Below, in pieces: positions 1 through 64,000 of a DNA stretch of 64,000 nucleotides. The notes below the pieces were generated by a model, which saw nothing but the letters and a program-made list of their open reading frames with translations, was not told the DNA's origin and searched no databases. A program made the position numbers and the translations under genes. The stretch spans positions 1-64,000 of the forward strand of contig NZ_BLAE01000033.1 in NCBI RefSeq assembly GCF_009687865.1, written 5' to 3'. The DNA comes from Acrocarpospora macrocephala (GTDB lineage: Bacteria; Actinomycetota; Actinomycetes; Streptosporangiales; Streptosporangiaceae). Position 1 is the stretch's first letter. Every line of letters starts with the position of its first letter.

Positions 1-329
1 GATTGGCTGCCGGAGTCGGCGGCGATGATGTGGGTTCGGGAGGGATGCAACAGCAGGACCGCGCCACGGGAATCGCCGGGAATCCGGTCGGTTCCCTGTG
101 CCCTGGGTGTTCCGGTACGTCGCCGGGGTGGCGGTGTTCGCGGGCGCGGCGCACCGCCGGGGCCGGCAATGAGGGAAAGCCCGGCGGCGGGGTCGTGGCC
201 GTCATCGTGACCATCGTCGTGGCCGTGGCCTTCGTCGTGGCCGTCACGGTCGGCGGGAGCGCACAAGTGCGGAGACGAGGAGGAGAGGGCCCGGTGGTCG
301 GGCAGTAGCACTGCACCTGAGGTCATCAT
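1..329 (-). CDS. Partial hypothetical protein with His/Asp-rich segment
   Basis: This frame stays open on the minus strand from two tandem ATG codons (first at 329) to the window edge, about 109 codons without a stop. A strong Shine-Dalgarno AGGAGGT lies at 338-344, 8 nt before the first ATG, and third positions are G/C-rich, which favours a real gene over the opposite-strand frame. The peptide has an early stretch alternating His, Asp and Gly (HDEGHGHDDGHDDGHD), which could bind metal, then a Pro/Arg-rich stretch and a more ordered run (RGAVLLLHPS, THIIAADSG). The C-terminal part is outside the window. I do not recognise the family. Coding status is likely but not proven. Confidence 0.45.
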   Translation of the reverse strand, partial: MMTSGAVLLPDHRALSSSSPHLCAPADRDGHDEGHGHDDGHDDGHDPAAGLSLIAGPGGAPRPRTPPPRRRTGTPRAQGTDRIPGDSRGAVLLLHPSRTHIIAADSGSQ

Positions 330-683
330 CGCGGGCCACCTCCTGTCGTGGATCGATCGGCCGACCTACTGCCCAGGATATCGCTCACACGTTCGATTGG
401 CAACTCTGTGTAGTTGGCTATGTGCGAATTGTCGTGAATGGGAGGGGGTGAGGGTGGCAGCGATGAAGTCAGCGGTCTTCCATGGGCGTTCGCTTGGTGT
501 TCCGCAACGCCTTCAACCCAGCGTGAATCCATCGTGAATCCATCGTGAGCTGCGCGTTCACACGCTCGGCGAAAGGCACCCATCACGCGAGTCCTCTACT
601 ACTCCTTAGGCTCCCCCGCCGCCGCCAACGCCATGACACCCGCACAACACGACAGTCACAGCACGCCGGAACCAGCCCTGTGA
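330..683. other. Intergenic region with short tandem repeat
   Basis: About 350 bp between the end of ppm and the start of the partial leftward gene. It must hold the promoter of that gene, and its Shine-Dalgarno is at 338-344. The only structure I see is a short tandem repeat, CGTGAATCCAT at 522-532 and again at 533-543, followed by a third partial copy CGTGA. An 86-codon minus-strand frame (326-586) covers the region, but its composition is unconvincing and it ends inside the downstream start, so I do not call it. Confidence 0.4.
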
Positions 684-1427
684 TCAGCGCTTGCGCCGGA
701 GGCGGGCCGGGAGGCCGGTGATGCCCCACAGGGAGATTCGCCACAGAGCCTCGGTGGCCACGCGGCCGCTCATCTTGCTGGCGCCGATGGTGCGGTCTAC
801 GAAGGTGATCGGGACCTCGACGACGCGTAGGTCGTTGCGGACTGTGCGGAGGGTCAGGTCGACCTGGAAGCAGTAGCCCTGGGAGTGGACGCCCTCGATG
901 CCGATCTTGCGGAGGGTGGTGGCGCGGTAGGCGCGGAAGCCCGCGGTGGCGTCGCGGACCGGGAGGCCGAGCATGATGCGGGTGTAGATGTTGGCGCCGC
1001 GGGACAGGAATTCGCGGGAGGACGGCCAGTTGACGACCTTGCCGCCGGGGACCCAGCGGGAGCCGATCGCCAGATCGGCGCCGCCGGCCACCGCGTCGAG
1101 GAGTTTGGCCAGTTCCTCGGGCTGGTGGGAGCCGTCGGCGTCCATCTCCACGAGCACGTCGTAGCCTTCGGCCAGGCCCCACTGGAAGCCGGCGATGTAG
1201 GCGGTGCCGAGGCCCTGCTTGCCGGGGCGGTGCAGCACGCGCACCTGCGCGTCGTCGGCGGCCAGTTCGTCGGCGACCTTTCCGGTGCCGTCGGGGCTGT
1301 TGTCGTCGGCGACGAGCACGTCCACGTCGGGCAGCGCGGTGCGGAGCCTTTTCACGATCAGCGGGAGGTTCTCGCGCTCGTTGTAGGTGGGGACGATGAC
1401 GAGGACGCGTCCCGGCATCCGATCCAT
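684..1427 (-). CDS. ppm1: Polyprenol monophosphomannose synthase (GT2)
   Basis: A 247-residue GT2 glycosyltransferase of the dolichol-phosphate-mannose synthase type. It transfers mannose from GDP-mannose to polyprenyl phosphate on the cytoplasmic face, supplying the donor for lipoglycan and protein O-mannosylation. The N-terminus has the nucleotide-sugar fold motif [13 protein letters not shown], followed by DDNSPDGTG and the metal-binding DADGSHQPE. There are no membrane helices, as expected for the catalytic domain alone. It starts 8 nt after the lnt stop codon, so the two are co-transcribed. In mycobacteria the same two activities are fused or adjacent (Ppm1/Lnt); here they are separate genes in lnt-ppm order. 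The family call is firm. Confidence 0.93.
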
Positions 1428-1435
1428 GCGACTCC

Positions 1436-3136
1436 CTAGTCCAATCCCTGACTGTGACCCTGGCTCTGGCCCTGACTGCGAAGCCGGCCGTCGCCCTCGC
1501 TCTGGCCGTGACCCTGGCTGTGCTCACCCGGCACGTCGTCCTGTGCCGCCCTGCCGTCCCGCCTGCTTTCCCGCTGCCGCCATGCCGCACCGGCAGCCAC
1601 CATCGTCGCCGCCGCCCCCATCAATATCAACAGCAGCTCTGGCCACCCGCCCACCCGGGTGGCCAGGGTGTTCGCGGTGCGCACCGGCACGGTCACCACG
1701 GTGCGGTCGGGCACCAGCTCGGCGGTCTGCCATTGCACGGTCCCGTCCGGGCTGACGTAGGCGGAGATGCCGGTGGTGGCCACGGCGATCACCGCCCGGT
1801 TGTGCTCGACGGCGCGCAGCTGGGACATGGCCAGCTGCTGCGGCGGCAGGTTGGTCAGCTCGTAGGTGGCGTTGTTGGTCTGCACGACCAGCGGCGAGCC
1901 CCCGGCCCGGACGGTGCCGCGCACGATCTGGTCGAAGGCCACCTCGTAGCAGCTCACCGCCCCGACGGTGACCGGGCCGACCCGCAGATCCCCGTCCTCG
2001 GACCCCGGCACCGACTGCCTGCCGACCAGGTTGGCCCGCTCGAACAGCGCCAGCACGATCTCCTTGTACGGCGTGAACTCCCCGAACGGCACCAGCTTCT
2101 GCTTGTCGTAGTAGGCCCCGGGCCCGGTCACCGGATCCCACACGACGGCCCGGGTGGCCCGGCTCTCGGCTCCGATCGACACCACGGCCCCGACCAGGAC
2201 GGGCACCCCGACGTCCTTCACGGCCGCGTCGATGGTCTGGTAGGCGGCCGCGTTCCGGTACGGATCGATGTCGGTGGAGTTCTCTGGCCACACCACGATG
2301 TCCGGTTTCGGCAGCTCGCCCGCCCGCACGGCGGCGGCCAGCCGGTGGGTCTCGTCGGCGTGGTTCTTCAGCACGACGGCGGGTTCGTTCCCCGCCCAGC
2401 CGAGACCGCGGCCGGGCACGCTGCCCTGGACGACCCCGACGCGCAGGGCCTTGCCCTCGTCGCCCGGCCGGGGAACGAGGAGTCCGAGCACCGGCAGGGC
2501 CACCGCCCCGGCGAGGATCAACGCGACCTGACGGTTCCAGGCGGGGCGCGGCAGGCCGCGCACGAGCAGGAAAGAGATCAGCGAGCCGGACAAGACCACC
2601 GTGAAAGTTACAAGCGGGGCCCCGCCCAGCGCGGCATGCCCGGTATACGGGGAATCGCCTTGGCTGAAGGCGAGCCGGGCCCAGGGGAAACCCCCGACGG
2701 GGAACTGGCCGCGGGCCCACTCCTGGGCGACCCACAGGCAGGCGACCCAGAGCGGCCACAGCCGCAGCCGCATGACGAGGACGGCCGCGACTGCCATGAC
2801 GGCCCAGAAAGCGCTCTCAATGGCGACCAGGGCCAGCCAGGCGTCGTCTCCGATGGGCCGCACCCAGGCCATCGCCGGGAACAGGAAGGCCGCGCCGCCC
2901 AGATAACCGAGCCAGGCCGCGCGGCGGAGGCCGGCGCCGTACAGACCGAAGAACAGGAGCGCCACCCCGAAGGGCGCGGTGAACCACCAGCCGAGCGGAG
3001 GAAACGCGAGGAATGTCAGGATTCCGCCGCCGATGACGATGAGCGCGCGAGCCCAGGCGGGCGGTCCGGCCAGGTGGCCTGAACCGGGCGTCTCCGCCGT
3101 CTCGGCCACGTCGGGGACGGTCGCGTCACTCAGCAC
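1436..3136 (-). CDS. lnt: Apolipoprotein N-acyltransferase
   Basis: Membrane enzyme that N-acylates the lipid-modified cysteine of apolipoproteins. The N-terminal half holds about six hydrophobic helices and the C-terminal half is the nitrilase-type domain with the expected triad: Glu in VVWPENST, Lys in [13 protein letters not shown] and Cys in [10 protein letters not shown] last hydrophobic helix and a Gln/Gly/Ser-rich low-complexity tail (repeats of SQGHGQ/SQGQ type) follow. I chose the GTG at 3136 (product starts [16 protein letters not shown], 566 aa). The open frame continues to 3502, but that extension crosses a 46-bp palindrome and has no family features. It is upstream of ppm in a two-gene operon. 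Confidence 0.92.
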
Positions 3137-3705
3137 GATAGGACCGTACCCGCGATGACCAGCGGACCCCAAACCACGGGGGGCGTTATGAGTCAATGGT
3201 CCTTGAGTTCTCCTGTGGCCACAGGAGAACTCAAGGACCATCCCGGCGTTTCGCTCCGGGCACGGGTGCCTTCGTGCCCTTCGTCCTTCGCAGTCGCTCA
3301 CACGAGACGGAACAGGACGCGGACGAACCCTTCGGACCGGTTCCGTCCCGTCGGCGGCGGGCGCGGAGTTCCGTTGTCTACTGGGTGTCCGGATCCTTCC
3401 CGGGTCCAACCCCCCACCCGGTTGGGGTGCCCCGCCTCGACGGAACGTCGGCGCTGCGCCTGGCTGAGCTAACGGACGGACCTTGTGGTCACGCTCCGTC
3501 ACGGACGCAGAATCCGACGATGTCTGAAGACGGCCAACCGGTCAGTCCCGTGCTGGACTGCGCAGCAAACTACCGACCTCAGCGCAGATGTCAACCGTGT
3601 CCCGAACAGCGGGAATACCAAGTTTTCGCAGGTAGGACAGGCCCGGGCGAGAGCCACCGTAGGGGTGCGCACCGGGGATGTCCCCCACCGACCGCTATTG
3701 CCGCA
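3137..3705. other. Non-coding region between lnt and helR
   Basis: About 570 bp between the start of lnt and the 3' end of the helR-like gene, both leftward. Several frames are open here (for example 3196-3834 on the plus strand) but none has a good ribosome site, recognisable motif or consistent codon bias. It should contain the lnt promoter. Its one striking element is the perfect palindrome at 3196-3241. Confidence 0.5.
3196..3241. repeat. Perfect 46-bp palindrome
   Basis: Two 23-bp arms with no spacer, centred between 3218 and 3219; the left arm begins ATGGTCCTTGAGTTCTCC. I checked every base pair. It lies about 60 bp upstream of the chosen lnt start. There is no T-tract, and it sits at the wrong end of lnt for a terminator. 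Candidate roles are a regulatory site, a cruciform-forming element or a mobile-element scar. Confidence 0.9.
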
Positions 3706-5949
3706 CTACTGGGTGCGCCGATCCAGGGCCGTCAAAACAGACGGCAGCCCCGCGGTGTGCACCACGCCAAGCCGTCGCGTGGCCCGGGTCAGCGCGACAT
3801 AAAGATCGCTTGGGCCGCGCGGCGACTCGGTTAGGATCCGGCCCGGCTCGACGACGATCACCGCGTCGAACTCCAGGCCCTTGGCCTCGGCCACGGTGAG
3901 CACCGAGACGGCCGCCTCCAGCGCGGCCGGTCCCGCGCCGGTCACCGCGCCGGGGAGCTCGACCCGGAGCCCTTCGGGGACGAGCACGACCAGCTTGCCG
4001 CCCGGCACCTGGTGCTCGGCCACGATGGCGGGGAGTTCGCCCAGGTCGGCGACGTGCCGGGCCCAGGGCCGCTCGCCGCTCTCCCGTACCGATTCGGGGG
4101 CCTTCAGGGCGGGGTCGACCAGGGTGAGGACGTCGGCGGCGACGGCCATCAGCTCGACCGGGGTGCGGTAGTTGACCGACAGCCCGGCCTCACGCCACCG
4201 TCCGGCGGCGTAGGGGTCCAGCACGTTGGCCCAGCTGAGCGCGCCCGCCGTGGAGCCGGTCTGGGCGATGTCGCCGACCACGGTCATCGAGCGGGTGGGG
4301 CAGCGTCGCATCACCAGGCGCCAGGCCATCGCCGAGAGCTCCTGCGCCTCGTCCACGATCACGTGCCCGAACGCCCAGGTCCTGTCCTTGGCGGCGCGTT
4401 CCGCGGTGGTGAGGTAGGTTTCCTCGGCCTGCTGCCGATCGGCGAAACGCTCGGCGTCCATGATGTCGGCCATGCCGGTGAGTTCCAGCACCTCGCGGGC
4501 GTAGGCGAGCTGCTGCTCGCGCTCCTCCTCGGCCCGGCGGGCGGCCCGCAGCACGCTCTCGTCGATGTCGCCGAGCAGCTCGGCCGCCTCGTCGAGCAGC
4601 GGCACGTCGGCCTCGCTCCACCAGCCCTCCCCGGCCCGGGGCGGCTCGCGCAGCAGCAGGTCGGCCTCGGCCGGGGTCAGCCCGGCGTAGGCCATCCGCT
4701 CCCGGGAGGTGAACAGCCCGATCAGCAGCTGCTGCGGGGTCAGGTAGGGCCACAGCCGGTTCAGCGCGGCCCGCACCGGCTCCTCGGTGCGCAGGTCCTC
4801 GCGCAGGTCGGCGAAGTCCTCGTCGTTCAGCATGCCCCGGCCGAGATGCCGGGCGGCCTGCTTGGTCAGCGCGTTGAGCAGCTGCCGCACGAACACGCTC
4901 CTGGCCGCGTTGTGCGGCCGCCGCGACTTGACCGCCCGGGAGCGGGCCACGTCGCAGGTCTGCCGGTCCAGCTTGAGGGTGAACTTGTCCAGCCTGATCT
5001 CGACCGTCTGCCGCGGCATGCGCTGCCGATCCTGTACGGCTCGCGCCACCACCTCCGCCATCCGCGCCGCCCCCTTGAACGCGGCGGCCTCCGGCCGTTC
5101 GGCCCGGCGCGCGGTCACCCCGGGATAAAGCTCGGCCACGGTGGACAGCAGCACGTCGGTCTCGCCCAGCGACGGCAGCACCTGCTCGATGTAGCGCAGG
5201 AATGTCAGGTTGGGCCCGAGAATGAGCACACCCCGGCGTTCCAGCCGTTCCCGGTAGGTGTAAAGCAGGTACGCCGCCCGGTGCAGCGCCACCACGGTCT
5301 TGCCGGTGCCCGGCCCGCCCTGCACGACCAGCACGCCGTTCAGGTCGCTTCGGATGATCTTGTCCTGCTCGCCCTGGATGGTGGCGACGATGTCGCGCAT
5401 CCTGCCGGTGCGGGTCTCGCCGAGCGCGGCCAGCAGGGCGGCCTCGCCGTTCAGGGTGGCCTTGTCGGCGTCGGAGAGGCCGTCCAGGTCGAGCAGGTCG
5501 TCGTCGATGGTGAGGACGGTCCTGCCCTTGGTGTGCAGGTGGCGGCGGCGGGTGACGCCCATCGGCGCGGCCGGGGTGGCCCGGTAGAACGGCTGCGCCA
5601 CCGGGGCCCGCCAGTCGATCAGCAGCCGGTGCTGGTCGTCGTCGGACAGGCCCAGCCTGCCGATGTAGAGCCTGGTCTCATCCAGTTCCGCGCCGACGCC
5701 GTCGACCAGGTCGAGGCGGCCGAAGCAGAGGCCGTGCTCCACCGCCCACAGCCGGGCCAGGCGGGTCGCGTACATATCCGCGAACGAGTCGCGCTCCGAG
5801 CGGTTCTGGTGGGTTCCGCCCGCGGCGCCCTGGGCCAGGACGCCGTCCAGCTGCCCGCGGGTCCGCACCCGCAGGACGTCCAGCCGCTCGTAGAGCGTGG
5901 CGACGTATTGCTGCTCGCGGGCCAGCTCGCCCGCCGTTGAATGAGACAT
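3706..5949 (-). CDS. helR: HelD/HelR-type RNA polymerase-recycling ATPase
   Basis: A 747-residue UvrD/Rep-like superfamily 1 helicase. The N-terminus is a likely coiled coil (residues about 5-40), as in HelD proteins that probe the RNA polymerase channels. Motor motifs follow: Walker A GGPGTGKT within GGPGTGKTVVALHRAAYLL (about residue 210), a DEAQ-box (VIVDEAQELS) with GDIAQ, and a C-terminal SDLYVALTRATRRLG motif VI. Family members use ATP to remove stalled or drug-bound RNA polymerase from DNA, and actinobacterial HelR proteins protect against rifamycins. The start ATG at 5949 gives the canonical N-terminus MSHSTAGELAREQQYV. It appears monocistronic. I saw no rifamycin-associated element upstream. 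The exact subtype (HelR versus general HelD) is inferred from host lineage. Confidence 0.8.
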   Translation of the reverse strand: MSHSTAGELAREQQYVATLYERLDVLRVRTRGQLDGVLAQGAAGGTHQNRSERDSFADMYATRLARLWAVEHGLCFGRLDLVDGVGAELDETRLYIGRLGLSDDDQHRLLIDWRAPVAQPFYRATPAAPMGVTRRRHLHTKGRTVLTIDDDLLDLDGLSDADKATLNGEAALLAALGETRTGRMRDIVATIQGEQDKIIRSDLNGVLVVQGGPGTGKTVVALHRAAYLLYTYRERLERRGVLILGPNLTFLRYIEQVLPSLGETDVLLSTVAELYPGVTARRAERPEAAAFKGAARMAEVVARAVQDRQRMPRQTVEIRLDKFTLKLDRQTCDVARSRAVKSRRPHNAARSVFVRQLLNALTKQAARHLGRGMLNDEDFADLREDLRTEEPVRAALNRLWPYLTPQQLLIGLFTSRERMAYAGLTPAEADLLLREPPRAGEGWWSEADVPLLDEAAELLGDIDESVLRAARRAEEEREQQLAYAREVLELTGMADIMDAERFADRQQAEETYLTTAERAAKDRTWAFGHVIVDEAQELSAMAWRLVMRRCPTRSMTVVGDIAQTGSTAGALSWANVLDPYAAGRWREAGLSVNYRTPVELMAVAADVLTLVDPALKAPESVRESGERPWARHVADLGELPAIVAEHQVPGGKLVVLVPEGLRVELPGAVTGAGPAALEAAVSVLTVAEAKGLEFDAVIVVEPGRILTESPRGPSDLYVALTRATRRLGVVHTAGLPSVLTALDRRTQ

Positions 5950-6035
5950 AGGCCGCCAGATTCTACCTGGGTGCCCACGACTCTCACGACGGGCGAGTCG
6001 GCGATCATTCCATCGGTTTCAGCGTTTCACCATAT

Positions 6036-7883
6036 TTACGGAGTGGTGCAGGTGTAGCCGGTCGGCACGGCGGTGTTGCCGTTGGGGCGGCTGCCCTGGA
6101 AGCCGAAGTTGCCGCTGCCGCCCGCCGGGAGGTTGCCGTTGTGACCGACGTTCTTGGCGGTCACGGTCTGGCCGCTGACGGTCAGCGTGGTGTTCCACGA
6201 ACCGGAGATGGTGTGACCGGCGGGCAGGGTGAAGGTGACCGTCCACGAGGTGATCGGCGCGCCACCGGCCGTCACCGTGACCGGCTGGATCACGTACCCG
6301 TTGTTCCAGGTGTTCTGGGTGGTGGCCACGACGGTGCAGGCACCGCCAGTACCGCCGCCGGTGGTGGTGAAGGTGACCAGTGCGGAGTTGCCGGACAGGT
6401 TCCCGGCGCCGTCGCGTGCCTGGACGTACACCTGGTACTGGGTGTTGGCGGTAAGGCCGGTCAGGGTGATCGAGTTGGTCGTCGGCGAACCCAGCAGCGG
6501 GTCCGTCGCACCCTGCTCGCGATACACGTTGTAACCCGCCAGACCAGAACCACCCGTGTCCGTGGACGCCGTCCACGTCAGAGTCGCACCCGAAGAGGTG
6601 ACATTGGAGGCGGTAGGCGTACCAGGAGTGGACGGCGGAGTCGTGTCGGTGCCGCCGCCGGTGGTCGTGGTGAACGTCACCAGCTGGGAGTTGCCCGACA
6701 GGTTGCCCGCGCCGTCACGGGCCCGGACATAGACCTGGTACTGGGTGTTGGCCGTCAGCCCGGTCAGGGTGATCGAGTTGGCCGTCGGCGAACCCAGCAG
6801 CGGGTCCGTCGCACCCTGCTCGCGATACACGTTGTAACCCGCCAGACCGGAACCACCCGTGTCCGTGGATGCCGCCCACGTCAGGGTCGCGCCCGACGAG
6901 GTCACGTTGGACGCGGTCGGGGCGCCCGGCGTGCTCGGCGGGGTCGTGTCGTTGCCCGGCGTGGAGTTGTTGAGGCCGAAGAACTGGATGGCGAGCGCCG
7001 CCTGGCCGCTCAGCGGCAGGCTGTGCCCGGTGTTCGCGATGCTGTACGCCTCGACCTTGAGGTTGCCCCCGCCGTCCCGGTACTGGGTCCTGGTCCAGTT
7101 CGGCTGCGGGGTCGTGGTGGAGGAGGGCGTCTGGCTGATGCCGTGGACGTTGGTCCACTGCTTGATCTGCTCGTTGAAGTTCGGGTACGCGAGGGTGGTG
7201 TCGGTGGTGCCGTGCCAGATCTGCATCGGCGGCCGGGCCCCGGTGTAGCCGGGGAAGGCGTTGCGCACCAGGTCGCCCCACTGCTGCGGCGTCATGATCC
7301 GCTGGCCGGAGGAGCACTGGCTGTTCCACATCGAGCCGTCGGTGGTGGCGAAGCAGCCGAACGGCACGCCCATGAACGCCGCCCCGCCCTTGAACACGTC
7401 CGGGTACGCGCCGATCAGCACGTTGGTCATCATGCCGCCGGAGGAGGCCCCGGTGACGTAGACCCGGTTGGCGTCGCCGTTGCGGTTCTGCACCGCCCAG
7501 CGGACCATCGACACGATCCCCAGCGAGTCGCTGCCGCCGTTGTGGGTCAGGGTCTGCGGCGAGGACACGTCGAAGCAGCTGCCGCTGCGGGTGGCCGTGG
7601 GGTAGATCACGATGAAGCCGTACTGGTCGGCCAGGGACGCGAACTGGGTGCCCGAGAAGAAGGCCTGGCCGGAACCGGTGCAGTAGTGCACGGCCACCAG
7701 GATGGCGGGGTTCGGCGCGACGTTGTCGGGCACGTAGATGTGCATGCGCAGGTTGGTCGGGTTGGTCCCGAAGCCGGTGACCTCGACCAGCGACGCCGCC
7801 GAGGCCGGCCGGGCGAGCACCAGGCCGGCGACGACCATCAGCATCGCCACGGCCGTGCTCACGACGCCTTTCACCTTCGTCAT
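6036..7883 (-). CDS. Secreted PHB-depolymerase-type esterase (CE1-like) with FN3-FN3-CBM2
   Basis: A 615-residue exported modular enzyme. Signal peptide about residues 1-30 (cleavage near PASAA). The catalytic domain has the lipase box GASSGGMM (Ser148), Asp228 in HGTTDT and His287 in NTGHSL, the triad of the PHB depolymerase/feruloyl or acetyl-xylan esterase (CE1) group. Two nearly identical fibronectin type III modules follow (about residues 310-510), each with the GYNVYREQGATDPLLG core, then a C-terminal CBM2 with conserved Trp/Asn positions. The architecture suggests it deacylates plant hemicellulose while anchored to cellulose or xylan. A good Shine-Dalgarno (AAGGAGAG) precedes ATG 7883, and a GAAACGTTTC palindrome sits just upstream. 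The exact substrate cannot be told from sequence. Confidence 0.85.
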   Translation of the reverse strand: MTKVKGVVSTAVAMLMVVAGLVLARPASAASLVEVTGFGTNPTNLRMHIYVPDNVAPNPAILVAVHYCTGSGQAFFSGTQFASLADQYGFIVIYPTATRSGSCFDVSSPQTLTHNGGSDSLGIVSMVRWAVQNRNGDANRVYVTGASSGGMMTNVLIGAYPDVFKGGAAFMGVPFGCFATTDGSMWNSQCSSGQRIMTPQQWGDLVRNAFPGYTGARPPMQIWHGTTDTTLAYPNFNEQIKQWTNVHGISQTPSSTTTPQPNWTRTQYRDGGGNLKVEAYSIANTGHSLPLSGQAALAIQFFGLNNSTPGNDTTPPSTPGAPTASNVTSSGATLTWAASTDTGGSGLAGYNVYREQGATDPLLGSPTANSITLTGLTANTQYQVYVRARDGAGNLSGNSQLVTFTTTTGGGTDTTPPSTPGTPTASNVTSSGATLTWTASTDTGGSGLAGYNVYREQGATDPLLGSPTTNSITLTGLTANTQYQVYVQARDGAGNLSGNSALVTFTTTGGGTGGACTVVATTQNTWNNGYVIQPVTVTAGGAPITSWTVTFTLPAGHTISGSWNTTLTVSGQTVTAKNVGHNGNLPAGGSGNFGFQGSRPNGNTAVPTGYTCTTP

Positions 7884-7895
7884 TCGCTCTCCTTA

Positions 7896-7905
7896 GAAAC
7901 GTTTC
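7896..7905. promoter_or_regulatory. Candidate LacI-family operator GAAACGTTTC
   Basis: A perfect 10-bp palindrome between the CE1-like esterase promoter region and its Shine-Dalgarno, 12 bp upstream of the start. A central CG in a short inverted repeat is typical of LacI-family operators, and a LacI regulator gene lies 250 bp upstream. Binding would block transcription or early elongation of the esterase. Confidence 0.5.
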
Positions 7906-8002
7906 GCAGCTAGCAGCGATCGCATTCGGCGGAAACGTAGGCCGCGCCGGGAGGCCGGTCAAGCGCTTGGCCAGGGCGGGGGCACGCGGCCCTGGCCAGA
8001 GA

Positions 8003-8157
8003 GCGGAGCGAGAGAAACTTTCAGGTGCGAAGCGAGAGAAACCTTTAGGCGCGGAGCGGGAAAAGCTTTCAGGCGTGAGCGGGAAGGCGCGAAGCGGGAG
8101 AACCTTCAGGCGCGAAGCGGGGAAAACTTTCAGGCGTGAGCGGCAGAACCTTCAGGC
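8003..8157. repeat. Degenerate 24-bp tandem repeat array
   Basis: Seven head-to-tail units: 8003-8026, 8027-8050, 8051-8074, a shortened 8075-8088, then 8089-8111, 8112-8135 and 8136-8157. A typical unit reads GCGAAGCGAGAGAAAC followed by CTTTCAGG. Each full unit contains a GAA(A)n-TTTC or CTTC core similar to actinomycete LacI/xylan-regulator sites. The last unit covers the stop codon of the lacI gene (8152-8154). The array lies 120-275 bp upstream of the esterase start. Units differ by several bases, so it is an old or diverging array. Confidence 0.85.
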
Positions 8158-9189
8158 GGGGGCGGCCGTGCTCTGGCGGACCACCAAGGTCGTGGCGAGC
8201 TCCACCCTGGTCTGCGCGGGAGGCCGCCCCGAGGCCAGCCCGACGGCCAGTTCGGCGGCGGCGGCGCCCATGTCGGTCAGCGGCTGGCGCACGGTGGTCA
8301 GCGGCGGCCCGCACCACCGGGTGAACTCCAGGTCGTCGAAGCCGACCACGCTCAGATCCTGCGGCACCCGCAACCCGGCCCGCCTGGCCGCCTCGAACAC
8401 GCCGAGCGCCTGCAGGTCGTTCCCGGCGAAGACGGCGGTGGGCCGGTCGGGCAGGGCGAGCAGCTCGGCTCCCCTGGCCAGGCCGTCCTCGAAGGCGAAC
8501 GCACCGTCCCGGACCAGCGCGGGGTCGACCGGGATCCCGGCGGCGTCCATGGCGGCGCGGTAGCCGTCCAGCCTGGCCCGCGCGCACAGGAAGCCGAGCG
8601 GGCCGCTGATCTTGGCGATCCTGCGGTGGCCCAGGTCGAGCAGGTGCCGGGTGGCGGCCACCCCGCCGCTCCAGTTGGTCGCGCCCACCGACGGGATGGC
8701 GTGCCCCGGCTCGCCGGTCGGGTCCAGCGCGACCAGCGGGATCGCGCTGGTGGACAGCAGGCCCTGCTGCTGCGGGGTGAACCCGGCGTAGACGGCGATC
8801 ACGGCGGTGGGGCGGCGGGCCAGCACCTGCTCGATCCAGCCGCGCCCGGGGGCGAGCCGCCCGCGCATCTCGCTGAAGCCGACGGCCAGCTCGTGCGCGC
8901 GGGCCACCGACTCCACGCCGCGCATGATCTCGATGGCCAGGTGGCTCTCCAGGACCGAGAACACCACTTCGAGGATGGCGGCGGGCTCGACCGCCTCGGG
9001 GCGGCGGTAGCCGTGCTCGCGCAGCAGCTCCTCGACCCGCCGCCGGGTGTCGAGGGCCACCCCGGCCCTGCCGTTGATCACTTTGGAGACCGTCGGCGCG
9101 GAGACGCCCGCCAGCCTGGCGATGGTGGCGACCGTCATCTCGCCCCGACGACGCCCGCGCCGCCGCGCCTCGGGATCCGTCGCCGTCAC
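8152..9189 (-). CDS. LacI-family transcriptional regulator
   Basis: A 345-residue sugar-responsive repressor. An N-terminal basic tail (RRRGRRRGE) leads into the LacI helix-turn-helix (MTVATIARLAGVSAPTVSKV, then NGRAGVALDTRRRV), followed by a periplasmic-binding-protein-like effector domain with FAGNDLQALGVF and the typical LSVVGFDDLEF segment near the C-terminus. It is divergent from the ROK operon (117 bp between starts) and upstream of the CE1-like esterase, whose promoter carries a LacI-type palindrome, so control of these flanking genes is the simplest hypothesis. Its stop codon lies inside the 24-bp repeat array. The inducer is unknown; relatives commonly respond to xylo- or cello-oligosaccharides. 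Confidence 0.88.
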   Translation of the reverse strand: MTATDPEARRRGRRRGEMTVATIARLAGVSAPTVSKVINGRAGVALDTRRRVEELLREHGYRRPEAVEPAAILEVVFSVLESHLAIEIMRGVESVARAHELAVGFSEMRGRLAPGRGWIEQVLARRPTAVIAVYAGFTPQQQGLLSTSAIPLVALDPTGEPGHAIPSVGATNWSGGVAATRHLLDLGHRRIAKISGPLGFLCARARLDGYRAAMDAAGIPVDPALVRDGAFAFEDGLARGAELLALPDRPTAVFAGNDLQALGVFEAARRAGLRVPQDLSVVGFDDLEFTRWCGPPLTTVRQPLTDMGAAAAELAVGLASGRPPAQTRVELATTLVVRQSTAAPA

Positions 9190-9228
9190 GCGGCGAAGTG
9201 TACATGGGTCACAACTCGGTCGCGGCGC

Positions 9229-9257
9229 TTGACTAGTTCGGAAAGACTCTTTACTTT
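9229..9257 (+). promoter_or_regulatory. Promoter of the ROK/GH4/kinase operon
   Basis: TTGACT at 9229-9234 and TACTTT at 9252-9257 are separated by 17 bp, a good match to a vegetative sigma factor promoter. The expected start point, about 9264, lies just before the palindromic operator at 9266-9286, so a bound repressor would block initiation or clearance. Confidence 0.6.
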
Positions 9258-9265
9258 CATTGGGT

Positions 9266-9286
9266 GGTTAGGAAACTTTCCTAACC
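9266..9286. promoter_or_regulatory. 21-bp perfect palindromic operator (ROK type)
   Basis: GGTTAGGAAA and TTTCCTAACC are exact inverted repeats around a central C. The element lies immediately downstream of the TTGACT/TACTTT promoter and 19 bp upstream of the ROK start codon. TTAG-GAAA-type inverted repeats are the usual form of operators for ROK repressors, so autoregulation of the operon by its first gene is likely. Confidence 0.7.
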
Positions 9287-9305
9287 GTTCTGGGAGGGAC
9301 TCACC

Positions 9306-10526
9306 GTGAGCCAGCTCGTGCCCGGCACGCCGAGCCTGCTGCGGGCGATCAACGACAGGGCCGCGCTGCAGGTGCTGCTCGACCGGGGGCCGCTGACCCG
9401 GCCCGAACTGGGCGCGCTCACCGGGCTGTCCAAACCGACCGCCTCCCAGCTGCTGTCCCGGCTGCAGGAGGCCGGCCTGGTGGTGCTGGACGGCATCCGC
9501 GAAGGCCTGCCGGGCCGCACAGCCGAGTTGTACCGCATCAACGCGGCGGCCGCGCACGTGGCCGCGCTGGACGTGACGCCGGCCAGGATCGCCGTCGCCG
9601 TCGCCGATCTTACCGGCACGGTCGTCGCCGAGCACCGGCTGGCCACCCCCGGACGGGCGGCCGGGGACCCGAAGGGTGTGGTGGCGAAGGTCCGGGCCGC
9701 GCTCGCGGGGGCCGGTCCCGGCCTGCCCCGGCCGAACCGCGTCGTGATCGGCATCCAGGGCGCGCTGGACCCGGGCACCGGGCGGCTCGGCTACGCGGCG
9801 CACATCCCCGGCTGGCACATGCCCGACCTGCTCGGCAGGCTCCGGGACGGGGTCGGGGTGCCCGTGGACGTGGAGAACGACGTCAACCTGGTCGCGCTGG
9901 CCGAGCAGGCGCACGGCACCGCGCGCGGGCACCGCGACTTCGTGCTGCTGTGGGCGGACGCGGGCATCGGGTCCGCGCTGGTGCTGGGCGGCCGCCTGCA
10001 CCGGGGCGCCACCGGCGGCGCGGGCGAGGTCGGCTACATGCCGGCCGTGGGCGCGCCGACCGCCCGCGAGGTGGGCGAGGGCGCCGACCACGGCTACCAG
10101 GCGCTGTCCGGCGGCCCGGCCGTGCTGCGGGTGCTGCGCGAGCACGGCCTGCGCGGCGCCACCCCGGCCGTGGCGGTACGGCACGCGGTCCGGGCGGCGG
10201 ACGGCGGCGGCAGGCTCGCGCCCGCCGCGCGCGAGGCGCTGGGCGAGGTGGCGGGACGGCTGGCCATGGGCCTGGCCGCGGTCACCGCGGTGGTGGACCC
10301 GGAGCTGGTCGTGCTCTCCGGCGGCATGCTGCTGGCCGGAGGCGAGACGCTGCGGGCGCTGATCGAGCGCGAGCTGCACGCGCTCTGCCTGCCCAACCCG
10401 CCCGTGCGGCTGTCCACCGTGGCGGGCAATCCCGTTCTCGCCGGGGGACTGGATCTCGCCTTGGACGCCGTACGCGACGAGGTGTTCAGTTCGACGAAGG
10501 TTCTCATGACAGGAGCACACGGGTGA
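9306..10526 (+). CDS. ROK-family transcriptional repressor
   Basis: A 406-residue protein with an N-terminal winged helix-turn-helix (about residues 10-75; LTRPELGALTGLSKPTASQL) and a C-terminal sugar-kinase-like ROK domain (DVENDVNLVALAEQAHG, then GIGSALVLGGRLHRGATGGAGEVG). The Cys-rich zinc motif of many ROK kinases is absent, which fits a regulator. It starts with GTG at 9306 after GGGAGGGA. It is the first gene of a three-gene operon with GH4 glycosidase and sugar kinase, linked by 4-bp overlaps. It probably represses the operon through the palindrome at 9266-9286 and responds to the sugar or sugar phosphate handled by the other two enzymes. Confidence 0.9.
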   Translation: MSQLVPGTPSLLRAINDRAALQVLLDRGPLTRPELGALTGLSKPTASQLLSRLQEAGLVVLDGIREGLPGRTAELYRINAAAAHVAALDVTPARIAVAVADLTGTVVAEHRLATPGRAAGDPKGVVAKVRAALAGAGPGLPRPNRVVIGIQGALDPGTGRLGYAAHIPGWHMPDLLGRLRDGVGVPVDVENDVNLVALAEQAHGTARGHRDFVLLWADAGIGSALVLGGRLHRGATGGAGEVGYMPAVGAPTAREVGEGADHGYQALSGGPAVLRVLREHGLRGATPAVAVRHAVRAADGGGRLAPAAREALGEVAGRLAMGLAAVTAVVDPELVVLSGGMLLAGGETLRALIERELHALCLPNPPVRLSTVAGNPVLAGGLDLALDAVRDEVFSSTKVLMTGAHG

Positions 10527-11782
10527 AACTCGCCGTGGTCGGGGGCGGCTCGACGTACACGCCGGAGCTGATCGACGGGTTCGCGCGGCTGCGCGGCGAG
10601 CTGCCGGTCAGTGAGGTGGCGCTGGTCGATCCGGACGAGGGCAGGCTGGCGCTGATCGCCGGGATGTCCCGGCGCATGCTGGCCAGGGCCGGGCATCCGG
10701 CCCGGGTCACCACGTGGACGGATGTCGCGGCGGGCGTGGCCGGGGCCGGGGCGGTGCTGCTGCAGCTGCGGATCGGCGGGCAGGCCGCCAGGAACGTGGA
10801 CGAGACGCTGCCGCTGGAGTGCGGCTGCGTCGGGCAGGAGACGACCGGCGCGGGCGGCCTCGCCAAGGCCTTGCGCACGGTTCCCGTCGTGCTGGACATC
10901 GCCGCCACGGTGCGGGAGCACGCGCCGGACGCGTGGATCGTCGACTTCACCAACCCGGTCGGGATCGTCACCAGGGCGCTGCTGGACGAGGGGCACCGGG
11001 CGATCGGGCTGTGCAACGTGGCCATCGGGTTCCAGCGCCGGTTCGCGCAGCGGCTCGGGGTGGATCCGGCCCGGATCTCGCTCGGGCATGTCGGGCTGAA
11101 CCATCTGACCTGGGAGCGGAGCGTCCTGCTGGACGGCGTGGAGGTGCTGCCCCGGCTGATCGAGGAGCACGGCGAACCGATCGCGGCCGAGATCGGGCTG
11201 CCCGCCTGGGTGGTGCGCCATCTCGGCGTGGTGCCCTCCTACTACCTGCGTTTCTTCTACGAGCACGACGCCGTGGTGGCCGAGCAGAGGGCCAAGCCGT
11301 CCAGGGCCGCCGAGGTCAAGGCCATGGAGGACGCGCTGCTGGAGATCTACGCAGATCCGGCCGCCGACACCAAGCCGGAGCTGCTGAACCGGCGCGGCGG
11401 CGCGTACTACTCCGAGGCGGCGGTCGCGCTGATCGCCTCCCTGGTGAGCGATCGGGGCGACGTTCAGGTGGTGAACACCCGCAACGACGGCACGCTGCCG
11501 TTCCTGGACGACGACGCCGTCATCGAGGTCCCGGCCGTCGTGAACGCCTCCGGCGCCAGGCCGCTGCCCGTGCCCGCCGTCGAGCCGTTGTTCCGCGGGC
11601 TGATCGGCAACGTGTCGGCGTACGAGACGCTGGCCCTGGAGGCGGCGCGGCACGGCGGCGCGGACCGGGTCAAGGACGCGCTGCTGGCGCACCCGCTGAT
11701 CGGGCAGGCCACGCTCGCCGCCGAGCTGGCCGACCGGCTGATCGCGGCCAACCGGGCCTACCTGCCGTGGGCGGCCCGGTGA
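10523..11782 (+). CDS. GH4 6-phospho-glycosidase
   Basis: A 419-residue NAD- and metal-dependent glycosidase of family GH4, probably of the 6-phospho-beta-glucosidase branch, acting in the cytoplasm on phosphorylated disaccharides. The N-terminal NAD site is LAVVGGGSTYTPEL. Family motifs are NPVGIVTRAL, the metal-ligand Cys in GLCNVAIGFQ and the metal-ligand His in HVGLNHLTW. The start is GTG 10523, overlapping the ROK stop by 4 bp (GTGA); the longer upstream frame lacks family sequence. GH4 enzymes use an oxidation-elimination mechanism, so NAD and a divalent metal are needed. No PTS or ABC sugar transporter is adjacent, so how the phospho-sugar arises is not shown here unless the neighbouring kinase makes it. 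Confidence 0.9.
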   Translation: MKLAVVGGGSTYTPELIDGFARLRGELPVSEVALVDPDEGRLALIAGMSRRMLARAGHPARVTTWTDVAAGVAGAGAVLLQLRIGGQAARNVDETLPLECGCVGQETTGAGGLAKALRTVPVVLDIAATVREHAPDAWIVDFTNPVGIVTRALLDEGHRAIGLCNVAIGFQRRFAQRLGVDPARISLGHVGLNHLTWERSVLLDGVEVLPRLIEEHGEPIAAEIGLPAWVVRHLGVVPSYYLRFFYEHDAVVAEQRAKPSRAAEVKAMEDALLEIYADPAADTKPELLNRRGGAYYSEAAVALIASLVSDRGDVQVVNTRNDGTLPFLDDDAVIEVPAVVNASGARPLPVPAVEPLFRGLIGNVSAYETLALEAARHGGADRVKDALLAHPLIGQATLAAELADRLIAANRAYLPWAAR

Positions 11783-12798
11783 GGACCGTGCTCGCGGTCG
11801 ACGGCGGCAACAGCAAGACCGACGTCTGCCTGGTCGCCGAGGACGGCGCCGTCCTGGCCGCCGGGAGAGGCGCGGGCTTCGCCCCGCAGAGCGCCGGGGT
11901 GGCCGCCGCCATCGACGTGATCGGCGAGACCGCCGCCCGCATGCTGCCCGGCGCTCGGCCGCCGTACGCCGACCACATCGCCGCCTACGTCGCGGGCGCC
12001 GACCTGCCCGTCGAGGAGGACCGGCTCCAGGCCGAACTCCGCTCCCGCGGCTACAGCTCCAGCGTCGTGGTCGCCAACGACACCTTCGCCCTGCTCCGCT
12101 CGGGTTCGTCCGCCCCGTGGGGGGCGGCCGTGGTCTGCGGCGCGGGCATCAACGCCGTCGCCGTCGCCCCCGACGGCCGGGTCGCCCGCTTCCCGGCCCT
12201 GGGCCGCCTCAGTGGCGACTGGGGCGGCGGGTCCGGCCTGGCCGAGGAGGTTCTCTGGCACGCGGCCCGCGCCGAGGACGGCCGCGGCCCCGCCACCACG
12301 CTCACCGACGCGGTCCGCGAAACGTTCGGCACGCCGTCCGTGGAAGCGGCCGTGATCGCCTTCCACCTCGGCGACATGGCCATGGGACGCCTGCACGAAC
12401 TGGTCGCGCCCCTGCTCGGCATGGCCTCCGGCGACCCCGTCGCCCGCGCGATCGTCACCCGCCTGGCCGAGGAGATCACCCTGCTCGGCACGGTCGCCAT
12501 GCGCCGCGTGGGCCTGCTCGCGTCCCCTTGCGAAGTCGTTCTGGGCGGCGGCGTCCTCACCGCCCGCGACCCGCTGCTCACCGCCCTGATCGAGGAGCAG
12601 TACGCGGCGAGGGCCCCACACGCCACGCTCCTGGTGACCGAGGTCCCCCCGATCGTCGGCGCGATCCTCCACGGCCTCGACCACCTCAAGGCCAAGCCCT
12701 CCGCGTACGACAAGGTCCGCGCCCATTTCCGCCAGCCGGTCGGGGCGGATCCTGAGGGCGGCGTCACGGCTCAGGGGGCGATCGCCGGGGGGCGGTAG
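11779..12798 (+). CDS. BadF/BadG-type sugar kinase (GlcNAc kinase-like)
   Basis: A 339-residue ASKHA-fold ATPase of the BadF/BadG/BcrA/BcrD family, whose bacterial members next to glycosidases are mostly N-acetylglucosamine or glucosamine kinases. The phosphate-1 loop is AVDGGNSKTDV at the N-terminus, followed by GAGINAVAVAPDG, GDWGGGSGLAEE and the adenosine motif EVVLGGGVLTA. It starts at GTG 11779, overlapping GH4 by 4 bp, so translation is probably coupled. The context suggests it phosphorylates the sugar released or used by the GH4 enzyme. Its 3' end overlaps the convergent Lrp-type gene by 28 bp. The substrate is not fixed by sequence. Confidence 0.8.
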   Translation: MRTVLAVDGGNSKTDVCLVAEDGAVLAAGRGAGFAPQSAGVAAAIDVIGETAARMLPGARPPYADHIAAYVAGADLPVEEDRLQAELRSRGYSSSVVVANDTFALLRSGSSAPWGAAVVCGAGINAVAVAPDGRVARFPALGRLSGDWGGGSGLAEEVLWHAARAEDGRGPATTLTDAVRETFGTPSVEAAVIAFHLGDMAMGRLHELVAPLLGMASGDPVARAIVTRLAEEITLLGTVAMRRVGLLASPCEVVLGGGVLTARDPLLTALIEEQYAARAPHATLLVTEVPPIVGAILHGLDHLKAKPSAYDKVRAHFRQPVGADPEGGVTAQGAIAGGR

Positions 12799-13217
12799 TC
12801 GTAGGGGGTGCTCAAGACCACGGTCGTCCGGGTGGACACGTTGGCCGACGCACGGATCTGGTTGAGCAGGTCCTCCAGTGCCGACGGCGACGCCACCCGC
12901 ACCTTGAGGATGTAGCTTTCGTCGCCCGCGACGCTGTGGCACGACTCGATCGCGGTCAGGTGCCGTAACCGATCCGGCGCGTCGTCGGCCGCCGCCGGAT
13001 CGATCGGCTTGATCGAGACGAACGCCGTCAGCGGCAGCCCGATCTCGTCGTAGTCGATCAGCGCGGCGTATCCCCGCAGCACGCCCCGTTTCTCCAGGCG
13101 GCGCACCCGCTGGTGCACCGCGGACACCGAAAGGCCGGTCTCCTTGGCGAGGTCGGTGAAGCTCATCCGCCCATCGGCGGCCAGCAGCGTCACGATGCGG
13201 CGATCGATCTCCTCCAC
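12771..13217 (-). CDS. Lrp/AsnC-family transcriptional regulator
   Basis: A 148-residue regulator with an N-terminal helix-turn-helix (EEIDRRIVTLLAADGRMSF, then TDLAKETGLSVSAVHQRVRRL) and a C-terminal RAM ligand-binding domain ending in the common TTVVLSTPYDYRPP tail. I prefer GTG 13217 because the product then begins at the conserved VEEIDRR, and because the upstream alternative (GTG 13268) lies inside an inverted repeat that looks like an operator. Family members form octamers that sense amino acids and often autoregulate. No amino-acid gene is adjacent, so the target is unknown. The gene is convergent with, and overlaps, the sugar kinase. Confidence 0.85.
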   Translation of the reverse strand: MEEIDRRIVTLLAADGRMSFTDLAKETGLSVSAVHQRVRRLEKRGVLRGYAALIDYDEIGLPLTAFVSIKPIDPAAADDAPDRLRHLTAIESCHSVAGDESYILKVRVASPSALEDLLNQIRASANVSTRTTVVLSTPYDYRPPAIAP

Positions 13218-13236
13218 CCCGCAAACGGTACCGCCG

Positions 13237-13270
13237 CCGTGACCACTCCCGGACCCGGAAGTGGTCACGG
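13237..13270. promoter_or_regulatory. Inverted repeat upstream of lrp-type gene
   Basis: CCGTGACCACT at 13237-13247 and its exact complement AGTGGTCACGG at 13260-13270, with a 12-bp spacer. The near arm is 20 bp upstream of the chosen GTG start, a fitting place for Lrp autoregulation. Confidence 0.5.
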
Positions 13271-13356
13271 CCTGATTCCATCAGTAGCCGTCCGTCGCCT
13301 CACTTGCCCCACCGGCCCCAATCGGCACATTTAGGGGCGATTTTGCTCGTTTGGGC

Positions 13357-13977
13357 TCAGTCGGCGATGAAGCTCACGCTGGCCACCTCGTAGCCCCTGG
13401 CTTTGGACCCGCGCACGTGCATGACCACCGCGCCGCCCTCGTAGGAGTACGCGCACGCGTATCCCTTCGGCTCCTTGCTGCAGCCCTGGTAGAAGTGCGT
13501 GACGCCGTTCGGGTCGTACTTGACCTTGAAGCGGGTGTCGACGGCGGCCTGGGTCGCCACCTCCAGCGCCTGCCGCCGGTCCCCCAGCACGAACGCCTTG
13601 TGGAAGTGCTTGGTCACGGTCCCCGGGGACGCGAACCGCGAGCGGTAGACCCGCGTCACCTTGTTGCCGGTCACGACCATGCCGAGACCGTTGAGGTCGC
13701 CCGGCACGTTCACGCTGGTGTGCACGAACCGGCAGTAGTTGCCCTTGCACCCGGCGAACTTGTCCGGTGCCTTGAACACGTACGCGAAAATACTGTTCAC
13801 CGCCCCGGGTGTCGCGACCTTGGCCGCCGCCACCTTGTCGTTCTTGAGCCAGGCGTGGAACAGCTTCTTCGCCACCGTGGCGGGCGCGGGCTTGGTCTGC
13901 GCGCTGGCCGGAGCGGGAAACATCATCACGGCGCCCGCCACCACGGCGACGCCACCTAAAGCGATTCGAGAGAACAT
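13357..13977 (-). CDS. Secreted protein with internal duplication, unknown function
   Basis: A 206-residue exported protein with a clear signal peptide (residues 1-26, ending APASA). The mature part appears to be two copies of one fold: residues about 35-70 (VAKKLFHAWLKNDKVAAAK-VATPGAVNSIF) and about 118-150 (VTKHFHKAFVLGDRRQALE-VATQAAVDTRF) align, and each is followed by a Cys pair (CKGNYCRF; CSKEPKGYACAY), probably disulfides. I do not recognise a named family. It stands alone between the lrp-type gene and an NmrA-like oxidoreductase. An extracellular binding role is possible but is only a guess. Confidence 0.75.
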   Translation of the reverse strand: MFSRIALGGVAVVAGAVMMFPAPASAQTKPAPATVAKKLFHAWLKNDKVAAAKVATPGAVNSIFAYVFKAPDKFAGCKGNYCRFVHTSVNVPGDLNGLGMVVTGNKVTRVYRSRFASPGTVTKHFHKAFVLGDRRQALEVATQAAVDTRFKVKYDPNGVTHFYQGCSKEPKGYACAYSYEGGAVVMHVRGSKARGYEVASVSFIAD

Positions 13978-14160
13978 GCCCTGAAACTACTGGCAGCCCC
14001 TTGCGCCCTGGTTGACCCCGGCTTTCACTCGATCCGCATCCGTGAAATGCCTGCTGACACCCATGCCACGGTCTAAGTCGTACATGTCGCGATTCGGGCG
14101 TTAAGGGCCTGGGCACTCTGGCCACATCATGAGCTACTCGGCTCAGACGGGGAGGTTCCG

Positions 14161-15075
14161 GTGCCCGATGAACGGCCGATTCTGGTGACCGGGGCCGCCG
14201 GAGGGGTCGGCGCGGTCGGGCGGACCGTGGTCGAGCTGCTCCGGCGGGACGGCCTGCCTGTTCGTGCGCTCGTGCATCGGGAGGACGAGCGGGTCGAGGC
14301 GTTGCGGGTTATGGGCGCGGAGGTGGTGGTGGGGGATCTCAGCCGCGCGCCCGACGTCGTGCGGGCCGTGGAGGGGTGCCGGCGTATGTACTTCGGTATG
14401 AGCGTCTCGCCGGACTATCTGGAGGCCTCGCTCACCACGGCTGCGGTCGCCCGCCGTTACGGAGGGCTGGACGCTTTTGTGAACATGTCCCAGATGACCG
14501 TCTCGCAGATGGATCTGATGAGTACGGAGGAGTCGGTTCATCAGCGGTATCACTGGCTGGCCGAGCAGGCGCTGAACTGGTCGGGTGTTCCGGTTGTGCA
14601 CGTCAGGCCGACGGTGTTCATGGAGAATCCGCTTTTCATGATCTTGGCGGTCTCGTCGATCAAGAAGGATGGGACGATACGGCTGCCGTTCGGCTCGGGC
14701 CGTACCTCTCCGGTCGTGGCGCATGATGTGGCCGAGGCGGTGGCCGCGATTCTGCGGTCCCGTGGCCCTCACGTTGGGAATGTCTACGAACTGACCGGTC
14801 CCCGATCGTGTGATTTGACGGACATGGCGGCGGAATTCTCCGAGGTGCTCGACCGGCCGGTCACCTACATCGACGTTCCGCTCGGCGAGTGGGTCGATCA
14901 GAGCCTCCGGCCCCTGAATCTGCCTCCGCATCTGTTCGACCATGTGGTCACCATGGCCCGGCTGCACGCCAAGAACCGTTATGACCGCGTCACCGCCGAC
15001 GTTGAGCTCCTCACCGGAAAGCCCGCCTCGGGTATCCGCGAATTCCTCGAATTCCACCCGGAGTTGTCGCTCTGA
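14161..15075 (+). CDS. NmrA-like NAD(P)-binding atypical SDR
   Basis: A 304-residue atypical short-chain dehydrogenase of the NmrA/HSCARG group. The N-terminal Rossmann motif is ILVTGAAGGVGAVGR; the usual catalytic YxxxK is not obvious, and the region holds ALNWSGVPVVHVRPTVFMEN, typical of NmrA-like proteins. These act either as NAD(P)H redox sensors or as quinone or NADPH-dependent reductases. The start is GTG 14161 with an upstream GGGGAGG. It appears monocistronic, flanked by unrelated genes, so the substrate cannot be inferred. Confidence 0.8.
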   Translation: MPDERPILVTGAAGGVGAVGRTVVELLRRDGLPVRALVHREDERVEALRVMGAEVVVGDLSRAPDVVRAVEGCRRMYFGMSVSPDYLEASLTTAAVARRYGGLDAFVNMSQMTVSQMDLMSTEESVHQRYHWLAEQALNWSGVPVVHVRPTVFMENPLFMILAVSSIKKDGTIRLPFGSGRTSPVVAHDVAEAVAAILRSRGPHVGNVYELTGPRSCDLTDMAAEFSEVLDRPVTYIDVPLGEWVDQSLRPLNLPPHLFDHVVTMARLHAKNRYDRVTADVELLTGKPASGIREFLEFHPELSL

Positions 15076-15119
15076 AGGGCTGGCCGGGCCCCCAGTGCGG
15101 GAGCCCGGCCGGTGGGGAA

Positions 15120-16736
15120 TCAGGGGGAGGTGCAGGTGTAGGCGGTGGGGACTGAGGTGTTGCCGTTGGGGCGGCTGCCCTGGAAGCCGAAGGACGTGCT
15201 GGCTCCGGCGGCGAGGTTGCCGTTGTGGGCGACGTTCTTGGCGGTTACCGTCTGGCCGCTCTGGGTGAAGGTGGCGTTCCAGGAGCCGGTGACGGTGTGG
15301 CCGGCCGGGAGGGTGAAGGTGACCGTCCAGGAGGTGATCGGCGAGGTGCCCGCGGTGACGGTGACCGGCTGGATCACGTAGCCGTTGCCCCACTGGGTCT
15401 GGGTGGTCGGGACGACGGTGCAGGCGCCGCCGCCGGTGCCTCCGGTGGTGGTGAAGGTGCCGAGGGGGGAGTTGCCGGAGAGGTTGCCGGCGTTGTCCCG
15501 GGCGCGGACGTAGATCTGGTAGGTGGTGTTCGCGGTCAGGCCGGTGAGGGAGAGCGTGGTGCCGGTGGTCTGGCCGAGGAGCGGGTCGGTGGCGCCCTGC
15601 TCGCGGTAGACGTTGTAGCCCGCGAGGCCGGAGCAGCCGGAGTCGGTGGAGGCGGCCCAGGTGAGGGTCGCGCCGGAGGCGGTCACGCCGGACGCGGTCG
15701 GGGCGCCCGGGGCGCTGGGTGGGGTGGTGTCGACGCAGGTGCTGGGCTGGGTGGTGAAGGTGACCAGGCCGGAGTTGGCGGAGAGGTTGCCCGCGGCGTC
15801 CCTGGACCGTACGTAGATCTGGTACTGGGTGTTCGGGGTCAGGCCGGTGAGGGTGACGGTGTTGGTGGTGGGCGAGGCCAGCAGCGGGTCGGTGGCGCCC
15901 TGCTCTCGGTGCACGTTGTAGCCGGCGACACCGCCGGTGCCGCCGGTGGAGGCGGTCCAGTTGAGGGTGGCGCCGGTGGAGGTCACGTTGGAGGCGACCG
16001 GGGTGCCGGGCACGCTGGGCGGGGTGACGTCGCCGCCGCCGACCAGGGGGGCCAGCACCGGGTACCACGCGTTGGACATCTTCTGGTCGCCGGCCGCGTT
16101 CGGGTGCACGCCGTCGTAGGTGTCGGTGGCGGTGTTGAAGCCGGTCCAATGGTCGACCACGGTGATCGGCGAGGCGGCGGTGGTCTTGCCCGCGGCCCAG
16201 GCGGGGATGGCGTTGTTGAAGTCGACGACCCGCTGCGGGCAGGGGCCGCAGGCGCTGGCCGCCATTGGGATGATCTTGGCGACCAGGATCTTCATGTTCG
16301 GGTTGCTGGCGCGCATCTGGTCGACGAGCTTGCCGAACGCGGTGAGGATGGTGGCCGGGGCGATGTTGCTCCACACGTCGTTGGTGCCGAAGTGCATCAG
16401 CACGACGTCGGGATTGGTGGCCGACAGCCAGCCGGGCAGCTGGTTGGCGTTGGCGACGTTGGTGGCGAGGAACCCGCCGTGGCCTTCGTTGTCCCCGTCG
16501 TACGGCACCCCGCAGCCCTGGGGGCCGAGCGTGCCGACGAAGTCGACGTTGGTGAGGCCGTTGCTCTGCAGGCGGTTCCAGAGCAGGGCCCGCCAGCAGC
16601 CGGGGGAACCGGTGATCGAGTCGCCCAGCGGCATGACGCGCACGGGGGCGGCCTGGGCGGGGGCGGTGAAGCCGAAGACGACTGCCCCCACCATGGTTAG
16701 CAAAATCGTGAGAAAGGTGCTGATTTTTCGGCGCAT
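15120..16736 (-). CDS. Secreted SGNH esterase (CE3-like) with FN3-FN3-CBM2
   Basis: A 538-residue exported enzyme. Signal peptide about residues 1-30. The SGNH hydrolase blocks are all present: Ser40 in MPLGDSIT, Gly in GHGGF, Asn119 in HFGTNDVW, and Asp208/His211 in DGVHPN. This fits acetyl-xylan esterases of family CE3. Two FN3 modules (about 235-435), related to those of the 6-kb esterase and with the same YNV(Y/H)REQGATDPLL core, precede a C-terminal CBM2. It likely removes acetyl groups from xylan outside the cell. The start ATG has CAGGAG upstream, and an inverted repeat lies at 16750-16777. Confidence 0.85.
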   Translation of the reverse strand: MRRKISTFLTILLTMVGAVVFGFTAPAQAAPVRVMPLGDSITGSPGCWRALLWNRLQSNGLTNVDFVGTLGPQGCGVPYDGDNEGHGGFLATNVANANQLPGWLSATNPDVVLMHFGTNDVWSNIAPATILTAFGKLVDQMRASNPNMKILVAKIIPMAASACGPCPQRVVDFNNAIPAWAAGKTTAASPITVVDHWTGFNTATDTYDGVHPNAAGDQKMSNAWYPVLAPLVGGGDVTPPSVPGTPVASNVTSTGATLNWTASTGGTGGVAGYNVHREQGATDPLLASPTTNTVTLTGLTPNTQYQIYVRSRDAAGNLSANSGLVTFTTQPSTCVDTTPPSAPGAPTASGVTASGATLTWAASTDSGCSGLAGYNVYREQGATDPLLGQTTGTTLSLTGLTANTTYQIYVRARDNAGNLSGNSPLGTFTTTGGTGGGACTVVPTTQTQWGNGYVIQPVTVTAGTSPITSWTVTFTLPAGHTVTGSWNATFTQSGQTVTAKNVAHNGNLAAGASTSFGFQGSRPNGNTSVPTAYTCTSP

Positions 16737-16749
16737 GCGTACTCCTGTG

Positions 16750-16777
16750 GTCGGCTCAGGCGATGCTAGGAGCCGAC
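16750..16777. promoter_or_regulatory. Inverted repeat upstream of CE3-like esterase
   Basis: GTCGGCTC at 16750-16757 and GAGCCGAC at 16770-16777, exact 8-bp arms with a 12-bp spacer, 13 bp upstream of the start codon. It may be an operator or an mRNA hairpin affecting translation of the esterase. Confidence 0.4.
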
Positions 16778-16998
16778 TGATCGGATAGGCATGTCATGAC
16801 CAGGGCCGATATCGGCTACCTGCGGCTTTTCCGAAACGGGAATGTAATTTTCGTTATTTCGGCCGGGGGCCGGAGGGCATAACCCCCGTTGAGAGCCCCT
16901 GTCGCCCAGTTCCGATGATCTTCGTCGTTGCGGCTTCCGGATTCCGGCCGTAATTTTCGGGTGCCCATCGCGCCGGCGGCGACAAAGAGGGAGCCCTC

Positions 16999-18411
16999 AT
17001 GCCCAGAATCGTGGCACTCGTGCTGGCGCTGGCGCTGATCCTGGCGGGAAGCCCGGCCGCCGCGGCGGTGGTGACCGTGCCCGTCGGGGCGCAGTTCACC
17101 GACACGAGCGGCGCGCTGGTGCACGCGCACGGCGGCGGCGTGCTGAAGGTAGGCGCGTACTACTACTGGTTCGGCGAGAACCGCAACGCCAACGGCACCT
17201 TCCGGTACGTGTCGGTGTATCGCTCGGCGGATCTACGGACCTGGGAGTTCCGCAACAACGTGCTCACCCAGTCGAGCGCGGCGGAACTCCAGGTCGCCAA
17301 CATCGAACGGCCGAAGGTCATCTACAACGCGAGCACCGGCCAGTACGTGATGTGGATGCACAAGGAGAACGGCAGCGACTACGGCGAGGCCCGGGCGGCG
17401 GTGGCGGTGTCGTCCACCGTGGACGGCAACTACACATATCTCGGCAGTTTCCGCCCGCTGGGGCATATGTCCCGGGATATCACGGCGTTCGTGGACACGG
17501 ATGGCACCGGGTACATGATCTCCGCGGCGGATGAGAACTTCGATCTGCACATCTACCGGCTTACGCCGGACTACCGGTCGATCTCAGCGCTTGTCCGGAT
17601 GTGGGACGGCGACCATCGCGAAGCGCCCGCGATGTTCAAGCGCAACGGCGTCTACTTCCTGCTCACCTCGGCCGCCACCGGCTGGCAGCCCAACCAGGCC
17701 AGGTACGCCACCGCCACCAGCGTCACCGGCCCGTGGAGCGCCTGGCAGAACGCCGGCGACGGCCTCACGTTCGGCTCCCAGTCCACGTTCGTGCTGCCCA
17801 TCCAGGGCACGCAGACCACGTCGTACCTCTACATGGGCGACCGCTGGGCCGGCGCGTGGGGCGGCCCGGTCAACGACTCCCGCTACGTCTGGCTGCCCAT
17901 CACGTTCCCGACCGGCACCACGATGAGCCTGTCCAACGCCCGCCAGCTCAGCGTCGACACGACCACCGGCACCCTGTCGGCGACCGGTTCCGGGTTCGAC
18001 CGCCTGGCCGTACGGCATTCGGGCAAATGCCTGGACGTGCGCAACCAGTCGACCGCCAACAGCGCCGCCGTCGTGCAGTACACCTGCAACGGCGGCGCCA
18101 ACCAGCAGTGGCGAATCCAGTCGATCAGCGGCGGCTACGTCCAGGTCATCGCCCACCATTCCGGCAAATGCCTGGACGTGAACAGCGCGAGCACCGCCGA
18201 CTACGCCACGATCCTGCAGTACACCTGCGGCTCCGGCGCCAACCAGCAGTGGACCCTCCAGGACGCGGGCGGCGGCTACCTCCGCCTGGTGGCCCGCCAC
18301 TCCGGCCGCTGCCTGGACCTCCCCAGCGCCTCCCTCACCGACAACATCCAGTTCCAGCAGTACGCCTGCCACACCGGCAACCAACAGCAGCTCACCCGCA
18401 CCGCGCTCTAA
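16999..18411 (+). CDS. Secreted GH43-like exo-beta-1,3-galactanase with CBM13
   Basis: A 470-residue exported glycosidase. Signal peptide about residues 1-23 (SPAAAA). The catalytic five-bladed propeller is of the GH43 type closest in motif pattern to galactan 1,3-beta-galactosidases (subfamily 24): YYYWFGENRNANGTF, NIERPKVIYN, SRDITAFVDTDGTGYM and REAPAMFKRNGVYFLLTS. The C-terminal 130 residues are a ricin-type trefoil lectin (CBM13) with three repeats, each with a CLD core (GKCLDVRN, GKCLDVNS, GRCLDLPS) and QQW or Q-rich ends. It would trim the beta-1,3-galactan backbone of arabinogalactan. The last four bases overlap the stop of the convergent PPOX-like gene. The subfamily assignment is from memory of motifs. 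Confidence 0.78.
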   Translation: MPRIVALVLALALILAGSPAAAAVVTVPVGAQFTDTSGALVHAHGGGVLKVGAYYYWFGENRNANGTFRYVSVYRSADLRTWEFRNNVLTQSSAAELQVANIERPKVIYNASTGQYVMWMHKENGSDYGEARAAVAVSSTVDGNYTYLGSFRPLGHMSRDITAFVDTDGTGYMISAADENFDLHIYRLTPDYRSISALVRMWDGDHREAPAMFKRNGVYFLLTSAATGWQPNQARYATATSVTGPWSAWQNAGDGLTFGSQSTFVLPIQGTQTTSYLYMGDRWAGAWGGPVNDSRYVWLPITFPTGTTMSLSNARQLSVDTTTGTLSATGSGFDRLAVRHSGKCLDVRNQSTANSAAVVQYTCNGGANQQWRIQSISGGYVQVIAHHSGKCLDVNSASTADYATILQYTCGSGANQQWTLQDAGGGYLRLVARHSGRCLDLPSASLTDNIQFQQYACHTGNQQQLTRTAL

Positions 18412-18899
18412 CCAGGGCTTCTGTCGGCTCTCCAGATCTTGCTGCGGAGGTCGGTGCCTCGGATGACCTGGATGCGCCAGGGGCGTAGGGCCAGCACCTG
18501 GAGTTGGGGGTCGGTGGGGCCTTCTCGCCAGAAGCGGCCCAGGTCGTATCCGGCTCCTGGTGGGCTGGTTTTGCGGTAGAGGTCCCATACGTGGCGCTTG
18601 GTGTCCAGGTCGTCGACCCATTCGGCGACGGTGTCGACGCTGACGGCGTTCTGGCGTGGGCTCCAGTAGGAGAACGTGGTGTGCGGGTTGGCTGCCAGGT
18701 GGGCCGTCTTGACGGGGGTCTTGTACGTGGCCAGCCAGCCGATCGGGTGGTCTGCGACGAGCTCCCAGATGGGGATCAGCACGCGGGCCCGGGGGCGACC
18801 CTTCTGGTCGACGGTGGTCATGGTGGCGTAGACGATGTCGCCGATGTAGGCGTTGAACTCGTCCTGGATCGCGGCGAAGGAACTCGCTTCGGTGGCCAT
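18408..18899 (-). CDS. Pyridoxamine 5'-phosphate oxidase-fold (PPOX-like) protein
   Basis: A 163-residue flavin-reductase-like split-barrel protein (MATEASSFAAIQDEF at the N-terminus; ATMTTVDQKGRPRARVLIP; LATYKTPVKTAHLAANPHTTFSYW). Such PPOX-class proteins bind FMN, F420 or heme; the sequence does not decide which. It begins 5 nt after the stop of the MFS exporter and is probably co-transcribed with it under the HxlR-type regulator, so it may reduce or detoxify the compound that the pump exports. The long upstream frame in this phase is not coding; ATG 18899 is the start. Confidence 0.85.
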   Translation of the reverse strand: MATEASSFAAIQDEFNAYIGDIVYATMTTVDQKGRPRARVLIPIWELVADHPIGWLATYKTPVKTAHLAANPHTTFSYWSPRQNAVSVDTVAEWVDDLDTKRHVWDLYRKTSPPGAGYDLGRFWREGPTDPQLQVLALRPWRIQVIRGTDLRSKIWRADRSPG

Positions 18900-18904
18900 C
18901 GGGG

Positions 18905-20338
18905 TCAGGCCAAGGTCTCGGCGGGCACGGGCTCCGGAGTCCGAGGCGCGCGGCGGGCGCCGAGGCCGGAGGCGATGACGGCCGCGCCGAGGATCCCGGC
19001 GGCGACCGGGACGAGGAGGGCGGTCTGGAGCGCGTCCAGTCCCGCCTGGGGTGCGGTGTCGTCGCCGAGGGCCGCGACGTTGACGGCGGTCACCGCGGAC
19101 AGGCCGAGGGCGGTGCCGAACTGTATGGCGGTGTAGAGCAGGCCGCCGGCCAGGCCGTGCTCGTCTTCGTCGATGCCGTCGGTGGCGGCCATGGTCAGCG
19201 GGCCGTACGCCAGGGAGAAGGCCAGGCCCAGCAGGATCATGGTCGGGAGCATGGCGGTGTAGGCCCAGTCCAGGCCGACGGGCAGGAACAGGGCGTAGGC
19301 CAGGGCCGCCAGGAGCATCCCGGCGAACAGCACCCGGGCGTTGCCGAATCGGTTCACCAGCCGTGGCGTCAGGGTGGGGGCGAGAATCGTGTCGACACCG
19401 ATCACCAGCATGGCCAGGCCCGTCTGGAGGGTGCTCCAGCCGCGCAGTTCCTGCAGGTAGAGGGTGACCAGGAACTGGAAGCCGGCGAAGGAGCAGAGGA
19501 ACAGCAACGCCCCCAGGTTGGCGCGCACCAGCGGGCCGGAGCGCAGGATGCCCAGCCGGACCAGAGGGTCGGGCGAGCGGCGTTCGATGACGACGAAGGC
19601 CGCCAGCAGAGCCAGTCCGGCGGCGAACGCGGCCACCGTGCCGGCCCAGCCGTTGCCGGGGTGCTCCAGGCGGACGACCCCGTACACCAGCGCGAGCATC
19701 GCGCCGGTGATGCTGAACGCGCCGGCCAGGTCGAAGCGCCGTCCCGCGCGCTCCGGAGTGCCCGGATCCTTGATGAGCGGGATGGCGGCCAGCAGGATCA
19801 CCGCGGAGAGGATCACCGGCGCGAAGAACACCCACCGCCAGCCGAATGAGGCCAGGACGCCACCGGCGACCAGGCCGAGCGAGAAGCCGCCCGCGGCCGT
19901 CCCGGCGTAGACGCCCAGCGCCTTGGTGCGCCGCGGCCCCTCGGGGAAGTTGCCGGTGACGAGGGCCAGCCCGGCGGGGGCCATGAACGCGGCGGAGACT
20001 CCGGTGACGAACCGGGCGACCAGCAGCATCCAGCCCTCGGTCGCGAACCCGCCCAGGCCGGAGAAGACCAGGAAGACGGTCAGCCAGAACAGGAACATCC
20101 GGCGGCGGCCCAGCAGGTCGGCGGTCCGGCCGCCCAGCAGCATGAACCCGCCGTAGCCCAGCACGTACGCGCTGACGACACCGCTGAGCGTTCCGGTGGA
20201 CAGGCCCAGATCGGCCCGGATCGACGGCAACGCCACATTCAGCATCGCCACGTCGATCCCCTCCAGGAAGATCGCTCCGCACAGGACGAACAAGACGCCC
20301 CAAGCGCGCCCGTCCATCCGGCCTTGTGGTGTTGACAT
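18905..20338 (-). CDS. MFS multidrug exporter, EmrB/QacA (DHA2) type
   Basis: A 477-residue integral membrane antiporter with 14 predicted helices. Family motifs: GIDVAMLNVALPSIRADL in helix 1, GGRTADLLGRRRMFL (motif A) between helices 2 and 3, and an antiporter-type GGFSLGLVAGGVLASFGWRW (motif C). ATG 20338 gives MSTPQGRMDGRAW; the frame continues to 20395, but that stretch contains the likely operator. It is divergent from an HxlR-family regulator with a shared 29-bp inverted repeat between them, the usual pump/regulator arrangement. It would export toxic small molecules at the cost of the proton gradient. Confidence 0.9.
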   Translation of the reverse strand: MSTPQGRMDGRAWGVLFVLCGAIFLEGIDVAMLNVALPSIRADLGLSTGTLSGVVSAYVLGYGGFMLLGGRTADLLGRRRMFLFWLTVFLVFSGLGGFATEGWMLLVARFVTGVSAAFMAPAGLALVTGNFPEGPRRTKALGVYAGTAAGGFSLGLVAGGVLASFGWRWVFFAPVILSAVILLAAIPLIKDPGTPERAGRRFDLAGAFSITGAMLALVYGVVRLEHPGNGWAGTVAAFAAGLALLAAFVVIERRSPDPLVRLGILRSGPLVRANLGALLFLCSFAGFQFLVTLYLQELRGWSTLQTGLAMLVIGVDTILAPTLTPRLVNRFGNARVLFAGMLLAALAYALFLPVGLDWAYTAMLPTMILLGLAFSLAYGPLTMAATDGIDEDEHGLAGGLLYTAIQFGTALGLSAVTAVNVAALGDDTAPQAGLDALQTALLVPVAAGILGAAVIASGLGARRAPRTPEPVPAETLA

Positions 20339-20364
20339 GGGGGAACTCCTTGGTTCTTCAGATG

Positions 20365-20393
20365 GCTGCTGGTTATCTCTTGTAACCAGCAGC
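20365..20393. promoter_or_regulatory. Operator between MFS pump and HxlR regulator
   Basis: GCTGCTGGTTA at 20365-20375 and TAACCAGCAGC at 20383-20393 are exact 11-bp inverted repeats with a 7-bp spacer, in the middle of the divergent intergenic region. The size and position fit binding by the adjacent HxlR dimer, controlling both genes. Confidence 0.65.
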
Positions 20394-20410
20394 ATCCTGG
20401 GACACCATCA

Positions 20411-20923
20411 ATGACCATGGAAGACGGCACTTCAAAGTCCCCCGGTTACTGCGGGGATACCGATGGCGACTACGACGTTCTCCAGTGGGATACCCGGGAG
20501 GACTGCGAGGTCCGGCAGATTCTCGACCGGATCGCCGACAAATGGTCACTGCTGGTCATCGCCCTGCTGGACCAGCGCAGCCTGCGCTTCTCCGAACTGC
20601 GCCGCAGGATCGAGGGCATCAGCCAGCGCATGCTCACCCGGACGCTGCGCCAGCTGGAGCGCGACGGCCTGGTGAGCCGCACCGTGTATCCGGCCGTGCC
20701 GCCGCGCGTGGACTACGAGCTCACCCCGCTGGGCGTGACCTTGCATCACACCATCCGCGCGCTGGTCACCTGGACCGAGGAGCACCAGAACGAGATCGCC
20801 TTCGCCCGCGCGGCGTACGACGCCCGGGTGACGGCCGAGCAGGAGGCCGCGGAGCGGGACTCGGCGGAGCGGGACGCCATCGCCCGGGAGGTGCTCGCGG
20901 CGGGCCGGGCGAACACCGGCTGA
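20411..20923 (+). CDS. HxlR-family transcriptional regulator
   Basis: A 170-residue winged-helix regulator. Family signature: CEVRQILDRIADKWSLLVI, LRFSELRRRIEGISQRMLT and LRQLERDGLVSRTVYP, then YELTPLG. The N-terminal Cys (DTREDCEVRQ) is at the position that senses electrophiles or redox stress in many HxlR/HypR proteins. The C-terminal 30 residues are rich in Ala/Glu (EQEAAERDSAERD) and probably helical. It is divergent from the MFS pump and likely represses it through the inverted repeat at 20365-20393. The start could also be the ATG two codons downstream. Confidence 0.88.
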   Translation: MTMEDGTSKSPGYCGDTDGDYDVLQWDTREDCEVRQILDRIADKWSLLVIALLDQRSLRFSELRRRIEGISQRMLTRTLRQLERDGLVSRTVYPAVPPRVDYELTPLGVTLHHTIRALVTWTEEHQNEIAFARAAYDARVTAEQEAAERDSAERDAIAREVLAAGRANTG

Positions 20924-20930
20924 GCGATGA

Positions 20931-21596
20931 TCAGGGAGCGCGGAACGGGGTGAACTTCAGGATCGGGGCCAGGGTGAACAGGGGCTCGCCGGGGGTCAGG
21001 GCGCGCTCGCCCAGGATCGTGTTGATGATCCCGGCGAGGGACTGGGAGACCTTGAACGGCCAGGGCCGGACGCCGCCGCCGAGGCCGCCTTCCTTGATCC
21101 CGGCCACCGACGCCAGCGCGTCGGGGGCGAAGCAGGTGGCCAGCTGGACCTCGCGGGTGGCGCGCACGCCGTTGACGACCGGCCTGGCGTAGGCGCCGCA
21201 GGGCATCACGCGGATCGCGAACCCGTCGTCGATGCGCAGGTGGGAGCCGTTCTTCAAGGTGATGGAGAACCCGCCGGGGTAGCAGATGCGGCCGTCCAGG
21301 CCGATGCTGTCGTGCTGCATGCCGATCGGCATCGTGATGCCGAGGTCGGCGCCGTCCGCGCCGATGACGCGGCTGACCGGCTTGATCGCGTCCCAGGTCC
21401 CGTCGTACTTCTGGACCAGCTCCCTGATCTTGGGTTCCCAGAGGACCGTCGCCTTGCCCCAGGGCGAGAAGTAGAGGCCGCCCTGGGTGCTGGAGCAGTA
21501 CTCGGTCCGCGGGGCCTCGGCCGTGGCCACGGTGACGGTGGACATGGCCAGGGCCGCGCCGGCGACGGCGGACGCGATCAGACGGATGGTGCGCAT
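20931..21596 (-). CDS. Secreted protein of unknown function
   Basis: A 221-residue exported protein: signal peptide residues 1-27 (ATAEAPRTEYC after the cleavage region), then a mature domain with four Cys (EYCSS, RICYPGG, MPCGAY, ATCFAPD), probably two disulfides. A central stretch (TWDAIKPVSRVIGADGADLGITMPIG) and FSITLKNGSHLRID look beta-rich. It resembles no family that I can name. It is convergent with the HxlR gene, and a xylan-type 13-bp palindrome lies 123 bp upstream of its start, so carbohydrate control is possible. Confidence 0.7.
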   Translation of the reverse strand: MRTIRLIASAVAGAALAMSTVTVATAEAPRTEYCSSTQGGLYFSPWGKATVLWEPKIRELVQKYDGTWDAIKPVSRVIGADGADLGITMPIGMQHDSIGLDGRICYPGGFSITLKNGSHLRIDDGFAIRVMPCGAYARPVVNGVRATREVQLATCFAPDALASVAGIKEGGLGGGVRPWPFKVSQSLAGIINTILGERALTPGEPLFTLAPILKFTPFRAP

Positions 21597-21718
21597 ATGT
21601 GGATCCCTCTCTGGACACGAAACGTTGTCACCCTAAGTAGCTGACGACTACATAAAGCGATGACACGCCCGCTTTTCCCGGGCGGGTTACGGTGGAGGGA
21701 TGGTGCTGCCACTGGAGG

Positions 21719-21731
21719 CCGAAACTTTCGG
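21719..21731. promoter_or_regulatory. Palindrome CCGAAACTTTCGG
   Basis: A perfect 13-bp inverted repeat around a central C. Its core CGAAACTTTCG matches the element known from streptomycete xylanase promoters bound by LacI-type regulators. It lies upstream of the leftward secreted protein at 20931-21596. Confidence 0.5.
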
Positions 21732-21816
21732 GCTCAGTGAGGATGACCGTTTGAAGGATTGACCGGATCACCGAGTAGTACCTATGTTTCAAGGGCGAAA
21801 ACTCTCGGAGCTAATC

Positions 21817-21827
21817 CGAAAGTTTCG
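21817..21827. promoter_or_regulatory. Palindrome CGAAAGTTTCG
   Basis: A second perfect 11-bp copy of the CGAAA-N-TTTCG type, 97 bp centre to centre from the one at 21719-21731. Paired sites can support looping by LacI tetramers. It is adjacent to the terminator of the next gene. Confidence 0.45.
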
Positions 21828-21838
21828 TCCCCACATGT

Positions 21839-21874
21839 GGAGGCGCCGGCGGATCGGCGCCCGCCGGCGCCTCC
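21839..21874 (-). terminator. Strong hairpin after the triple-repeat secreted gene
   Basis: Exact 14-bp arms GGAGGCGCCGGCGG (21839-21852) and its complement (21861-21874) with an 8-nt loop, 11 bp beyond the stop codon of the leftward gene at 21885. There is no clear U-run, as is usual for actinomycete terminators. Confidence 0.7.
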
Positions 21875-21884
21875 ATCCCATCGT

Positions 21885-22988
21885 TTAGAACTCCGAGGTG
21901 TAGGTGACCAGCGACTGGCGGTCCAGCCGTGTCGTGGCGTTGTAGCAAACCACGTCGCGCACGGTGGCCTGGCTGCCGCCCGTCCCCCACGTCGTCAGCA
22001 GGTTGCAGTACTCCGGACCGGGTCCGTACGCCGTGACCTGGACGTGGTCACGCAGCACGCCGACCCTCGGGAAGAGCACCAGCCGCATGCCGGCGCCGGC
22101 GGTCTGCACCGTGTTGACGCCGCCCTGCGAGTTGTAGTTGATGCCCGGCGGAGCCGGGACGTACGGGCCCGGATTGGCCGGGTTGAGATCGAAGGTGTAG
22201 GCGAAGTTCTTCGGCGGGATCGCCCCGCCGGTGATCGCCCGCTCCCGCTGGTAGGTCAGGTTCCAGCCGGTGTTGAAGGGATTGTTGACCCCGTCATGGC
22301 AGCGCACCTGCACGGTCTGCACAGCCGCCGAAGGCGCCCAGCCGCCGACCTTGCACCGGGCGGGAGCGGTCGGATTGACCGCGGTCACCTGGATGTTGCC
22401 CGCGGGCGACGGCGAGCCCAGGCCGTTCAGGGTGACCGTCCAGACGCCGAGACCGCCCGGCACCACGGTGTTCGCGGCGAGCACCGAGTTGTAGGAGCCG
22501 ACGACCGCCGCGCCGTTGTAGGCGACGTAGCCGAAGCCGTGGGTGCCCGGCGGGAGCGGGCCGCTGCTCTCCTCGTAGACGATGGTGAACGGCACGAACC
22601 CGGGCACCCCGCCGAACCGGTAGCAGCGCACGCTGACCACCTCGTCGACGCCGACCGCGTTCCACTTCTCGACCTGGCACCAGGCCGGTGCGCTGACCAC
22701 GGCCGTGACGTGCACGATCCCGCCGGGGCCGCCGATCTGCGGGAACCGTACGAACGTCTGCCCGACCACGCCCGGGGAGACGTTGACGCTGAACGCGGCC
22801 GGCCAGCTGCCGGCCTGGTGGCTCGGGTCCGGCACCCCGGACGGGATGTTGACGAGCGCGAATCCCCACCGGTTCGGCACGGCCGCCTGCGCCGGACCGC
22901 TCAGCGCGGTCAGCCCGGCCGCCACCAGGGCTGCCGACACCAGGGCGAGAAGAATCCTGCGGAGGGGTAATCGGATTGGCGACATCAC
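21885..22988 (-). CDS. Secreted protein with three internal repeats, unknown function
   Basis: A 367-residue exported protein: signal peptide about residues 1-35 (ending GPAQAA), then three repeats of about 100 residues. Each has the pattern (H/Q)VTA, a Cys about 10 residues later, a run of small residues, then V(R)xxC(Y/H) and T or Y-rich strands: HVTAVVSAPAWCQVEKW, QVTAVNPTAPARCKVGGW and QVTAYGPGPEYCNLLTTW begin the three units. The two Cys per unit probably pair. Conserved aromatic starts (WGFALVN, HGFGYVAYN, FAYTFDLNP) mark the repeats. No catalytic motif is visible; an extracellular binding or structural protein is possible. A strong hairpin follows the stop codon. Confidence 0.72.
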   Translation of the reverse strand: MMSPIRLPLRRILLALVSAALVAAGLTALSGPAQAAVPNRWGFALVNIPSGVPDPSHQAGSWPAAFSVNVSPGVVGQTFVRFPQIGGPGGIVHVTAVVSAPAWCQVEKWNAVGVDEVVSVRCYRFGGVPGFVPFTIVYEESSGPLPPGTHGFGYVAYNGAAVVGSYNSVLAANTVVPGGLGVWTVTLNGLGSPSPAGNIQVTAVNPTAPARCKVGGWAPSAAVQTVQVRCHDGVNNPFNTGWNLTYQRERAITGGAIPPKNFAYTFDLNPANPGPYVPAPPGINYNSQGGVNTVQTAGAGMRLVLFPRVGVLRDHVQVTAYGPGPEYCNLLTTWGTGGSQATVRDVVCYNATTRLDRQSLVTYTSEF

Positions 22989-23331
22989 GCTTCCTCACTA
23001 CTCGGGAAATCGGCCGGTGCAGGCCGTCCTGACGTTCATAGGCTGGAAATCAACCGTTGCGAAGACTCATTTCACCGACTGGACGCCAACTCCGTTGTCA
23101 AGGCCCTTTGACGTGCGAATTCGAGTTACTCGTGTATTTCGTTTTCGCGAACGATTCATTGGTACGGCATGATGGTCCGGTGGACCCCTCCGGAGCGATT
23201 TCGGGAAGAACCGCGCGGCCCTATATTCGCCGAACTTCATGGCCCATTTTCGGCCACCCTTATCCGCCCTCTCGTCCGCCGGACTAAGGGAATGTCCCCT
23301 TGATCATTTTCGATGCCCGGAAGGACAGTCA
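22989..23331. other. Divergent intergenic region, relatively AT-rich
   Basis: About 340 bp between the divergent secreted-protein and MFS genes. Base composition is visibly richer in A+T than the rest of the window, as expected for promoters. I saw no convincing open frame or long inverted repeat. The MFS ribosome site (GGAAGGA) lies at its right end. Confidence 0.5.
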
Positions 23332-24522
23332 ATGGGACACGGCCTGCGCGGGGCCCGGATCAGCACGACTCTCACCTTCATCCTCGCGGGGATCTTCTCG
23401 GGCACGATGGCCGTGCGCATGCCCGCGCTCACCGAGAAGCTCGAACTGTCGGAAGGGCAGCTGGGCCTAGCGCTGCTCGCGCTGGGGATCGGCTCGCTGG
23501 CCAGCATGCAGGCGGCTCGCCCCCTGATGCGGCGGCTGGGCGGCCGGGGCATCCTGGCGATGGCCGGGCCCAGCTGCGCGGGTTCGCTCGCGCTGGTGGG
23601 GGCAGCCCCCTCCTACCCGCTGCTCCTGGTCGCCACGAGCGTGTTCGGGATCACCTTCGGCCTGCTCGACGTCGCGATGAACGCGCAGGGCGCCGCGGTG
23701 GAGGCCGGGTACGGGCGCCCGCTGCTGAGCGGCATGCACGCCGGCTGGTGCTTCGGCGCGATCGTCTCGGGCGTCCTCGGCTTCGCGGCCATCCGGCTGG
23801 GGCTGACGTTCACGCCCCACCTGGTCACCGTCGGGCTGGCCGGCGTCCCGGCCGCGCTCGCGCTCATCCCCGCGTTCCTGGCCGACCCGCCCGCGCCGGA
23901 GGAGGACGCCGGTGCACGGCGCGGGCTGCCCCGGGTCGTGTACCTGCTCGGCGTCGTCGTGTTCGCGGCGTTCACGGTCGAGGGCATGGTCGCCGACTGG
24001 AACGGCCTCTACCTGCGCGACATCCTCGACGCCCCCGAGTGGCTGGCCGCGCTGGGCTATCCCCTGTTCGTGACCGGCATGCTCATCGGCCGCCTCGCCG
24101 GAGACCGCCTCCGGGCCCGGTACGGCGCCCGCGCCCACCTCACCGCCAGCGGCGTCGCGACGGTGGCCGCGTTCACGGTCGTCGTGACGGCCCCGGCGGC
24201 GGGGGTGGTCCTGCCGGTCCTGCTCCTGGCCGGGCTCGGGATCGCGCCCGTCATCCCGTTCGCGCTGTCCCTGGCGGGCAGCGCCGACCCCGCGCAGTCC
24301 GGCCCGGCCATCGCCCAGACCGCCACCATCGGCTACGCGGGCCTGCTGCTCGGGCCGGTGATCATCGGCTTCCTGGCCGACGCGACCTCGCTGCGGGTGG
24401 CCATGGCGTTCGGCCTGGTCCTCGGCGTGGTGATCGCGGTGACGTCCCGCTTCCTCCCCGGGGACAGGCCCGGCAGTGCCGTACCCAGCCTGACCCGCGA
24501 GGAGTCCACGGCTCAGCGCTAG
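23332..24522 (+). CDS. MFS transporter (12-helix, sugar/fucose-permease-like)
   Basis: A 396-residue membrane transporter with 12 predicted helices. It begins MGHGLRGARISTTLTFILAG after a good AAGGA site; the frame upstream to 23239 lacks one. Motifs GSLASMQAARPLMRRLGGRG (motif A-like) and LLDVAMNAQGAAVE with MHAGWCFGAIVSGVLG are typical of the YbjJ/FucP-like MFS branch, whose substrates are mostly unknown. It is not adjacent to a regulator or an enzyme operon, and its 3' end overlaps the convergent MetE-like gene by 4 bp. Export of a small metabolite is the likely role, but the substrate is not deducible. Confidence 0.85.
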   Translation: MGHGLRGARISTTLTFILAGIFSGTMAVRMPALTEKLELSEGQLGLALLALGIGSLASMQAARPLMRRLGGRGILAMAGPSCAGSLALVGAAPSYPLLLVATSVFGITFGLLDVAMNAQGAAVEAGYGRPLLSGMHAGWCFGAIVSGVLGFAAIRLGLTFTPHLVTVGLAGVPAALALIPAFLADPPAPEEDAGARRGLPRVVYLLGVVVFAAFTVEGMVADWNGLYLRDILDAPEWLAALGYPLFVTGMLIGRLAGDRLRARYGARAHLTASGVATVAAFTVVVTAPAAGVVLPVLLLAGLGIAPVIPFALSLAGSADPAQSGPAIAQTATIGYAGLLLGPVIIGFLADATSLRVAMAFGLVLGVVIAVTSRFLPGDRPGSAVPSLTREESTAQR

Positions 24523-25553
24523 GCCAGTTCGCGGCGGACCAGGGCGACCGCTTCGGTCATCGCCTGGAGTTTGGCGAAGGCGCGGGGGCGGGGCAGGTAT
24601 TTCATGCCGCAGTCGGGAGCGATCTGGAGCTGGTGCGGCGGGTGGTAGCGCAGGGCCTCGCGGATCCGGGCCGCGATGGACTCCGGGGACTCCACGTCCG
24701 GGGTGGACAGGTCGACGACGCCGAGGATGACGGTCTTGCCGGGGAGCTGCTTGAGGATGGACAGGTCGAGGCCGGGCTGGGCGGTTTCGATGGCGATCAG
24801 GCCAGCGGCGCAGTCGTTGAGTTCGGCGAGGAAGGAGTAGCCGGGGGGCCGCTCGTGGACGATCGCCGCGTAGCCGAAGCAGGTGTGCAGGGCGACCGGG
24901 CCAGGGAGGCCGTCGATGGCGCGGTTGATGGCTTCCACCGCGTACTCGCGGGCGGCTTCGGGGCGGGCCTGGAGATAGGGCTCGTCCAGTTGCACGATGT
25001 CGGCGCCCGCGGCGAACAGGTCGGCGACTTCGGCGCGGACGGCGTCGGCCAGGGCGAGCGCCAGGGAGCGGCGGTCGCCGTAGAAGTCGTCCTGGGCCTG
25101 CTGGGCCATGGTGAACGGGCCCGGTATGGTGATCTTGACCGGGTGGCCGGTGTTGCGGCGCAGGAACTCCAGGTCCCCGACCTCGACCGGGCGGGTGCGC
25201 TGGATCGGGCCGACCGCGCGGGGCACGGGGTTGGGGTGGCCGGTGCGGTCGATGGCGGTGCCGGGGTTCTCCACGTCCATGCCGTCCAGGGCGGTGGCGA
25301 AGCGGTTGGAGTAGCTCTCCCTGCGGATCTCGCCATCGGTGATGATCTCGATGCCCGCGCGTTCCATGTCGCGGATGGCGATGATCGTGGCGTCATCCTG
25401 CGCTTCGGCGAGGAACTCCTCGGGGATCCGCCAGATCTCCTTGGCCCGCACCCGGGGCGGCAGCCTGCTGCCGAGCATCTCCCGGTTGACCAGCCAGTCG
25501 GGCTGCGGGTAGCTGCCGACCACCGTCGTCACCAGAACACCGTCAATCACCAT
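24519..25553 (-). CDS. Short cobalamin-independent methionine-synthase-like (MetE C-domain) protein
   Basis: A 344-residue TIM-barrel protein that matches only the catalytic C-terminal half of MetE, which is about 750 residues. The N-terminus has TTVVGSYPQPDW, and the zinc ligands are present: His223 and Cys225 in LHTCFGY, and Cys315 in DCGMKYL, with a Glu near 256. VQLDEPYLQARPE is the substrate-binding loop. Short core-MetE proteins use donors other than methyltetrahydrofolate-polyglutamate, for example methylcobalamin-protein or other methylated thiols, so the reaction here is uncertain. ATG 25553 is the start; the frame beyond it is not coding. It is divergent from the small CxC protein gene. 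Confidence 0.82.
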   Translation of the reverse strand: MVIDGVLVTTVVGSYPQPDWLVNREMLGSRLPPRVRAKEIWRIPEEFLAEAQDDATIIAIRDMERAGIEIITDGEIRRESYSNRFATALDGMDVENPGTAIDRTGHPNPVPRAVGPIQRTRPVEVGDLEFLRRNTGHPVKITIPGPFTMAQQAQDDFYGDRRSLALALADAVRAEVADLFAAGADIVQLDEPYLQARPEAAREYAVEAINRAIDGLPGPVALHTCFGYAAIVHERPPGYSFLAELNDCAAGLIAIETAQPGLDLSILKQLPGKTVILGVVDLSTPDVESPESIAARIREALRYHPPHQLQIAPDCGMKYLPRPRAFAKLQAMTEAVALVRRELA

Positions 25554-25695
25554 GAGCGACCTCCTCCCCCGACCTTGCCCCGCCCAGCCGATCCCGGCAA
25601 GAGCACGCCGTGCCATGGCTCCGCCCGCCAGGGACAACCGATGGAACGAAAAGTCACGACAAGGGAGTAGTAGCAAGACATCAGGGGGATCGATC

Positions 25696-25872
25696 ATGGA
25701 TGTTGAGGTCAGAGGCCCGGCTCGGGAGGAGACGGCTGCCGCCGAGTCACCCGTGACCGAAGGGGCCAAGGGGAAGCTCTTCCACCGGCACGAGTGGCTG
25801 GAGATCGAGCGGATCGGGAACGTCGTCACCAGCCAGTGCCTGTGCGGCAAAAGCAAGACCCGCGTCAAGTAG
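25696..25872 (+). CDS. Small protein with HxH...CxC putative metal site
   Basis: A 58-residue protein. The first half is Glu/Ala/Pro-rich and likely disordered; the second half (FHRHEWLEIERIGN, then VVTSQCLCGKSKTRVK) holds HxH and CxC pairs that could form a zinc knuckle. ATG 25696 has an AGGGGGA site. It is the last gene before the protease/NTPase system and ends 39 bp before the palindromic operator, so it is not in the same transcript start but might be functionally linked. I do not recognise a named family. Confidence 0.6.
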   Translation: MDVEVRGPAREETAAAESPVTEGAKGKLFHRHEWLEIERIGNVVTSQCLCGKSKTRVK

Positions 25873-25910
25873 GTCTGGACGGCTTCGAATTCCGATCCCG
25901 GGGTAAGGGA

Positions 25911-25966
25911 CTAGGGGTTTCCCTAGGCCGGATCCGGATCCGGCCGCACTCCCCCGCGCTTAACGT
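25911..25966 (+). promoter_or_regulatory. Promoter A of the protease/NTPase system (palindrome plus -10)
   Basis: Palindrome CTAGGG-GTTT-CCCTAG at 25911-25926, then exactly 34 bp, then TAACGT at 25961-25966 as a -10 element. The expected start point is near 25973 and the S8 peptidase ATG is at 25994. No good -35 is visible, so an activator bound at about -54 is likely. The same layout recurs at 29651-29706. Confidence 0.75.
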
Positions 25967-25993
25967 GGACCGCCACGAGCGGGGAGGTGGGCA

Positions 25994-27529
25994 ATGAGCA
26001 TGCCGGGCGATCCGGGCGGGGGCGGGCCGGAGATCCCCCGCGAGTACGGCGCGACGTCCGACGGAACCTCGCCGCGGGAACACGTCCCGGCCGCGCCCGA
26101 CCTGGTGGCCGACTCGATCATCTCGCGCCCGCTGATGGAGCGCATGGCGGTGGCGGAAGGCCGCCAGCTGGGTGTGGTGATCGAGCTGCGCACCTCCCAT
26201 CCGGGCGGCGTGCGCGGGGCGTACGAGCAGGTCAACGCGCTGGTCCGGGAAGTGGCCGGAACCGAGACGCGGCAGGTCGGGTCGTATCTGGCGGTGGCGC
26301 TGACCGCCGACGAGATCCGCGACCTGGTCGACCGGGACATGGCGAAGGGCCGCAGCCGCGCCGACGCGTCCACGCCGGGCGCGCCCCGCTGGTCGATCCA
26401 CCGGCTGTGGCCCAACTTCGAGGTCACCCCGCTCACCCACCGCAGCGTGATCACCACCAAGTGCGCCGCCGCGCACCGCACCTTCGAGGCCTCCGGCGAG
26501 GGCATCGTGTGGGCGGTGCTGGACTCGGGCATCGCCCCGCACGCCCATTTCGACCTGCATCGCAACCTGGAGGAGCTGCCCGGCATCCGGCATCGCAGCT
26601 TCGTGCCCGGCAAGACCCACGCCGAGGCCCTGCTCGACGAGCACGGCCACGGCACCCACGTGGCCGGCATCCTGGCGGGCGAGTCGATCAGCAAGGCCGC
26701 GCCGCTCATCGCCGCCGCCTGGTACCAGGACGAGCGCAACGCCATGACCGGGCAGCTGGACGTGCGCCGGCTGGAGGTCGAGTCGTTCCGCGGCATGGCG
26801 CCCCGCTGCCGCCTGCTGTCCTGCAAGGTGCTCCGCGACGACGGCACCGGCGACGTCACGGCCGTGCTGGCGGCCCTGCAGTACATCAACGACCTGAACG
26901 CGGGCGGGCGCGAGCTCAAGGTGCACGGCGTCAACCTGTCGGTCGGCTACCCGTTCGACCCCAGCTGGTTCGGGGCCGGGCTCAGCCCCGTCTGCCGCGA
27001 GGTCGACCTGCTGGTCCGCAGCGGCGTCGTCGTGGTGGTCGCGGCCGGGAACACCGGTTACGGCTTCGCCCAGGACACCGGCAGCAGGGCCGTACGGCTC
27101 GGCCTGGACATGACCATCAACGACCCCGGCAACTCCGACCTGGCGATCACGGTCGGGTCCACCTCGAACAGCCCGCACGTCAGCGGGGTGTCGTATTTCT
27201 CGTCGAAGGGCCCCACCGGGGACGGGCGGCCCAAGCCCGACCTGGTCGCGCCCGGCGAGCGCATCGTCAGCGCCGGTTCCGGCGCCCTGCTGCGGCGGGC
27301 CACCGACACCGTGAAGGACGCCATGTTCGTCGAGGACTCGGGCACGTCGATGGCCGCGCCGCACGTGTCCGGGGTGATCGCGGGCTTCCTGTCGGTGCAC
27401 CGCGAGTTCATCGGCCGTCCCCGGGAGGTCAAGGAGACGCTGATGCGCTCGGCCATCGACCTGGGCCGGGACAGGTCCTTCCAGGGCGCCGGGCTCGTCG
27501 ACGCCATGCGCGCCATCCAGCTGGTCTGA
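25994..27529 (+). CDS. Cytoplasmic subtilisin-like serine protease (S8)
   Basis: A 511-residue subtilase without a signal peptide or transmembrane segment, so probably intracellular. The triad is complete: Asp in AVLDSGIAPHAHF (about residue 175), His in HGHGTHVAG (about 219) and Ser in SGTSMAAPH (about 450); the oxyanion Asn is in VVAAGNTG. The first 160 residues (including MERMAVAEGRQLGVVIELRT and GSYLAVALTADEIRDLV) form an N-terminal domain that may act as an inhibitory propeptide or sensor. It is first in a two-gene operon with an alpha/beta hydrolase under promoter A. The shared promoter with the trypsin/STAND operon suggests it is an effector or processing enzyme of that system. Confidence 0.88.
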   Translation: MSMPGDPGGGGPEIPREYGATSDGTSPREHVPAAPDLVADSIISRPLMERMAVAEGRQLGVVIELRTSHPGGVRGAYEQVNALVREVAGTETRQVGSYLAVALTADEIRDLVDRDMAKGRSRADASTPGAPRWSIHRLWPNFEVTPLTHRSVITTKCAAAHRTFEASGEGIVWAVLDSGIAPHAHFDLHRNLEELPGIRHRSFVPGKTHAEALLDEHGHGTHVAGILAGESISKAAPLIAAAWYQDERNAMTGQLDVRRLEVESFRGMAPRCRLLSCKVLRDDGTGDVTAVLAALQYINDLNAGGRELKVHGVNLSVGYPFDPSWFGAGLSPVCREVDLLVRSGVVVVVAAGNTGYGFAQDTGSRAVRLGLDMTINDPGNSDLAITVGSTSNSPHVSGVSYFSSKGPTGDGRPKPDLVAPGERIVSAGSGALLRRATDTVKDAMFVEDSGTSMAAPHVSGVIAGFLSVHREFIGRPREVKETLMRSAIDLGRDRSFQGAGLVDAMRAIQLV

Positions 27530-27542
27530 AAGGGAGACTCCG

Positions 27543-28775
27543 GTGCGATTCCCGTACGCGAAGGTGCAGTTCCGCTCCACCGGCGAGCCGCACGACCCGG
27601 CCGAGCGGCAGCGGGCGCTGGACCTGGTCCGGGCGCCCGGCGTGACCGACATCCTGGTGCTGTCGCACGGCTGGAACAACGACATGGCGGCGGCCGAGGC
27701 GCTGTACCAGGACCTGGCCGCCAGCCTGGACAGCGTGCGCCGCCCCGGCGGGATGAACCTCGCCGTGATCGGCGTGCTCTGGCCCTCGATCCGGTGGGCC
27801 GAGCCGGGGCAGCTGGCGGGCGGCGGCCTCGGGGTGGACGACGGCGCGGCCCAGCTCAGGCGGGAGATCCAGGAGACGGTCCCCGACCCGGAGCTGGCGG
27901 CGGCCCTGGACGCGCTCGTCGGCGACCTGGACTCCGCCGCCGCGCAGGCCCGGTTCCTCGGCCTGCTGCGCGGCTCGCTGCCCGCCGTGGCGCCGGGCGA
28001 CGAGGAGCCGCCGCCCTCGCTCCTCACGGTGGGCGACGCCGGGACGGCGTTCTCGCTGGCCGGAGAACCGCTGCCGCTCGCGCTGCTGCCGGAGGCCCCG
28101 GGCGGGGCGGGCTCGATCGGCGGCGGGCTGGCGTCGTTCAGCGACGTCTTCCGGGCCGGGCGGCTGCTGCTCAACACGACGACGTACTTCACGATGAAGG
28201 AGCGCGCGGGAACGGTGGGGTCGACGGGGGTGGCCCGGCTGCTGAACGACCTGGCGACCGTGGCGCCCAACGTGCGGCGGCATCTGGCCGGGCATTCCTT
28301 CGGCGCCCGTCTGGTGACGGCGGCGGCACGACGGCACGCGCCATTGCACTCCATCTCGCTGCTGCAGGGCGCTTTCAGCCACTACGCGCTGTCCACCGAC
28401 TACGACGGCGACAAGGACGGCTTCTTCCAGGGTGTCCTGTCCCCCGGCCGCCTGACCGGGCCCATGCTGATCACCCACACGGCCAACGATCTGGCCGTGG
28501 GCATCGCGTACGCGGTCATCTCCCGCCTGGCCCGGCAGAACGCCTCGGCCGTCGGCGGCCCGGACGACACCTACGGCGGCCTGGGCCGCAACGGCGCCCT
28601 GCGCACCCCGCAGGTGACCGCGCCCCCTGACTCTCTCCTCGACGCCGACGCGACGTACGCCTTCCGCCCGGGAAAGGTCTACAACCTCCAGTCCGACACC
28701 TTCATCAAGAGCCACGGCACGGTCACCGGCCGCGAGGTCGCCAACGCCATGATCCAGGCCATGACTGTCAGGTGA
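27543..28775 (+). CDS. Intracellular alpha/beta hydrolase (lipase-like)
   Basis: A 410-residue alpha/beta hydrolase without signal peptide. Visible elements: oxyanion loop LVLSHGWNND near residue 40, nucleophile elbow AGHSFGARLV near 247, acid Asp in LITHTANDLAVG, and a likely catalytic His in IKSHGTVTG near the C-terminus. A large insert (about residues 85-215) with SLLTVGDAGTAF probably forms the lid. GTG 27543 follows GGGAGA by 5-7 nt and lies 13 nt after the protease stop, so the two are co-translated from promoter A. Substrate unknown; a membrane lipid is one possibility given the cluster's conflict-like make-up. Confidence 0.82.
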   Translation: MRFPYAKVQFRSTGEPHDPAERQRALDLVRAPGVTDILVLSHGWNNDMAAAEALYQDLAASLDSVRRPGGMNLAVIGVLWPSIRWAEPGQLAGGGLGVDDGAAQLRREIQETVPDPELAAALDALVGDLDSAAAQARFLGLLRGSLPAVAPGDEEPPPSLLTVGDAGTAFSLAGEPLPLALLPEAPGGAGSIGGGLASFSDVFRAGRLLLNTTTYFTMKERAGTVGSTGVARLLNDLATVAPNVRRHLAGHSFGARLVTAAARRHAPLHSISLLQGAFSHYALSTDYDGDKDGFFQGVLSPGRLTGPMLITHTANDLAVGIAYAVISRLARQNASAVGGPDDTYGGLGRNGALRTPQVTAPPDSLLDADATYAFRPGKVYNLQSDTFIKSHGTVTGREVANAMIQAMTVR

Positions 28776-28905
28776 AATATTCAGCGCTTCGCCGTCCTGA
28801 ACTGAGCGAACAGCCGCCTCCACACCAGGGATTTTGACGGCTGGCGGGCTAGACCGGACGATCCCGGCAGATGGGAACAGGCCGTTCCCGATCAGAGAGG
28901 ACATC

Positions 28906-29622
28906 ATGCGAAACGTCCTTCGGGCGGGCGCCGGGGCCGCCCTGGCCGCCCTCGTGTTCGCGTTCGGCTCCGCCGCCGCCGTGGCGGCGGTGGATACCTC
29001 GCCGCCGTCGAAACCGACCGGGCTGCGCGACAACTGCCTCGCCGACTACCCGGGTACGGCCTTCTGCTGGACCCCGTCCACCGACGACGTCGGCGTCACC
29101 GGCTATGACGTGTTCCGGCAGATGCCGGCCGGCTTCGTCAAGGTGGGCACGGCGCCCGCGACCCAGCTGCCGATGTTCGCCGAATCCGGGCTGGTCACCG
29201 GGCAGACGTACGTCTACCGGGTGCAGGCCAAGGACGCGGCCGGGAACCTGAGCGTCGTGTCCGACCCGGTCTCGGTGATCGCCCGGCAGGGCCTCCCCGT
29301 GCCCCCGTCCTGCCGGGTGGAGTACCTGACCAACACCTACAACAGCACCGGCTTCTTCACCCAGATCAAGATCTTCAACACCGGGTCGATCGCCGTCAAC
29401 TCCTGGACTCTCGCCTTCACCTTCCCCCACCCGGGGCAGCAGATCACCAACCCGTTCGGCGCCACCTGGACCCAGACCGGCGCCAATGTGACCGCCAGGA
29501 ACCTCCCGTGGAACGCGGTCATCCCCCCGGGCGGCAACGTCCAGATCGGCACCAACGGCACGCACACCAACGCCAACCCGGTGCCCGCCCAGTTCAGGGT
29601 CAACGGAGTGCTCTGCTCCTGA
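28906..29622 (+). CDS. Secreted FN3-CBM2 protein without catalytic domain
   Basis: A 238-residue exported protein: signal peptide 1-28, one fibronectin type III module (residues about 30-130; PPSKPTGLRDNC, TGYDVFRQM, YVYRVQAKDAAGNLS) and a C-terminal CBM2 (CRVEYLTNTYNSTGF to VNGVLCS, with a Cys pair at the two ends). No enzyme domain is present, so it can bind cellulose, xylan or chitin but not cut it. It sits between the two operons of the protease/NTPase system but does not share their operator, and its export makes a direct role in that system unlikely. ATG 28906 follows a GAGAGGA site. Confidence 0.85.
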   Translation: MRNVLRAGAGAALAALVFAFGSAAAVAAVDTSPPSKPTGLRDNCLADYPGTAFCWTPSTDDVGVTGYDVFRQMPAGFVKVGTAPATQLPMFAESGLVTGQTYVYRVQAKDAAGNLSVVSDPVSVIARQGLPVPPSCRVEYLTNTYNSTGFFTQIKIFNTGSIAVNSWTLAFTFPHPGQQITNPFGATWTQTGANVTARNLPWNAVIPPGGNVQIGTNGTHTNANPVPAQFRVNGVLCS

Positions 29623-29644
29623 GCCCACGATCCGGCGCCTCCCG

Positions 29645-29672
29645 TTAGCCCTAGGGATTCCCCTAGGGCTAA
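29645..29672. promoter_or_regulatory. Extended 12-bp inverted repeat around operator B
   Basis: TTAGCCCTAGGG (29645-29656) and CCCTAGGGCTAA (29661-29672) are exact inverted repeats with a 4-bp spacer, containing the 16-bp operator. It could also act as the transcription terminator of the upstream CBM2 gene, 23 bp after its stop codon. Confidence 0.6.
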
Positions 29673-29706
29673 CCCTGGGGGCAATTCGCGCGCGGGAATC
29701 TAACCT
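29651..29706 (+). promoter_or_regulatory. Promoter B of the protease/NTPase system (palindrome plus -10)
   Basis: Palindrome CTAGGG-ATTC-CCCTAG at 29651-29666, exactly 34 bp, then TAACCT at 29701-29706. This repeats the plan of promoter A (same arms, same 4-bp spacer, same 34-bp distance). The sequence between is not conserved, so the shared parts are under selection. It drives the four-gene operon starting at ATG 29731. Confidence 0.78.
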
Positions 29707-29730
29707 GACCGTGAATACGCCGGAGGAACG

Positions 29731-30735
29731 ATGGACTACTACAGCCAGCTGGTCACCGATCCCGATCTCCGCGCCGAGTTGCTCGACCGGTTCGACGAAC
29801 TCGCCGGCGCCGCCGCCGCGAAGGGCGGGCTCGAAGGGCTGGAGCGCCTGGAACCGCCCACCGTGGACGAGGCCGCGCGGGCGGTGGAGAGCATGACCGA
29901 GGGCACCTGGGTCCGGGACGACAGCGCCCTGGAGGCCATCATCCTGGCCTTCACCCGCCCGGTTTATCTGGTCCAGGACTCCACCTACACCTCCTCCGCT
30001 AGCGACTTCCCGGACAGCGTCGAGATCGCGAACCGCCTCGATAGCGCCCGCCCCGCGCTGGAACGTGCCATCCCCAGCGCCGGACGGGTCGATCTCCGCA
30101 ACCACCGCCTCCAGTGGGCGGGCACCGCGTGGATGGTGCGCGAGGACATCGCCGTCACCAACCGGCACGTGGCCGAGGTGTTCGCCCGCCAGAACGGCGA
30201 CGCGTTCGTGTTCCGCACGCATTTCGACGGCTCGATGACCAGGGCCACGCTGGACTGGCGCCGGGAGTACCAGCGACCGGCCGAGTCCCGCTTCCGGGTC
30301 GAGGAGGTGCTCTGGATCGAGCCGGACGGCTCCGCCGACGTGGCCCTGCTGCGCGTGTCCGCCACGGGCGAGGAAGGCGAGGCCCAGCCGCCGGTCATCG
30401 ACCTGATGACCGAGCAGGAGATCGCGGCGACGACCGCGGTGGCGGTGATCGGCTACCCCGCGCGCGACAGCCGGAACAGCGCGGACGACCAGCGGCGCCT
30501 CTTCGGCGACGTCTACGGCGTGAAACGCCTGGCCCCGGGCCAGATCACCACGGTGTCGGCGGACGGCCTGCTCCAGCACGACGCCACCACCCTCGGCGGC
30601 AACTCGGGCTCGGTCCTCATCGGCCTGGAGACGGGCAAGGCCGCCGCCCTGCACTTCGCGGGCCTGGAACATGTCGCCAACTATGCCGTGCAGGCGCACG
30701 TCATAGAGCGAATCATCCGGGAGCGGGCACGATGA
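29731..30735 (+). CDS. Cytoplasmic trypsin-like serine protease
   Basis: A 334-residue chymotrypsin-fold (S1/trypsin-like) peptidase without signal peptide. Triad: His in AVTNRHVAEVF (about residue 145), Asp in GSADVALLRV (about 202) and Ser in TTLGGNSGSVL (about 291). The N-terminal 115 residues are helical and acidic and match no domain I can name. It starts after a GGAGGAA site and overlaps the next gene by ATGA. It is first of four genes under promoter B. The lack of export and the pairing with NTPases argue for a regulated protease acting on cellular targets rather than nutrition. Confidence 0.87.
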   Translation: MDYYSQLVTDPDLRAELLDRFDELAGAAAAKGGLEGLERLEPPTVDEAARAVESMTEGTWVRDDSALEAIILAFTRPVYLVQDSTYTSSASDFPDSVEIANRLDSARPALERAIPSAGRVDLRNHRLQWAGTAWMVREDIAVTNRHVAEVFARQNGDAFVFRTHFDGSMTRATLDWRREYQRPAESRFRVEEVLWIEPDGSADVALLRVSATGEEGEAQPPVIDLMTEQEIAATTAVAVIGYPARDSRNSADDQRRLFGDVYGVKRLAPGQITTVSADGLLQHDATTLGGNSGSVLIGLETGKAAALHFAGLEHVANYAVQAHVIERIIRERAR

Positions 30736-32678
30736 GCTCGTGGTGGGAGGATCCCGGCACCGACTGGGGCACGGGCCGCCCCGGCCGCGTCGCCGACGTG
30801 CTCTCCCGCGCGTACGAGACGCCGCAGGCCATCCGCCCGCTGATCGAGCGCACCGGCCTGGAATGGCGGGCGGAGTACGCCGACGCCGCCGCCCGCACCA
30901 CCTGGATCATGATCCTGGCGCGGGCCGCGACCTCGGCCAGCGTGCTCGATCTGATGGCCGAGGTGCTCCAGGACCCCTCGTCCGAGACCTCCCACCACCC
31001 GCTGGAGATCCTCCTCGGCCCGGAACAACTCCGCGCCGTCCAGGGCAGGCGCGTGCTCTGGTACGGCGCCTCGATCACGCTGCTGGAATCCACGGCGGAG
31101 CCGCCCGACCCGGGCGACCGGCCGCTGGACGCGCTTGAGGCGATCACCTCCAGCGCCGCCGGTCTCAGCGACCCGCAGGCGTACATGCGGGCGATGAACG
31201 ACGCGGTGCGCCGCCTCGCCATGATCCAGGTGGGCGGCCGCCCGCGCGGCACCGGCGTGCTGGTCGGCCCCGACCTGCTCATCACCGCGGCGCACGTATT
31301 CGACCCGCGCGAGCTGCCGCCCCCGGGCCTCCAGGACGTGGACGCGGTCTTCGACTTCTTCGCCACCCCCCGCCGCAGCCCGGCCGAGACCGGCACGAAG
31401 GTGGCCGTCACCGAGTTCATCTGCGGCAGCCTGCCCACCCCGGGCGAGCTCGCCGGCAGCCGCGACTTCCGCGCGCCGCCGGACCGGCTCGACTTCGCCC
31501 TGGTCAGGCTGGCCGCCCCGGTCCCCGCCCCGGACGGATCCGCGCGCGGCCACTACCCCCTCAGCGACACCCAGTACGACTTCGCGGCCCAGGCCCCCCT
31601 GTGGGTGTTCCAGCACCCCCTGGGCGAGTTCCAGAAGTACTCCAAGATCTCAACGCCCACCAGGAACGCGGCCGGGACCCGCGTCCGCTACCGGTGCAAC
31701 ACCATGAACGGCTCCTCGGGCGGCCCGGTGATCGACGAACGCGGCACCCTGGTGGCCCTGCACCACTACTCCCCCGGCGACATCAACCAGGGCGTGCCGA
31801 TCTCGGCCATCGCCGCGATGGTGCGCTCCGGTCCGCACGCCGCGCTCCTGAACGCCGGCGCCGCCCCGCCCGCCCGGGCTCGCGCCGCCGACCCCTTCAG
31901 CGTCAGGGAACTCCTCGGCCGCCCGTTCGTGCACCGCGAGAACCTCCGCAGGTACGTCAGCGAGATGGCCGCCCCGACCGGAGGCAGGACCCTGGTGATC
32001 ACCGGTGCCCGGGGCAGCGGAATCACCTACTCCTACAGCCTGCTGGCCCACGTCGCCAGCCGATCCACGATCACGGAAAGCCTCCGCCAGGCCGCGCCCG
32101 CCGGGCTCGTCGCCTTCACGGTGAACCTGCGCCACTACGTCAACGTCCCGGTGGCCGAGCGCAGGCTGCGGATCATCGGCGACATCTGCGTGAACCTGGG
32201 CCTGACCGGCCCCCACGAGCCGATCGCGCAGGAGGCCCGCAACACCACCACGTTCAAACACTGGCTGCACAGCCGCCTGCGCCACTCCGACAAGCAGTGG
32301 TGGCTGTTCTTCGACAGCCTCGACGACGCGGTCGCGGCCGGGCAGGGCGGGGTCAACGAGCTGATCCACGCGATCATCGACCTGGCCCAGGATCCGCAGA
32401 TCCCGCTGCGGGTCGCGCTCGGCGGCCGGGACGCCGACAGGTTCGCCGACGGCGCCGACGCCTGGCCGCAGCGGGACACCGTCTCCGGGCTCAACGCCGC
32501 CGACGTCGAACGCTGGCTCCGCGCCCGGGCCGAGGACGAGGGCCACCACCTGGACGACGCCCGGCTGTCGGCCGAGCTCGCCTCGCTGTTCCCCGACGGC
32601 CAGCCGCCGCCGCTGCCCGCCCAGCTGGCGCCGCGCCTGCCGGCGGTGCTGGTCAGCCTGCTGGAAGGCGGCCGATGA
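30732..32678 (+). CDS. EAD1-like / trypsin-like protease / P-loop NTPase fusion
   Basis: A 648-residue three-part protein. Residues about 18-95 (VADVLSRAYETPQAIRPLIE, RTGLEWRAEYADAA, LARAATSASVLDLMAEVLQD) have the helical pattern of effector-associated domain 1 (EAD1). Residues about 160-380 are a trypsin-like protease: His in LLITAAHVFD, Asp in LDFALVRL and Ser in NGSSGGPV. Residues about 400-645 are an NTPase with Walker A GARGSGIT (about 424) and Walker B WWLFFDSLDD (about 525). There is no signal peptide. The fusion of adaptor, protease and NTPase is what is described for NTP-dependent bacterial conflict systems. The EAD1 call is by eye and should be checked by profile search. Confidence 0.8.
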   Translation: MSSWWEDPGTDWGTGRPGRVADVLSRAYETPQAIRPLIERTGLEWRAEYADAAARTTWIMILARAATSASVLDLMAEVLQDPSSETSHHPLEILLGPEQLRAVQGRRVLWYGASITLLESTAEPPDPGDRPLDALEAITSSAAGLSDPQAYMRAMNDAVRRLAMIQVGGRPRGTGVLVGPDLLITAAHVFDPRELPPPGLQDVDAVFDFFATPRRSPAETGTKVAVTEFICGSLPTPGELAGSRDFRAPPDRLDFALVRLAAPVPAPDGSARGHYPLSDTQYDFAAQAPLWVFQHPLGEFQKYSKISTPTRNAAGTRVRYRCNTMNGSSGGPVIDERGTLVALHHYSPGDINQGVPISAIAAMVRSGPHAALLNAGAAPPARARAADPFSVRELLGRPFVHRENLRRYVSEMAAPTGGRTLVITGARGSGITYSYSLLAHVASRSTITESLRQAAPAGLVAFTVNLRHYVNVPVAERRLRIIGDICVNLGLTGPHEPIAQEARNTTTFKHWLHSRLRHSDKQWWLFFDSLDDAVAAGQGGVNELIHAIIDLAQDPQIPLRVALGGRDADRFADGADAWPQRDTVSGLNAADVERWLRARAEDEGHHLDDARLSAELASLFPDGQPPPLPAQLAPRLPAVLVSLLEGGR

Positions 32679-35600
32679 TGGACCGCGACCTGGCCGAGAC
32701 CCTGCGCCGCCAAGCGGACTTCCGCGACGACCTGGCCCGCACCCCGATGGTGGAGCACCTGGCCCTGCTCGGCACGTTCAAGGCGGCCGACGTCAGCGCG
32801 GACGTGCTGCGCCTGCTCTGCGAACGCCTGCCCAGGGACGAGGCCATGCTCAGCGAGGGCCCGCGGATCGACGCCCTGGCGGCGATGCTCCGGCGCGGCG
32901 GCGCCGGAGAACCGGCCCGCGTGCGCGCGCCGCTCGACGACCCTCCCCCGACGCCGCTGCAGCGGATGCTCGACTCCTTCGTGCTCGACCTGCGGATCCC
33001 GGTGGCGGAGCGGGACGAGGACGAGCTGGTCGCCTCCATCAGCGTCTGGCGCTGGTTCACCGACGCGCTGGCCCTGGCCGGGCTGAGCGGCCAGGTGGCC
33101 GTGACCCCCGACCTGGACATGATCGAACGCCGCCTCTCCCTGCTCGACCTGACCCGGGCCGTCCGCACGCTCGTCAACGACGGCTGCTTCGGGCGGGAGC
33201 GCGAACTGGCCGCGCTCCACCGGCACGCCGACGCTCCGGGCCCCCGGTTCGCGACGATCGTGTACGGCGTCGGCGGGGTGGGCAAGTCCACGCTCATCGC
33301 CCGCTTCGTCATGGACCTCGCCGACCGCGGCCGCCCGTGGGCCTACCTGGACTTCGACCGCCCGACCCTCTCCTCCTACGACCCGGTGGTGGTGCTCAAC
33401 GACATCATCCGCCAGGTCTCCGTCCAGTTCCCCGACGACAAGCGCGTGCTGCGCCGCTGGCAGGACCTGGATCGCAGCGCGAAGGCCGGCGGCGGTCTTG
33501 AGACGTACGGCAGGGGGCTCTCCTACGAGGTGCTGGCGAGCTCGTTCGCCGGGACCGTGCGGGAGCGGGGCCTCGCCGGCCTCGTCGTGGTGCTCGACAC
33601 GTTCGAGGAGGTGGGCCGGGCGGACCGGTTCACGCGGGACAAGCTGCGCGAGCTGTTCACGCTGCTCGCCCACGAACTGCCGGACTTCCGGCTGGTCATC
33701 TCGGGCCGGGCTCCGGCGGAGACGTTCGGGCCCGCGACCACAATCCGGCGGCTGCACCTGCGACCACTCCCCGGCCCCGAGGCGGTGACCCTGCTGGCCG
33801 TGCTGACCGGCAGGGAAGCCGAGCGGGCCCAGCTCCCGGACCCCTTCGACCAGGCGCTCGGCGCCGAGATCGTCCGGCTGGTCGGCGGCCTGCCGCTGAC
33901 CCTCCGGCTGGCGGCCCGGGTCCTCGCGCGGGAGGGCGCCGCCGCCGTCACCGACGCCGCCGACCGCGCGCGCGTCCTGGACCGGGTCCGTACGGACTTC
34001 GTCCGCGGCTTCCTCTACCAGCGCATCCTCGCCCACCTCCGGGCGGGCAGCCCGGAGGACGGAGAGGCGCTCCGCCAGGTCGCCCGGGCCGCCATCGTGC
34101 TCACCAAGGTGACCCCCGAGCTGATCGAGCGCGTGCTCGTCCCCGCCCTGGATCCCCCGCCCGCCACCCCCGCGGAGGTGCTCCACCGGGACCTGGCCGC
34201 GGAGATGGCGTTCATCGAGGGCCAGGAGGGCGTGCTGCGCCTGCGCGAGGAGCTGCGGGGCCCGGCGCTCGCCGCGCTGAAATACGACGACCCCCAGCTG
34301 GTGGCCAGGATCCACGAGCGCGCCATCGCGTTCTACCAGGCCGAGGGGGGCGCGGCCGTGGACATCGCCTACCACCGCCTGGCCCGGGGCGAACCGGCCG
34401 CGGTCGTCGCCGCCGAGGCGGGCGAGGACGCGCTCCGCCTGCTCGAACCCTCGCTCGACGACTTCCCCGAGGTGTCGGCCAGGCTGATCCAGCAGGCGCT
34501 GGCGGGGACGCCCGTGCTGACCGCCGAGGTGGAGACGATCCGCTGGGAGCGCCGGACGCTCGCGGCCGTCGAGGTGGCGTTGCGCGCCGGTGAGCTCGGC
34601 CGGGCGCGGGCGCTGCTCGGCGAACGGGACGACCGCACCGAGTCGTCCCCGCTGTACCGCCTGGAATGCCGCCTCTACGAGGCGGAGGGCGACCTCGTCC
34701 AGGCCGTCGACTTCGCGCGGCGGGACCTGGCCGCCGCCACCGCCGCCGGTGACGCGGTCCGCTTCGCGGCGGCCGCCGTACGGGTCGCGGAGCTCGAGGA
34801 ACGGCGGGGCAGGCCGGACCAGGCCGCCCGCGGGCTGCGGGACGCGATGGCCGCCGACCTGCTCGGCGGGCATCCCGGGCTGCGGCTGGAACTGCTGCTC
34901 AACATCATGACCATCGAGGAGCGCGCCGGGCTCGGCGACGGCGACAGCCGCTGGACGCGCGAACTGGACGCGCGCGCCCTCCTCCAGCGGGCCGGGCCGC
35001 GCGCCGCCGAGGAGAACACCGGGCTCGTCCGGCTGCTGGCGGCGGCCCTCGGCGCGGAGGAACCGCGGTGGGTGGAGGCGGCCGCACGCCGGATCGGCCT
35101 CGGGCTGGTGGAGGATCGCGCCCTGGTCGCGGAGCTGGTGGCCGCGGTCGCCGCGTGGGATTCGGCCCAGGACGTGCCGGGCACGCTGCTGGCGCGGGCG
35201 ACCGGCACGACCTCCGCCGCCGACGCGCTGCCCAGCGCCTGGAACACCGCCCTGTCCGGGCTGGGCATCTATGCGGGGCCGCTGCTGCAGAGCCTGTGGA
35301 GCCTCGGGCCGCCCCCCGAGCCGGTGCGGACCGCGCTGCGGCGGATCTATCTGTGGTGGCGAACGCCGCAGGATCGCCCCGAGGCCGTGACCGGCGAGGT
35401 CCACTTCCTGGCGGAGACGCCACTCGACTGGTCCCGCGCCGAGGTCCAGGGGCTGGAACGGATCCTGTTCGATGCCTACCCGACGAGCACGCACCTGGCG
35501 TCGATCGCGGCGCGGGCGGGCCTCGACGTATCGGCGATCACGTGGGGACGGCTCGGGCGCCCAGCCCGTGACCTGCTCAGCCACGCGGACACGACGGGCA

Positions 35601-35737
35601 TGCTCGGGCCGCTGGTGACCGCCGTGCTGGCCGACTCGAGCGTGGCCGCGTTCCACTCCGAACTCGCACAGCTGGTCGGCGAGCGCTGGCTCGACGACCA
35701 CATGATCTCCCCTCAGACAGGAAGGGACAGCGGATGA
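32675..35737 (+). CDS. STAND-type NTPase with C-terminal EAD1-like domain
   Basis: A 1020-residue signalling NTPase. Residues 1-170 are a helical N-terminal region. Walker A is GVGGVGKST at 198-206 and Walker B is LVVVLDTFEE at about 303, followed by LVISGRAP and GGLPLTLRLAARVL, the pattern of STAND (NB-ARC/NACHT-like) ATPases. Residues about 540-880 are helical, TPR-like repeats (LYRLECRLYEAEGDLVQAVD; RVAELEERRGRPDQAARGL), probably the sensor. Residues about 926-1010 (ILFDAYPTSTHLASIAARAG, LLSHADTTGMLGPLVTAVLA) resemble EAD1 and match the N-terminal domain of the preceding protease. It overlaps that gene by ATGA. Likely role: ligand-triggered oligomerisation that recruits and activates the EAD1 protease. 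Confidence 0.82.
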   Translation: MMDRDLAETLRRQADFRDDLARTPMVEHLALLGTFKAADVSADVLRLLCERLPRDEAMLSEGPRIDALAAMLRRGGAGEPARVRAPLDDPPPTPLQRMLDSFVLDLRIPVAERDEDELVASISVWRWFTDALALAGLSGQVAVTPDLDMIERRLSLLDLTRAVRTLVNDGCFGRERELAALHRHADAPGPRFATIVYGVGGVGKSTLIARFVMDLADRGRPWAYLDFDRPTLSSYDPVVVLNDIIRQVSVQFPDDKRVLRRWQDLDRSAKAGGGLETYGRGLSYEVLASSFAGTVRERGLAGLVVVLDTFEEVGRADRFTRDKLRELFTLLAHELPDFRLVISGRAPAETFGPATTIRRLHLRPLPGPEAVTLLAVLTGREAERAQLPDPFDQALGAEIVRLVGGLPLTLRLAARVLAREGAAAVTDAADRARVLDRVRTDFVRGFLYQRILAHLRAGSPEDGEALRQVARAAIVLTKVTPELIERVLVPALDPPPATPAEVLHRDLAAEMAFIEGQEGVLRLREELRGPALAALKYDDPQLVARIHERAIAFYQAEGGAAVDIAYHRLARGEPAAVVAAEAGEDALRLLEPSLDDFPEVSARLIQQALAGTPVLTAEVETIRWERRTLAAVEVALRAGELGRARALLGERDDRTESSPLYRLECRLYEAEGDLVQAVDFARRDLAAATAAGDAVRFAAAAVRVAELEERRGRPDQAARGLRDAMAADLLGGHPGLRLELLLNIMTIEERAGLGDGDSRWTRELDARALLQRAGPRAAEENTGLVRLLAAALGAEEPRWVEAAARRIGLGLVEDRALVAELVAAVAAWDSAQDVPGTLLARATGTTSAADALPSAWNTALSGLGIYAGPLLQSLWSLGPPPEPVRTALRRIYLWWRTPQDRPEAVTGEVHFLAETPLDWSRAEVQGLERILFDAYPTSTHLASIAARAGLDVSAITWGRLGRPARDLLSHADTTGMLGPLVTAVLADSSVAAFHSELAQLVGERWLDDHMISPQTGRDSG

Positions 35738-36594
35738 CGACTCTGGTGTTCATCCACGGGCGTGGCCAGGAAGGCAAGAAGCCGGAGGTGCTGCTGCGGA
35801 GCTGGCGCGCCGCGCTCGCGGCCGGTCTTGTCGCGGCCGGGCAGGCCATGCGGCCGCAGGTCGCGGCGGTCATGCCGTACTACGGGAACGTGCTGCACAG
35901 GCTGGCCGGTGAGGCGGCCAGGCAGGGGCGGCCGCTCCAGCTGGAGAGCATGTCGGACGACGACCCCCTGGAGGCGCCGTTCCACCCGCACCTCACCGAG
36001 GAGGCGGGCGAGATCGAGCGACGCCTGATCATCGAGATGGCCGCCGCACGAGGCGGCCCCCTGCCAGAGGAGGGTCTGGCGGACCTGCTGTCGTGGGGGC
36101 CCGCCCGGAACGCCCTCACCTGGCTGTCCCGGCACAGCCGCCTGGACCAGGAGATCATCAAGGCGTTCCTGCAGGACGTGGCCGTCTACCTGAGCTACGG
36201 CCGGGAGCAGGTGCTGGCCACGGTCCGGGCCGAGATCCCGGCGGCGGGACCGATCGTGCTGGTGACCCACAGCCTCGGCACGGTGGTCGCCCGCGACCTT
36301 CTCGACGAGCCCGCGCTCCGGGACCGGGTCACCCTCTGGGTGACGGCGGGCTCCCCGCTCGGCCTGCCTTCCATCCAGCGGAACCTGCTGTCGAAAGGCG
36401 CGCACAATCCCGGCGTGCAATGGGTGACGGCGTACGACGTCAACGACATCGTGGCGCTCGGGCATCCGCTGGTGGGGGCGTGGGGCCGGCCGCTGGAGGA
36501 ACTGGAAGTCGACAACGGGGCGGAACCCCACGACATCGTGAAATACCTCTCCCACGGGAGTGTGGCGGGGCCGATCGCGCGGGCGCTGACCTGA
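35734..36594 (+). CDS. Intracellular alpha/beta hydrolase, last gene of system
   Basis: A 286-residue alpha/beta hydrolase. Oxyanion loop LVFIHGRGQEGKK at the N-terminus, nucleophile elbow VLVTHSLGTVVARDLL (Ser about residue 174), acid Asp in AYDVNDIVALGHPL and a possible catalytic His in KYLSHGSVAG at the C-terminus. No signal peptide. It overlaps the STAND gene by ATGA, so all four genes of operon B are translationally coupled. It differs from the 410-residue hydrolase of operon A, so the system has two distinct hydrolases. Similar small hydrolases occur beside STAND NTPases, where a lipase or esterase effector role is suspected; the substrate is unknown. Confidence 0.82.
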   Translation: MTTLVFIHGRGQEGKKPEVLLRSWRAALAAGLVAAGQAMRPQVAAVMPYYGNVLHRLAGEAARQGRPLQLESMSDDDPLEAPFHPHLTEEAGEIERRLIIEMAAARGGPLPEEGLADLLSWGPARNALTWLSRHSRLDQEIIKAFLQDVAVYLSYGREQVLATVRAEIPAAGPIVLVTHSLGTVVARDLLDEPALRDRVTLWVTAGSPLGLPSIQRNLLSKGAHNPGVQWVTAYDVNDIVALGHPLVGAWGRPLEELEVDNGAEPHDIVKYLSHGSVAGPIARALT

Positions 36595-36701
36595 AAGAGC
36601 GCGCAGTTCTCCGTGGGCCGGTAGTTCCACGGCGCGCAGCCGTTTCCTCCGGCCGCTGGTTCCAGGACTGACGGGCCATCGTTGATTCCTTCCGGTCGGC
36701 G

Positions 36702-37949
<1,248 letters not shown>

Positions 37950-38074
37950 TCACTGCATCGAGGATTAGGCGCGCAACCTGCTAAATGATTGGCTGATCAA
38001 CATGGCAATCGAGTAGGGGCGAGTTCGCGTATCGGCTATACAACTTGTCCAGTGTTTTGGCGGCACGTGGAGCT

Positions 38075-38140
38075 ATCGGTGAGTCCGATAGCCGCCATCG
38101 GTGCCAGGACTTGGACGCCGACCGGCCGCCTGCCTACCGT
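38075..38140 (+). promoter_or_regulatory. Distal LysR-type promoter P1 of the catabolic operon
   Basis: Composite operator ATCGG-N5-CCGAT-N6-CATCGG at 38075-38101, 9-bp gap, -35 TTGGAC at 38111-38116, 18 bp, -10 TACCGT at 38135-38140. The layout is identical to P2 and to the promoter of the LigJ-like gene. No gene starts between P1 and P2. Confidence 0.78.
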
Positions 38141-38245
38141 GAGCGCGCGCCACAGGGTGTGATTTTTTCGGCCTGATTTCTTGAATGTGACAAATGGCGT
38201 GATTATGTCATCGAGGATGGCGCTGAGCGCATTTTGTATTTCCAT

Positions 38246-38311
38246 ATCGGCCAGACCGATGGATCGCATCGGAAATGCGCGTTGGACTGCGGAATTGCCA
38301 GTTCCTACCGT
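38246..38311 (+). promoter_or_regulatory. Proximal LysR-type promoter P2 of the catabolic operon
   Basis: Composite operator at 38246-38272, 9-bp gap, TTGGAC at 38282-38287, 18 bp, TACCGT at 38306-38311. Expected start near 38318, giving a leader of about 44 nt before GTG 38362. The first half, ATCGG-N5-CCGAT, is an exact T-N11-A LysR box centred near -65. Confidence 0.82.
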
Positions 38312-38361
38312 CGAGACAACAAGCCGGCTGGGCCGGGCAGTCTCACGGAGGTCTACACGTC

Positions 38362-39849
38362 GTGATCCGCACTGGGAAGCAGTACATCGAGGGACTACGG
38401 GCGCCGCGCGAGGTGTACGTCGGCGGCGAGCGAGTCGTGGACGTGACGACGTATCCGGCGTTCCACGAGCCGATCCAGAGCTACGCCCGGCTGTACGACA
38501 TGAAGCACGACAGCCAGTACCAGGACATTCTCACCTACACGGAGGAGCCGGGCGGGGAACGCTACGACATCAGCTACCTCGTCCCGAAGAGCAAGGAGGA
38601 GCTGAAGGCGAAGGGCAGGGCGTACCACACGTACGCGCGGGCGTCCTACGGATGCCTGGGCCGAGGCCCGGAGTTCATGGCGGCGTTGATCGCCGGGATG
38701 TGGGAGAGCACGGACTGGTTCGAGCAGTGGGGCGAGGGCGGCGCCCAGAAGGTCGCCGACTACGTCCGCTACGTCCGGGACAACGATCTCTTCCTCACCC
38801 ACGCGCTCGGCAACCCGCAGTCAGACCGATCCAAGCCCTCCCACCAGCAGGCGAATCCGTACATCCACCTGCGGGTCAAGGAGGAGACCCCGGAGGGCCT
38901 GATCATTAGGGGCGCCAAGCAGCTGGCCACCGCCGCGCCGGTGACCGACGAGATCCTGGTGTTCCCCAACGGCCGCCAGTTCGGGCCGGGCGACGACGCG
39001 TACGCCCTGTGCTTCGCGGTTCCGACCACCACCCCCGGCGTGAAGATCATCTGCCGTGAGCCGCTGGTTCCCGAGAGCCGCAACGTGTACGACCACCCGC
39101 TCAGCTCCCGGTTCGAGGAGATGGACGCGCTGATCGTCTTCGACGACGTGCTGGTTCCGTGGGATCGGGTGTTCTTCTACAACAGCCTCACTGCGGCCAA
39201 CAACATGCGCTTCATGACCGGCGTGGCGGCGTTCTCCGGCCACCTGTCCGTCCACCGGGCCACGGTCCGCGCGGCGCTGACGGTGGCCACCGCGATGAAA
39301 CTGTGCAATTCGGTGAAGACCGACGTGTTCCCCAACGTCGGGGAACTCCTCGGCCGGCTGGCCGCGCTGTACAAAGCCCAGGAAGCTCTGCTGTTCCGGT
39401 GCGAGGAAGAGCCGAGGGTCAGCGAAACCGGCACGTACTGGGTCAACGGGGACGCGCTCAGCGCCTCCGGCCTGCTCTTCCCGGACTTCTACACGACCAT
39501 GCTGGACGTGATCAAGCGGACCGGCGCCGCCGGGCTCATGCTCACGCCCACGCTGGGCGAGTTCACCGGCGAGGTCGCCGACCTGGCCAACACCTACTTC
39601 GCCGGCGCCGACGACATGCCGGGCGTGGACCGGGTGCAGATCGCCAAGCTGGCCTGGGATCTGGCCGGGGACTCGGTCGGCCAGCGGCTCTCGCACTACG
39701 AGCGCTTCTACATCGGCGAGCCCATGTTCGTCGCCTCGTTCTTCGCCCGCTCGGCCGACATGGGGCTCGGCCGGGAACTGCTGGAGAACATCCTCGCCGA
39801 AGGCCGGGCGCTGCGTGACGCGGCCCTGGAGTCCCGGCCCGGCAGCTAG
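38362..39849 (+). CDS. FADH2-dependent phenol monooxygenase, HpaB type
   Basis: A 495-residue oxygenase component of a two-component flavin monooxygenase (4-hydroxyphenylacetate 3-hydroxylase family). Typical stretches: RTGKQYIEGLRAPREVYVGG, RASYGCLGRGPEFMAAL, FVPNGR-like VFPNGRQFGPGDDAYAL, DALIVFDDVLVPWDRVF and FAGADDMPGVDRVQIAKLAW. It ortho-hydroxylates a phenolic ring using reduced FAD from the next gene product. GTG 38362, 10 nt after CACGGAGG, is chosen because the ATG at 38275 lies upstream of promoter P2. It is the first gene of the catabolic operon. Whether the substrate is a hydroxybenzoate, protocatechuate or a hydroxyphenylacetate is not shown by sequence. Confidence 0.9.
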   Translation: MIRTGKQYIEGLRAPREVYVGGERVVDVTTYPAFHEPIQSYARLYDMKHDSQYQDILTYTEEPGGERYDISYLVPKSKEELKAKGRAYHTYARASYGCLGRGPEFMAALIAGMWESTDWFEQWGEGGAQKVADYVRYVRDNDLFLTHALGNPQSDRSKPSHQQANPYIHLRVKEETPEGLIIRGAKQLATAAPVTDEILVFPNGRQFGPGDDAYALCFAVPTTTPGVKIICREPLVPESRNVYDHPLSSRFEEMDALIVFDDVLVPWDRVFFYNSLTAANNMRFMTGVAAFSGHLSVHRATVRAALTVATAMKLCNSVKTDVFPNVGELLGRLAALYKAQEALLFRCEEEPRVSETGTYWVNGDALSASGLLFPDFYTTMLDVIKRTGAAGLMLTPTLGEFTGEVADLANTYFAGADDMPGVDRVQIAKLAWDLAGDSVGQRLSHYERFYIGEPMFVASFFARSADMGLGRELLENILAEGRALRDAALESRPGS

Positions 39850-39861
39850 CGGAGCCCCGCG

Positions 39862-40404
39862 ATGTCCCCCGATCGCGCCTACCGCGCCACCATGGGCCTG
39901 TTCGCCACCGGAGTGACCGTCATCACCGTCGGGCACCAGGGCGTCAGGCACGGTATGACGGCCAGTGCCGTGATGTCGGTGTCCCTGCGGCCGCAGTTGC
40001 TCGCGGTCGCGGTGGACAACCGGTCCCACACCAACGAGATGGTCCAGCGGGCCGGCCACTTCACGGTGAACATCCTGGCCGAGGGGCAGGCGGAGGTGGC
40101 GCGGCGGTTCGCCCGGCCGATGGCGAGGGAGGCCGAACTCTTCGGCGCGGCGCCGACCACGGTCGGCCCCGCCGGCGACCCCGTTCTGCCGGCGACACTG
40201 GCCCACCTGTCCTGCGAGGTCACCTCCGTCCACGAGGAGGGGGACCACACGCTCTATGTCGGACGTGTCACCGCGCTGTGGCGCACGCCTGAAGCGACCG
40301 CGCCGCTGATCTTCTACGCCGGCCGGTTCTGCTCCACCAGCTGCCGCGTCTGCATCGCCCGCGTCGACCCGACCGAAGCCCTGTACGCCCTGCACGGGGG
40401 CTGA
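39862..40404 (+). CDS. Flavin reductase component, HpaC type
   Basis: A 180-residue split-barrel flavin reductase that supplies FADH2 to the adjacent HpaB-type oxygenase. Family motifs: TGVTVITVGHQGVRHGMTAS, PQLLAVAVDNRSHTNEMV, GHFTVNILAEGQ and DHTLYVGRVTALW. It begins 12 nt after the oxygenase stop. The C-terminus carries three Cys (RFCSTSCRVCIAR), unusual for the family and possibly redox-active or metal-binding. Confidence 0.88.
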   Translation: MSPDRAYRATMGLFATGVTVITVGHQGVRHGMTASAVMSVSLRPQLLAVAVDNRSHTNEMVQRAGHFTVNILAEGQAEVARRFARPMAREAELFGAAPTTVGPAGDPVLPATLAHLSCEVTSVHEEGDHTLYVGRVTALWRTPEATAPLIFYAGRFCSTSCRVCIARVDPTEALYALHGG

Positions 40405-40442
40405 GCAGCCCGTCCGCACGGCGGAGGAAGAAAGGCACATTC

Positions 40443-41429
40443 ATGGCACAGTTAGTTCTCGGGCTCGGGGTCTCGCACACCCCCCAGATGAGCATGCCCA
40501 GCGACCTGTGGGCCTCGTACGCCAGGCATGACCGGAAGAACCCCAACCTCATCTACCGCCGCAAGAAGTGGGCCTACGAGGACCTCGTCGCGGCCAGGGC
40601 CGGGGACGGCATCGCCGAGCGGATCAACGAGGAGACCTTCTCGGCCCTGCACGCGCGAGCCCAGACCGCGGTGGACTCGCTGGCCGCCAGCCTCGCCGAA
40701 GCCGCGCCCGACGTCGTGGTGATCGTCGGCGACGACCACCACGAGATCTTCGCCGAGGACAGCATGCCCACGTTCGCCGTCTACTGGGGCGAAACCGTGC
40801 GGGCGATCCCGCCGGAGAAGTTCTGGTTCCCCGAGGTGGCGACGGCGGCCTGGGCGCTGTACGGCGAGCAGCCCGAGACCTACCCCTGCCACGCCCCGCT
40901 CGGCGAGCACCTGATCCGCGGCCTCAACGGTTCCGGTTTCGACGTGGCGCAGGTGCGCGCGCAACCGGAGGGCCAGTCCATCGGGCACACGGTGGTGCTG
41001 GTCCGCAACCGGCTCATGGACCGGGAGGCCGAACCGCTGCCGATGGTGCCGGTGCTGCTCAACACCTACTTCGAGCCGAACCGGCCGACCCCGGCACGCT
41101 GCTGGGAGCTGGGCAAGGGCCTGGCCGCGGCGATCGCGGCCTACCCGGAGGAGCTGCGGGTGGCGGTGATCGCCTCCGGCGGGCTGAGCCACTTCGTGGT
41201 GGACGAGGAGCTCGACCGCGCCGTGCTGAACGCGATGAAGGACCGCGACGAGGACGCCATCGCCGGGTTCTCCGGCGAGGACTTCGTCTCCGGCACCAGC
41301 GAGTCCATGGGCTGGCTGGCCGTCGGCGGCGCCTGCGCGAAGCTGGACATGGAGATCGTCGACTACATCCCGGCCTACCGCACCGAAGCGGGCACCGGCT
41401 GCGGCATGGCCATGGTGCGGTGGTCGTGA
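40443..41429 (+). CDS. LigB-type (class III) extradiol ring-cleavage dioxygenase
   Basis: A 328-residue non-heme Fe(II) dioxygenase of the LigB superfamily, the catalytic subunit fold of protocatechuate 4,5-dioxygenase and gallate dioxygenase. Iron ligands are likely His12 in GVSHTPQ, His in VGDDHHEIF (residues 99-100) and a downstream Glu; the acid/base His is in SGGLSHFVVDEEL. It opens an aromatic diol or triol between adjacent carbons. The following GalB-like and GalC-like genes point to a product such as 4-oxalomesaconate, which arises directly from gallate. A good GGAGGAA site precedes ATG 40443. Confidence 0.88.
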   Translation: MAQLVLGLGVSHTPQMSMPSDLWASYARHDRKNPNLIYRRKKWAYEDLVAARAGDGIAERINEETFSALHARAQTAVDSLAASLAEAAPDVVVIVGDDHHEIFAEDSMPTFAVYWGETVRAIPPEKFWFPEVATAAWALYGEQPETYPCHAPLGEHLIRGLNGSGFDVAQVRAQPEGQSIGHTVVLVRNRLMDREAEPLPMVPVLLNTYFEPNRPTPARCWELGKGLAAAIAAYPEELRVAVIASGGLSHFVVDEELDRAVLNAMKDRDEDAIAGFSGEDFVSGTSESMGWLAVGGACAKLDMEIVDYIPAYRTEAGTGCGMAMVRWS

Positions 41430-42151
41430 TGGCGCCCGGCCAATCGATGCTGGTGGTCAGCGCGCACGCCGCGGACTTCGTCTGGCGTGCGTCCGGCGCC
41501 ATCGCCCTGCACACGGCCGCGGGCGGCACCGCGACGGTGGTCTGTCTCTCCTACGGCGAGCGGGGCGAGTCCGGCGACCTGTGGCGGGAGCCCGGCCAGA
41601 CGGTGGAGGCGGTGAAGACGCGCAGGCACGCCGAGGGGCAGCAGGCCGCGGCCGAGGTGGGCGCGGACTACGTCCCGCTGGATCTGGGCGACTACCCGCT
41701 GGAGGTGCCGGCGGAGGCCATGCGGCGGCTGGTCGAGGTCTACCTGCGGACCCGCCCGGACGTGCTGCTCGTGCACGCTCCGGCCGACCCGTTCAATCCC
41801 GACCATCCGGTCGCCTCGGCCGCGGCGGTCAAGGCCAGGCTGCTGGCCATGGGCGCGGGCGGGGTCCCGGCCGCGTTCCCGACGATCCCGCCGCCGAGCA
41901 TGTTCGCCTTCGAACCGCATCAGCCCGACCAGTGTGGGTTCGCCCCCGACACCTACCTGGATGTCACGGCGGTGTTCGACCGCAAGCTGGCGGCGATGGG
42001 GGCGATGGCCTCGCAGGCGTACCTGGCCGGCCACTACCGCCAGCGCGCCGAGCAGCGCGCCTACCAGTCCCGCTATCTCGGCGCCGGCGCCGAGGTGCGC
42101 TATGTGGAGGCGTTCCAGCGGATGACCCCCGAACTGCGGGACCGGCTGTGA
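41429..42151 (+). CDS. PIG-L-fold protein, GalB-like 4-oxalomesaconate hydratase
   Basis: A 240-residue PIG-L/LmbE-fold metal enzyme. Deacetylases have AHPDDE, but here the motif is SAHAADFVWRASG: the metal-binding His and second Asp are kept, while the Asp that acts as deacetylase base is Ala. The later ligand His is in NPDHPVAS. GalB, the 4-oxalomesaconate hydratase of gallate degradation, belongs to this fold, and the neighbours (LigB dioxygenase before, RraA/GalC-type aldolase after) are the enzymes for the steps on either side. The stop/start overlap TGATG couples it to the dioxygenase. The function is inferred from fold, motif change and context. Confidence 0.8.
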   Translation: MAPGQSMLVVSAHAADFVWRASGAIALHTAAGGTATVVCLSYGERGESGDLWREPGQTVEAVKTRRHAEGQQAAAEVGADYVPLDLGDYPLEVPAEAMRRLVEVYLRTRPDVLLVHAPADPFNPDHPVASAAAVKARLLAMGAGGVPAAFPTIPPPSMFAFEPHQPDQCGFAPDTYLDVTAVFDRKLAAMGAMASQAYLAGHYRQRAEQRAYQSRYLGAGAEVRYVEAFQRMTPELRDRL

Positions 42152-42759
42152 ACGGGTTCGCCCAGCTGGGCGTGTCCACCGTGTACGAGGCGTCCGGCCG
42201 GGCCGGTCTGGTGGACGGGGCGCTGATCCGGGTGGTGCCGGGCAGCCGGGCAGCCGGTCCGGCCCGTACCGTGCGCTGCGGTCAGGACGACAACCTGGGC
42301 ATCCACCAGGCGCTCGATCGCATCGAGCCCGGGGAGGTGCTGGTGGCGGTGATGCCGCGGCCCGCCCCCGTGGCCCTGGTCGGGGAGCTGCTCGCCGTGC
42401 AGGCCAAGGCGCGCGGGGCGGCTGCGCTGCTCCTCGACGCGGCCGTGCGCGACGTCGACGAGCTGGCCGAGGTGGGCCTGCCGGTGTGGGCGCGCTGGGT
42501 CTGTCCGCGCGGCGCGGACAAGGAGCTCGCCGGAGAGCTCGATGTGCCGGTCGAGTTCGGCGGCATCGTGATCGCGCCGGGCGACACGGTGGTGCTCGAC
42601 GGCGACGGCGCCGTGGTGGTGCCCGCGGCTGGCGCGCGGGCGACGCTGGCCGCCTCCAGGCAACGGGCGTCGGTGGAGCGGGAACTGCTGCCCCGGTTGG
42701 CCGCGGGCGAGGCGACACTCGACCTCCTCGACTTGAGAACCAGGATCGGAACGGCGTGA
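42148..42759 (+). CDS. RraA-family aldolase, GalC/HMG-CHA aldolase-like
   Basis: A 203-residue RraA-fold protein of the 4-hydroxy-4-methyl-2-oxoglutarate / 4-carboxy-4-hydroxy-2-oxoadipate aldolase group. The N-terminus (GVSTVYEASGRAGLVDG) and the metal/pyruvate site region (GELLAVQAKARGAAALLLD, then AAVRDVDEL) are typical; the Arg-Asp pair of the active site is in AVRDVDE. These enzymes split 4-carboxy-4-hydroxy-2-oxoadipate to pyruvate and oxaloacetate, the last step of gallate and protocatechuate 4,5-cleavage pathways. It begins with GTG overlapping the previous stop by 4 bp, and its own stop overlaps hyuA-type ATG by 1 bp. Confidence 0.82.
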   Translation: MNGFAQLGVSTVYEASGRAGLVDGALIRVVPGSRAAGPARTVRCGQDDNLGIHQALDRIEPGEVLVAVMPRPAPVALVGELLAVQAKARGAAALLLDAAVRDVDELAEVGLPVWARWVCPRGADKELAGELDVPVEFGGIVIAPGDTVVLDGDGAVVVPAAGARATLAASRQRASVERELLPRLAAGEATLDLLDLRTRIGTA

Positions 42760-44786
42760 TGACACAGACACAGAGCTACCGGGTGGCCGTGGACATCGGC
42801 GGGACCTTCACCGACGCGGTCTGCCTGAGCCCCGAGGGAACGGTACGGCTCGCCAAGGCGCTGTCGATCCCCGGCAGGCAGGATTCCAGCGTGCTGGAGG
42901 CGGTCGAGCGCATCGGCGTCGGCCTCGCCGAGGTCGGTGATTTCATCCACGGGACGACCACCGCGCTCAACGCGTTGCTGGAGCGTTCCGGCGCCCGCCT
43001 GGCCATGGTGGTCACCCGCGGCTTCAGGGACGTCTACGAGATCGGCCGCGCCAGCCGCCCGGAGATGTACAACATCCACTACCACCGGCCCCCGATGCTG
43101 CTGCGCCGCCGCGACGTGTTCGAGGTGGCCGAGCGGGTGGGAGCCGACGGCGAGGTGGCGCTCCCGCTGGACGAGGCCGAGGTGACCGCGCTGGCCGCGC
43201 GGCTGGCGGCGGACTACGAGGCGGTCGCGGTGTGCTTCCTGCACGCCCACCGGTTCACCGAGCACGAGCGGCGTGCCAAGGAGCTCATCAGCGCGGCGGC
43301 GCCGGGGCTGGCGGTGGTCGCCTCCCACGAGGTGGCCCCGCAGTGGCGGGAGTACGAGCGTTTCTCCACCACCCTGGTCTCCGCGTACGTCACCCCGAAG
43401 ATCGGTGACTATCTCAGCCGGCTGGAGACCCGGCTGGCCGAGGACGGGCTGCCCGTACCCCTGCACGTCATGCAGTCCAACGGTGGGGTGATGACCGCGC
43501 AGATGGGTGTGAGCCGGGCCGTGCAGACGCTGTTCTCCGGCCCGGTGGGCGGCACCGTGGCCGGGGTGGCCATCGGCGCCCAGCTCGGCGTGGACCGGCT
43601 GATCTGCGTTGACATGGGCGGCACGTCGTTCGACGTCTCCCTGGTCGTGAACGGCTCCGCCGACATCGACGCGGAGCTGGAGATCGAGGGCCATCCCGTG
43701 CTCACCCCATCGGTGATCATGCATTCGCTGGGCGCCGGCGGGGGGTCGATCATCCACGTGGAGTCCGGCGGCCTGCGGGTGGGCCCGGAGTCGGCCGGAG
43801 CCAGCCCCGGCCCCGCCTGCTACGCGCGGGGCGGCGAGCGGCCCACCATCACCGACGCGAACCTCCTGCTCGGCCGGATCCCGGAGGACACCCGGATGGC
43901 GGGCACGGTCGCGCTGGACCGCGCCGCCGCCGAGCGGGCCATGGCGCGGGTCGCCACCGAGCTCGGCCTGGACGTCACCCGGCTGGCGGCCGGGGCGGTG
44001 GCCGTGGCCGACGCGGCGATGGCGGACGCGATCCGGGAGCTGACCGTGGCCCGCGGCATCGATCCGCGCGGGTTCGACCTGCTCGCCTTCGGCGGGGCCG
44101 GGCCGCTGCACGCCGTGGCGCTCGCCGAGGAACTGGCCATCCCGCGGGTGATCGTGCCGGCGGCTCCGGGCACGCTGTCCGCCTGGGGCATGCTCCAGGC
44201 CGACGTCCGGCACGACCTGGTGCGGGCCTTCTTCGCGGTCGCGGGACGCGTGCCCGCGGGCCGGGTGGCCGAGGAACTGCACGCCCTGCGGGCCGAGGCG
44301 CGGGGGTTGCTGGCGGCCGAGAACGTGTCCCCCGCCCAGATGGTGCTCCAGAGTTCGGGGGACCTGCGCTATGCGGGCCAGGAGTACACGCTGACCGTGC
44401 CCCTCCCCGAGCGCGTCAACGGCGCCGCGCTCGGGGAGGTAACCGAGGCCTTCCACGCCGCGTATCAGGAGCGCTACGGGCACAGCAACCCGGCGGAGGA
44501 CGTGGAGATCGTCAATCTGCGGGTGGCCGCGATCGGAGTCCGGCCGCGGCCCGCCACACCGCCTGTCGAAGCCCGGCCGCGACCCGCGCCCACCCGGTGG
44601 GCCAGGACGGTGTTCAGCGGCGAGGCGCACGACACCGCCGTGCACGACCGCACGGATCTGGGCGCGGGCAGCCGGGTGATCGGTCCGTGCATCGTCCTTG
44701 AAACCGGGTGCACCACCCTGGTCCCGCCGGGCTGGCAGGCCACCCTGACCGAGCATGGCCACGTGATCCTGGAGAGGCTGACATGA
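42759..44786 (+). CDS. HyuA-family hydantoinase/oxoprolinase subunit
   Basis: A 675-residue ASKHA-type ATP-dependent subunit (N-methylhydantoinase A / 5-oxoprolinase N-terminal half / acetophenone carboxylase-like). Motifs: VAVDIGGTFTDAV (phosphate loop), IHGTTTALNALLE, VTRGFRDVYEIGR, ICVDMGGTSFDVSL, GPACYARGGERPTITDANLL and FGGAGPLHAVALAEEL. It forms a complex with the HyuB-type protein encoded next, overlapping by 4 bp. Family reactions are ATP-driven hydrolysis of cyclic amides or carboxylation of ketones and aromatic rings. In this cluster it could open a lactam or imide, or activate a carbonyl substrate. Confidence 0.88.
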   Translation: MTQTQSYRVAVDIGGTFTDAVCLSPEGTVRLAKALSIPGRQDSSVLEAVERIGVGLAEVGDFIHGTTTALNALLERSGARLAMVVTRGFRDVYEIGRASRPEMYNIHYHRPPMLLRRRDVFEVAERVGADGEVALPLDEAEVTALAARLAADYEAVAVCFLHAHRFTEHERRAKELISAAAPGLAVVASHEVAPQWREYERFSTTLVSAYVTPKIGDYLSRLETRLAEDGLPVPLHVMQSNGGVMTAQMGVSRAVQTLFSGPVGGTVAGVAIGAQLGVDRLICVDMGGTSFDVSLVVNGSADIDAELEIEGHPVLTPSVIMHSLGAGGGSIIHVESGGLRVGPESAGASPGPACYARGGERPTITDANLLLGRIPEDTRMAGTVALDRAAAERAMARVATELGLDVTRLAAGAVAVADAAMADAIRELTVARGIDPRGFDLLAFGGAGPLHAVALAEELAIPRVIVPAAPGTLSAWGMLQADVRHDLVRAFFAVAGRVPAGRVAEELHALRAEARGLLAAENVSPAQMVLQSSGDLRYAGQEYTLTVPLPERVNGAALGEVTEAFHAAYQERYGHSNPAEDVEIVNLRVAAIGVRPRPATPPVEARPRPAPTRWARTVFSGEAHDTAVHDRTDLGAGSRVIGPCIVLETGCTTLVPPGWQATLTEHGHVILERLT

Positions 44787-46507
44787 CCACGATCTCGCCA
44801 TCCGCGAACCTGCCCTCGCTGGTCGATCCGGTCACCGTGGAGGTCATCCGCAACGCGCTGTCGTCGATCGCCCGCCAGATGAACAACAACCTGGCCCGTT
44901 CGGCGTATACGCCGATCATCTACGAGATGAAGGACTGTTCGGTCGGCGTCTTCGACCGGCACGGCCGGCTGCTCGGCCAGTCGCCGGGGCTGCCGATGTT
45001 CCTCGGCAACCTCGAGATGGGCATCAAGGTCACCACCGAGAAGCTCGGCGGGCCGGAGCACTACCGGCCGGGCGACGTGTTCATGGTCAACGATCCTTAT
45101 CTGGTCGGCAGCCACACGTACGACGTGACGATCTTCTCGCCGATCTTTCACGGCGAGCGGCTGATCGGATTCGGGGCCACGAAGGCGCACTGGCTCGACA
45201 TCGGGGCGAAGGAGGCGGGTCGGCCGGTCGACACGACCGAGATCTATCAGGAGGGTTACCGGTTCGGCCCCACGTACGTCTATCGCGCGGGCGAGCCGGA
45301 GACGCAGGTGCTGGACTACATCACCCGCAACAGCCGGTTGCCCCGCTCGGTCTGGGGTGACCTGCACGCGCAGATCTCGGCCTGCCGTACCGGGGAGCGG
45401 CGTTTGGTCGCGCTCTACGAGCGGTTCGGAGGGGACGTGGTCGAGGCGGCGGCGGAGGAGATATTCGCCCAGTGCGAGCGGCTGGACCTGGAGGCCGTCT
45501 CGCGCATACCGGACGGCGTGTACCGGGCGGAGGGCGCGATGGACTCCGGCGGGCCCGGGCAGCCTCCGGTGCCGGTGAAGGTCGCGGTGACCGTGTCGGG
45601 CGATCGCATGAGCATCGACCTGACCGGCTCCAGCGGTCCCACCGCGGGCTCGGTCAACTCCCCGCTGCCCGGCACGGTGGCCGGTGCCCGCCTGGCGTAC
45701 AAGTGCCTGATCAACCCGAACGTCCCGGTCACCGATGGCACGTTCAGGAATCTGACGATCGTGGCGCCGCCGGACACGGTCTTCAACGTCACCGAGCCGC
45801 ACGCCACGATCTACTACTATCCGCCGCTCGGGTTGATGATCGACCTGGTGATCCGGGCGCTGGCCGACGTGCTGCCCGACGATGTGGTGGCCGGTCAGCC
45901 GGCCGATCCGATGAACGTGACCTTCGTGGGCACGCGGGCCGACGGCAGCCGCTACGTCACCGGGGAGGCGACCGCGGTGGGCTGGGGGGCCTCGTCGGCG
46001 GCCGACGGCGCCAACGGAATGATCAACTATGGTGCGGGGGACCTGAAGAACTACCCGGTCGAGGTGCTGGAGACGCGCTATCCGATCCGCGTCAACCGTT
46101 ACGGGCTGCGGGAGGGCTCCGGCGGCCCGGGCAGGTTCCGCGGCGGTCTGGGCATCGTCCGGGAGTACGAGACCCTGGCCGAGGAGACCTATCTGTCTCT
46201 GTGGCTGGAGCGGTCGACCCTGCCCGGATGGGGCCTGCACGGTGGGGGCGACGGCGCGCGCACCCATGGCGAGATCGAGTCGGACGGCGTGACCGAGGAG
46301 GTGCTCAAGGTCGGCGCGCGGCCGCTGCGCAAAGGTGCGCGGATCAGGGTGATGACTGGCGGGGGAGGCGGTTACGGACCGCCTGCGGAGCGTGATCCGG
46401 CGAAACGGGACGCCGATCATGCCGACGGATATGTCCACGATTCCTACGAAATGCCAGATATGTGGGGCATACTACGCTTCGCCGCCCCGGACCCGTACAG
46501 GAGTTAA
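44783..46507 (+). CDS. HyuB-family hydantoinase/oxoprolinase subunit
   Basis: A 574-residue partner of the HyuA-type protein. Typical stretches: DPVTVEVIRNALSSIARQMN, NLARSAYTPIIYEMKDCSVG, GDVFMVNDPYLVGSHTYDVT, HWLDIGAKEAG, LTGSSGPTAGSVNSPLPGT and GLREGSGGPGRFRGGLGIVREYE. The two subunits together are expected in the cytoplasm. The C-terminal 35 residues after GGGGGYGPPAERDP are not conserved. The ABC substrate-binding gene begins 4 nt after its stop, so transport and enzyme genes are in one transcript. Confidence 0.88.
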   Translation: MTTISPSANLPSLVDPVTVEVIRNALSSIARQMNNNLARSAYTPIIYEMKDCSVGVFDRHGRLLGQSPGLPMFLGNLEMGIKVTTEKLGGPEHYRPGDVFMVNDPYLVGSHTYDVTIFSPIFHGERLIGFGATKAHWLDIGAKEAGRPVDTTEIYQEGYRFGPTYVYRAGEPETQVLDYITRNSRLPRSVWGDLHAQISACRTGERRLVALYERFGGDVVEAAAEEIFAQCERLDLEAVSRIPDGVYRAEGAMDSGGPGQPPVPVKVAVTVSGDRMSIDLTGSSGPTAGSVNSPLPGTVAGARLAYKCLINPNVPVTDGTFRNLTIVAPPDTVFNVTEPHATIYYYPPLGLMIDLVIRALADVLPDDVVAGQPADPMNVTFVGTRADGSRYVTGEATAVGWGASSAADGANGMINYGAGDLKNYPVEVLETRYPIRVNRYGLREGSGGPGRFRGGLGIVREYETLAEETYLSLWLERSTLPGWGLHGGGDGARTHGEIESDGVTEEVLKVGARPLRKGARIRVMTGGGGGYGPPAERDPAKRDADHADGYVHDSYEMPDMWGILRFAAPDPYRS

Positions 46508-46511
46508 TGTC

Positions 46512-48086
46512 ATGCGGAATCGCACTTTGATCACCGCAGTGGCCGCCGTGTTCGCCCTGGTTGGATGCACCCAGGTCACGCCCCCCACTGTCCGGGAAAG
46601 CCGCACCGTGTCAGCGGTCTTCTCCAACATCGCCGAGACCAAGTCCCTCGACCCCCACCTGGCCTTCGCCTCCGAGTCGGTCCTGTTCGTCCGGCAGGCC
46701 TACGACAGCCTGCTCGAATACAAGCCGGGCGGGACAGAGATACGCCCCGCGCTGGCCACCAAGTGGGAGTCGGCGGCGGACGCCAAGACCCACACGATCA
46801 CCCTCCGCTCCGGCGTGCAGTTCCACGACGGCTCCACCCTGGACTCCGCGGTCGTCAAGGCCAGCGTGGACCGCCTCCGCGAGATCAACCAGGGCCCGGC
46901 CACCCTGTTCGGCAACCTCGACACGGTGGAGACGCCCACGGCCGACACCGTGGTCTTCAAGCTCAAGAACGCGGACGCGTTCTTCCCCGGCATGCTGCCC
47001 AAGCTGCCGATCGTCTCCAAGAAGGCGATCGACGAGCACAAGACCGCCGACGACCCGTGGGCCAAGGAGTGGTTCACCGGCAACGAGGCGGGCAGCGGGC
47101 CGTACACGCTGGGCACCTGGGAGCGCGGCAAGGCCATCACCCTCAACGCGTTCGAAGGCTACTGGCAGAAGTTCGAGGACGGCACGCCCACGAAGGTCAC
47201 CCTGCGCACCGACCCGGACGTCACCACCGCCGTGCAGCTCATGTGCCAGGGCCAGGTGGACATGATCGGCGGCATCGGCACCGACCAGACCGACCAGGCG
47301 GCGGCCTGCGCCGACGTCAAGGCGGTCCAGCAGCCCAAGCTCGGCGTGAACACGGTCTTCTTCAACCTGAAGGCCAAGGGCCCGGTCAGCGACGTGCGCG
47401 TACGCAAGGCCATCGCGCTGGCGGTGGACTACAAGGCGTACCTGGAGTACTTCAAGGGGCGCGCGCAGGAGGCGCGTGGCCCGCTGCCGCCCGGCGCGGT
47501 GGAGTTCGAGCCGCCGTTCCCCGCCTTCGCCCAGAACCTCGACGAGGCCAAGCGGCTGCTCGCCGACGCGGGCTACCCCGATGGCGGGTTCACGCTCAGC
47601 TACCTCGGGCTCAAGGGCCTGGCCTGGGAGGAGTTCTTCGGCACCCTGCTGGAGCAGAACCTCAAGCCGCTCGGGATCAAGGTGAAGCAGACCCTGGTGG
47701 GCTGGCCGCAGATGGTCTCCATGCAGGGCGACCCGAAGACGGCTCACGACCTGTCCTTCCTGGTGCTGAACATGGTCACGCCCGACCCGACCTCGATCCT
47801 GCGCAACTACACCACCGCGGCGCGTGCCGACAAGGGCGGGATGAACTGGGCCTACTACTCCAACAGCGGCCTGGACGAACGGCTGGGGCAGATCAGCGGC
47901 ATCCTGGACGAGACCCAGCGGCTGAACGAGCTCCGCGAGGCGCAGCAGTCGATCATCGATGACCAGGTGGCGATCTGGTTGCCCTCGTCCAACATCTACC
48001 AGCCCGTCGCCAAGAAGTGGGAGGTCAGCTACGAGCCGATCGACTTCGTGGTGATGGTGCGCTTCTTCTACGCCAGGGAAAGCTGA
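46512..48086 (+). CDS. ABC transporter substrate-binding lipoprotein (Dpp/Opp family)
   Basis: A 524-residue solute-binding protein of the SBP_bac_5 family. Lipoprotein signal with lipobox LVGC (about residues 17-20, in FALVGCTQV), so it is membrane-anchored outside the cell. Family segments: SLDPHLAFASESVLFVRQAY, TITLRSGVQFHDGSTLDSAVVKAS, EAGSGPYTLGTW and DVRVRKAIALAVDY. It feeds the permease/ATPase genes that follow. Although the family is named for peptides, many members bind sugars, opines or aromatic acid derivatives, so the ligand is probably the cluster's substrate. Confidence 0.92.
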   Translation: MRNRTLITAVAAVFALVGCTQVTPPTVRESRTVSAVFSNIAETKSLDPHLAFASESVLFVRQAYDSLLEYKPGGTEIRPALATKWESAADAKTHTITLRSGVQFHDGSTLDSAVVKASVDRLREINQGPATLFGNLDTVETPTADTVVFKLKNADAFFPGMLPKLPIVSKKAIDEHKTADDPWAKEWFTGNEAGSGPYTLGTWERGKAITLNAFEGYWQKFEDGTPTKVTLRTDPDVTTAVQLMCQGQVDMIGGIGTDQTDQAAACADVKAVQQPKLGVNTVFFNLKAKGPVSDVRVRKAIALAVDYKAYLEYFKGRAQEARGPLPPGAVEFEPPFPAFAQNLDEAKRLLADAGYPDGGFTLSYLGLKGLAWEEFFGTLLEQNLKPLGIKVKQTLVGWPQMVSMQGDPKTAHDLSFLVLNMVTPDPTSILRNYTTAARADKGGMNWAYYSNSGLDERLGQISGILDETQRLNELREAQQSIIDDQVAIWLPSSNIYQPVAKKWEVSYEPIDFVVMVRFFYARES

Positions 48087-48099
48087 TCGGAGGGCGGAG

Positions 48100-49155
48100 G
48101 TGACGGACAACAGAGAACGAACCATGCGGTTGCGGGCCGGATCGCGGCTGCTCAGGCTGCTCGCCAGCCTCATGTGGATCCTGCTGGTGGTGTGGGTCGC
48201 GGTGTCCGTCACCTTCGTCCTCAGCCGGATCGTGCCCGCCGACCCCGCCCGGCTGGCGGCCGGGCTGGACGCGGGTCCCGAACAGGTGGCCGAGGTCCGG
48301 GCCGAGATGGGGCTGGACCAGCCGCTGGCCGCGCAGTACGGGAGATACCTGGGCGATCTCATCACCGGTGACCTCGGACGGTCGCTGCAGACCCGCCAGC
48401 CGGTCATCGACGACCTGCTCACCGCGCTGCCCGCGTCGCTGGAGCTGATCCTCGCGTCGTACCTGATCTACGCCGTGATCGGCATCCTGGCCGGCATCGC
48501 CTGGGCCTACTGGCCACGCGGGCCGCACACGCTGCTCCTGCGCTTCGGCGCGGTGATCGGCGTGGCCGTGCCGGTGTTCTGGGTGGGGCTGGTGCTGCAG
48601 GTGGTCTTCGCCGGCAAGCTGCAGTGGTTCCCGGTGGCGGGCAACTTCGACTTCGAGGGCACCGGCGTGCCGAAAGTGACCGGTATGGGGCTGGTGGACA
48701 CCGCGCTGACCGGGCAACTCCCGCTCATCGGGGAGGCGCTGCGCACACTCGCGCTGCCGGTCGTCACGCTGGTGGTCACCCATCTGGCGGTGACGATGAC
48801 GCTGATGCGCTCCTCGCTGGAGGAACAGCTCAAGCGGCCGTACGTGCGGACGGCCAGGGCCCGCGGCGTCAAGGAGCGGCGGATCGTGTTCGTCGACGCG
48901 CTGCGCAACTCGCTCAACCCCGTCGTGACCATGCTGGGGCTACAGCTCGGCTGGAGCCTGGGCGGCGTGGTGATCGTCGAGGTGATCTTCTCCTGGCCGG
49001 GGTTCGGCCTGTACGCCTACCAGGCGTTCAGCGCCTTCGACTACAACGCGATCATGGCGATCACGCTGCTGTCCACGGTGGTCTTCGTGACGGTCAACGC
49101 GCTCGTCGGAATGATCTATCCGATGCTCGACCCGCGGCTGAAGGAGGCCCGATGA
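48100..49155 (+). CDS. ABC transporter permease, DppB/OppB type
   Basis: A 351-residue inner-membrane permease with six or seven helices. Starts at GTG 48100 after GGAGG. Family motifs: RIVPADPARLAAG after helix 1, MGLDQPLAAQYGRYLGDLITGDLGRS, and the cytoplasmic EAA loop YVRTARARGVKERRIVFVDALRNSLNPV that contacts the ATPase. It pairs with the DppC-type permease overlapping by ATGA. Confidence 0.92.
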   Translation: MTDNRERTMRLRAGSRLLRLLASLMWILLVVWVAVSVTFVLSRIVPADPARLAAGLDAGPEQVAEVRAEMGLDQPLAAQYGRYLGDLITGDLGRSLQTRQPVIDDLLTALPASLELILASYLIYAVIGILAGIAWAYWPRGPHTLLLRFGAVIGVAVPVFWVGLVLQVVFAGKLQWFPVAGNFDFEGTGVPKVTGMGLVDTALTGQLPLIGEALRTLALPVVTLVVTHLAVTMTLMRSSLEEQLKRPYVRTARARGVKERRIVFVDALRNSLNPVVTMLGLQLGWSLGGVVIVEVIFSWPGFGLYAYQAFSAFDYNAIMAITLLSTVVFVTVNALVGMIYPMLDPRLKEAR

Positions 49156-50045
49156 CCGCATCGCAGGCCCACGCCGGGAGCCCGGGAGGAGGGCCGCCGC
49201 CCGCCGCCGCGCCGGGCGCGGCCGCGCGCCGGTCACGTGCGCCGCGCCGTCCGACCTGGTCGCAGATCTGGGCCGCGGCCACCGTGCTCACGATAGCCGC
49301 CCTGCTCCTCGCGCCGGGCTGGCTGGCCCCGTCCGACCCCTACCACCTGGACGTCTCACAACGATTCCAGCCGCCGACCGCGGCACACCTGTTCGGCACC
49401 GACGACGCCGGCCGGGACATCTTCAGCCGGGTCATTCACGGCGCCCGCTACTCGATCGGCACCAGCCTGGTCGTGGTCACCGCGGCCGCGCTCTTCGGGA
49501 CCGTGTACGGCGCGGCGGCCGCGTGGTTCGGCGGCGCGATCGACCGGGTGCTGATGCGGATCGTGGACGTGTTCCTCGCGTTCCCGTACCTCGTCTTCGC
49601 GATGGCCATCTCCGCGTCACTGGGCCGAGGGCTCACCTCGGCGCTGATCGCGCTCGTCTCGCTCTGGTGGCCCAGCTACGCGCGGATGGTGCGCGGCCAG
49701 GTGCTGTCCCTGATCAAGGACTACCACGTGCGGGCCGCCCGCACGCTGGGCGCCTCCGGCCCGCAGATCCTGCGCTGGCACGTGGTGCCGCACACCTACG
49801 ACCAGGTGCTCGTCCGCTACACCCTCGACCTGGGGCAGGCGCTGATCGCCCTCACCGGCTTGTCCTTCCTCGGGCTGGGCGCCCAGCCGCCCACTCCGGA
49901 GTGGGGCCTGCTCATCGCCGACGCCAAACAGTACGCGCTCACCGCCTGGTGGGCCGCGGTCCTGCCCGGCTGTGTCGTGTTCCTGGTCACGCTCAACTTC
50001 ATGTCCCTGGGGGACAGGCTGCGCCGGCGCGGAGGTCTGCGATGA
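49152..50045 (+). CDS. ABC transporter permease, DppC/OppC type
   Basis: A 297-residue permease with a Pro/Ala-rich cytoplasmic N-terminus, one helix, then the conserved HLFGTDDAGRDIFSRVIHGARYS block and five further helices. The EAA loop is YHVRAARTLGASGPQILRWHVVPH; the C-terminus ends with LGLGAQPPTPEWGLLIADAKQY, a DppC hallmark. It overlaps both neighbouring genes by 4 bp. Confidence 0.92.
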   Translation: MTASQAHAGSPGGGPPPAAAPGAAARRSRAPRRPTWSQIWAAATVLTIAALLLAPGWLAPSDPYHLDVSQRFQPPTAAHLFGTDDAGRDIFSRVIHGARYSIGTSLVVVTAAALFGTVYGAAAAWFGGAIDRVLMRIVDVFLAFPYLVFAMAISASLGRGLTSALIALVSLWWPSYARMVRGQVLSLIKDYHVRAARTLGASGPQILRWHVVPHTYDQVLVRYTLDLGQALIALTGLSFLGLGAQPPTPEWGLLIADAKQYALTAWWAAVLPGCVVFLVTLNFMSLGDRLRRRGGLR

Positions 50046-51010
50046 GCCCGATCCTGTCCGTACGCGGCCTGACCGTGTGCTACCCCAACGCCGACCAGCC
50101 CGCCGTGGACGGTGTCGGCTTCGATCTGGAGCCGGGCGCGACGATCGCCGTGGTCGGCGAGTCGGGCAGCGGGAAGTCCACGGTGGCGCTCGCGCTGAGC
50201 CGCCTGCTGAACCCGGCCGTGTCGATCCGCGCGGACGCGCTCACCTTCGAGGGCCGGGACCTGCTCGGCCTGCGCCGAGAGGCACTGCGCCGGTTGCGGG
50301 CCCGCCGCATCGCTATGATCTTCCAGTCCCCGTTCGGGTCGTGGAACCCGTCCAGGACCATCGGCGCGCAGCTCGTCGACGGGCTCCGCGCGGCGGGCCT
50401 GTGGCCGGACCGCAGGGAGCGGCTGCTGGAGCTGCTCAAGCGGGTCGGCATCGACGACCCGGAGCGGCGCCTCGGCGACTACCCGCATCGGTTCAGCGGT
50501 GGCATGCTCCAGCGCGCGATGATCGCCGGAGCGCTGGTAACCGAGCCCAGCCTGCTCGTGGCGGACGAGCCGACCAGCGCACTGGACGCCACGGTGCAGG
50601 CGGAGATCCTGGAGATCCTCGACGAGCTCCGCAAGGAGCAGAACCTCGCGCTGATGCTGATCAGCCACGATCTCGGCGTGGTCGCCCGGGTCGCCCAGCA
50701 CACGCTCGTGCTCTACCGCGGGCAGGTGGTCGAGTCCGGCCCGACGGCGGCGCTCTACCGGCACGCCGGGCATCCATACACGCAAGGGCTGCTGGCGGCC
50801 GTGCCCCGGCTGGAGGGGCCGCGGAAGACACCGCTTCCGGCGATGCCCCAGGGGACCGCCACCCGCGGCGGCTGCGTTTTCGCGTCCCGGTGCCCGCGCG
50901 CCGAGGACCTGTGCCGGACCTCGGCACCGTCCCCGCGGCACCTGAACGGGACGGATGTGGCGTGTCACTTCGCCGAGGATGTACGAAGGGAACCGATATG
51001 GCGATGGTGA
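50042..51010 (+). CDS. ABC transporter ATP-binding protein, DppD/OppD type
   Basis: A 322-residue ATPase. Walker [11 protein letters not shown]-loop [11 protein letters not shown], signature [12 protein letters not shown] (a variant of SGGQ), Walker [13 protein letters not shown] and switch His in [15 protein letters not shown]. The C-terminal extension holds the Cys set [14 protein letters not shown]...C of Dpp/Opp ATPases that can bind an iron-sulfur cluster. It is partnered with the next gene, which it overlaps by 13 bp. Confidence 0.92.
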
Positions 51011-51972
51011 CCCCGCTGCTGGAGCTGCGGAACCTCCGAAAGACCTTCACCGTCGGCCCCCGCGCCGTGGCGGCGGTCCGGGACGTGTCGCTGACCATCC
51101 AGCCGGGAGAGATCGTCGGCCTGGTGGGGGAATCCGGCTCCGGCAAGTCCACCGTGGCCAACCTCGTCCTGGGACTGGAACGCCCGGACGCCGGTGAGAT
51201 CCTTTACCAGGGTCGGCCGCTCGCCGAGTTACTGGCCGGATCGGGCCGGGCGTACCGTTCGGCGGTGCAGGCGGTCTTCCAGGATCCGGTGCAGGCGATG
51301 GACAGCAGGAAGACCGTCGGCTGGTCGATCGCCGAGCCGTTGGTGATCCACCGGGCCGCACGCGGGGCCGCGCTCCGCTCCCGGGTCGCCGAACTGCTCG
51401 GCGCGGTCCACCTGGACCCGTCGCTGGCCGACCGTTACCCGCACCAGATTTCCGGCGGTCAGGCGCAGCGCGCCAACATCGCGCGGGCGCTCGCCCTGGA
51501 GCCGTCGCTGCTCGTCTGCGACGAGGCCGTCTCCGCGCTGGACGTCTCGGTGCAGGCGCAGATCATGAACCTGTTCCTGGAGATCCAGCAGCGGCTCTCG
51601 ACCGCGATGTTGTTCATCAGCCACGCGCTGCCCGTGGTGCGCCACCTGGCCGACAGCATGGTGGTGATGTACGCGGGCGCCGTCGTCGAGCAGGGCCCCA
51701 CGGAGGCGGTGTGCGAGGCGCCACGGCATCCGTACACCCGGCTCCTGATCGGCTCCTCGCTGCCGCCCGACCCGGAGCGGCAGCCGGTCCGCCCGCCGTC
51801 GGCACGCCGGGAGGCCCTGCCCACGGCCGGTTGCCGGTTCGCGCCCCGCTGCGTCCTGGCCACCGACCGCTGCCGTTCCGACGACCCCGTCCTGAGCGAG
51901 GTCGGCTCCGCGCACTCCGCCGCCTGCTGGCGCACCGACGTGCCCGCCCTGGTCGAGCCGGTGCAGGGGTGA
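50998..51972 (+). CDS. ABC transporter ATP-binding protein, DppF/OppF type
   Basis: A 324-residue ATPase. Walker [11 protein letters not shown]-loop VFQDPVQAMDSRKTV, signature ISGGQAQRANIARAL, Walker B LLVCDEAVSALDVSVQAQ (Ala replaces the usual Pro) and switch His in LFISHALPVVRHLAD, where the usual Asp after His is Ala. The C-terminal Cys cluster GCRFAPRCVLATDRC is present. The D-loop and H-loop changes may lower turnover of this half-site. ATG 50998 gives the family N-terminus [13 protein letters not shown]. Confidence 0.9.
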   Translation: MAMVTPLLELRNLRKTFTVGPRAVAAVRDVSLTIQPGEIVGLVGESGSGKSTVANLVLGLERPDAGEILYQGRPLAELLAGSGRAYRSAVQAVFQDPVQAMDSRKTVGWSIAEPLVIHRAARGAALRSRVAELLGAVHLDPSLADRYPHQISGGQAQRANIARALALEPSLLVCDEAVSALDVSVQAQIMNLFLEIQQRLSTAMLFISHALPVVRHLADSMVVMYAGAVVEQGPTEAVCEAPRHPYTRLLIGSSLPPDPERQPVRPPSARREALPTAGCRFAPRCVLATDRCRSDDPVLSEVGSAHSAACWRTDVPALVEPVQG

Positions 51973-53672
51973 TGATGGCAGAGGTCGCGGAACCGCTCGT
52001 CGACGCGATGGTCGCCGGTGGGGTCCGGGTGCTGTTCTTCGCCTCGGGCTCCGACGTGATGGTGTTCCAGGAGGAGATCGCCCGGCGCGAGGCGCACGGC
52101 CTGCCCGCGCCGCGCCTGGTCCCCGTGCTGCACGAAACCGTGGGTCTCAACGCGGCCATGGGGTTCGCGATGGCCGGCGGCGGGGTGGCCGCGGTCGCCG
52201 CGCACGTGGACGTGGGCACCCTCAACATGGGGGCCGCCTGGCATACGCTGCGCCGCTGCGGCGAACCCGTGCTGATCCTCGCGGGTTCGCCGCCCACCTC
52301 GGAACCGGGTGTCCGGCGCGGCGGGCGCGATCATCCGGTGTACTGGCTGCAGGAGCCGGTCGACCAGCGGACGCTGTTCCGGCCGTACCTGAAATGGGAC
52401 TGGCGGCTGTCCTCCTTCGACAATCCCGGGCTGGTGGTCAGCCGGGCGCTGCAGATCGCGCGCAGCGAACCCAGCGGAGCCGCCATGGTGACCCTGCCCC
52501 GCGACGTGGTGATGGGGCAGGCGCCCGATCTCCCCTACCCTGACACCGGACGGCTCGGCCTGCCCGCGCCCACACACCCGGATCCGGAGGCCATCTCCCG
52601 GCTCGCCCGCCTGATCGCCGATGCCGACTGCCCGATGATCGTCACCGGCGCCAGCGGGCGGGACCCGCGGACCGTGCCGTTGCTCACCGAACTGGTCGAG
52701 CTGGCGGGCGCCTGGGTCACCGAAAGCGGCTGGCGCGAGCGCCTCAACATCTCCTCACGCCACCCGATGCTGGCCACCGGACCGGCGCTCGGCGCGGCGG
52801 ACCTGGTCCTGGTCGTCGACCGCCATATTCCGTGGGTGCCCGACGGCGGCCCGGACGCGCCTCCCGAGGACGCCACGGTCGCCTGGCTGGGCCGGGATGT
52901 GCTCGTCGCCGACGTGCCGATCGTCGAGCATCCCGCCGATCTGCGCATCCCGTGCACCACCGGGAACGGGCTCGCCGCGCTGGTCGCCGCGCTCCGCGAC
53001 GCGCACACACCGGTCACCCGCCGCCGCGCGCAGGCCCGGCTGGCCGAGGGCCGACGCCGCCGCGCCGCGCTCGACACGCGACAGGACGCGGAGGCCATCG
53101 CGGCACCGGGAAGCCCGGTCGACCCCCGCCGGGTCGCCTACGAGCTGGGCCTGCTCCTCGGCGACGACGCCATCCTGCTCGACGAGGCCGTCTCCAACGC
53201 CCCGCACGTACGAGCTCACCACCGCGGCGGCAGGCCGGGGTCGTTCTTCGCGCAGAGCGGCAGCGCGGGCGGATGGGGGTCAGGCGCGGCACTGGGCGCC
53301 AAGCTCGCGGCCCCGGAACGGGACATCGTGCTCGCTTCCGGCGACGGCTTCTACTGGTTCGGGTCGCCCGGCGCCGCACTCTGGACCGCCCGCCACGCGG
53401 GCGCCCCGTACCTGGCGGTGGTGTTCGTCAACGGCCGCTACAGCACCGGCACCGTCCAGGCCGGCCACTTCTATCCAGGCGGGTACGCCGAGGCTGCCGG
53501 ATTCCCTGGAGGCGTCTTCGACCCGCCGCCCGACTACGCCGCCGAGGCCGCCGCGGCCGGCGGCTGGGGGCGGTACATCGACGACGCCGACCAGGTGGCG
53601 CAGGCGCTCCGCGAAGGGCTCGCGCGGACCCGCGAAGGGGTCCCCGCCGTCGTGGCCGTCCGAGTGCGCTGA
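51972..53672 (+). CDS. Thiamine-diphosphate-dependent enzyme (acetolactate synthase/decarboxylase-like)
   Basis: A 566-residue ThDP enzyme of the AHAS/benzoylformate decarboxylase superfamily. The catalytic Glu is in VLHETVGLNAAMGFAMAGG (about residue 56). The central domain follows with CPMIVTGASGRDP, and the C-terminal ThDP-Mg site is ASGDGFYWFGSPGAALWTA with FVNGRYSTG as the NxxY-type end. It starts at ATG 51972 or 51975, overlapping the ABC ATPase stop by 1 nt. It probably decarboxylates or carboligates a 2-oxo acid in the pathway. The sequence does not match a well-known specific enzyme; related proteins occur in catabolic clusters with amidohydrolases and SDRs. Confidence 0.83.
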   Translation: MMAEVAEPLVDAMVAGGVRVLFFASGSDVMVFQEEIARREAHGLPAPRLVPVLHETVGLNAAMGFAMAGGGVAAVAAHVDVGTLNMGAAWHTLRRCGEPVLILAGSPPTSEPGVRRGGRDHPVYWLQEPVDQRTLFRPYLKWDWRLSSFDNPGLVVSRALQIARSEPSGAAMVTLPRDVVMGQAPDLPYPDTGRLGLPAPTHPDPEAISRLARLIADADCPMIVTGASGRDPRTVPLLTELVELAGAWVTESGWRERLNISSRHPMLATGPALGAADLVLVVDRHIPWVPDGGPDAPPEDATVAWLGRDVLVADVPIVEHPADLRIPCTTGNGLAALVAALRDAHTPVTRRRAQARLAEGRRRRAALDTRQDAEAIAAPGSPVDPRRVAYELGLLLGDDAILLDEAVSNAPHVRAHHRGGRPGSFFAQSGSAGGWGSGAALGAKLAAPERDIVLASGDGFYWFGSPGAALWTARHAGAPYLAVVFVNGRYSTGTVQAGHFYPGGYAEAAGFPGGVFDPPPDYAAEAAAAGGWGRYIDDADQVAQALREGLARTREGVPAVVAVRVR

Positions 53673-53700
53673 GCATGCTCAACCGAGGAAGGACCTGAAC

Positions 53701-54555
53701 GTGAGCGACATGCGGATCATCGATGCGCGCAGCCGGCCGCCGATAGCGGCGTTTCTCCCCGATCGCACGTACGTCAACCTGGAGCGCACCCTGCGCAACG
53801 TGCGGGCCAGGGGCTGGCGGCCGACGCCCAGCATGGAACGCCCCGACCTCGACGGCTACCTCACCGAATGCGACAAGGCGGGCATCGTGCGCGCCGGTAT
53901 ACCCGCGCGGGCGCCAAACCGGTGGTGGGGCGGGCAGGGCAACGAGCCGGTTCTCGCCGCCTGCGCGGAACGGCCGGAGTTCTTCTTCCCGTACGCGGCG
54001 GTGGACCCCTTCGCCGACGCCGCCGCCGAGTCGGTGGCCAGGCTCCACGAGCGTGGCACCCGCGCGATCGTCATAGAACCAGGCATCGCCGACGAACCAG
54101 CCTACGTTGACGATCCCAGGATCAACCCGGTGTACGAGGCGTGCCAGGCTCTCGGCCTGCCGGCGCTCCTGATGGGCGGCGGGGAGACCGGGCCCGACCT
54201 GTCGTTCAGCGACCCGCTGCGCTTCGAGCAGGTGGCGATCCGTTTCCCCGAGCTGCCGCTGGTGAACGTCCACGGTGGATGGCCGCTGGCGCAGGCGGCG
54301 CTGGGTGTGGCCTTCCGCCGCCCCAACGTGTGGCTGCTGCCGGACGTGTACTTTCCCGGCCTGCCCGGCGAGCACGACTACGTGCTGGCGATGCGCACGT
54401 ACCTCGCGGACCGCTTCCTGTTCGCCACCGGCTACCCGTTCTGCCCGGTGCAGGCCACAGTGGACCGCTACCTGTCGTTCGGGCTGCCGGACGAAGTCGT
54501 GGAGAACGTGCTGTATCGCAACGCGGCCCGGCTCTTCGGATTGGATCCCCAATGA
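53701..54555 (+). CDS. Amidohydrolase-superfamily protein lacking the HxH motif
   Basis: A 284-residue TIM-barrel protein of the amidohydrolase-2 group. The usual N-terminal metal motif DxHxH is replaced by IDARSRPPIAAF, and the late GSDxP segment reads FATGYPFCPV, so two normal metal-ligand positions are missing. Later His residues are kept (VNVHGGWPLAQAALG). It may be a metal-independent lactonase, decarboxylase or a non-catalytic relative. GTG 53701 begins the product VSDMRIIDAR. It overlaps the first SDR by 4 bp. In-cluster role is unknown. Confidence 0.75.
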   Translation: MSDMRIIDARSRPPIAAFLPDRTYVNLERTLRNVRARGWRPTPSMERPDLDGYLTECDKAGIVRAGIPARAPNRWWGGQGNEPVLAACAERPEFFFPYAAVDPFADAAAESVARLHERGTRAIVIEPGIADEPAYVDDPRINPVYEACQALGLPALLMGGGETGPDLSFSDPLRFEQVAIRFPELPLVNVHGGWPLAQAALGVAFRRPNVWLLPDVYFPGLPGEHDYVLAMRTYLADRFLFATGYPFCPVQATVDRYLSFGLPDEVVENVLYRNAARLFGLDPQ

Positions 54556-55268
54556 TCGTGCAGGAGTTCCACGGGGCGGTCGCGGTGGTCACCGGGGCGG
54601 GCAGCGGCATCGGCCACGGTGTGGTGACCGCCCTGGCCGCACGCGGCGCCCAGGTTGTCGCGGCCGACCTCGACCCGGCCGGTCTGCCTGAGGCGCCCGG
54701 CATCCGGACCGTGACGGCCGATGTGACCAGCCCCGGCGACGTCCGGCGGGTCTTCGCCGCGGCCGACAGCCTGGGCGGGGCGGACCTGCTGGTCAACGCG
54801 GCGGGAATCGCGGTGACCAGGCCACTGCTGGAGCACACCGACGACGACTGGGACCGGGTGCTCGCCGTGAACCTCAAGGGCAGCTTCCTGTGCCTGCGCG
54901 AGGCCGCCCGCACGATGACGGCCCGGCGGCGGGGCTCCGTCGTGAACGTGTCCTCGATCGTGTCCATCATCGCCTCGCCCACACCCGAGATCGCCTACGA
55001 CGCGAGCAAGGGCGGGGTGTCCCAGCTGACGCGCTCCGCCGCCGCCGAACTCGGCCCGCACGGCGTGCGCGTCAACGCCGTCGCCCCGGGACCGGTGCCC
55101 ACCGCGCTGTACGGCCCGCCCGCCGGTGCCGTCGCCCGGAACATCCCGCTCGGACGGCTCGGCACGGTCGAGGACATCGTGGCCCCCATCCTCTTCCTCT
55201 GCTCCACCGCGGCGGCCTGGATCACCGGCCACGTGCTGGTGGTCGACGGCGGGCGGGTGCTCCGGTGA
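54552..55268 (+). CDS. Short-chain dehydrogenase/reductase (classical SDR) 1
   Basis: A 238-residue classical SDR. NAD(P) motif VVTGAGSGIGHGV, with an acidic Asp (AADLDPAGL) after the second strand that favours NAD; NAAG in VNAAGIAVTRP; catalytic Ser in VVNVSSIVS and Tyr/Lys in AYDASKGG. It oxidises or reduces a hydroxyl/carbonyl group. It overlaps both neighbours by 4 bp within the catabolic operon. Specific substrate unknown. Confidence 0.88.
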   Translation: MIVQEFHGAVAVVTGAGSGIGHGVVTALAARGAQVVAADLDPAGLPEAPGIRTVTADVTSPGDVRRVFAAADSLGGADLLVNAAGIAVTRPLLEHTDDDWDRVLAVNLKGSFLCLREAARTMTARRRGSVVNVSSIVSIIASPTPEIAYDASKGGVSQLTRSAAAELGPHGVRVNAVAPGPVPTALYGPPAGAVARNIPLGRLGTVEDIVAPILFLCSTAAAWITGHVLVVDGGRVLR

Positions 55269-56008
55269 GAGGGCTGGAAGGCCGCGTGGCCGTGGTGACC
55301 GGCGGCGGCCGGGGAATCGGCGCGGCGGTGTGCCGACGGCTGGCCGAGGAGGGCGCGGCCGTGGCCGTACTCGACCTGGACCCCGAGCCCGCCGCACAGG
55401 TCGCGCGGACGCTGCCCGGGGCCGGCGCGTACGCGGCGGACGCGGGCGACCGGGCCGAGGTGGAGGACGTGGTCCGGCGCGTGCTGGCCAGGCACGGGCG
55501 GATCGACGTCCTCGTGCCGTGCGCGGGCGTCATGCGTGGCGCGCCCGTCACCGAGATGACCGACCAGAACTGGACCGAGGTGCTGACCAGCCACCTCACG
55601 GGGGCGTTCACCGCCGTGCGGGCCGTCACCCCGGCCATGACCGCCCAAGGGTACGGCCGGATCGTGCTCATCTCCTCGATCGCGGCACGCGGCATAGCCG
55701 GTCACGTCAACTACGGCACGGCCAAGGCCGGAATCGCCGGAATGGCTCGATCACTGGCCCTGGAGCTCGGCCCGCACGGCGTGACGGTCAACGCGGTGGC
55801 GCCCGGCTTCATCGCGACCAGGATGACCCGCGAGGGGGCCGAGCGCCGTGGGCGCACCTGGGAGGAGCACGCCGCGCAGGCGGCCGCGGGCATCGCGCTG
55901 CGCCGGATCGGCACACCGGAAGACGTCGCGGCCGTGGTCGCGTTCCTGGCCGGCGCCGACGCGGGCTATGTGACGGGCCAGGTGATCCACGTCAGTGGTG
56001 ATCCCTGA
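55265..56008 (+). CDS. Short-chain dehydrogenase/reductase (classical SDR) 2
   Basis: A 247-residue classical SDR. NAD(P) motif VVTGGGRGIGAAV, Asp in VLDLDPEPA, CAG in VPCAGVMRG replacing the usual NNAG, catalytic Ser in VLISSIAARG and Tyr/Lys in NYGTAKAGI; C-terminal VIHVSGDP is FabG-like. GTG 55265 overlaps the first SDR by 4 bp. It is the last gene of the rightward operon, and its 3' end overlaps the convergent lysR gene by 17 bp, which could give antisense interference. Confidence 0.88.
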   Translation: MRGLEGRVAVVTGGGRGIGAAVCRRLAEEGAAVAVLDLDPEPAAQVARTLPGAGAYAADAGDRAEVEDVVRRVLARHGRIDVLVPCAGVMRGAPVTEMTDQNWTEVLTSHLTGAFTAVRAVTPAMTAQGYGRIVLISSIAARGIAGHVNYGTAKAGIAGMARSLALELGPHGVTVNAVAPGFIATRMTREGAERRGRTWEEHAAQAAAGIALRRIGTPEDVAAVVAFLAGADAGYVTGQVIHVSGDP

Positions 56009-57002
56009 GCTGTGCCGAATTCTCCATCGTGATCGCCGTCTTCGGCGCGACCAGCGCCGCGGCGTCGGCGTCCATCCGGGGCGGCCAGCTGCCCGGCTCG
56101 GGCAGATGCTCCCGGGCCAGCCGGAGCAGCTTCTCGATCGTCTTACGCCGTGGCGTGTCCGAACGGTAGAGGGCGGTCAGCACCCGGCGCGGCTTGTACG
56201 CTTCGTCGATCTCCACCACGTGCACATTGCTGCTCGGCAGCAGCGTCACCGCCCGGGGCACCACGGTCACCCCCATGCCGACCTCGACGAACCGGATCGC
56301 CATCTCCATCCAGCCGGTCTCGATCACCGGGGAGACCGACACCCCCGCCTTCGCGAAGAACTCGTCCAGCACGGTGCGCAGCGTGTACTGCTTGGGGAAG
56401 AGCACCAGCTGCTCGTCGCGCAGGGCCGCCAGGGGCACCGAGCCGTCGGCGATGAACGGGTGCCCGTCCGGCACCATGATCACCCAGTCATCCTCGAACA
56501 GGGAGTGCACCTCCATGCCGACACCCGGCGACACGGACAGCCCGTCGTCGCCGAGGCTCGCGATACCCAGGTCCAACTGCCCGATACTGACCTTCAGGAA
56601 GATCTCGGCGGTGATGATGTCCTCGATGCGGATGTCGAGCTTCTCGTGTGACCGGCTCAGGTTCGCCAGCACCTCCGGCAGCCAGACGAGCAGCGGTCCC
56701 ATGGTGACTCCAAGCCGCAGCGGCTGGCCGCGGTGCCGCTGCCGGGACTTGGCCGACTGCTCCAGCTCGTTGGCGACGCTGAGCAGCAGCATCGCCTGGT
56801 CGAACAGGGCCTCGCCGTGCGCCGTCAGCCGCGCCCCGTGCCGTCCCCGGTCGAAGAGCCTGCAGCCCAGATGCCGCTCCAGCAGGAGAATCTGCTCGCT
56901 CAGCGCCGACTGGGTCACATGCAGCGCGGCTGAGGCCGCCGTGAAACTACCCCGCTGGGCGATTTCCACGAAGTACCGGTAATGCCTGAGCTCCGCAGCC
57001 AT
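55992..57002 (-). CDS. LysR-family transcriptional regulator of the catabolic cluster
   Basis: A 336-residue LysR regulator. N-terminal helix-turn-helix (LRHYRYFVEIAQRGSFTAAS, then AALHVTQSALSEQI) and a two-lobed effector domain (PLRLGVTMGPLLVWLPEVLA; DLGIASLGDDGLSV; WVIMVPDGHPF). It is divergent from the LigJ-like gene; the shared 95-bp region holds the composite operator at 57024-57050, with the LysR box centred about -66 from the expected start of that gene. The same operator occurs twice upstream of the HpaB-type gene, so it likely activates both operons and controls itself. The inducer is probably the aromatic substrate or a pathway intermediate. Confidence 0.88.
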   Translation of the reverse strand: MAAELRHYRYFVEIAQRGSFTAASAALHVTQSALSEQILLLERHLGCRLFDRGRHGARLTAHGEALFDQAMLLLSVANELEQSAKSRQRHRGQPLRLGVTMGPLLVWLPEVLANLSRSHEKLDIRIEDIITAEIFLKVSIGQLDLGIASLGDDGLSVSPGVGMEVHSLFEDDWVIMVPDGHPFIADGSVPLAALRDEQLVLFPKQYTLRTVLDEFFAKAGVSVSPVIETGWMEMAIRFVEVGMGVTVVPRAVTLLPSSNVHVVEIDEAYKPRRVLTALYRSDTPRRKTIEKLLRLAREHLPEPGSWPPRMDADAAALVAPKTAITMENSAQLRDHH

Positions 57003-57023
57003 TCACGCAGCGTACGCCATACC

Positions 57024-57090
57024 ATCGGCGGTCCCGATGGTTCGCATCGGCACTCTGCGTTGGACCCCTCCGCCGGCCGGTACCTACGGT
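57024..57090 (+). promoter_or_regulatory. LysR-type promoter P3 of the LigJ-like operon
   Basis: Composite operator at 57024-57050, 9-bp gap, TTGGAC at 57060-57065, 19 bp, TACGGT at 57085-57090. The start point is expected at about 57097-57098, the same base as the ATG, with no Shine-Dalgarno, so a leaderless transcript is likely. Confidence 0.8.
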
Positions 57091-57097
57091 CGAAGCT

Positions 57098-58090
57098 ATG
57101 CAGATCATTGACGTGCACGGGCACATCAGCGCCCCGCTGGCACTGTACGCCTACCAGGCGCAGCTGATCGCGAGCAAGGGCTTCCACGGCAAGGGCCGCC
57201 CCGCCTGCTCCGACGAGGAGGTCGTCGACGCGGCCAAGCCCCATGTCGAACTGCTGCGCAAGCTCAGCGTGGACACCCAGTTCATCTCCCCCCGGCCGTT
57301 CGCGATGATGCACTCGCAGAAACCCGAGCGGATCGTGCACTGGTACACCGAACACGTCAACGACATGATCCACAAGCAGGTGACGGCCTACCCGGACGTC
57401 TTCGTGGGCGTGGCCGGTCTGCCGCAGTCCGCCGGGGTGAGCCCGGCCTGCGCCGTCGCCGAACTGGAGCGCTGCGTCACCGAACTGGGCTTCGTCGGCT
57501 GCGTGCTCAACCCGGACCCGGGCGAGGGCGACTACGCGAGCCCGCCCCTGGGCGACGAGTGGTGGTATCCGCTCTACGAGAAGATGGTGGAGCTGGACGT
57601 TCCCGCGCTAATCCACACCGCGGCCTGCGCCAACCCCCGGGAGTCGTACTCCAACCACTTCATCACCGAGGAGAGCATCGCGATCCTCTCCCTCGTGGAG
57701 TCGCGGGTCTTCACGGACTTCCCCGGCCTGAAGCTGATCGTGGCGCACGGTGGCGGCTCCATCCCATACCAGATCGGCCGCTGGCGTGCCCAGCGGCTGC
57801 AGAAGAACGCCGAGCGCTTCGACGACAGCCTGCGCCGCCTCTACTTCGACACCGTCCTGTACAGCCCCGAGGCGCTGGAACTGCTGCTCAAGGTAGCCGG
57901 CCCGGACCGCTGCCTGTTCGCCACCGAGGCGCCAGGGATCGGCTCCGGCTACGACCCGGAGGTCGGCCGCACGCTCGACGACCTCAAACCGGTGGTCGAA
58001 GGCATCGGCTGGCTCACCGCCGAACAGCGCGAAGCGGTCTTCCACGGCAACGCGCGCACGGTGTTCAGCCGCTGGAAGGCGGCGCTGTGA
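57098..58090 (+). CDS. Amidohydrolase-superfamily 4-oxalomesaconate hydratase (LigJ-like)
   Basis: A 330-residue TIM-barrel metal enzyme. The N-terminal metal motif is IDVHGHI (His7, His9), with further ligands in LIHTAACANP and IVAHGGGSIPYQIGRWRAQR. Segments AVAELERCVTELGFVGCVLN, PDPGEGD and WWYPLYEKMVELDVPALIH closely match the LigJ hydratase of the protocatechuate 4,5-cleavage pathway, as I remember it, more than ACMSD or lactonases. The predicted reaction is hydration of 4-oxalomesaconate to 4-carboxy-4-hydroxy-2-oxoadipate, substrate of the RraA-type aldolase. It is probably translated from a leaderless mRNA and overlaps the M24 gene by 4 bp. Confidence 0.82.
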   Translation: MQIIDVHGHISAPLALYAYQAQLIASKGFHGKGRPACSDEEVVDAAKPHVELLRKLSVDTQFISPRPFAMMHSQKPERIVHWYTEHVNDMIHKQVTAYPDVFVGVAGLPQSAGVSPACAVAELERCVTELGFVGCVLNPDPGEGDYASPPLGDEWWYPLYEKMVELDVPALIHTAACANPRESYSNHFITEESIAILSLVESRVFTDFPGLKLIVAHGGGSIPYQIGRWRAQRLQKNAERFDDSLRRLYFDTVLYSPEALELLLKVAGPDRCLFATEAPGIGSGYDPEVGRTLDDLKPVVEGIGWLTAEQREAVFHGNARTVFSRWKAAL

Positions 58091-59226
58091 CCGTGCCGAT
58101 GGACCACCCGGGGCGTCGCGCCCGCTTCTCCGAGGCCCTCACGGCGGCAGGCATCGACCTCGCCTTCTGCCCACCATCGGGAGACCTGGAGTACCTGACC
58201 GGGTTCCCCCGTCGCATGGCCTCGTTCGGCAACAACGAGTACGCCAACCAGTGGGTCGCGGGCGCGCTCTTCCGCCCCGGCGCCGAACCCGTCTACGTGA
58301 TCCCTCAGGGTTACGCCGCCTTCAACCTGCCCGGCGGCATCGACGGCGAGGTCGTCGCGGTCGCCAACACAGACGACGCGGCGACGGTGTTCGCCGGGCT
58401 CCTGCGCAAGCACGGCCCGCCCCGCACTGTCGCCGTGTCCGCGCGGACCTTCGGCGCGACCGCCGTACGCATCCTGGAAACCCTTCCGGAAGTACGCCTG
58501 GTCGATCTCGACACCGTGCTCAACCCGCTGCGCCGGGTGAAGTCCGCGGAGGAACTGCACGCCCTGGAGCGCGCGAGCCTCATCTGCGACACGGTGATGG
58601 CCGAGATCACGCCCCGGGTCGCGGTGGGCGTGACCGAACTGGAGATCGCCGCCGAAATCGACTACCTGATGCGCAAACATGGTGGGCGCACGTCCTCCTT
58701 CGACACCGGCGTCTTCGCGATGGGCCCCGGCGACGGCCGCGACGCCTCCACCCGCGTCAGCGCCAACGCCCTCGTGCCCGGCCTCGGAGTCTCCTTCGAC
58801 TTCGGTACGGTCGTGGACGGCTACTGCTCCGACTTCGGCCGTACGGTGCACCTCGGCGAGCCCGGCGAAGAGTACCGCCGGGTCTACGACATCGTCATCG
58901 CCGCCCAGGCCGCCGGCATGGCCGCGGCCCTACCCGGCGCCACCGCCGCCGACGTGCACCGGGCCACCCGCCAAGTGATCGTCGACGCCGGTTACGGCGA
59001 CCGGTTCCGCCACCGCACCGGCCACTGCATCGGCCTGGACACCCACGAGCGCCCCTTCATCTCCGAGGAGGACCACACGGTGCTGGAAGAAGGCATGACC
59101 TTCACCATCGAGCCGTCGATCTTCTGGCCCGGCCACGTCGGCGCCCGCGTCGAAGACCTCTTCGTCTGCACCCCCACCGGCGCCCACAGCCTCAACCGTT
59201 ACCACCGCGAAATGGTGGTGGTCTGA
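58087..59226 (+). CDS. M24-family (Xaa-Pro aminopeptidase/creatinase-like) enzyme
   Basis: A 379-residue pita-bread-fold protein. An N-terminal creatinase-like domain (FCPPSGDLEYLTGFPRRMA) is followed by the M24 catalytic domain with the full metal set: Asp in SFDFGTVVDGYCSDFGRT (two Asp), His in GHCIGLDTHERP, Glu in FTIEPSIFWPG and Glu in ARVEDLFVCT. These favour a metal-dependent peptidase or amidase rather than creatinase, which lacks metals. It starts at GTG 58087, overlapping the LigJ-like stop. It may cleave an amide or peptide-like bond in the cluster's substrate, which would explain the peptide-type ABC importer. Confidence 0.85.
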   Translation: MTVPMDHPGRRARFSEALTAAGIDLAFCPPSGDLEYLTGFPRRMASFGNNEYANQWVAGALFRPGAEPVYVIPQGYAAFNLPGGIDGEVVAVANTDDAATVFAGLLRKHGPPRTVAVSARTFGATAVRILETLPEVRLVDLDTVLNPLRRVKSAEELHALERASLICDTVMAEITPRVAVGVTELEIAAEIDYLMRKHGGRTSSFDTGVFAMGPGDGRDASTRVSANALVPGLGVSFDFGTVVDGYCSDFGRTVHLGEPGEEYRRVYDIVIAAQAAGMAAALPGATAADVHRATRQVIVDAGYGDRFRHRTGHCIGLDTHERPFISEEDHTVLEEGMTFTIEPSIFWPGHVGARVEDLFVCTPTGAHSLNRYHREMVVV

Positions 59227-59227
59227 G

Positions 59228-59617
59228 ATGGCCAAACGCCGCCAGGTCATCGACGTGCCCGGCGTACGCCACGGCACCGCCCCCATCCCGATGGGCATCC
59301 GCATCGGAAACATGGTCTATTCCAGCGGCGTCCACGGCATGGACCCCGAATCCGGGCAAGTGCCCGAGGACCCCGCCCGTCAGGTGGAACTCGTCTTCCA
59401 GCACATGCGCACCATCGTGGAGAACGCCGGCGGCACCACAGACGACATCGCCATGGTCATCTTCAACCTCACCGATGACGCCCATCGACCCCTCGTACAC
59501 GCCGAGTGGATCAAGATGTTTCCCCATGACGACGACCGCCCGGCCCGCAACACACACATCATGCCCCTCGGCATGGGCATGATCATCCACGTCCTGATGA
59601 CCGCCGTCCTGGAATGA
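59228..59617 (+). CDS. RidA/YjgF-family protein
   Basis: A 129-residue trimeric RidA-fold protein. Segments: YSSGVHGMDPESGQVPEDPARQV and FQHMRTIVENAGGTTDDIAMV are typical. In canonical enamine deaminases the conserved Arg lies in a C-terminal ARSCVE-like stretch; here the region reads RPARNTHIMPLGMG, so an Arg is near but the surrounding residues differ. It starts 1 nt after the M24 stop. Within catabolic operons such proteins hydrolyse enamine/imine or isomerise intermediates. Confidence 0.82.
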   Translation: MAKRRQVIDVPGVRHGTAPIPMGIRIGNMVYSSGVHGMDPESGQVPEDPARQVELVFQHMRTIVENAGGTTDDIAMVIFNLTDDAHRPLVHAEWIKMFPHDDDRPARNTHIMPLGMGMIIHVLMTAVLE

Positions 59618-59632
59618 CACCCCTGTGGAGGG

Positions 59633-59731
59633 CTAATGTGCGCGAGCCTGCGCCACGACGGCACCGGCCGCCGCTTCGAGCAGCCCGGTGTCCGACTGCA
59701 GGATCATCATCCGGAAACCGTGCCGCCCCAG
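59633..59731 (-). pseudogene. Possible C-terminal remnant of an HpcH/HpaI aldolase
   Basis: Minus-strand frame ending at the TAG at 59633-59635 reads HGFRMMILQSDTGLLEAAAG then AVVAQARAH. This resembles the last helix-strand-helix of HpcH/HpaI-type aldolases (SD-x-LL pattern). The frame continues a little upstream but without family sequence, so only about 30 codons would remain of a gene of about 250. The call rests on short similarity by eye; chance is possible. Confidence 0.3.
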
Positions 59732-59807
59732 TACTGAAGGGACTGTAAGAGCGCGGCGGGGGCCTATGATCACCGCTGTAACTTCTTTTTGGAACGAGGA
59801 GACGATC

Positions 59808-60602
59808 ATGGACGAGCTCACGCGCGTTCCCGACGGCATCAACTCCAAGGTGCCGAGCTCGGCCAGGGTCTACGACTACCTCCTCGGAGGTAAGGACAAC
59901 TACGCCGTGGACCGCGCCATCGCGGAACGGCTGCTGTCGGTCGCCCCGGACACCCGGGCGGTCGTGCGGGCGAACCGGGCCTTCCTCACCCGGGCCGTCA
60001 AATTCCTCGCCGAGCAGGGCGTCACCCAGTTCATCGACCTCGGCACCGGGATCCCCACCTCCCCGAGCGTGCACGAGGTCGCCAGGGAGATCCACCCCGA
60101 GGCCACCGTCGTGTACGTGGACAACGACCCCCTGGTCAAGGTGCACAACGACGCCCTGCTCGCCACCGACGACGGCGTGATCACCCTGGAGGCCGACATC
60201 CGCCGGCCCGAGGACATCATCGGGCACCCGGACGTGAAGGCGCTCATCGACTTCGACCGGCCGGTGGGGGTGCTTATGGTCACCGTCCTGCACTTCGTCT
60301 CCGACGAGGAGGGGGCGTACCGGATCGTCACCGCGTTCCGCGACAAGGTGGCCTCCGGCAGCTACGTGGTCATCTCGCACAGCAGCTCGGAGAGCGAGCC
60401 GGAGGTGCTCACGCAGCTCAAGGCGTCCACGGCCGGCAGCCCCGCGCAGTCCACCTTCCGCTCCCACGAGGAGATGCTCGACTTCTTCGAGGGCATGGAG
60501 ATCGAGGAGCCCGGCCTCGTCCCCGTCCAGCGCTGGCGCCCGGCCATGGACTCCATCCGCAGCCGCCTCATCGTGGAAGGCGCCGTGGCCAGAAAGCCTT
60601 AG
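59808..60602 (+). CDS. DUF574-type SAM-dependent methyltransferase
   Basis: A 264-residue protein of the actinomycete-specific S-adenosyl methyltransferase family (DUF574). Family hallmarks: PSSARVYDYLLGGKDNYAVDR, RANRAFLTRAVKFLAEQGV, FIDLGTGIPTSPSVHEVA (SAM site) and VVYVDNDPLVKVHNDALL. ATG 59808 follows GAGGAG. Members are abundant in Streptomyces-like genomes and mostly uncharacterised; the methyl acceptor is unknown. It is convergent with, and overlaps by 4 bp, the leftward membrane-protein gene. Confidence 0.9.
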   Translation: MDELTRVPDGINSKVPSSARVYDYLLGGKDNYAVDRAIAERLLSVAPDTRAVVRANRAFLTRAVKFLAEQGVTQFIDLGTGIPTSPSVHEVAREIHPEATVVYVDNDPLVKVHNDALLATDDGVITLEADIRRPEDIIGHPDVKALIDFDRPVGVLMVTVLHFVSDEEGAYRIVTAFRDKVASGSYVVISHSSSESEPEVLTQLKASTAGSPAQSTFRSHEEMLDFFEGMEIEEPGLVPVQRWRPAMDSIRSRLIVEGAVARKP

Positions 60603-61816
60603 TCTGCAACGCGCACATTAATATTTATCTGATTCACCTCGGCACCCGATTTCTGGAGTCCTTTCAGGGCACCCTTGTCTTTTTCCACAACATTCCACGC
60701 ACGCGTGCACATCTTGTTGACGGTGCCCGACACACCGATCGTGAAAAGATGGGTTCCGCCGGGGCGGATGTGAGCGGACATGGCCTGAGGAAGCCGCCAT
60801 GCGCATTCGTCACCGCCCTGGGTCCCCTCCACGAGTTCGACGTCAAGCCATTTGGCCGCATCCGCGTTGATGACCAGCCACGTGCTTGTGGCGATCCTGC
60901 CGGGTTTCACGCTTTTGGGATTCGAAGTCTCGACAAAGGCGCGGAAACTCTCCGGCGCTGAGCTTTCTGGTTGTGGCTTGGGCGTGGGGCTGGGTTCGGG
61001 CTCCGACGCCTGGAGGGTATAGGGGACGGCGGCGCCCACCACGAGGGAGACGCCGACGATGAGGAAGGTGCGTCGCAGGTCGTTGAAGTGGCGGGCCGCG
61101 CCGGCCACGCTCTTCTGCAGGACATCGGTGAAGGAGGCGTCCGAGGACGCCTTCGGAACTTGCGTTCTTTCGATGGCGTCCGACAGGCAGCGCCACACCT
61201 TCAGGTGAAAGATCTGCGTGCTGTCGAGCAGTGTCGTCCGGAGCACGATGATGCGATCGCGCATCCGGGCGATCGCGTTCTCCGCATGCGATCCGATCAG
61301 ATCGTCGGCGACCTTCCGGCGGAACTCCATCTGGTCGGGATCGAGCCGCTGCGCGTCCGCGGTCACCGTCCCACCGGTCAGCCGCTTGGCCGCGTCCCTG
61401 ACGTACGCCTCCCAGGCGGCGGAATCGACGGTGAAACCACCGGCGCTGATCGGCGGATAGGCGACCGGAAGATCGGCTTCAAGCGTCCCCCGCAGCGCAC
61501 GCGCGGCCACGGCCACCAACGCCGTCAGATCGTCAGGGCCGCCCACCCCGAGCAGCATCGCCCGGATCTGCCGGCCGGCGAACTCGGTGGGATTGCCCGG
61601 CGGGATCAACCCGGTCACCACCAGGATGTTCCGCCCGCCCTTGTTCATCAGGAGCAGGCCCGGCTTCTCGTCGTTGACCAGCCGCTGCAACCGGATGCCG
61701 TCGAAGCCCTCCTCGAAGATGTCCGCGGGCGAGAGCCGCGCGTCCCCCATCGGCTTCCAGTCGTAGTCGTCGGTGGCCCGCCTGCCCCGCGACTTCACGA
61801 ACCAGGACAGGCTCAT
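60599..61816 (-). CDS. Single-pass membrane-anchored protein in GTPase operon
   Basis: A 405-residue protein of unknown family. A soluble cytoplasmic N-terminal part (residues 1-245) is followed by one transmembrane helix (about 249-268; RRTFLIVGVSLVVGAAVPYT), a Pro/Ser/Glu-rich linker (EPEPSPTPKPQPESSAPES) and an exported or luminal C-terminal beta-rich domain (SVKPGRIATSTWLVINADAA; GGTHLFTIGVSGTVNKMCTR). It overlaps the upstream GTPase gene by ATGA and so is coupled to it. It could anchor the GTPase complex to the membrane. No catalytic motif was seen. Confidence 0.75.
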   Translation of the reverse strand: MSLSWFVKSRGRRATDDYDWKPMGDARLSPADIFEEGFDGIRLQRLVNDEKPGLLLMNKGGRNILVVTGLIPPGNPTEFAGRQIRAMLLGVGGPDDLTALVAVAARALRGTLEADLPVAYPPISAGGFTVDSAAWEAYVRDAAKRLTGGTVTADAQRLDPDQMEFRRKVADDLIGSHAENAIARMRDRIIVLRTTLLDSTQIFHLKVWRCLSDAIERTQVPKASSDASFTDVLQKSVAGAARHFNDLRRTFLIVGVSLVVGAAVPYTLQASEPEPSPTPKPQPESSAPESFRAFVETSNPKSVKPGRIATSTWLVINADAAKWLDVELVEGTQGGDECAWRLPQAMSAHIRPGGTHLFTIGVSGTVNKMCTRAWNVVEKDKGALKGLQKSGAEVNQININVRVAD

Positions 61817-62811
61817 GACGCCCGCTCACTGATGAGCAGCGGGTGATCCTGCACGATGGCGAAGCCGCCCGAGGTCCTGCAGTCCTTGGCCACCTCGTAG
61901 ACCGCGTTCGCCAGGGCGAGGTCGGTGCCGATGATGCTCTCCCACAACGTCTTGACCAGGCCCCGGTCGTTGGTCCTGTACTTGTTGATGATGAAACGCA
62001 ACGCGTAGCGCAGCAGCTGGTCGGTGTCCATGGGGGCGTACTTCAGACCGGCCTTCTTGAGCCGGAAGTGGAAGATCGGATGGCCGGTCTGCTCCTCCTC
62101 CAGCCGGGTGAAGATGACCGAGCCGACCGTCTGGACCGGCGTCAGCACGCAGGCCGTGCGGGCCCGCACGGCCCCGCCCCCGAGCTGGCTGAGCAACGGC
62201 CGGTACGCGCGATGCACCCGATCGGCCAGCTCGTTCGCCCCATCAGAAGTGGCCATCCACTTCTCGCACTTCAAGGGCGCCAGCAGGATCAGCCGCGGCG
62301 TGTCGATCGACACCATGCGCATGATCGTGTCGATGACGATGCCGGGAGCGTTCACGAAATTGTGGTACCTGCCGTCGCGCTCCATGAGCGCGGGGGTGTC
62401 GATCGCCACGACCACGACGTCAGCCCGGTTCATCGCCCGGTCGAACATGTTGCTGCCGTCGATCTCCGGGCTGATCAGGTATTTCCCCGGGTAATCGGTG
62501 AAACGCAGGTCGAATAACGGGGGGCGGCCCTTCCTGCCGACCTGGAAGAGATACTCGCGCACCTCACCGGTGCCGGCCAGGCCGTCCTTGGCGCGCACGG
62601 TGTCGGTGACCCGGTGCAGGTCGTTGATGTACCCCTGCAGCGTGACCGAGGTGGCGCGCTCGGCCACCAGCGCGAGGTCGGCCGTGCCGATGACGTTGCC
62701 GAACTGCTCGTACATGGAGGCCAGCAACGTGGTCTTGCCGACGCCCACCGCGCCCAGCATGGTCACATCGATGATGGCCGCCTCACCGCGCGCGCCAAGG
62801 ACCTGCTTCAC
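61813..62811 (-). CDS. GTPase-like P-loop protein (double-GTPase-2-like)
   Basis: A 332-residue P-loop NTPase. Walker A is GAVGVGKT at residues 20-27 (VTMLGAVGVGKTTLLASMYEQF), switch II/Walker B is LRFTDYPGKYL and the base-specificity region reads LILLAPLKCEKWM, the PxKCE pattern that I associate with double-GTPase-2 proteins of bacterial conflict-type operons. GTG 62811 is chosen: it has a strong GAAGGGGAG site and gives a start just before the P-loop; the longer frame is out of the family. It overlaps the membrane-protein gene downstream and follows the large partial gene by 14 nt. Confidence 0.78.
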   Translation of the reverse strand: MKQVLGARGEAAIIDVTMLGAVGVGKTTLLASMYEQFGNVIGTADLALVAERATSVTLQGYINDLHRVTDTVRAKDGLAGTGEVREYLFQVGRKGRPPLFDLRFTDYPGKYLISPEIDGSNMFDRAMNRADVVVVAIDTPALMERDGRYHNFVNAPGIVIDTIMRMVSIDTPRLILLAPLKCEKWMATSDGANELADRVHRAYRPLLSQLGGGAVRARTACVLTPVQTVGSVIFTRLEEEQTGHPIFHFRLKKAGLKYAPMDTDQLLRYALRFIINKYRTNDRGLVKTLWESIIGTDLALANAVYEVAKDCRTSGGFAIVQDHPLLISERAS

Positions 62812-62825
62812 CGCGTCTCCCCTTC

Positions 62826-64000
62826 TCACAGCATCGCCTTCAATCGCTCGATTGCCTCGTTCCACAGCTGCAGGCGAACGGTGTCCGCGGCGAGCGCGTC
62901 GAACTCGTCCGACCAGATCTCGGAGCGATAGCGCCGGTAGATGCGCTCCCACTCGCGGGACACTCCGCGGGAGCGCAGCACGCGGTCGCAGAACTCCTCG
63001 ACGATGGCGAACACCGCGCCGTTGGGTTCGGAGACCAGGCCGGACAGCGCGTTCTCGCACTGGTAGACCGCCTCGTCGTAGGCGACCTGGAGGCTTTCCC
63101 TGATGCTCTGCGGGGTCTGCGCGCCCCTGGGCGTGTAGGTGCCCTCGTGGTCGGCGCTCATCCCGTCCAGGCAGGGGCGGATACGGTGCTGGAAGAAGCC
63201 GCGGTAGGAGAGGCCGAAGTCGGCGACGACGTCCAGGGCGTACCGGATCTCGCTGCTGCCGTCGGAGCGGACCAGGCCGATCAGCCCGGACATGTCCCGC
63301 AGGAATTCGCGGCCTTCCTTCTCGCTCAGGTGGCGGAACTCGCCGTCCTCGCGCAGCACGGTGGCCAGTTGCTCCCACATGTGCCCGACGGTCATGTTGA
63401 GCGCGTCTTCCAGTTCCAGGAACTGCCGGGACAGATACGCGCGGGTCTCCTCCATCAGGTCGCTGAAGGCGCCCGCGAACGCGCCGCCCCGGTTCCGCCG
63501 CCTGGTGATCTCGTCGACCGTCGGTATTCCGTCGCCCTCCTTGACCCTTTTGATCACGGCGGCGACGGCTTTCGCCAACGCGGAGTCGGGGGCGTCCCGG
63601 TCGGCCCTGAACTTGTCGACCAGCCGCACGATGGCGCCGGTCAGGTTGTCGTAGGTCTGGTCGAACAGGTCGTCGAACTTGTTCTCGGACACGTCCCCCA
63701 GGTGCGCGAACTGCGGCACGACCGGGGACTGGCCAGCCAGCAGCCGTACCTCCTGGTCGATCTCGGCGACCCGCCGCACCCGCTCGGTGATGATCGCCTC
63801 ATCGAGCGACTCGAGGTTGTCGACCAGGTAGTCGACGATCGGGTCGAACGCCGCGATCACCTCGTCGGTCTTCGAGCAGTCCGCGATGTACGACCCCGCG
63901 ACCCGGATCACCGACTTTCCAAGCCCGGCCTGGAACGCCTGCGCGCTGGCGAGATTGTCCTGGTCGACGCTCTCCCGGTGGTTGAGGATCATGAACGCGC
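62826..64000 (-). CDS. Partial large protein, probably GTPase-associated (dynamin/SrfC-like)
   Basis: The 3' portion (at least 391 codons) of a leftward gene whose start is outside the window. The visible part begins with a strand FMILNHRES and VIRVAGSYIADCSKTDEVI, which look like the G4/G5 end of a GTPase domain, followed by a long helical region (VSENKFDDLFDQTYDNLTGA; ETRAYLSRQFLELEDALNMT; YQCENALSGLV; WERIYRRYRSEIWSDEFDAL). This suggests a dynamin-like or virulence-factor-SrfC-like GTPase with a helical tail. It is first in the visible three-gene operon. The family assignment is tentative because the N-terminal half is missing. Confidence 0.6.
   Translation of the reverse strand, partial: AFMILNHRESVDQDNLASAQAFQAGLGKSVIRVAGSYIADCSKTDEVIAAFDPIVDYLVDNLESLDEAIITERVRRVAEIDQEVRLLAGQSPVVPQFAHLGDVSENKFDDLFDQTYDNLTGAIVRLVDKFRADRDAPDSALAKAVAAVIKRVKEGDGIPTVDEITRRRNRGGAFAGAFSDLMEETRAYLSRQFLELEDALNMTVGHMWEQLATVLREDGEFRHLSEKEGREFLRDMSGLIGLVRSDGSSEIRYALDVVADFGLSYRGFFQHRIRPCLDGMSADHEGTYTPRGAQTPQSIRESLQVAYDEAVYQCENALSGLVSEPNGAVFAIVEEFCDRVLRSRGVSREWERIYRRYRSEIWSDEFDALAADTVRLQLWNEAIERLKAML

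Follow-up and report, generated by a model that had tools for sequence, protein, structure and literature searches.

A promoter element of three half-sites shared by two protease operons in Acrocarpospora macrocephala, with an LAL-type protein as candidate regulator

The window analysed here, the whole stretch of 64,000 nucleotides from the Acrocarpospora macrocephala genome, carries two putative operons on the forward strand. The first begins with an S8 (subtilase) peptidase of 511 aa (25994..27529; Pfam PF00082, 2.2e-39; PADLOC 'subtilase', 3e-49), followed by a protein with a GHSFG motif (27543..28775) that was recognised by synteny, matched no Pfam family and was labelled by us as an alpha/beta-hydrolase. 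The second encodes a trypsin-like peptidase of 334 aa (29731..30735; Pfam PF13365, 2.6e-13; PADLOC 'nacht' model, 6.3e-21), a second trypsin-like peptidase of 648 aa with a C-terminal extension (30732..32678; PF13365, 1.8e-14), a STAND-type NTPase of about 1021 aa (32672..35737; start chosen by us, label taken from the Pfam AAA_16 match at 5.4e-12), and a PGAP1-like alpha/beta-hydrolase of 286 aa (35734..36594; Pfam PF07819, 1.4e-4, under the family cut-off). These products resemble conflict or defence proteins, and a defence function may be suggested on that basis. The main text of Kaur et al. 2020 (PMC7159879) describes related operons that combine several trypsin- or S8-type peptidases with STAND NTPases, often in multicellular bacteria. 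In NucA-peptidase conflict systems a NucA endonuclease sits beside trypsin peptidases; Pfam detected neither a NucA nor an EAD domain among the products of either operon here. Promoters and palindromes are nowhere mentioned in that main text, and no comparable element for actinomycete protease/STAND operons is named in the titles or abstract openings of the papers listed.

Ahead of the S8 gene lies a small forward-strand ORF of 58 aa with a C-terminal CxC motif (25696..25872), whose conservation at this place in four genomes was shown by tblastn; it had no family match and does not stand under the palindrome described below. The closest regulator gene observed ahead of the S8 promoter is of the HxlR type (20411-20923; Pfam 3.5e-27) and is divergent from an MFS transporter gene. 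The earlier note had seen no obvious regulator gene nearby, which holds for LuxR-type proteins, none being found in the scan of about half the window's gene calls, and fails for this HxlR-type gene. On the other side, an aromatic-degradation set consisting of an HpaB hydroxylase, a flavin reductase and a LigB dioxygenase (38275-41429) adjoins the trypsin/STAND operon. Rfam had no match in the window or in the eight loci scanned alongside it.

Each operon is preceded by a copy of the palindrome CTAGGG-N4-CCCTAG. The copy CTAGGGGTTTCCCTAG (25911..25926, forward strand; window and genome scan) supplies the first two half-sites of the S8 promoter, and the copy CTAGGGATTCCCCTAG (29651-29666, forward strand) of the trypsin promoter lies inside a 30-bp perfect inverted repeat with 13-bp arms (29644..29673). 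Both are followed at 34 bp by a predicted -10, TAACGT (25961..25966) and TAACCT (29701..29706), with predicted starts near 25973 and 29713. Apart from the 30-bp repeat, this is the layout that the earlier note had reported, coordinates included. Its further statement that the window holds no third copy is correct for exact copies, of which there are two; a copy with one mismatch overlaps the trypsin-side palindrome at 29663-29678. In the genome under study (G000; 12.1 Mb, 166 contigs), the whole-genome scan that the note had proposed confined the exact element to these same two sites, while the reversed pattern, used as a control, occurred three times. With up to two mismatches, the window held 3 matches against 1.89 expected, a count reached by 31 of 100 shuffles. 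When the genome was scanned for palindrome-N34-TAACNT with up to three mismatches, the only matches were the two window sites and the first of them read in reverse, and the reversed control was richer (12 and 10 matches versus 2 and 1 for the pattern), so copy number alone is no argument. What is striking is the exactness of the two copies, their separation of only 3.7 kb, and their common position 34 bp ahead of a TANNNT.

We then considered the spacing across the family Streptosporangiaceae, where the extended pattern CCTAGGG-N4-CCCTAGG identified 27 sites in 22 of 297 genomes. For the spacing count we used 29 sites, 5 from Acrocarpospora and 24 others, excluding a one-mismatch site in G003 and a second site in G047 (L168). 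TANNNT, with a density of 0.00069 per base in the window, was present at offset 34 for 11 of these sites and at offset 35 for another 9, a total of 20/29, whereas all remaining offsets from 0 to 100 gave 8 matches across the 29 sites in both orientations. The proportion was 17/26 when three sites associated with GntR-like genes were left out and 9/12 when counted per gene group by our own grouping. Read in one orientation, each of the five exact sites in the five Acrocarpospora genomes examined (G000 to G004) is followed by TANNNT at 34 or 35 bp, and the motif occurs at none of the remaining offsets between 0 and 100. No shared -35 was seen between the S8 and trypsin promoters. The sequence supports the earlier proposal of an activator-type site near -54 of the predicted start, common to the two operons, and the spacing is conserved ahead of S8.

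The 34 bp downstream of each palindrome had been described as unrelated, which did not stand: they contain a third half-site at bases 7-12 after the palindrome. It reads TCCGGA in the S8 promoter (25933..25938, forward strand), a degenerate form of the family consensus CCCTGA, and CCCTGG in the trypsin promoter (29673..29678, forward strand). In an alignment of 26 sites, this CCCTGA-like block has one invariant C and one invariant G, and the pattern [CT]C[CT]G[AGT] scored 8.2 of 11 gene groups at the offset of bases 7-12 and at most 1.0 at any other. The starts of the half-sites are 10 and 12 bp apart, which would place all three on roughly the same face of the helix. ComA-type sites of Bacillus consist of inverted hexamers separated by N4 with a third, downstream half-site; the arrangement here is the same, whereas sequence, regulator class and phylum differ. 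A profile of the 26 sites recovered six strong sites in the five genus genomes (E 4.4e-8 or better among the best 150 candidates per genome), all of which belong to the profile's own sites by construction. Beyond reverse readings of the same palindromes, nothing scored below E 0.02 among these candidates, and neither the genome scans nor the profile found a further strong site in G000. Three weak genus matches (L100, L108 and L092; E 0.02-0.14) were rejected, as the promoter layout was not seen in them.

Read instead as RNA hairpins, the palindromes would terminate the small ORF and the CBM2 gene lying upstream of them, a reading that we regard as highly improbable. In its favour, the trypsin-side repeat begins 22 bp past the CBM2 stop codon and has a folding energy of -29.4 kcal/mol (z -4.6), good folding was also seen at the S8 sites of G002 and G003 (z -7.1 and -3.5), and the outer arms vary between loci with complementarity kept. 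However, the S8 sites of G000 (z -1.5) and G004 (z -1.7) fold poorly, with 16 and 13 of 200 shuffles folding at least as well, and a terminator predicts neither the fixed 34-35 bp to TANNNT, nor the third half-site, nor one core at unrelated genes. For the trypsin palindrome, a double role as regulator site and terminator hairpin is possible.

Conservation was assessed by searching for the S8 protein at E 1e-60, which detected it in four of the five Acrocarpospora genomes and in one of the 145 other family genomes searched; a scan of named genomes with the S8 alignment returned only A. pleiomorpha (96% to S8) and A. corrugata (85%). All four genus copies have the small ORF and the palindrome ahead and the GHSFG protein behind. 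The site is kept in all four, with spacings of 34, 34, 34 and 35 bp: besides the G000 site, it is exact in G002 (34 bp) and G004 (35 bp) and has one mismatch in G003 (CCAGGG, 34 bp). The genus member without S8, G001, lacks the site as well. The alignment of relatives proposed in the earlier note thus bore out both palindrome and spacing at the four genus S8 loci and did not do so further afield. There, its stated ground for refutation, the same genes without the palindrome, was partly encountered: CTAGG is missing from the 1.5 kb to either side of a distantly related S8-hydrolase pair in G084 (51% over residues 126-508), and G199 has no palindrome upstream of its relative of the first trypsin protein. 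That relative (57%) is the only further one found among 297 genomes at E 1e-25, and no parts of the trypsin/STAND operon were found within the 19-kb stretches around S8 in G002-G004. The S8 site is thus common to the genus carriers, and the trypsin operon would seem to have been added locally, with the same element.

The element is not dedicated to these two operons, as had been supposed, since it also occurs at other genes in the family. What lies behind the family sites includes genes for S8, trypsin and S41 peptidases, for an FHA protein and for a 759-aa protein that neighbours a CHAP gene, as well as short unassigned stretches. The S41 peptidases follow seven sites (two assigned by Pfam, five by resemblance), of which six have CANNNT at 34/35 and the other has nothing there. 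In G004 (L121, 9489 onward; G004:C10), an exact palindrome, N34 and TACCCT precede an 80-aa hydrophobic protein that we label holin-like, which had no Pfam or NCBIfam match. Three sites with a GC-rich centre (L045, L046 and L053) precede helix-turn-helix proteins of 83-88 aa, labelled GntR-like by us, and have TATCGT 35 bp downstream; the third half-site is missing from its usual place, and these sites may be a separate system. Class-wide, the palindrome with an AWWT centre was found in 4 of 394 genomes, the two outside the family having no TANNNT at 34/35. The element, its spacing, its third half-site and its recurrence at unrelated genes are direct observations.

Regarding the protein that would bind the element, the closest operator in sequence is that of PimM, a PAS-LuxR regulator, given as CTVGGGAWWTCCCBAG in the portions seen of PMC9774167, PMC6448028 and PMC4700089. 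Like the element here, it is a 16-bp palindrome with CTAGGG/CCCTAG arms around an A/T-rich centre; each window site departs from it by one mismatch, at position 7 for the S8 site and at position 10 for the trypsin site, and the G004 S8 site fits it fully. G000 encodes at least one PAS-LuxR protein (G000:C20, PAS_4 and GerE). These points made a PAS-LuxR regulator a strong lead, which was weakened by missing co-occurrence. Among the best nine candidates per genome, PAS-LuxR proteins at E 1e-8 were found in 18 of 297 genomes, 3 of the 22 with sites versus 15 of the 275 others (p 0.14); G002 and G003 had none despite S8 and the site, whereas G001, which has neither, had a match. That the genes do not track the sites argues against PAS-LuxR as the binder. 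In addition, the portions seen of those papers place PimM sites at -35 and describe no third half-site, whereas the sites here lie 34-35 bp ahead of the predicted -10. We therefore consider binding by a PimM-type regulator unlikely.

An LAL (MalT-like) regulator is the likeliest binder, judging from gene content and position. As a query we used a G004 protein, chosen since its gene adjoins a site, on a genome set taken as identical for the site, PAS-LuxR and LAL searches. At E 1e-70, and among the best three candidates per genome, LAL matches were found in 56 of 297 genomes, 16 of the 22 with sites versus 40 of the 275 others (Fisher 1.1e-8), a correlative result in which related genomes are not independent and bigger genomes carry more sites and more LALs. 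Within genus g4, for which 38 genomes were picked by eye from the site listing, the corresponding figures were 9/14 and 3/24 (p 0.0016). Six of the 22 site genomes had no LAL match at this threshold, and 40 genomes, G001 included, had a match without an exact site.

Linkage was also observed directly. Two of the seven site regions opened (G004 and G089) hold an LAL beside the site, and the two proteins, both with AAA_16 and GerE, share 44% identity over 893 aligned columns. Among the 30 LAL loci listed, four contain the exact palindrome, namely that of the query itself (G004) and those of G047, G089 and G113 (one other genus); in all four the LAL match lies 1.2-1.4 kb from the site, with TANNNT at 34. 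Since the query was picked beside a site and two of seven regions held an LAL, the evidence for linkage, the query apart, comes from a single genus. In a tree of 40 rows, ten of them added from site genomes only, the LALs of G000, G002, G003 and G004 (C25) form one clade with support 100/100, and in each of these genomes the gene lies behind a sigma-factor gene (Sigma70_r2; the ECF label is ours). This sigma factor was set aside as a polymerase partner, the S8 and trypsin promoters showing no shared -35. The G000 gene ends with its contig (C123) near query residue 716, and no DNA-binding domain is seen in the part present. The sigma-factor gene directly followed by the LAL is seen at L165 3-2809 (G000:C123) and at L155 (G004:C25), and both assemblies break at about the same LAL point. 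No palindrome was present in the loci fetched around the G000, G002 and G003 LAL genes.

The predicted position of the third half-site would also fit an LAL. Its end lies about 35 nt ahead of the predicted start, a MalT-type placement with respect to that predicted start. For Actinoplanes, the part of PMC7567727 available gives a MalT motif (TCATCC-N5-GGATGA) that ends 34.4 +/- 1.0 nt before the start. MalT promoters, including those of E. coli, have a regulator of the LAL class and a motif that covers the -35 and ends about 34-35 nt upstream of the start; with the predicted start and the candidate regulator, the present promoters would resemble them in both. They differ in half-site sequence, the MalT box GGA(T/G)GA not matching the CCCTAG/CCCTGA half-sites here, and the present promoters have an extra upstream palindrome and proteases and a STAND protein as targets. 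Because the third half-site would lie where the Actinoplanes motif ends, MalT-like activation was taken as the likeliest mechanism.

A different LuxR/NarL-type regulator, or one of another family, could instead bind the element, the LAL correlation then reflecting shared descent and genome size; this is possible, and we hold it to be the lesser prospect. Inverted hexamers suit GerE proteins generally, and the G000 genome has at least 124 GerE matches; the site genomes without an LAL match and the GntR-like gene behind three sites would fit as well. Against this stand the LAL genes within 1.4 kb of a rare site in two genera.

Our preferred reading, to which we assign a probability of roughly 0.55, is that a LuxR-type/LAL activator on three half-sites co-activates both operons, so that one regulator probably switches both protease operons on together. 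Each operon would be transcribed from a promoter that depends on an activator and lacks a recognisable -35. With the -10 beginning at -12, the palindrome would span about -62 to -47 and the CCCTGA half-site about -40 to -35. The regulator, a MalT-like LAL with a STAND-type ATPase and a C-terminal GerE domain, would act as an ATP-dependent oligomer, occupy the three half-sites on roughly one DNA face and recruit RNA polymerase to the TANNNT -10. An unspecified signal would thereby let it co-induce the S8/hydrolase pair and the trypsin/trypsin/STAND/hydrolase operon. From the sequence patterns above we infer binding, activation, the transcription starts and the choice of LAL in G000. More tentatively, there may be a regulon in Streptosporangiaceae in which an LAL STAND-ATPase directly switches immunity-like protease, STAND and small membrane-protein modules via the three-half-site promoter. 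If true, a sensor ATPase of the NLR kind would act through transcription to arm other effectors that resemble NLRs. The switching-on of actinomycete protease/STAND conflict operons appears little studied; a rare, recognisable element, taken together with a candidate class of regulator, opens the question to testing, and it provides a marker for further targets.

Finally, six family loci from several genomes (L035, L036, L040, L042, L044 and L054) have a similar stretch behind the site, a short ORF or RNA with no Rfam match, which ends in a GC-rich hairpin. One of these, L036, adjoins a convergent gene that we label DJ-1/PfpI-like.
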